From: Deltaproteobacteria bacterium RBG_13_61_14
GTDB lineage: Bacteria; RBG-13-61-14
Reading direction: 5' to 3'
Assembly: GCA_001797815.1 (NCBI GenBank)
Contig: MGQK01000007.1
Span: forward strand, 19,367 to 38,070
DNA length: 18,704 nt
Below the pieces are notes generated by a model. That model searched no databases, was not told the DNA's origin, and saw nothing but the letters and a program-made list of their open reading frames with translations. A program made the position numbers and the translations under genes. Each line of letters begins with the position of its first letter. Position 1 is the first letter of the stretch. This document shows, in pieces, positions 1 through 18,704 of this stretch.

Positions 1-11
1 TCTGACCCTTT

Positions 12-557
12 TCACTCCCACTGCGCCAGAATTTCGTAACCCACCAGGGTCTTCTCGACGCTGGTCCGGGCCTGCTTGCCCCCGGCCCGCTCGATCAACT
101 CCTCCAACTGCCCGGCGATCTGGTAAGTGTAAGCCTGCAGGGCCTCGTCGTGCGTCTCCCCTTCCGGCAGCCCCACCTCGTAGCGAAGACCCTTCGGACC
201 CCGCGCTTCCACCCGCGTCTCGCCCCCCTCCTCGATCAGCAGCTTTCTCAACTGGGACAGTTTGCGCACGCTCGTCATCGGGTCGCCCGGCACCAGGATG
301 CTCGCCTGGTAAACCTGGATCAGGCCGCGGATGGTAAAGCGGCCGAAGCCGCGCGCCGTCTCCAGGTTGGACTGGGCGATCTCCTTGAAGACCGCGAAGG
401 CGATCCGGCGGAACGATTCGTAGGGGAATTTTTGCGAGGCCAGCACCTTGCCGTTGATGATCTCCCAGTCCGCGGGCTTAAGCCAGCGGTCCCAGTTCCG
501 GTCGCGGTTGGCCCGGATCAGCCGGACGTAATCGAGCATCAAACTACCCTTGACCAT
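12..557 (-). CDS. Hypothetical protein, possibly of the DUF2378/TIGR02265 kind
   Basis: A 181-residue soluble protein with no signal peptide or membrane segment. The arrangement of 'LKPADWEIINGKVL', 'FPYESFRRIAFAVFKEIA', 'ARGFGRF' and 'ILVPGDP' recalls the myxobacterial paralogous family TIGR02265/DUF2378, whose members carry a tryptophan or phenylalanine-proline-tyrosine block, a G-R motif and a later D-P-x-S helix; this is memory-based and tentative. The start at 557 has an AAGGAAGG purine stretch about 11 bases upstream. The internal ATG at 539 (MLDYVRL) has AAGGG at better spacing and is an equally good start. The stop codon lies directly next to a fragment of the dispersed GGGGTCAGA repeat at 1-10. 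It is probably transcribed alone from the promoter at 738-765, leaving a leader of about 170 bases. No function can be assigned. Confidence 0.75.
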   Translation of the reverse strand: MVKGSLMLDYVRLIRANRDRNWDRWLKPADWEIINGKVLASQKFPYESFRRIAFAVFKEIAQSNLETARGFGRFTIRGLIQVYQASILVPGDPMTSVRKLSQLRKLLIEEGGETRVEARGPKGLRYEVGLPEGETHDEALQAYTYQIAGQLEELIERAGGKQARTSVEKTLVGYEILAQWE

Positions 558-737
558 GGATCATTTCCCTTCCTTCCTCTTGCCCAGCCCCGGTTCTGGA
601 GGACGGCCCGCCGGTTCCGGGCGGGAGGAGTCTCCCGGCCGGGGCATGAGCGCGCCCTGGAAGATCGAAGCGGATGAGCTTAAACCGCTGTTGACGAATC
701 CGAAACCGCCCCTGTGTCTCGTCAACCCGGGTATAGT

Positions 738-765
738 ATTTAATAAAAATGAATGATTTTGTCAA
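738..765 (-). promoter_or_regulatory. Predicted sigma70-type promoter for the 12-557 gene
   Basis: On the minus strand a perfect TTGACA (760-765) is followed after 16 bases by TTAAAT (738-743). It sits in a short AT-rich patch inside GC-rich DNA. Transcription would start near 731 and run into the hypothetical gene with a leader of about 170 bases, in which no convincing gene was seen. Confidence 0.5.
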
Positions 766-767
766 GG

Positions 768-927
768 GTCTTCTGACCCTTGCCCACCCCCATTTTTTAA
801 CCGCGCCGCGTATTTTCGGCCGGCGTAGGGGCGCAATTCATTGCGCCCACATCCCTGCAAGGGCGCGATAAATCGCGCCCCTACCCTCGGTTCCCGGAAA
901 ATTGGGGGTGGGCCAGTCTTCTGACCC
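768..927. repeat. Nested inverted-repeat element with twin hairpins, flanked by 12-bp direct repeats
   Basis: The 12-mer GTCTTCTGACCC occurs at 768-779 and again at 916-927. Between the copies lies a nested palindrome. The outer arms are GCCCACCCCCA (782-792) and its exact complement (903-913). The inner arms are GTAGGGGCGC (825-834) and GCGCCCCTAC (875-884). Inside these are two perfect hairpins: 829-837 pairs with 840-848, and 861-869 pairs with 872-880. It has no coding capacity. It looks like a non-autonomous, REP-like or MITE-like element. The rest of 558-1357 contains only this element, the repeat at 1086-1316 and the two promoters. Confidence 0.7.
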
Positions 928-1085
928 CAATACCTGCTCAGGCACCAAGGCACGAAGGGAGCAAGGATAAATCAGCGAGCGCCTGTTTCCACTTGTGCAA
1001 ATGTCAAGCGTGACCCCCTTTAGTCCCTTACGGCTGAAATTGTAGCCAAAGTGGTCATGATTTTATGCCGGAATGAAAGAAGAGG

Positions 1086-1316
1086 TTTCACGCCAAGGCG
1101 CAAAGTCGCGAAGGTGAGGAAAAATCAAGAAGAAGCCGACGCCAAGAACCTGAAGCCGCCAAGAGTTGTTCCTTTGCGACTTTGTTTCTTGGCCGTTCGG
1201 CCCGCCCTCGGCCGAGAGCGCCGCGACCTTGGGATGAGAGGAAAGATTAAAATCTGAACCATTCTCTCTCCCCCAATAGCTCTAACCCTTAGCGTCTTGG
1301 CGCCTTTGCGTGAAAT
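1086..1316. repeat. Long palindromic spacer repeat, copy 1
   Basis: The left arm (1086-1114, with CACGCCAAGGCGCAAAG) and the right arm (about 1288-1316, with GGCGCCTTTGCGTGAAA) are imperfect inverted copies. Internal sub-repeats of the AAGCCGCCAAGA and TTTGCGACTTTG kind also face each other. A related element lies at 6280-6489. Open frames here are low-complexity products of the repeat and are not genes. Confidence 0.6.
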
Positions 1317-1357
1317 CTTCCCCCTTTTCTTTGGTTCCGGCTCGGCCGGGTTAGGAT

Positions 1358-1386
1358 TTGAGATTTGATCGGCTTTGGAGTATGCT
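1358..1386 (+). promoter_or_regulatory. Predicted promoter of the cysteine-rich secreted protein gene
   Basis: TTGAGA (1358-1363), a 17-base spacer and TATGCT (1381-1386) make an acceptable sigma70-type promoter, with a start point near 1393. That leaves a leader of about 11 bases carrying a purine-rich AGAAGAAGAGAAG before the ATG at 1404. Confidence 0.45.
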
Positions 1387-1403
1387 AGGTAGAAGAAGAG
1401 AAG

Positions 1404-1700
1404 ATGAAAGTGGCCCGAAACTTATTCCTCGCCGTCGCCCTGGTCTTGGCGCTGGCCGCAGCCGGCTGGACCCTCGGCCGGGCCGGGAGCCGGGAGCCCA
1501 CACCCCGCTTGGCTTCAGCCCGCTCCCAGCCGGCGCCGGCCGGTTACAGTTGTTTCCTGGAAAACACCTGCCCGCCCTGCCCGGGCAAGCCCATCGCCCG
1601 GTCCCAGAAAAAGGAAAAGCACGGCGATTGCTCCTGCCACCAGGTCACCTACCAGTGCACCGACGGCTCCACCCAGACCTGCTGGGACAACTGCGAATAA
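1404..1700 (+). CDS. Small secreted cysteine-rich protein (8 Cys), unknown function
   Basis: A 98-residue protein. Residues 1 to about 25 form a classic signal peptide (K-R, then LFLAVALVLALAAAGWTL). A Ser/Pro/Ala-rich stretch follows, then a compact domain of about 50 residues holding all eight cysteines: S-C-F, N-T-C-P-P-C-P, D-C-S-C, Y-Q-C, Q-T-C-W and D-N-C. An even number of closely spaced cysteines in an exported protein suggests a disulfide-stabilised mini-domain; metal binding is possible. I do not recognise the family. It has its own predicted promoter and ends 12 bases from the convergent acyltransferase gene. The clear signal peptide and cysteine pattern, more than length, support it as a real gene. 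Confidence 0.75.
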   Translation: MKVARNLFLAVALVLALAAAGWTLGRAGSREPTPRLASARSQPAPAGYSCFLENTCPPCPGKPIARSQKKEKHGDCSCHQVTYQCTDGSTQTCWDNCE

Positions 1701-1712
1701 CCCTCGCTTCTT

Positions 1713-2867
1713 TTAGCTTTTTCCTCCGAGCGGTTTCATTCCGAACAAGGCCCGGGTCACGTTCGCGCGCCGGACCGCCAGGTCGTAAATCAAGATCGTG
1801 GCGACCAGCGCGGCGGTGGTGATGACCAGGTATTTCAGGGGCACTCCCGCGCTCCATTTCACCACGTAGAACCCGATCACCACGATCACGGTCTGGTGGA
1901 GGATGTAGAAGGGGTAAGCCGCGGGGTTGGCGTAGGCCAACGCGCGGTGGTAGAAGTTGAGGTATTTCCGGCCTGCGCCCAGGATGGCCACGAGCCAGAA
2001 CCACGAGTGGAAGCCGAGGACGAGCATGAACAGGATAAAGCCGGGGGTGTAGCCCCGGGGCGGGTCATGGTCCGTGGCCATCGCCCAGAACAGGACCGCG
2101 AACAGGGCGAGGGCGAGGGCCAGGGCGGTTTTCCAGCTCCGGTCCACGGCCCGGCCGAAGCGCGGGTCCGAGCTGAGGATGTAGCCGTAGATGAAATAGG
2201 TGAGGTAGGATACGAAATTTGCCCAGTCGTTGTAAAGGTTCTGCTGCCTGCCGGGCCAGCCGGGCCGGAGCGCTCCCTCGATCAAGACCAGGGGCAAGGC
2301 CCAGCAGAGGAGTCTCCTCCCTTTTGCGGTCCAGGCGGCCAAGCGGGCGGTCGCTTGCCGGCCGGTTTCGCGGCGGAGGAAGAGGAACAGGGGAAGCGCG
2401 AGCAGGGAGAAGGTGAAGAGGTAGAGGATGAACCACAGGTGGCCCCATTCGAAGGTGCCCCGGTAGCCGCCGGCGGTGGCCGGGTCAATGTCGAAAAAAT
2501 GGGGAAGGAACTGGAGGTAGGAATCCTGGTAAGCCGGGTTGCGGAGCAAGGTGTAATAACATTGGGGCGGCACGATCACTGCGGTGCCGAAGACAAAGGG
2601 CACGAACAGGCGCAGGAACCTTTCCTTGGCATAGTGGGCCCCGCTGCGGAAACCGAGCGCGTAGAAGGTGGAGGCGCCGGCGATTAGGATAAAGAGTTGC
2701 ATGTGCCACTGGTTGACGAAGACGATGAAGGCGGCCAGGCCAAAGCTGGTGACCTGGTTCTTCACGTAGAACGGGTCAAAGTCGAAGATGCGGGCGGAAT
2801 GGAAATAGATCAGGAGCAGGACCGCGAAGATCCGCAGCCAGTCCAGGTCATGGCGCCGCTCCGGCAT
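1713..2867 (-). CDS. Acyltransferase 3 family integral membrane protein
   Basis: A 384-residue polytopic membrane protein. The N-terminus R-R-H-D-L-D-W-L-R-I-F-A with the following 'LIYFHSARIF' is the hallmark of the acyltransferase 3 family (OafA/NodX/OpgC type); the H of 'YFHSA' corresponds to the conserved catalytic-type histidine, and the 'RFLRLFVPFVFG' block is also typical. About ten hydrophobic segments follow, up to about residue 365. Family members move acyl groups to sugars or other cell-surface acceptors; OpgC-like proteins succinylate glucans. The substrate cannot be read from the sequence. It begins 16 bases after the stop of the upstream FAD oxidoreductase, with AAGG shortly before the ATG, so the two are very probably one transcript. 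Acylation of a product made with that oxidoreductase is possible but only inferred. Confidence 0.88.
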   Translation of the reverse strand: MPERRHDLDWLRIFAVLLLIYFHSARIFDFDPFYVKNQVTSFGLAAFIVFVNQWHMQLFILIAGASTFYALGFRSGAHYAKERFLRLFVPFVFGTAVIVPPQCYYTLLRNPAYQDSYLQFLPHFFDIDPATAGGYRGTFEWGHLWFILYLFTFSLLALPLFLFLRRETGRQATARLAAWTAKGRRLLCWALPLVLIEGALRPGWPGRQQNLYNDWANFVSYLTYFIYGYILSSDPRFGRAVDRSWKTALALALALFAVLFWAMATDHDPPRGYTPGFILFMLVLGFHSWFWLVAILGAGRKYLNFYHRALAYANPAAYPFYILHQTVIVVIGFYVVKWSAGVPLKYLVITTAALVATILIYDLAVRRANVTRALFGMKPLGGKS

Positions 2868-2883
2868 TTTTTCCTTGTCTCCT

Positions 2884-4383
2884 TCAGGCGGCGGGAAGGC
2901 TGGTCTGAAAAGATTTCCCCTCCCGGTGGCAGATGATTTGGATCACCTCCCGGCCGGACAGCGCCGCCGGGGGCACGCCCCCGCCCGGCTGGACCCATTG
3001 CCCGATCTGGTAAAAGTTTTCCAGCCCGGCCAGGGTCTTCTTCATCTGCAGGAACAGGGAGCGGGTGGTGATCATCCAGCCTTCCATGGAGCCGCGCCAG
3101 TTGCCGGTGTAGCGCTCGTAGGTCAAGGGCGTGGCCACGTCCACCACCTCCACTTTGCCCCGGATCTGGGGGAACCGCTGTTCCAGCAGACCCACCACCT
3201 GGTCCGAGATCTTTTCTTTTTCGTCCTCATAAAGCTCCCGGTTCTCGCCCAGCTTTTTCCAGTAGTCGTAGTCCGCGGGGAACATGACCTTGAGGACGGA
3301 CTTGCCCGGAGGCGCCAAGGTCGGGTCGAACCCGTAGTGCATCACCCCGATCCGCTTCTGCTCCCGGCCGGCGATGGTGACCGGCTCGGGCAGCGGATAC
3401 ATAACTGCATGGGGCGCGGCGGAAAGGTCCACCCCCACCCCGGCCGTTACCTGGATGATCGGATCAAAGATGGGAAGCTTCCGGTAGTAGCCCCGCACTT
3501 TTTCGTCCCCGTATTTCCCCTGGAGCATCTGGAAGAGCGTGGCGTGGCCGTCGGCCGCGGAGATGACGAAGTCGCCCCGGTGCTCGCTCCCGTCGGCCAG
3601 GCGCACCCCGACCGCGCGATGGTCTTCCACCAGGATCTTCTCCACCCGCGCCCGGTAGCGGAGCTCGCCGGCCAGCGTGAGGTAGCGGCGCTCGATGGCG
3701 CGGCTGAATTCGAGCGAGCCGCCGACGGGGTAGCCGGAGGACTTTTCGTGCATCCAGGCCAGAGTCATGAGCATCGCCAGCATCGGGAAGTCCGGGAGCT
3801 CGAAGACCAGCGGGAAGGTCTCGCGCAGGAACGGGTCGGTGAACTTTTGCGCGAATTCCTGCACCGAGGTCTTGCCGTATTTCCAAAGGGAATAGGCATA
3901 GGGCCGGACCCGCCGGAGCATGTCCAGGGTGTCCCGCCAGGTGTAAAGCTCGCTGGGCTTATCCAGCCGCATGGACAGGCGGGCGAAGCGGCGCACGGCC
4001 CGGCTGAACTCCAGGATGGTTTTGCGGTCCGCCGGGGCCAGCTCGAGTAAGTGCCGCTCCAGCCGGTCAATGTCGGTGTAAACGATCAGGGTCTTGCCGG
4101 CCGCGCCTTCGATCCGCACGAACTCCTCGTGGTCCACCATCTTCCGGCCCTGCACCGCGCCCAGCTCCTGCCAGATCCGGTAAAAGTCGTTGCCCGGCGC
4201 GCTGCCCACCAGCCAGTGCAGGCACCCGTCGAAGGTGTAGCCCCTGCGCTGCCAGGAGGTGCAGAGCCCGCCCGGCTTGTCGTGCAGCTCGAAGATCGTG
4301 GTGGAGTAGCCGTTCATCCGGCCGTAGCAGCCGGCCGCGAGTCCCGCGATCCCGGCGCCGATGATCACCAGTGATTTTTCCAT
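2884..4383 (-). CDS. FAD-dependent oxidoreductase, phytoene desaturase / carotenoid isomerase / retinol saturase-like
   Basis: 499 residues, the usual length for CrtI/CrtISO-like flavoproteins. Residues 5-14 'LVIIGAGIAG' form the dinucleotide-binding fold, followed by 'IFELHDKPGGLCTSW', which holds the ribose-binding acidic residue and the PGG turn of the amine-oxidase/phytoene-desaturase superfamily. 'YPVGGSLEFSRAIERRY' near residue 225 and the C-terminal FAD motif 'FYQIGQWVQPGGGVPPAALSGREV' are also diagnostic. Relatives desaturate, isomerise or saturate polyene chains, but many bacterial members have no known substrate. No other carotenoid gene is in view. It starts at 4383 with AGGGAGGAG five bases before the ATG, is read from the predicted promoter at 4410-4438, and is followed 16 bases later by the acyltransferase. 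Confidence 0.88.
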   Translation of the reverse strand: MEKSLVIIGAGIAGLAAGCYGRMNGYSTTIFELHDKPGGLCTSWQRRGYTFDGCLHWLVGSAPGNDFYRIWQELGAVQGRKMVDHEEFVRIEGAAGKTLIVYTDIDRLERHLLELAPADRKTILEFSRAVRRFARLSMRLDKPSELYTWRDTLDMLRRVRPYAYSLWKYGKTSVQEFAQKFTDPFLRETFPLVFELPDFPMLAMLMTLAWMHEKSSGYPVGGSLEFSRAIERRYLTLAGELRYRARVEKILVEDHRAVGVRLADGSEHRGDFVISAADGHATLFQMLQGKYGDEKVRGYYRKLPIFDPIIQVTAGVGVDLSAAPHAVMYPLPEPVTIAGREQKRIGVMHYGFDPTLAPPGKSVLKVMFPADYDYWKKLGENRELYEDEKEKISDQVVGLLEQRFPQIRGKVEVVDVATPLTYERYTGNWRGSMEGWMITTRSLFLQMKKTLAGLENFYQIGQWVQPGGGVPPAALSGREVIQIICHREGKSFQTSLPAA

Positions 4384-4409
4384 TCGCTCTCCTCCCTGTT
4401 TCCGGCACT

Positions 4410-4438
4410 ATCCTAACCGGGTCTCCGGTCCCGCGCAA
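4410..4438 (-). promoter_or_regulatory. Predicted promoter for the oxidoreductase-acyltransferase pair
   Basis: On the minus strand TTGCGC (4433-4438), 17 bases, TAGGAT (4410-4415). It lies back to back with the plus-strand promoter at 4441-4469. Both hexamers are moderate matches. Confidence 0.35.
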
Positions 4439-4440
4439 GC

Positions 4441-4469
4441 TTGACCCCCAGGGGAGGCGATGCTAGATT
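4441..4469 (+). promoter_or_regulatory. Predicted promoter of the epimerase gene, possibly leaderless
   Basis: TTGACC (4441-4446), 17 bases, TAGATT (4464-4469). The start point would fall near 4476, only about two bases before the ATG at 4478. If so, the message is leaderless and the ATG at 4460 cannot be used. The GGGGAGG at 4451-4457 is too near the 4460 ATG (two bases) and too far from 4478 (twenty). Confidence 0.35.
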
Positions 4470-4477
4470 GCAGGGCC

Positions 4478-5479
4478 ATGTCGGTGGTGGCGATAACCGG
4501 CGCCGGCGGCTACATTGGCGGCCGGGTGATCCGGCTTTTGGAGGAGCACCGGCTATGCTCGCGGATCATCGGCCTGGATTTGAAAAAGCCGGCGGTGCCC
4601 TCGGCCAAGCTCGACTTTTTCCGGCGTGACGTGCGCGACCCGGAGCTTCCTCGGCTCTTCCAGAAGGAGGGGGTGAAGCGCGTCATTCACCTGGCGTTTG
4701 TGCTCAACCCCATCCACGACCGGGAGGAGATGCATGCGGTGAACCTCGGCGGCACCCGCAACGTGCTGGAAGCGGCGCGGCTGTGCCAGGCCGAGCAGGT
4801 GCTCGCCACCAGCTCGACCTCGGCTTACGGCTCTCTGCCCGACAACCCGCCCCGCTTGAAGGAGGAGATGCCGCTGCGGTCGGCCCCGACTTTCCAGTAT
4901 GCCCAGGACAAGCGGGAGATGGACCTCCTGCTCCAGGATTTCGCCCGCCGCCACCCGGAGGTCGCGGTCACCATCTTCCGGCCCTGCATCGTGATGGGCC
5001 CGAACCTCGACAACTTCATCTCCCGGGGCATGGTCCAGCCGATCAACATCGTCATTGACGGCTGTAACCCCGAGCTCCAGTTCGTGCATGAGGACGACGT
5101 GACCCGGGCGGTGGCGCTGGCCTTTGAGCAAAAGGCGCGGGGGATTTTCAACATCGTGGGCGAGGGCACGATCACTTTGGAGGAAGCCTGGCAGATCAAG
5201 GGCCGGGGCGTGCGCATCAATTTCCCGGCCTGGCTGGCCTATCCCCTGATTGACCTGAGCTGGGTCTTGCGTCTGAAGGTCCTGGAGGCGCCGAGCTCGG
5301 CGCTCGACTTTTTCCGCTGGCAATGGGTGGCCGACGGCGAAAAGGCCCGGCGAGAGCTGGGCTTTGTGCCCGAGCATTCGACCCGCCAGATCTGGCAGGA
5401 CTATTTGCGCTGGCTGGAAGAGCATCCCCAGCCCGGGCCGGTGGGGAAGTTCTTGGCCCGGCTTCGCTCATCGTCCTGA
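4478..5479 (+). CDS. NAD-dependent epimerase/dehydratase (extended SDR family)
   Basis: 333 residues from ATG 4478; an in-frame ATG at 4460 would add six residues. 'VVAITGAGGYIGG' directly after the start is the extended-SDR nucleotide fold (GxxGxxG). 'ATSSTSAYGS' and 'YAQDK' supply the Ser/Thr and the Y-x-x-x-K catalytic pair, and 'RPCIVMGPNLDNFI' is the substrate-side motif of the GalE/RmlB-like group. Such enzymes act on nucleotide-sugars or sterol-like alcohols; the exact substrate is not readable. I chose 4478 because homologs normally begin just before the beta strand and because of the promoter position. The membrane protein at 5494 follows after only 14 bases, so the two are co-transcribed. 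It is divergent from the FAD oxidoreductase, which may share its pathway. Confidence 0.88.
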   Translation: MSVVAITGAGGYIGGRVIRLLEEHRLCSRIIGLDLKKPAVPSAKLDFFRRDVRDPELPRLFQKEGVKRVIHLAFVLNPIHDREEMHAVNLGGTRNVLEAARLCQAEQVLATSSTSAYGSLPDNPPRLKEEMPLRSAPTFQYAQDKREMDLLLQDFARRHPEVAVTIFRPCIVMGPNLDNFISRGMVQPINIVIDGCNPELQFVHEDDVTRAVALAFEQKARGIFNIVGEGTITLEEAWQIKGRGVRINFPAWLAYPLIDLSWVLRLKVLEAPSSALDFFRWQWVADGEKARRELGFVPEHSTRQIWQDYLRWLEEHPQPGPVGKFLARLRSSS

Positions 5480-5493
5480 AAGCCGGAAGCGCG

Positions 5494-6252
5494 ATGCAAG
5501 ATCTGGTCCGGATGTGGTCGAACACCCGGATGGTGGTGCTCAGCGCGGTCTCGGCCGCGGTCTATGCCGCGGTCCTGATCCCGTTCAAGGCCATCCCCGT
5601 GATCCCGGGCCTGACCGAGATCCGGCCGGCCGCGGCGCTCCCGCCCCTGTGCTCGATCCTGTTCGGCCCGGCCGGGGCCTGGGGATCGGCCTTCGGCAAC
5701 CTGATCGGCGACTTCTTCGGCATGCTCGGGCCCGGCTCGATCTTCGGCTTCCTCGGCAACTTCCTCTACGGCTACATCCCCTATCGCGCCTGGCGGGCGC
5801 TCTCGGACCAGGAGCCGCAGCCTCTCTCAGTAACCGGCTGGGCCAAGCTCCTGCTCGCCTTCCTCCTCGGCGCCGGCGCCTGCGCCCTGGTCATCGCCTG
5901 GGGCGTGGACCTCCTGGGGCTCGCCCCCTTCAAGGCCCTGGTCAACATCATCCTGATCAACAACGCCCTGATGGCGCTCTTGATCTCGCCGTTCCTGGTG
6001 GCGATCCTTTACCCCATGATCAAGAACTTCGGGCTCCTCGCCACCGACCTGCTCGAGCCGGCGCCAAGGTCCCGCCTTTCCCGGGTAGGACTGGTCCTGC
6101 TGATCATCGGCATCCTCGGCGGCCTGCTCGCCGGCAACCTCCTGGCCTTCGGCGCCCTCAACCCGGCCGGGCTCGGCCTGCCCGCTCTCTCTCTGCCCTG
6201 GCTCGTCTCCCCCTTCCTTTTGATCCTCCTGCTTGGCGTCGTCCTGGCCTAA
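5494..6252 (+). CDS. Integral membrane protein, ECF transporter S-component (QueT-like) type
   Basis: 252 residues with six or more hydrophobic segments. Near the N-terminus 'LSAVSAAVYAAVLIPFK' is followed by 'IPGLTEIRPAAALPPLCSILFGPAGAWGSAFGNLIGDFFG'-like content (residues about 37-76) and 'GPGSIFGFLGNFLYGYIPYRAWR', the pattern of substrate-capture (S) proteins of energy-coupling-factor transporters, which bind vitamins or precursors of them. After about residue 190 come two more membrane helices rich in Leu/Gly that go beyond a usual 180-residue S-component. No ATPase or EcfT gene is nearby, so it would rely on a shared module elsewhere or act alone. It starts 14 bases after the epimerase stop with a weak GGAAG. 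The ligand is unknown. A longer in-frame start inside the epimerase gene at 5323 is unlikely. Confidence 0.75.
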   Translation: MQDLVRMWSNTRMVVLSAVSAAVYAAVLIPFKAIPVIPGLTEIRPAAALPPLCSILFGPAGAWGSAFGNLIGDFFGMLGPGSIFGFLGNFLYGYIPYRAWRALSDQEPQPLSVTGWAKLLLAFLLGAGACALVIAWGVDLLGLAPFKALVNIILINNALMALLISPFLVAILYPMIKNFGLLATDLLEPAPRSRLSRVGLVLLIIGILGGLLAGNLLAFGALNPAGLGLPALSLPWLVSPFLLILLLGVVLA

Positions 6253-6279
6253 TGCGGTTCATTTAAGCCCAGGAAGAGG

Positions 6280-6489
6280 TCTCACGCCCAGACGCAAAGA
6301 CGCGAAAGGGAAAAGAAGAGTTCTTGCTTGCCGCGAGCAAGCCGAGCGCGGCGGCTTGGGTTTGGTCGGGGCGACATGGGCCCCCTGCTTGCCGGGGATT
6401 AGCCGCCAAGAAGCAAAGCCGCAAAGACTTGGGTGGTGGCTTAGACCTTAAGCTTGGTTTTTTGCGTCTTGGCGGCTTGGCGTGAAATG
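6280..6489. repeat. Long palindromic spacer repeat, copy 2
   Basis: The left arm from 6280 (CTCACGCCCAGACGCAAAG) and the right arm to 6489 (GTCTTGGCGGCTTGGCGTGA) are imperfect inverted copies, with inner CGCCAAGAAGCAAAGCCGC sequence. It belongs to the same class as 1086-1316 and sits directly after the 6252 stop codon. From 6490 to 6735 the DNA becomes AT-rich and I see nothing but the approach to the RNA promoter. Confidence 0.55.
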
Positions 6490-6735
6490 TTAATGAACGG
6501 TATTGAGTCTTGGCCTGAGCGGTCGGCTTGCCCCTGGCCCCTTAGTTGGGAATAGCCACTTTTTCGTCCCCCGGCCAATTTTCAAATATATCCAATAAGA
6601 TCTTGGATTTTTGAAAATCCGGCCCGGAATTCAATCTTCTTGTAATTCACATCACTAAATTTAGAAAAATTTATTGTTTAATATCAATGGGTTGTGGCCA
6701 TTCTTAAAAAAAATACCAGATATTGTATTTTTTTC

Positions 6736-6763
6736 TTGACAAATAAAATCAATGTGCTACATT
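6736..6763 (+). promoter_or_regulatory. Strong predicted promoter of the 6770-7004 RNA
   Basis: A perfect TTGACA (6736-6741), 16 bases, TACATT (6758-6763), in strongly AT-rich DNA that includes oligo-T and AAATAAAATC stretches upstream. The start point would be near 6770. No protein gene follows on this strand before the terminator, so the promoter fits a dedicated RNA gene. Confidence 0.65.
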
Positions 6764-6769
6764 CAGGCA

Positions 6770-7004
6770 CAAGATTCGTGATCTTTGAAATTATCGGGCG
6801 GCCTCTTCAAGACATTTAAGGAGGAATAAAATTGGCCTGTCCGCGGCGGTTGGTGCCGATTAGCTCACCACCCAACCCTATGGACCCTTGCTGCCGCCGC
6901 GGGAGGAACGATGGAAGCGGAAACCGAGGTTGCCCGATAATCACCCTCCGCCAGGGAGGGCCTTCAAGTGGGGAAGCTGCCAGGCTTCCCCACTCTTTCT
7001 TTTT
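6770..7004 (+). ncRNA. Candidate structured non-coding RNA, about 235 nt, unassigned family (6S-like outline)
   Basis: A complete transcription unit without a protein: promoter, fold, terminator. The closing helix is formed by 6790-6805 (ATTATCGGGCGGCCTC) and 6926-6941 (GAGGTTGCCCGATAAT), 16 consecutive pairs of which two are G-U. A large purine-rich internal loop follows (6806-6840 and 6903-6925). An apical helix then pairs CCGCGGCGG (6841-6849) with CCGCCGCGG (6894-6902), with a further hairpin from GGTG (6852-6855) and CACC (6866-6869). After the closing helix comes a CCCTCC/GGAGGG hairpin (6944-6960) and the terminator. Long closing stem, wide bubble and apical stem resemble 6S RNA in outline, but I find no decisive 6S sequence signature. 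It lacks the marks of SRP RNA, RNase P RNA and tmRNA. An orphan cis-regulatory RNA is the other possibility, though no gene follows. Confidence 0.6.
6967..7004 (+). terminator. Strong intrinsic terminator
   Basis: AGTGGGGAAGC (6967-6977) pairs perfectly with GCTTCCCCACT (6984-6994) across a six-base loop, followed by CTTTCTTTTT (6995-7004). It ends the predicted RNA that starts near 6770. Confidence 0.85.
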
Positions 7005-7011
7005 AGGGGCT

Positions 7012-7203
7012 ATCCACCGATTACGCCGATTGCGCAGATTCTCTTCCCGTTTCCGTGACCGTTGCCGTGAACGTGAACGGAATCTCAGCAGGCAGTAATC
7101 GGTAGCCAGGTCAAGAAAGAAACATCCACGAAGAGACACTAAGGGACACAAAGTAAGAAAAGAGAAGGATGATCATCCACCGATTACGCCGATTGCGCAG
7201 ATT
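7012..7203. repeat. Two direct copies of a 29-bp spacer repeat
   Basis: A 29-base unit that begins ATCCACCGATTACGCCGATT and ends GCGCAGATT occurs identically at 7012-7040 and 7175-7203. Degenerate GTGAACGTGAACGG and TTGAACTTGAAC runs and ACGAAGAGACACTAAGG-type sequence lie between and after them. From 7204 to 7470 there are more decayed spacer repeats (CGCAGATT, GACACGAAGGGCACTAAG) and a TCGACTGAGCTC fragment also seen near 9387. No gene was found there. Two copies 134 bases apart do not make a CRISPR array. Confidence 0.6.
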
Positions 7204-7470
7204 TTTTTAACCTTGAACTTGAACCTGAACTTGAACGGAAAAAGGCTTGAGGCATGAAGCAAGAGGCTTGAGACCCCGGATCGGAATGAAGAAAGAAGCT
7301 CCGCAGATTTCGCGGCTCGACTGAGCTCGCCGAAGTCAGATTACGCAGATTCAAGAGAGAAGATTATCCACGAAGGACACGAAGGGCACTAAGATTCTTT
7401 GTCAACTGAAGACTTTCAGGGCGCGGGTGACCTTAGAGGCTGGGGTGGCCGCGAACCCCTAAGTTTGAAC

Positions 7471-7854
7471 TCAAAAATAGTGAATAGTCAGGCTCTGACC
7501 CCAATCCTCTGGCTTATTGAGGGCATCATTAAATGCGGCATCCCAACCAGGAACACGATAACTATAATCAGTAAGACCTTTCCACCTTTTCTCTTTCGGA
7601 ATATCTTTCATACACTCATCTTTCGAACCGCACGATCCAAGTTTTTCCCAATCATCATCACGATCTGGAAACCACATTCTTGTAACAAAACCTGAGCAGT
7701 CTATTCCAGTCGCCCAATTAATATTTTCACCGGGTGTCTGATGCCATGAGTGTGCCCCTAAGCCGAGTCCTTCCGTTATCTTCTTATTTACCCGCTCTGG
7801 TGTATCGAATCCAGTCCATTTGTAAGGCGTGCCGGTATAATCCCATGTCGCCAC
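7471..7854 (-). CDS. NlpC/P60-like fragment, 3' part of a frameshifted and truncated gene
   Basis: 127 residues from a GTG at 7854. 'WATGIDCSGFVTRMW' (Cys 53) is the catalytic-cysteine motif of NlpC/P60-type cell-wall peptidases or amidases. The conserved His block that should follow about 50-80 residues later is missing. The reading frame is open upstream of the GTG and reads 'GGQNKYRCDFVATWDYTG', which continues naturally from the 'RFEYGEW' end of the 7871-8101 frame; one base too many near 7875-7895 would explain the split. The last 10 codons (W-G-Q-S-L-T-I-H-Y-F) are encoded by the GGGGTCAGA repeat at 7494-7505 and flanking DNA, so the true C-terminus has been replaced. It is probably a pseudogene, unless the shift is a sequencing error or a programmed event. 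Confidence 0.55.
   Translation of the reverse strand: MATWDYTGTPYKWTGFDTPERVNKKITEGLGLGAHSWHQTPGENINWATGIDCSGFVTRMWFPDRDDDWEKLGSCGSKDECMKDIPKEKRWKGLTDYSYRVPGWDAAFNDALNKPEDWGQSLTIHYF
7494..7505 (-). repeat. GGGGTCAGA repeat copy that replaces the 3' end of the NlpC-like gene
   Basis: On the minus strand ATTGGGGTCAGA, the core of the element at 9652-9681. The frame of the NlpC/P60-like gene runs into it and stops 23 bases later, which suggests insertion of, or recombination at, this repeat. Confidence 0.55.
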
Positions 7855-7870
7855 AAAGTCACATCTATAT

Positions 7871-8101
7871 TTATTTTGGCCTCCTAATCAACCATTCCCC
7901 ATACTCAAACCTTCCTACCGAATTATCGAAGTAATAGAAGCCGTCCATACCCCAGTAATCACTAATGTCTGAGTTTCTTGTTCCGCAAACGAAAGGATGA
8001 AATGCATAACAATCTGCGTCCTCAATGGTTTGAGTATGTGCAATCTGCACTCGAAAAAAAATTAATAGAATCGCAATTAATATGGTTCGCTTCATTTTCA
8101 T
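7871..8101 (-). CDS. Secreted protein N-terminus, 5' part of the frameshifted NlpC/P60-like gene
   Basis: 76 residues from ATG 8101 (or 74 from ATG 8095). A signal peptide 'MKRTILIAILLIFFRVQIAH' is followed by 'DADCYAFHPFVCGTRNSDIS' and 'GFYYFDNSVGRFEYGEWLIRR', then a stop. GGGAGG lies seven bases before ATG 8095, which is the better start by spacing, while ATG 8101 overlaps the upstream stop as ATGA. Either way translation is coupled to the beta-propeller gene. The frame stops right after tandem AGG-AGG codons and 'CCA AAA TAA', and the missing remainder lies in the +1 frame (7471-7854). I read both pieces as one broken exported cell-wall-active protein. An extension upstream to 8155 is unlikely because it lies inside the previous gene. 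Confidence 0.55.
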   Translation of the reverse strand: MKMKRTILIAILLIFFRVQIAHTQTIEDADCYAFHPFVCGTRNSDISDYWGMDGFYYFDNSVGRFEYGEWLIRRPK

Positions 8102-9336
8102 TCCTCCCTTTCTGCTTCCCAAACCACAAGAGATGCACCCGCCTCGCTGGTGCAAATTTGATAAACGTTTCCTGAATAATAATCAACATAAATATATCTA
8201 GATCGTCTACCCTTAGGGTCAATCAGATCCACTGAATCTTTACAAAGAGAGATATATCCGATCAACTCGCGAGCATTATTAAATATTCCCATTTTGTAAT
8301 TATCTACTTGTGGTTCAGAATAACGAACTTCACGAAATTCACAGTATATATTATTATTAATATCAACTGCAATTAATAAACCAAGTTTTATTGTTAGGGA
8401 CGGGTCATAATCAATTTTATTTTTAATATCCTCACGCGAAAAGAAACCTTTATTTTCTTCTCTTGTTTTAATCAAGCTTAGAAAATAAGGTGCCTTATTT
8501 TCATCTATTTTATCGCAGGGTATAACTAATCTGGGAGGCCAGCCAGGATTATACTTGGCTATTAATTCATCTACTCTGGTTTCTGTGGAGAATGGATCGC
8601 ATTCATAAAAATAAGTCTGTTTATCAGCATGATTAAGACGATCCCTTGATAAAAAATATAATTTACCGTCTTCTGACACGAAATGATCTGTTTGTTCATT
8701 AAAAGAACGAGGCAAATAATCTGATTTAATGGCCTGTAATGATGAATCAAGGATTCTGTTCAAACAATAGATATTACCTTTTCCATCAATTCCAAGTGGC
8801 CTATCCGAATCATACCGTTTGTTAAGTAATCTACCAGTAGAATCATAAACCTTTAAACCACCGCCATCCACGCTCAGATCAAAAATAAGGATATGCCCCT
8901 CCTTGTTTACCAATAAACCACGAGGGCCAATAGGAGATCCACAATCTAAATCCTCAGGGCCTCTGCAATTTGATTGGTAATGCAATGAATCCTCCCCCGA
9001 ATTCCACGGACCAAAATCTTTGATCAGCCTTTTCTTGTATTCAATCATCTTTGGAGGTTTCTTGGCGCTTTCCTGAGCCAGGGCCGCTTCTGTGCCTTCC
9101 ACTTCTCCCTTTTCCATCTTCGCCAACCTCTCCTCATCTCCCCCCGGCGCCGGCATTGCTCCCGCAACTTTGCCCGGCTGATCCCCCTTCTTCACCACCT
9201 CGCCTTCCGCTCCCGCTCCCTTGAGATAATCTTTTCCCCACAACCACCATCCCCCTCCAACCAACACCAAGAGCACCACGATCAGGACTATCGCCCAGCT
9301 CACTTTGCTCTTGCTACTCTTCTTTTCCTTATTCAT
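8098..9336 (-). CDS. Membrane-anchored protein with a beta-propeller-like (NHL-type) extracytoplasmic domain
   Basis: 412 residues from ATG 9336, chosen because GGGGAG lies five to six bases upstream; the GTG at 9342 is too near that site. A Lys/Ser-rich start, one membrane helix (about residues 13-32, 'WAIVLIVVLLVLVGGGWWLW'), a charged Gly/Ala/Glu linker to about residue 92, then about 320 residues with repeats of the kind 'PRGLLVNKEGHILIFD', 'PLGIDGKGNIYCLN' and 'LIAVDINNNIYCEF', the x-G-N-I-Y blade pattern of six-bladed NHL-like propellers. Probably faces the periplasm and binds a partner. The first 94 codons are GC-rich like the genome, the rest is AT-rich with A/T-ending codons, suggesting a native anchor joined to foreign DNA. 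The stop overlaps the next start (ATGA), so it is coupled to the NlpC-like gene. Confidence 0.75.
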   Translation of the reverse strand: MNKEKKSSKSKVSWAIVLIVVLLVLVGGGWWLWGKDYLKGAGAEGEVVKKGDQPGKVAGAMPAPGGDEERLAKMEKGEVEGTEAALAQESAKKPPKMIEYKKRLIKDFGPWNSGEDSLHYQSNCRGPEDLDCGSPIGPRGLLVNKEGHILIFDLSVDGGGLKVYDSTGRLLNKRYDSDRPLGIDGKGNIYCLNRILDSSLQAIKSDYLPRSFNEQTDHFVSEDGKLYFLSRDRLNHADKQTYFYECDPFSTETRVDELIAKYNPGWPPRLVIPCDKIDENKAPYFLSLIKTREENKGFFSREDIKNKIDYDPSLTIKLGLLIAVDINNNIYCEFREVRYSEPQVDNYKMGIFNNARELIGYISLCKDSVDLIDPKGRRSRYIYVDYYSGNVYQICTSEAGASLVVWEAEREE

Positions 9337-9618
9337 CTTCACTCCCCCCGATCAAATGGACACATTAGGGGCGTGGCTGACCGTTCGACTGAGCTCACGG
9401 CCGAAGCCTCAGCCGCGCAAATCCATCGCGCACAAAAAATCCCCGGCAAGGTAAACCTACCTCCCAGGGATCTTCATAGAAGCTCCTCGTGCCAAACTCG
9501 ATTTAAGAAGTGCAAACACTCACGCCTCTCTTTAGGCTGGCTTTTGTCTTCAACTCCAGGCTTGCAGGCCTGATAAAAGGAACTATCTATATGGCACAGT
9601 TCTTAAGATTTTGATCCA

Positions 9619-9647
9619 GAATGCACCATTCCATTAAGCTTGTCAAG
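9619..9647 (-). promoter_or_regulatory. Weak candidate promoter for the beta-propeller operon
   Basis: On the minus strand a perfect TTGACA (9642-9647), 17 bases, CATTCT (9619-9624, three of six consensus positions). The leader would be about 275 bases. Nothing better was seen upstream of the operon. Confidence 0.25.
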
Positions 9648-9651
9648 CGGA

Positions 9652-9681
9652 TTGGGGTCAGAACTTTACTTTAAACTTTAC
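9652..9681 (+). repeat. Intact copy of the GGGGTCAGA dispersed repeat
   Basis: About 30 bases: ATTGGGGTCAGAACTTTA (9652-9669) followed by CTTTAAACTTTA (9670-9681). It is the uninterrupted form of the copy that is split at 16287-16450. Shorter matches to its core occur at 1-10, 771-779, 919-930 and 7494-7505. Between 9343 and 9651 I see only a TTCGACTGAGCTC fragment and no gene. Confidence 0.6.
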
Positions 9682-9849
9682 GAGGAATGAGAGGTTTTTT
9701 CTTATGGGCTGTCCCGCCTCTGTCGGAATTGGAGAGAGCCGCCTTTCCGCCAACCGTCAACCGATTTCGTGCACGTTCACGTTCACGGAAACGGGAATAG
9801 AATCTGCATTGCAATCTGGCAACATCTTTTTATTTGGAAAGATAATTTT

Positions 9850-10027
9850 AACCGCGGATTAACGCGGATAGAAAAACAAAAAAGATATCTATCCACCAAG
9901 GAACACGAAGGGACACGAAGAAACCAAGCCGTATAAAATTCTCTTACCTTCGCGCTCATTCGTGCCTTTTCGTGGATAAATCCTTTCTTCCTCTTCATTT
10001 GCGTTTATCTGCGTCCATCTGCGGTTT
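9850..10027. repeat. Nested palindromic spacer repeat
   Basis: The outer arms ACCGCGGATTAACGCGGATA (9851-9870) and TATCTGCGTCCATCTGCGGT (to about 10025) and the inner arms ATCCACCAAGGAACACGAAG (9890-9909) and ATTCGTGCCTTTTCGTGGAT (9958-9977) are imperfect inverted copies. The whole could fold into one long stem. From 9682 to 9849 there is only GTTCACGTTCACGGAAACGG-type sequence related to 7050-7080. No gene is present. Confidence 0.55.
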
Positions 10028-10117
10028 CCAATTCCTCTTTGGTTGCGGCTCGGCCGCGCTGGGTAATCTGCGGATACTCGGAAAGTAGGCAGTACCGACT
10101 ACTGGTCGGCTCCCGCC

Positions 10118-10146
10118 TTGCCATGCCTTTCCAAATAGGTTATACT
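10118..10146 (+). promoter_or_regulatory. Predicted promoter of the maf-yggS-proC-divIVA-DUF167 operon
   Basis: TTGCCA (10118-10123), 17 bases, TATACT (10141-10146): five of six matches at each hexamer. The start point is near 10153, giving a leader of about 22 bases to the ATG at 10175. A small perfect inverted repeat, CCGAC-5-GTCGG (10095-10109), lies just upstream of the -35 and could be an operator, though this is weak. Confidence 0.6.
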
Positions 10147-10174
10147 GTCAATAACTTCCATGTATCGCAATAAG

Positions 10175-10771
10175 ATGCCGCTGGTGCTGGCTTCGGCTTC
10201 TCCCCGCCGGCGGGAGCTCTTGGGCCTCGCGGGGATCGAGTTTGAGATCATCCCCAGCGCCATTGCCGAGACCAACCATGCCCCGGGCGACCCGGCCAGG
10301 AGCGCCCTCGGCTTTGCCCGGGAAAAGGCGGAGAATGTGGCCCGTCGTCCGGGCGCGGACGCGGGCCGCTGGTATCTGGGGGTGGACACCATCGTGATCC
10401 TGGAGGGCGAGATTCTGGGCAAGCCCCGGGACCGGGAGCAGGCGCGCCGGTTTTTGCAGAAGCTCGCGGGCCGGGGGCACCAGGTAATCAGCGGCTATTG
10501 CCTGTTTTGGCCGGTGGAAGGCAAGCGGGTGGAGAAGGCGGTCCGCTCGGAGGTTCAGATCCGGGCCTTGATCCCCGCGGAGATCGAGGCCTACCTGGAC
10601 ACGGACGAGCCGTATGACAAGGCCGGGGCCTACGCGGCGCAGGGGATGGGCGCGGCGCTGGTGGAGGCGATCGCGGGTTCTTACACCAACGTGGTGGGCC
10701 TGCCCATGGCCGAGCTGGTGAGCGACCTCTTGCGCCTCGGGATCATCGAGCCTCGGCCCGGTCATGGCTGA
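10175..10771 (+). CDS. maf: Maf family nucleoside triphosphate pyrophosphatase
   Basis: 198 residues from ATG 10175. Maf proteins hydrolyse non-canonical or pyrimidine (d)NTPs to monophosphates, cleansing the nucleotide pool, and were first linked to septum inhibition. All family landmarks are visible: 'LASASPRRRELL' at the start, 'LGVDTIV' with the catalytic Asp, 'LGKPRD', 'VISGYCLF', 'YDKAGAYAAQG' and 'GSYTNVVGLP'. The 'YDKAGAYAAQG' form is that of the dTTP/UTP pyrophosphatase group. An ATG at 10160 would add five residues but lies only seven bases from the predicted transcription start; no Shine-Dalgarno sequence is clear for either. The end overlaps yggS by eight bases, so translation is coupled. 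First gene of a five-gene operon. Confidence 0.93.
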   Translation: MPLVLASASPRRRELLGLAGIEFEIIPSAIAETNHAPGDPARSALGFAREKAENVARRPGADAGRWYLGVDTIVILEGEILGKPRDREQARRFLQKLAGRGHQVISGYCLFWPVEGKRVEKAVRSEVQIRALIPAEIEAYLDTDEPYDKAGAYAAQGMGAALVEAIAGSYTNVVGLPMAELVSDLLRLGIIEPRPGHG

Positions 10772-11456
10772 GGGGATTGCCGAGCGGCTGGCTGCGGTCC
10801 GCCAGGGCATGGCGGAAGCGGCGCGGAGAGCGGGACGCGATCCCGGAGAGGTGACCCTGGTCGCGGTGTCCAAGACCAAGCCGGTAGAGGAAATCCAGGC
10901 GGCGATTAGAGCCGGGCAGGTTGATTTCGGGGAGAATTACGCGCAGGAGCTGCGCGAGAAGATGGCGGAGGTGTCGGACCCGCGGGTGCGCTGGCACTTC
11001 ATCGGGCACTTGCAGACCAACAAGGTCAAGCACCTGGCCGGCGAAGCGGCGCTGATCCACTCGGTGGACAGCGTGAAGCTGCTTGAGGAGCTGGAGAAGC
11101 GGGCGGCCGGGAAGGGCCTGGTCCAGGAGATCCTGCTGGAGGTGAACCTGGGCGGGGAAGAGAGCAAGTCGGGCATGACCGAGGCCGGACTGCCGGAGGT
11201 GATCGAGGCGGCGCTTTTGCGCCCGCACCTGAAGCTCCGGGGTCTGATGACCATGCCGCCCTATTTCCCGGAGGGCGAGCCGAGCCGGCCCTTTTACCGG
11301 CGGCTGCGGGAGCTGCGCGATCAAGAGCAGGCGCGGCTTCTTGGGCGAGCCGAGTTGCGGGAGCTGTCCATGGGCCTGTCGCACGACTTTCAAGTGGCGA
11401 TCGAGGAAGGGGCGACCATGGTGCGGGTAGGCACGGCGATATTCGGAGCAAGATGA
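10764..11456 (+). CDS. yggS: YggS family pyridoxal 5'-phosphate homeostasis protein
   Basis: 230 residues, the full family length. YggS/PLPBP proteins bind PLP without known catalysis and keep vitamin B6 and amino-acid pools in balance. 'VTLVAVSKTKPVEEI' carries the PLP-binding lysine (Lys 37). 'VDFGENYAQELREK', 'WHFIGHLQTNKVK', 'EVNLGGEESKSG', 'LRGLMTMPP' and the C-terminal 'LSMGLSHDFQVAIEEGATMVRVGTAIFG' are the conserved blocks in order. It overlaps maf by eight bases and proC by four (ATGA). The yggS-proC neighbourhood is very widespread in bacteria and supports the call. Confidence 0.95.
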   Translation: MAEGIAERLAAVRQGMAEAARRAGRDPGEVTLVAVSKTKPVEEIQAAIRAGQVDFGENYAQELREKMAEVSDPRVRWHFIGHLQTNKVKHLAGEAALIHSVDSVKLLEELEKRAAGKGLVQEILLEVNLGGEESKSGMTEAGLPEVIEAALLRPHLKLRGLMTMPPYFPEGEPSRPFYRRLRELRDQEQARLLGRAELRELSMGLSHDFQVAIEEGATMVRVGTAIFGAR

Positions 11457-12277
11457 TGCGCAAGCAACAGACCGTGGGTTTTGTGGGGGCCGGCAACATG
11501 GCCGGGGCCATGATCCGGGGCCTGGTCAAGAGCGGGGTGCCGGGCAGCCGGGTCCTGTCGTTTGACGTGGACCGCAACAAGCTCCAGACCCTGCAGAAGG
11601 CCTATCGGATCCGCGCCGCGAAAAGCAACGGCGAGCTTTTCCGGTCCTGCGACGTGGCGGTGCTGGCGGTGAAGCCGCAGGTGATGGAACCCGTGCTCCG
11701 GGAGATCGGGCCGCTTGCCAAAAAAAGCCCCCTGGTGCTCTCCATCGCGGCCGGAATCCCGATCAGCCTGATCGCCGGATACCTCGGGCCTGACGCCCGG
11801 ATCGTCCGCGCCATGCCCAACACGCCGGCCCTGATCGGCAAAGGCGTGTCCGGTTTTTACGCCGGGCCCAAGGTGCGGCCGGCCGAAAAGGCCCTGGCCC
11901 GGGAGATCCTTTCCGCCCTGGGCCCGGCCCTGGAGTTTGCCAACGAGTCGCTGCTGGACGCGGTGACCGGTCTCTCCGGCAGCGGTCCGGCCTACGTGTA
12001 TCTCGTGATCGAGGCCCTGGCCGACGGCGGGGTGAAGATGGGGCTAACGCGGGAGGCGGCGCTCACGCTGGCGGCGCGCACGGTGGCGGGTGCCGCGGCG
12101 ATGGTGCTGGAGACCGGGGAACACCCGGCCAAGCTCAAGGACATGGTGACTTCGCCCGGGGGCACCACCATTGCCGGGCTGGCGGTGCTGGAGCGGGCGC
12201 GGGTGAGAAGCGCGCTGATCGAGGCGGTGGAGAAGGCCACGCTGCGGGCGCAGGAGTTGGGGAAGCCGAGAGGGTAG
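11453..12277 (+). CDS. proC: Pyrroline-5-carboxylate reductase
   Basis: 274 residues. Catalyses the last step of proline synthesis, NAD(P)H-dependent reduction of 1-pyrroline-5-carboxylate. 'VGFVGAGNMAGAMIRGL' near the start is the Rossmann dinucleotide motif, 'VLAVKPQVMEPVL' the second cofactor block, 'IVRAMPNTPALIGKG' the conserved middle, and 'VTGLSGSGPAYVYLVIEALADGGVKMGL' with 'LKDMVTSPGGTTIAGL' the C-terminal dimerisation and substrate domain. The first ATG (11453) overlaps the yggS stop as ATGA; a second ATG follows at once at 11456. A 34-base gap with GGGAGGAGG leads to the divIVA-like gene. Confidence 0.96.
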   Translation: MMRKQQTVGFVGAGNMAGAMIRGLVKSGVPGSRVLSFDVDRNKLQTLQKAYRIRAAKSNGELFRSCDVAVLAVKPQVMEPVLREIGPLAKKSPLVLSIAAGIPISLIAGYLGPDARIVRAMPNTPALIGKGVSGFYAGPKVRPAEKALAREILSALGPALEFANESLLDAVTGLSGSGPAYVYLVIEALADGGVKMGLTREAALTLAARTVAGAAAMVLETGEHPAKLKDMVTSPGGTTIAGLAVLERARVRSALIEAVEKATLRAQELGKPRG

Positions 12278-12311
12278 GCGGCTGGGAGGAGGCCGCGGGA
12301 GGAGGAGCGCG

Positions 12312-12824
12312 ATGAAGATCACGCCGTTGGATATCCAGAACCACAAGTTTCGCAACCGGCTGTGGGGGTGCGACGGGGAGGAAGTGTCCATCTTTCTGGA
12401 GATGGTGGCCGCGGAGCTGGAGGAGAAGATCAAGGAGAACCACTACCTGACCGAGGAGCTTTCCCGGCTCAAGTCGCAGCTTTCGGAATACCGCGACCGG
12501 GAGCAGACGCTGAAAGAGACGATGATGATGGCGCAGAAGATCGCGCAGGACATGAAGAACAACGTGGTGAAAGAGGCGCAGGTGATCTTGTCCGAGGCGG
12601 AGCTGGAGGCGGAGCGGATTCAGGAGCGGGCGCAGGCGCGGGTGGTGGAGCTGGAGGAAAAGATCCAGGAGCTGAAACGCGAGCGGCTCTTGCTGGAAGA
12701 GGATTTGCGGGCCACCCTGGTCACCCACCTGAAGCTGTTGGACATGGGCCGGGAGGAAGAAGCGGAAACGGCCGAGCAGGAAGAGAAGGTGAAGCGGCTC
12801 GCGGCCAAGCCCCGGGAGAAATAG
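12312..12824 (+). CDS. DivIVA domain protein
   Basis: 170 residues. The N-terminal 'MKITPLDIQNHKFRNRLWGCDGEEV' block followed by 'FLEMVAAELEEKIKEN' is the DivIVA/GpsB lipid-binding domain with its L-D-I-x-x-x-x-F signature. From about residue 45 to 150 the protein is one long coiled coil rich in Glu, Leu, Lys and Arg ('ETMMMAQKIAQDMKNNVVKEAQVILSEAELEAERI' region, then 'LEEKIQELKRERLLLEEDL'), ending in a charged tail. DivIVA proteins sense negative membrane curvature at poles and septa and recruit division or growth proteins. In many genomes it sits next to yggS-proC-yggT; the membrane protein gene yggT is absent here. GGAGGAG lies a few bases before the ATG. Confidence 0.92.
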   Translation: MKITPLDIQNHKFRNRLWGCDGEEVSIFLEMVAAELEEKIKENHYLTEELSRLKSQLSEYRDREQTLKETMMMAQKIAQDMKNNVVKEAQVILSEAELEAERIQERAQARVVELEEKIQELKRERLLLEEDLRATLVTHLKLLDMGREEEAETAEQEEKVKRLAAKPREK

Positions 12825-12827
12825 AAG

Positions 12828-13136
12828 GTGGCCCCCGGGTCGGAAGCGGCCTGGCTGGAAGACCGGGGCGACCACTTGCGGCTGCGGCTTAAGGTGCAGC
12901 CGCGGGCGCGCCAGGACGAGGTGGTCGGGCCGACGCCGGAGGGGTTTCTGAAAGTCCGCCTGACCGCGGCGCCGGTGGCCGGCCAGGCCAACCGCCGGCT
13001 GCTCAAGTTTCTCGCCCGGGTCCTGGAGGTGTCGGCCAACCGGGTGGAACTTGTCTCCGGCGAAAAGTCTCACCGCAAGGTAGTCCGAGTGACCGGCCTT
13101 TCCGCGGAGCAGGGTCGGGCCCGTTTGACCGGTTGA
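12828..13136 (+). CDS. DUF167 (YggU) family protein
   Basis: 102 residues from a GTG, three bases after the divIVA stop, with GGGAG nine bases upstream. 'LRLKVQPRARQDEVVG', 'LKVRLTAAPVAGQANRRLLKFLARVL' and 'VELVSGEKSHRKVVRV' match the small alpha/beta DUF167 fold, whose function is unknown but which commonly closes the yggS-proC-divIVA cluster. Its last codons overlap the -35 region of the next gene's own promoter (13125-13130). It is probably the last gene of this operon, although no terminator hairpin with a T-run is seen after it, so some read-through into the PilZ-HEAT gene is likely. Confidence 0.92.
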   Translation: MAPGSEAAWLEDRGDHLRLRLKVQPRARQDEVVGPTPEGFLKVRLTAAPVAGQANRRLLKFLARVLEVSANRVELVSGEKSHRKVVRVTGLSAEQGRARLTG

Positions 13137-13154
13137 GTCCATTTCGATTACAAT
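13125..13154 (+). promoter_or_regulatory. Predicted promoter of the PilZ-HEAT gene
   Basis: TTGACC (13125-13130), 18 bases, TACAAT (13149-13154). The -35 lies inside the 3' end of the DUF167 gene. The start point is near 13161, giving a leader of about 120 bases. Confidence 0.5.
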
Positions 13155-13160
13155 AGTTAT

Positions 13161-13280
13161 GGAAAGCGGTTCAAGTTAGCCTGGAAAGGGATACCCAGGC
13201 CAGGGGCAACCGGTGCCTTGGCCAGGAAGCGTCAAGGTATCCTCCGCGCGCTCCCGCGGGCGCCGGCGCCGGAGGGATCG
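13161..13280 (+). promoter_or_regulatory. Structured mRNA leader with overlapping hairpins that can hide the ribosome site
   Basis: Four pairings are visible. (1) GCCTGG (13180-13185) with CCAGGC (13195-13200). (2) a stem of about ten pairs, 13198-13208 with 13214-13223. (3) GGATACC (13189-13195) with GGTATCC (13236-13242), enclosing stem 2. (4) CCTCCG (13241-13246) with CGGAGG (13270-13275), which contains the Shine-Dalgarno sequence of the GTG start at 13280. Pairings 1 and 2 share bases, as do 3 and 4, so alternative folds are possible. It matches no riboswitch class that I know. In GC-rich DNA some pairing arises by chance. Confidence 0.4.
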
Positions 13281-16270
13281 TGGCCCACGCCGTCAAGAAG
13301 CTTCGCATCAAATACCCCTCGGTGGAGTCGTTCTGCCGGGAATACGAGAACAACCTGCGCCACGGTGGTCTTTATGTCAAAACCACCCAACCCTCTTCCC
13401 TCCACGATATCCTGGAGCTGGTCCTCACCTTGCCTGAGCTGGAAGAGGGCTTTTCCTTTCTCGGAGAGGTGGTGAAAATTCAGGACACCGCCGAAGCTGC
13501 GACGCTTGGCCAAAAGGCGGGCATGGCGGTGCAAGTCCTGCGGGAGGACCAGCTCAAGCTGGAGGAACTGAAGGAGAAGCTCAGCCGGATCGAAATTTAC
13601 CGCACCCTGCTCGGGCTCCCGCCGGCCGCGGCCAAGCCCAAAGCCGCGGCGGCCCCGCCGGCGAAACCGGAGCCGCCTTCGCCCGCTCCGCCTCCCCCTC
13701 GGAGCCCGGAGGCACCCAAAATCAAATTCACGCCGGCTTCCGAAGAGCAACCGCCTCCGGCGCTGGCGGAACCGGGATCGGAAGGTCCGAAGATCACCTT
13801 AAGCCCGGCCGCTCCAGAAACTCCCTTGCAAACGGCGGCGGCTCCGCCGCCCTCCCCGGCCCCGGCGCCGAGCGTGGCCCAGCCGGCGGTCAAGGCAGTC
13901 CCCGTTTCAGAAGAACCTTCTCCGAAACTCGCGCCCCCGCCGCCCGCACCCCCGCGTGTCCAGGAGGCTCCCGCAGCCAAGGGGACCTCGCCCGAGCTGC
14001 TGAAAGGCGAGGCCATTGATTTTCTCCGCCAAGCGGTGGGAACGGAAGAGATTGTGGCCCGGCCCTTGCGGCAGGAGATCAAAGCGCCGACCGCGCCGGC
14101 CGAGCGGGTGCGCAAGACGTTTTCGGAGGCGGATAAAAAGCGGCTGGAACCCGTCTCGCAGTTTGTGGGAGTGCTGGTCAAGGCCATGCTCCGCTCCGGC
14201 TATTACGCGCCCGAGCACCCGGAGAGCAAGAAGGCCAAGCAGGGTCTGTATGCCGCCCTGGGCTCGGCCCTGAAGGATGAGCCGGAGATCGGGCTGATCT
14301 CCCGCTTCACCACCGAGGCCTCCGATATCCTGGTCAGCGGGGTGCTGGATGAGCCGGTCAGCCTGCGCTCGCTGTTCAGCGCCGGCACCGCGGAGATGTT
14401 CTTGCCCAAGCTGCGCGAGTATTTCGAGCGCAAGGGCCTGGTCAGTTTCACGATCAAGGGCGGGATCTCGGCCGAGCACTTCGAGACCTTCGTGGACATC
14501 ATGAGCGACCAGGCGGTGGACCGGGAGAGTTCGAGCGAGGTCGGCCACCTGCTGACCGAGGCACTGGTGCGGAACAACATCCAGGACATTTCCACCGTGT
14601 TCCAGGACGACATGATCAAGCTGGGGCTGAAACTGCCCTGGCGGGTGGAGATGGCGATCCAGCGGCTGGCCAAGGACCTGCGCACAGTGCCCATGTTCCA
14701 GAACCTCTCCCCGGCCGAGCTCAACCGGCTCAAGGCCCGGATCATCCAGGATATTTTGCGGCCGCTGCGCGAGCCGCATATGCTCAAGGACATGGTGATC
14801 AACTGCTACCTGATCGCCCGGCACATGAAGGGGATGCAGGCCGAGGAACTGGAGCAGACCCTGATCCAGCATTTTCCCATGACCATTTTGCTCCCCACTT
14901 CCGAGTTTGTTTTTGCGGAGATGAAAGCGCTCAAGGCGGAGCTCGGGAGCAAGCCGGATTCGGAGTTGCTCCGGGACCGGCAGAACGGGATCAAACGTAT
15001 TTTAAAATACATCTCGGTCCGGGTCATCGAGGAGAAGGTGGAGGGCGGGGAAGCGTTTCTGGAGAACCTGTATTTCCAGGATATCCTGAAATTCGAAGAG
15101 CTGCCCCAGGTGGTGCAGGACCGGATCAACACCGTCCGGCTGGCCCAGGCCTTCTCCCAGAACCCCAGTTACTACACCGGCAAGTTTGCCGAGGCGCGCA
15201 CGCCGGAAGACCACCAGCTTTTTCTCCGCTACTGGCGGCGGATTTTGCCGGAGTTGCTCGATAACCGCGATTATCCCAACCTCTACTTCCTTTGCCAGGC
15301 CCTGACCCAGGCCCAGCAACGGGAGCCCGAACAACGGGAGAAGCTGCGGGGCGAGATCAAGGACGAGATCGAATACGTGTGGCACGGACAATACGCCAAC
15401 CTCAAGGACAAGTTCCTCACCGAGAAAAAGGAGACCCGGGCCGGCCTGGACGAGGTGGTGGGGATGCTCGGCGAGAGCGGGATTGAGGTGCTGGTGCAAG
15501 TTTTGGCGGAGAGCGGGGACCGCGGGGTGCGCAAGGGGGCGATTGATGCGCTGATCCGGATCGGGGGCCGATCCCGCAAGTATATCCGGGCGGTGGCGGA
15601 CGACCCGGCCCAGCCCTGGGCCTTGCAGCGCAACGCGATCTTTATTCTCGGCCAGCTCGCGTTGCAGCCGGGGGGCGACTCCGAGGAGGAGAAGCAGACG
15701 GGAGTGAAAGAGGACCTGGCCCGGTTTGAGCGGTTCCTGCGGCACTCGCAGCCGCAGTTGCGGGAAGAAGCCTTGACCGCGCTCTTCCGCCTGGTCGGGC
15801 CCACCGCGCTTCCCAAGCTGGCCGCGGCTCTGGATGATCCCGACCCCCGGGTCCGGCGCCGGGCCTTGGGCTGCCTGGCCCTGCTGCCGGCCCCGCCCGC
15901 GGATTTGGCCGGCCAGGTGGTCCGCCGGCTCCGGCCGGAAGAGGGGGAGAGCGAGGAAGATCTGGTCAAGATCCAGGCGCTGAAGGTGCTGGCGCTGATC
16001 GGCAACGTGGCCGTGGGAGAAGGGGAGGACGTGGAAACCGTGATCCTCGGCCTGCTGGGGGCGGAGGCTGGCTGGAAGCAAAAACTCCTTTCCCGGCTCA
16101 AGAAAGACACGGGCGAGAGCGAGCCGGTCAAGCTCGCGGCCCTCGAGACCTTGGCCAAGATCGGCACGGAAAAGTCGCTCCCCCTGTTCGAGCGCCTGGC
16201 CAAGTCCGCGGCCGGCCAATTCGCCGCCAAGCTCCTGGAAACCAAGCAGCAGATCGAACTCCGCTTGTAA
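13280..16270 (+). CDS. Large cytoplasmic scaffold-like protein: degenerate PilZ domain, Pro/Ala linker, helical middle, HEAT repeats
   Basis: 996 residues from a GTG with GGAGGG close upstream. Residues 1 to about 108 resemble the PilZ-like domain of deltaproteobacterial proteins (TIGR02266 type: 'YPSVESFCREYENNLRHGGLYVKTTQP', 'LVLTLPEL', 'FSFLGEVVKI'). The R-x-x-x-R and D-x-S-x-x-G residues that bind cyclic di-GMP are not intact (N-L-R-H-G-G), so binding is doubtful. Residues about 109-235 are a Pro/Ala/Lys/Glu-rich disordered linker. About 245-710 is alpha-helical with no family I recognise. From about 720 come HEAT-like repeats: 'GIEVLVQVLAESGDRGVRKGAIDALIRIG', 'LREEALTALFRLV', 'LAAALDDPDPRVRRRALGCLALL', 'VKLAALETLAKIG'. 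There is no signal peptide or membrane segment. It probably assembles partners, perhaps with the neighbouring DivIVA protein; that link is inferred. Confidence 0.85.
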   Translation: MAHAVKKLRIKYPSVESFCREYENNLRHGGLYVKTTQPSSLHDILELVLTLPELEEGFSFLGEVVKIQDTAEAATLGQKAGMAVQVLREDQLKLEELKEKLSRIEIYRTLLGLPPAAAKPKAAAAPPAKPEPPSPAPPPPRSPEAPKIKFTPASEEQPPPALAEPGSEGPKITLSPAAPETPLQTAAAPPPSPAPAPSVAQPAVKAVPVSEEPSPKLAPPPPAPPRVQEAPAAKGTSPELLKGEAIDFLRQAVGTEEIVARPLRQEIKAPTAPAERVRKTFSEADKKRLEPVSQFVGVLVKAMLRSGYYAPEHPESKKAKQGLYAALGSALKDEPEIGLISRFTTEASDILVSGVLDEPVSLRSLFSAGTAEMFLPKLREYFERKGLVSFTIKGGISAEHFETFVDIMSDQAVDRESSSEVGHLLTEALVRNNIQDISTVFQDDMIKLGLKLPWRVEMAIQRLAKDLRTVPMFQNLSPAELNRLKARIIQDILRPLREPHMLKDMVINCYLIARHMKGMQAEELEQTLIQHFPMTILLPTSEFVFAEMKALKAELGSKPDSELLRDRQNGIKRILKYISVRVIEEKVEGGEAFLENLYFQDILKFEELPQVVQDRINTVRLAQAFSQNPSYYTGKFAEARTPEDHQLFLRYWRRILPELLDNRDYPNLYFLCQALTQAQQREPEQREKLRGEIKDEIEYVWHGQYANLKDKFLTEKKETRAGLDEVVGMLGESGIEVLVQVLAESGDRGVRKGAIDALIRIGGRSRKYIRAVADDPAQPWALQRNAIFILGQLALQPGGDSEEEKQTGVKEDLARFERFLRHSQPQLREEALTALFRLVGPTALPKLAAALDDPDPRVRRRALGCLALLPAPPADLAGQVVRRLRPEEGESEEDLVKIQALKVLALIGNVAVGEGEDVETVILGLLGAEAGWKQKLLSRLKKDTGESEPVKLAALETLAKIGTEKSLPLFERLAKSAAGQFAAKLLETKQQIELRL

Positions 16271-16286
16271 AAATGAAAGCTGGAGC

Positions 16287-16450
16287 ATTGGGGTCAGAAC
16301 TTTAGGGCTTGTTGCCCAAACAGTTTTGATCCCGAAGTAGGGGCGACCGGCCGGTCGCCCCTGCCAGGTAACCCCGCGATTTTACGATGATGGAAAAACG
16401 AGGGGAAACGGAAATATGATTTGGGCAACAGGCCCTTTACTTTAAACTTA
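16287..16450. repeat. GGGGTCAGA dispersed repeat split by an inserted element
   Basis: ATTGGGGTCAGAACTTTA (16287-16304) and, after a 131-base insertion, TTTACTTTAAACTTA (16436-16450). Joined at the shared TTTA they restore the 30-base unit seen intact at 9652-9681, apart from one base. The repeat begins 16 bases after the stop codon of the HEAT protein gene. Confidence 0.7.
16305..16435. mobile_element. 131-bp MITE-like insertion with 17-bp terminal inverted repeats and TTTA target duplication
   Basis: The ends GGGCTTGTTGCCCAAAC (16305-16321) and the complement of 16419-16435 (GGGCCTGTTGCCCAAAT) agree at 15 of 17 positions. TTTA flanks the element on both sides (16301-16304 and 16436-16439), while the uninterrupted copy of the target at 9652-9681 has one TTTA there. 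Inside lies a perfect 24-base palindrome (16339-16362, centred on ACCGGCCGGT), of the same GTAGGGGCG hairpin class as 825-884. There is no coding capacity, so it would have been moved by a transposase encoded elsewhere. Confidence 0.75.
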
Positions 16451-16515
16451 AGGCGCCTTGGTCAGTACGAATGTAAAATGTAAAGACCCGACCCCCATCG
16501 CACAATCGCAATCGC

Positions 16516-17241
16516 ATGATGCCAATCGCAAAAATGAAAGAAGGGAAAGTCCGCTCACCGGCCCGGGTTGGCCTGATCCTCGGGCTGGGGTTCTTCCTGG
16601 CCGCGGCCGGCTGGCTTGCCGGCTTCCGCCGGCCTCTTTTCCTTTGCCTCTGGAATTCCAGCTATCCGGCCGCTGCGCAAGAACCAAGCGCCCCGCCGGC
16701 TCCCGGCGAACGGGACCCCTTCCTGGCCCGGCTCGCGGCCGCGGCAATCGAGCAGACGACCCGCCCGGTCAGCTACGATCCGAGCTACCTCTCGATCCCC
16801 TACCCGGGCGGCGACGTGCCGGCAGATCGCGGGGTGTGCAGCGACGTGTTGATCCGGGCTTTTCGGAAAGTGGGGGTGGACCTGCAGAAGGAAGTGCATA
16901 AGGACATGCTCTCCCATTTCCGGCTTTACCCGCCGCTCTGGGGCTTGACCCGGCCTGACCCCAACATTGACCACCGGCGGGTGCCCAACCTGATGGTTTT
17001 TTTCAAGCGGAAGGGCGAGGTCTTGGCGATCACCTCCAACCCGGCGGACTACGCGCCGGGGGAGATCGTGGCCTGGGATTTAGGCGGCGGGATCAGCCAC
17101 CTCGGGCTGGTGGTGGACCAGCGCTCCGCGGACGGGAAGCGCTATATGGTTGTGCATAATATCGGGGCCGGGCCGCGCTTGGAGGACGTGCTTTTCGCTT
17201 ACAAGATCATTGGCCATTTTCGGTATGTTGGGCCGGGATGA
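16516..17241 (+). CDS. DUF1287 domain protein, exported NlpC/P60-like fold
   Basis: 241 residues. A hydrophobic stretch at residues 18-36 ('VGLILGLGFFLAAAGWLAG') is a signal anchor or signal peptide, followed by a Pro/Ala-rich spacer to about residue 65. The rest is the DUF1287 domain: 'DRGVCSDVLIRAFRKVGVDL' (Cys 108), 'DPNIDHRRVPNLMVFFKRKG', 'YAPGEIVAWDLGGGISHLGLV' (His 195) and 'VVHNIGAGPRLEDVLF' (His 214). Cysteine followed by histidine in this order is the layout of NlpC/P60-superfamily peptidases and amidases, so a periplasmic role on peptidoglycan or a small amide is likely but unproven. No clear ribosome site; ATG 16519 or ATG 16534 are alternative starts. It stands alone, convergent with the MaoC gene, and is preceded by the repeat with its nested insertion. 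Confidence 0.85.
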   Translation: MMPIAKMKEGKVRSPARVGLILGLGFFLAAAGWLAGFRRPLFLCLWNSSYPAAAQEPSAPPAPGERDPFLARLAAAAIEQTTRPVSYDPSYLSIPYPGGDVPADRGVCSDVLIRAFRKVGVDLQKEVHKDMLSHFRLYPPLWGLTRPDPNIDHRRVPNLMVFFKRKGEVLAITSNPADYAPGEIVAWDLGGGISHLGLVVDQRSADGKRYMVVHNIGAGPRLEDVLFAYKIIGHFRYVGPG

Positions 17242-17305
17242 AGATCAAGAGTTGCCTTCCTGTCGCGCTATACCGGGAAAAGTGAGGGGCGCGGCCTCGA
17301 TCGCC

Positions 17306-17734
17306 TCATGAAAACTCGACCGTCACCACCGCCCTCGTCAGCGGATTCCCTTCCTCGTCTTCCACCATCACCTCGCACTCGATCCATTTGTTATCTTGGT
17401 CGGCGCTCTTCTTCCGGACCGAGGCTTTCTGCACGATGGCGTCTCCGAGATAAATCGGATTGCGATACTGAATCTCAATGCGGCCGACGGCGCCGGAGTC
17501 CCCGACCCAATCTTCCACCATTTTCGGGATGAAAGAAAAAGTATAAACGCCCGCGACCACGATCTCGCGGAAGCCCAAGCGCCGGGCATAGGCCTGGTCG
17601 AAATGCAGGGGGTTGATCTCCCGGACCAGGCGGTTGTAGGCTAAATAGGTTTCCCGGTCCATCCGGAGGCGGGCTTCCGGCAGCCGGTCTCCTTCCTGGA
17701 TATCTTCAAAGCGAAGGCGGTTATCGAAGCCCAT
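17306..17734 (-). CDS. MaoC-like hot-dog dehydratase/hydratase
   Basis: 142 residues, one hot-dog domain. 'YNRLVREINPLHFDQAYARRLGFREIVVAGVYTFSFIPKMVEDW' contains the hydratase-2 motif (N-P-L-H-F-D, then Y-A-x-x-x-G-F and V-A-G) with the Asp/His catalytic pair of (R)-specific enoyl-CoA hydratases and MaoC dehydratases. 'IEIQYRNPIYLGDAIVQKASV' is the usual strand with the P-I-Y-L-G-D turn. It adds water to or removes it from acyl-CoA or acyl-ACP chains. Last gene of a three-gene operon; the preceding stop TGA runs into GGAGG, and the ATG comes 13 bases later. It is probably the catalytic half of a heterodimer with the 17753-18214 protein. Confidence 0.88.
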   Translation of the reverse strand: MGFDNRLRFEDIQEGDRLPEARLRMDRETYLAYNRLVREINPLHFDQAYARRLGFREIVVAGVYTFSFIPKMVEDWVGDSGAVGRIEIQYRNPIYLGDAIVQKASVRKKSADQDNKWIECEVMVEDEEGNPLTRAVVTVEFS

Positions 17735-17752
17735 GCTTTGACTCGGTCCTCC

Positions 17753-18214
17753 TCATACCCGCAGAAAAAACTGATGGACGTCCGAGACAATTTTCCGGTC
17801 CTCTGGATCCATCAGGCTCACTTCGAAATCCACGGCCCAATAGTTCCCCTTCTTGCCGCTTTTCTCCTCCAGGTTGCGGATGGCCAGTTTCTCCCGATAG
17901 GGTCCCGCGCCCAGGCGCAACGGGCCGAAGAACTCGACTTGCGAAGCGGTGTGGATCACGCCTTTGATGAGCTTGGGGAGTTTGACGAAAAACGCGAGGA
18001 ACATCTCGGAGAAAATCGGGCTGGTAAAAGTCATCAAGAAGCCGGTGGGCAAGAGGTCCCGGGCCTGGCAGTGCGCAAAGTCGTGCCCGGTCAAGCGACA
18101 GTATTCCTTGAGCAAGTCAAGGTCCACCGGGAGCGTTTTCACGCCGATGGCGTCCACCACTTCCTGCAGCTTGGCCTGAAAGGCTTGGGCCGAACCCGTT
18201 TTGGTTTCGTCCAT
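17753..18214 (-). CDS. MaoC N-terminal / FAS1-like dehydratase-type hot-dog protein
   Basis: 153 residues. 'LDLLKEYCRLTGHDFAHCQA', 'LLPTGFLMTFTSPIFSEMFL', 'GVIHTASQVEFFGPLRLGAGPYREKLAIRNLEEKSGKKGNYWAVDFEVSLMD' follow the plan of the non-catalytic partner domain (MaoC_dehydrat_N/FAS1-DH type): P-T-x-F in place of the catalytic pair, then H-x-x-x-x-x-x-F-x-x-P-L-x-x-G. No N-x-x-H-x-D motif is present. It lies 13 bases after the acyl-CoA synthetase stop and 18 bases before the catalytic MaoC gene, so the two should be made together and pair as one dehydratase. The substrate is unknown. Confidence 0.8.
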   Translation of the reverse strand: MDETKTGSAQAFQAKLQEVVDAIGVKTLPVDLDLLKEYCRLTGHDFAHCQARDLLPTGFLMTFTSPIFSEMFLAFFVKLPKLIKGVIHTASQVEFFGPLRLGAGPYREKLAIRNLEEKSGKKGNYWAVDFEVSLMDPEDRKIVSDVHQFFLRV

Positions 18215-18227
18215 GCCGGCGCGCCCC

Positions 18228-18704
18228 TCAGCCGCCCGAGGGCAGCAGGCCCTGGGCTTTCATTTTTTCGATCTCCTGCTCGCGGAGCTTGCGCTTGAAG
18301 ATCTTTTCGGTGACGGTCAGGGGAAACTCGTCGCGGAACTCGATGGCCTTGGGCACCGCGTAGGCCGGCAGTTTTTCGCGGCAGAGCTTCTGCACCTCGT
18401 CGCGCACCTGGTCCGGGTCGCGGCCGGGAGCGATGCTTAAGAAAGCCTTGACCCGCTCGCTGCCCGGTCGCTCCGGGTCGGGCAGCCCGATGGCCGCGGC
18501 CATGCGCACGGCCGGGTGCTGGTAGAGCACGTCGTCCACCACCCGGGAATAGACCTTGTTGCCGGAGATGTTGATCATGTCCTTGATCCGGTCCACGATG
18601 TAAAAGTAGCCGTCCTCATCCATGCGGGCGATGTCGCCGGTGGGCAGCCAGCCGTCTTTCAAGCCGGCCCCGGGTTCGGGCCAGTAGCCCTTCATCACCT
18701 GGGG
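18228..18704 (-). CDS. Acyl-CoA synthetase (AMP-forming), C-terminal part, cut by the window edge
   Basis: The frame is open to the last base, so the gene continues beyond the window; about 157 residues are visible. 'VMKGYWPEPGAG', 'DGWLPTGDIARMDEDGYFYIVDRIKDMINISGNKVY' carries the T-G-D adenylate motif (A7) and the D-R-x-K-D-M-I hinge (A8). 'HPAVRMAAAIGLPDPERPGSERVKAFL' follows, and 'FPLTVTEKIFKRKLRE' is the A10 block with the catalytic lysine, although T-x-T-E-K replaces the more common T-x-x-G-K. Similar to FadD-type fatty acyl-CoA ligases. It activates a carboxylic acid with ATP and CoA; the two MaoC-like proteins downstream probably act on the product. Confidence 0.9.
   Translation of the reverse strand, partial: PQVMKGYWPEPGAGLKDGWLPTGDIARMDEDGYFYIVDRIKDMINISGNKVYSRVVDDVLYQHPAVRMAAAIGLPDPERPGSERVKAFLSIAPGRDPDQVRDEVQKLCREKLPAYAVPKAIEFRDEFPLTVTEKIFKRKLREQEIEKMKAQGLLPSGG

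Follow-up and report, generated by a model that had tools for sequence, protein, structure and literature searches.

We analyzed an 18,704-nt stretch of the genome of Deltaproteobacteria bacterium RBG_13_61_14, hereafter the window, in which the gene for a QueT-family membrane protein (an ECF-type substrate-binding component; PF06177, E 1.5e-15) occupies positions 5491..6252 of the + strand. About 480 nt beyond the end of this ORF, on the same strand, lies the promoter of a predicted transcript of ~235 nt (6770..7004), and the next convincing + strand gene downstream is Maf at 10160. The original prediction of this RNA had stated that its strand carries no protein gene within 2 kb on either side, which holds downstream but not upstream, where QueT ends at 6252. 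Dispersed intergenic repeats of the CCGATTACGCCGATTGCGCAGATT and CACGAAGGACACGAAGGGCAC types, present in several genomic copies, start at the end of the terminator and extend over 7003-7450. They are followed on the - strand (7471-8155) by two adjacent ORFs in different frames, with a signal-peptide-like N-terminus and then a GIDCSGFV stretch resembling NlpC/P60. The pair looks like one frameshift-split secreted-protein gene and had no Pfam match. Within the Maf gene (10160-10771), ARAGORN called a tRNA-Arg at 10174-10267, which is probably false.

The transcription signals of the unit are unusually complete. A perfect -35 hexamer, TTGACA (6736-6741, + strand), is separated by a 16-nt spacer from the -10 hexamer TACATT (6758-6763), as the original prediction had described, and the -10 is in addition extended (TGcTACATT). 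The score of this promoter is tied for the highest in the 18.7-kb window, and it alone combines a perfect -35 with an extended -10. The start of the transcript was inferred from the position of the -10. At the other end, an intrinsic terminator (6967..7004, + strand), the strongest in the window, consists of a 12-pair stem with a 4-nt loop and a T-rich tail; the stem (6967-6994) contains 11 Watson-Crick pairs and one G-U pair, where a perfect 11-bp stem had been predicted, and is followed by CTTTCTTTTT. The unit therefore has what is expected of a stand-alone small RNA, its own promoter and terminator without an ORF. Genome-wide statistics were drawn from ~0.3-1 Mb of stretches of the window's genome. 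In ~314 kb, searched on both strands, this locus was the only one at which a strong terminator came no more than 450 nt after a promoter scoring at least 10/12; the same 314 kb contained 45 such promoters and 6 strong terminators, from which ~0.2 pairs would be expected by chance.

Directly upstream of the -35 is an AT-rich palindrome, AAAAAATAC-N8-GTATTTTTT (6708..6733, + strand), which may be an UP element or a regulator site. Its use as the operator of a regulon was rejected, since no palindrome with at most one mismatch was found next to another promoter in 976 kb of the window's genome.

All sequence features listed in the original prediction were found in place when the sequence was re-checked, including the closing helix, the GC helix and the small hairpin described here. 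The predicted fold (all elements on the + strand) begins with a 5' hairpin, AAGATT-CGT-GATCTT (6771..6785), that appears in both the MFE and the centroid structure. The closing helix P1 (6790-6805/6926-6941) comprises 16 pairs, two of them G-U. Its 5' strand is followed by a variable single-stranded stretch (6806..6831) containing the Shine-Dalgarno-like AAGGAGG (6819-6825). In the MFE structure, an apical rod helix (6840..6850 with 6893..6903) includes the nine-pair GC helix CCGCGGCGG/CCGCCGCGG at 6841-6849/6894-6902 and leads to a C-rich apical loop, CACCACCCAACCCTATGGACCCTTGCT (6866..6892). The rod of the window copy is interrupted by a wide, asymmetric bubble, and the MFE structure places a small hairpin, CCCTCC-GCCAG-GGAGGG (6944..6960), between P1 and the terminator.

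On average, one helix of at least 16 pairs at the distance spanned by P1 is found per ~100 kb of strand. The 235-nt sequence folds with z = -3.6, and none of 200 shuffles folded equally well. When the terminator was removed, z fell to between -2.4 and -2.9, a value reached by ~16% of intergenic 160-mers from the same genome; the fold by itself therefore proves nothing. Taken alone, the window thus offers a transcription unit that is good but whose fold is unremarkable, and most of the evidential weight is carried by a homologue in a related genome.

In line with the original statement that no family signature was recognised, none of 4227 Rfam families matched the window at the gathering score, and permissive scans (E<=10) of the RNA region and of the homologue described below returned only sub-threshold chance matches. 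The RNA is single-copy in its genome. It had been suggested as a possible refutation that the region might prove to be another dispersed repeat; this was rejected, as the repeats on the 3' side start at 7003 and the unit itself is unique. A blastn search of 60 genomes and 3 genomes of the phylum yielded no genuine homologue; matches of 21-27 nt in four genomes (G029, G042, G061 and G063) all fell inside protein genes or at their start and are attributed to chance. A covariance model built from the single sequence (R1) recovered only the window itself in searches of 12 and 386 genomes. Phage, plasmid and viral collections contained no homologue, and three exact 16-mer matches in viral contigs were not accompanied by the RNA.

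The homologue was found through gene order. Two genomes of the same order, G001 and G002, which belong to another family, were the nearest relatives examined (ProC 57-58% identical; 57% for G001). In G001, the QueT gene (L010 10577-11332) is immediately followed by a matching unit with a perfect 12/12 promoter, TTGACA-16-TATAAT, which shares with the window an identical -35, the 16-nt spacer and the extended -10 TG. In a spacer-to-spacer comparison, a 44-nt block ending just past the -35 was 86% identical between the two genomes (E 4.8e-10; Smith-Waterman score 56 against a shuffle maximum of 34). This block includes the palindrome, whose G001 counterpart is AAAAAATGC. A second conserved block lies, collinearly, ~110-120 nt downstream of the first; it spans 27 nt at 85% identity, with ACCCTnnGGACCCTTGCT exactly common to both, and coincides with the apical loop, the most conserved stretch of the RNA body, which includes CACCACC..ACCCUnnGGACCCUUGCU. 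For the RNA body, the Smith-Waterman score was 32 against a maximum of 31 in 3000 shuffles. The inferred start lies 20 nt before P1 in the window and 18 nt before it in G001, where it is placed near 11545. The G001 RNA is shorter (~160 nt versus ~235 nt), and relative to it the window RNA has an extra hairpin (6944..6960) and a separate terminator; the 5' hairpin and the Shine-Dalgarno-like stretch of the window also have no counterpart there. The unit is thus conserved in a relative, and in one relative only.

Sequence searches fail for the small RNAs of poorly sampled phyla, which have hardly been charted as a result, and this locus illustrates the problem. Blastn missed the G001 copy, which was recovered through gene order, and R1 detected it (9.6 bits) only when the search was restricted and run without filters. 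Whether any relative retains the compensatory pairs of P1, which had been named as a decisive test, first appeared to have a negative answer until synteny supplied the homologue. A test of the kind "no relative keeps the helix" can therefore come out negative for technical reasons. A model built from both sequences (R2) gave significant matches among 386 genomes only to the window and G001; seven weak matches (17-21 bits) are not homologues and either resemble protein-coding DNA or fit poorly. Family members downstream of QueT can be sought with the pattern ACCCTNNGGACCCTTGCT.

Folded independently, the G001 RNA is likewise predicted to be a rod, with z -3.67 and none of 200 shuffles reaching its stability. 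It is closed by GGTGGCCTCG/CGAGGCCACC together with four A-U pairs, the counterpart of P1. All 13 comparable pairs of P1 are kept; both sides have changed in three of them (C-G to U-A once, U-A to A-U twice) and one side in two (G-U to G-C), and sliding the 3' partners lowers the pairing to ~32-52%. In the covariation test, 61 of 500 shuffles equalled this result, which with two sequences is suggestive and not significant. The alignment used (A5) was made after excising 6806-6824 and 6903-6910 from the window sequence. Because only two sequences are available and the alignment was built after these excisions, the compensation in P1 serves only as supporting evidence. The lower stems cannot be aligned, and the middle stems are wholly different in sequence. 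The 27-nt conserved block, located in the apical region, is mostly unpaired in the G001 fold, and in both RNAs an apical stem lies directly 3' of it (the G001 equivalent of the apical rod helix is GGCAAG/CTTGCC). Apart from a large apical loop, the internal loops of the G001 rod are all small, and there is no central bubble. Its P1 is followed directly by the U-run TTTTTCTTTT, in place of the separate terminator of the window; P1 thus seems to serve as terminator too, ending the RNA at ~160 nt.

The QueT proteins of G001 and G002 are 48% and 49% identical to that of the window, and none of the other window genes that were tested had a match on the G001 contig. Conversely, a search of ~1 Mb of the window's genome found none of the three genes that follow the RNA in G001. 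The conserved unit thus consists of QueT and the RNA, the remaining flanking genes being different. No copy of the RNA was found in the G002 assembly, in which QueT sits at a contig end, and no such unit was found in the QueT-downstream regions of nine other genomes, whose QueT loci were searched with R2. In other phyla (L012, L013, L016 and L018), a gene for an ATP-binding protein directly follows the QueT-type gene in an ECF-operon-like arrangement; this position is taken by the RNA unit in both the window and G001.

The main rival to a stand-alone small RNA is a cis-acting leader, riboswitch or attenuator, which we consider unlikely on balance. In such a scheme, P1 of G001 would act as a terminator hairpin, carry a conserved sensing loop at its tip and control the gene downstream, and the window copy would be what is left after separation from such a gene. 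The G001 layout fits this: P1 and TTTTTCTTTT are followed, 85 nt on, by a same-strand ORF of the FAA-hydrolase family at 11788. The same layout occurs in published riboswitch candidates, where the tip of a terminator stem bears conserved nucleotides (PMC8632094), and the HMP-PP, guanidine-IV and HRC-8-4 candidates described there share with the G001 RNA a strong stem, a U-run and a conserved tip. The repeats that begin right after the window terminator (7003) could also mark a rearrangement. However, the window RNA differs from these candidates in having a separate terminator, no downstream gene, a linked gene that lies upstream and no Rfam match. A strong terminator closes the unit, and no same-strand gene follows for 3 kb; the conserved neighbour, QueT, is upstream; and the downstream gene of G001 has a promoter-like site of its own (11731-11759; 9/12, extended -10). 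No alternative helix is conserved, and the two members do not share a co-directional downstream gene, as a leader would require. The original prediction had noted an outline resemblance to 6S RNA and had considered either a lineage-specific 6S or a new RNA class. A second, lineage-specific 6S or Ms1-like RNA, whose rod bubble would bind RNA polymerase, would be consistent with the size (~160-235 nt), the strong promoter, the closing stem and the large bubble of the window copy, and the case of Ms1 shows that sequence models can miss 6S-like RNAs (PMC9130861). Ms1, from Actinobacteria, is also lineage-restricted and was found by synteny where sequence searches fail; it differs, as described, in its length of ~300 nt, its central bubble and its end hairpins (PMC9130861). 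Closer comparison did not support the resemblance. A canonical 6S RNA is already present in the genome (L005 1501-1679, G000:C81:64965-65143; RF00013, 85.3 bits), flanked by zapA and a 5-formyltetrahydrofolate cyclo-ligase (ygfA-like) gene, whereas the RNA studied here has QueT as its neighbour. RF00013 had no match in 6600-7100 at E<=10, and none in the order-mates G001 and G002 even at E<=1. 6S RNA is defined as a hairpin whose central unpaired bubble resembles an open promoter (PMC9130861); the bubble of the window copy is wide and asymmetric, and the G001 rod lacks a central bubble altogether. Despite the similar size range, promoter and closed rod, the RNA therefore differs from 6S in having no conserved central bubble and in carrying its conserved sequence in a large apical loop, and this identity appears improbable.

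Two readings based on motifs within the window copy are slightly less probable still. A small-protein gene could begin at TTG 6832, 6-7 nt after the full Shine-Dalgarno match AAGGAGG (6819-6825), or at ATG 6911 after GGAGG (a 9-codon ORF), and short in-frame ORFs are indeed present. The TTG frame, however, has no stop before the terminator and reads through it, the Shine-Dalgarno-like region is absent from G001, and there is neither a Pfam match nor a common reading frame with synonymous changes; in the sole frame that reads the core alike in both RNAs, the differences fall at codon positions 1 and 2 and none at the third. Sequestration of CsrA, to which we give equally little credence, is suggested by two csrA genes in the genome, arranged in tandem ~0.75 kb apart (L044/L046, G000:C4:13054-13952), and by 8 GGA in 197 nt, including 4 ANGGA (P ~0.03 versus dinucleotide shuffles). 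Like CsrB and RsmZ, the RNA is an intergenic unit with a promoter, a terminator and some GGA motifs in a genome that encodes CsrA. CsrB and CsrC, however, contain 22 and 14 motifs (PMC11882849), and unpaired GGA motifs are too few here: GGA is not enriched (P 0.15, dinucleotide shuffles), most copies are paired, and just one GGA is shared with G001, which lacks the GGA-rich stretch. The lack of conservation of both the Shine-Dalgarno-like site and the GGA motifs argues against a small-protein gene and a CsrA sponge alike. Least probable of all is a chance pairing of promoter-like and terminator-like sequences around spacer DNA without a functional RNA. The fold of the terminator-less body is indeed not exceptional among the intergenic DNA of this genome, yet chance cannot explain why promoter, helix and loop are conserved collinearly in G001.

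The absence of an Rfam match, the single copy and the syntenic homologue support the original claim that an unassigned structured RNA has a complete transcription unit here, and the locus very probably encodes a real, independently transcribed small RNA outside the catalogued families. We favor, with a probability of about 0.58, a stand-alone, sigma70-transcribed, structured non-coding RNA that represents a family new to Rfam, with two members so far, and whose loop acts in trans. Transcription would start near 6770 from the strong extended -10 promoter, with the AT-rich palindrome upstream, and would end at the intrinsic terminator near 7003. The RNA would fold into a rod closed by P1, the stems of which drift freely, and would display the C-rich apical loop (CACCACC..ACCCUnnGGACCCUUGCU), which is conserved and for the most part unpaired. 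From the computed transcription signals, fold, homologue, conserved loop and compensated P1, we infer transcription, action in trans and a partner for the loop. A conserved loop on drifting stems suggests that the loop contacts something and is the working part, and the best reading is accordingly a new, narrowly distributed RNA that works through its apical loop.

As the unit stands alone and the genome encodes Hfq, a trans-acting RNA is our best guess. Hfq-class trans-acting small RNAs with C-rich seed loops are similar in being stand-alone, in ending at a T-tailed terminator and in exposing a C-rich loop, in a genome with an Hfq gene; the present RNA differs in being longer and more structured and in showing no global complementarity to start sites. 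In a duplex-energy test, complementarity of the loop at 387 start regions did not exceed that of shuffled loops, so that a general anti-Shine-Dalgarno action of the loop is unsupported; the mean of the interior control in this test was spoiled by sentinel values for cases without a duplex, which leaves the start-region numbers unaffected. Because the test concerned general action, specific targets are compatible with its outcome, and pairing of the loop with one or a few target RNAs is the version that we tentatively prefer. Binding of a protein by the loop seems a weaker prospect. On a similarly low footing, we consider that the RNA could constitute a new class confined to one deep-branching order, linked to QueT, with a strictly conserved C-rich loop borne on a freely drifting rod; the partner of this loop, whether RNA, protein or ligand, would be unlike that of any known riboregulator. 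The analysis yields a concrete RNA gene whose start and end are predicted, together with a conserved loop and a linked transporter gene.

A second long-range helix in the window, at 16304-16320/16420-16436, has 17 pairs, one of them G-U, and contains a GC hairpin. It lies in the spacer between a gene for a HEAT-repeat protein and a DUF1287 gene, and may be either a further structured spacer or a repeat.
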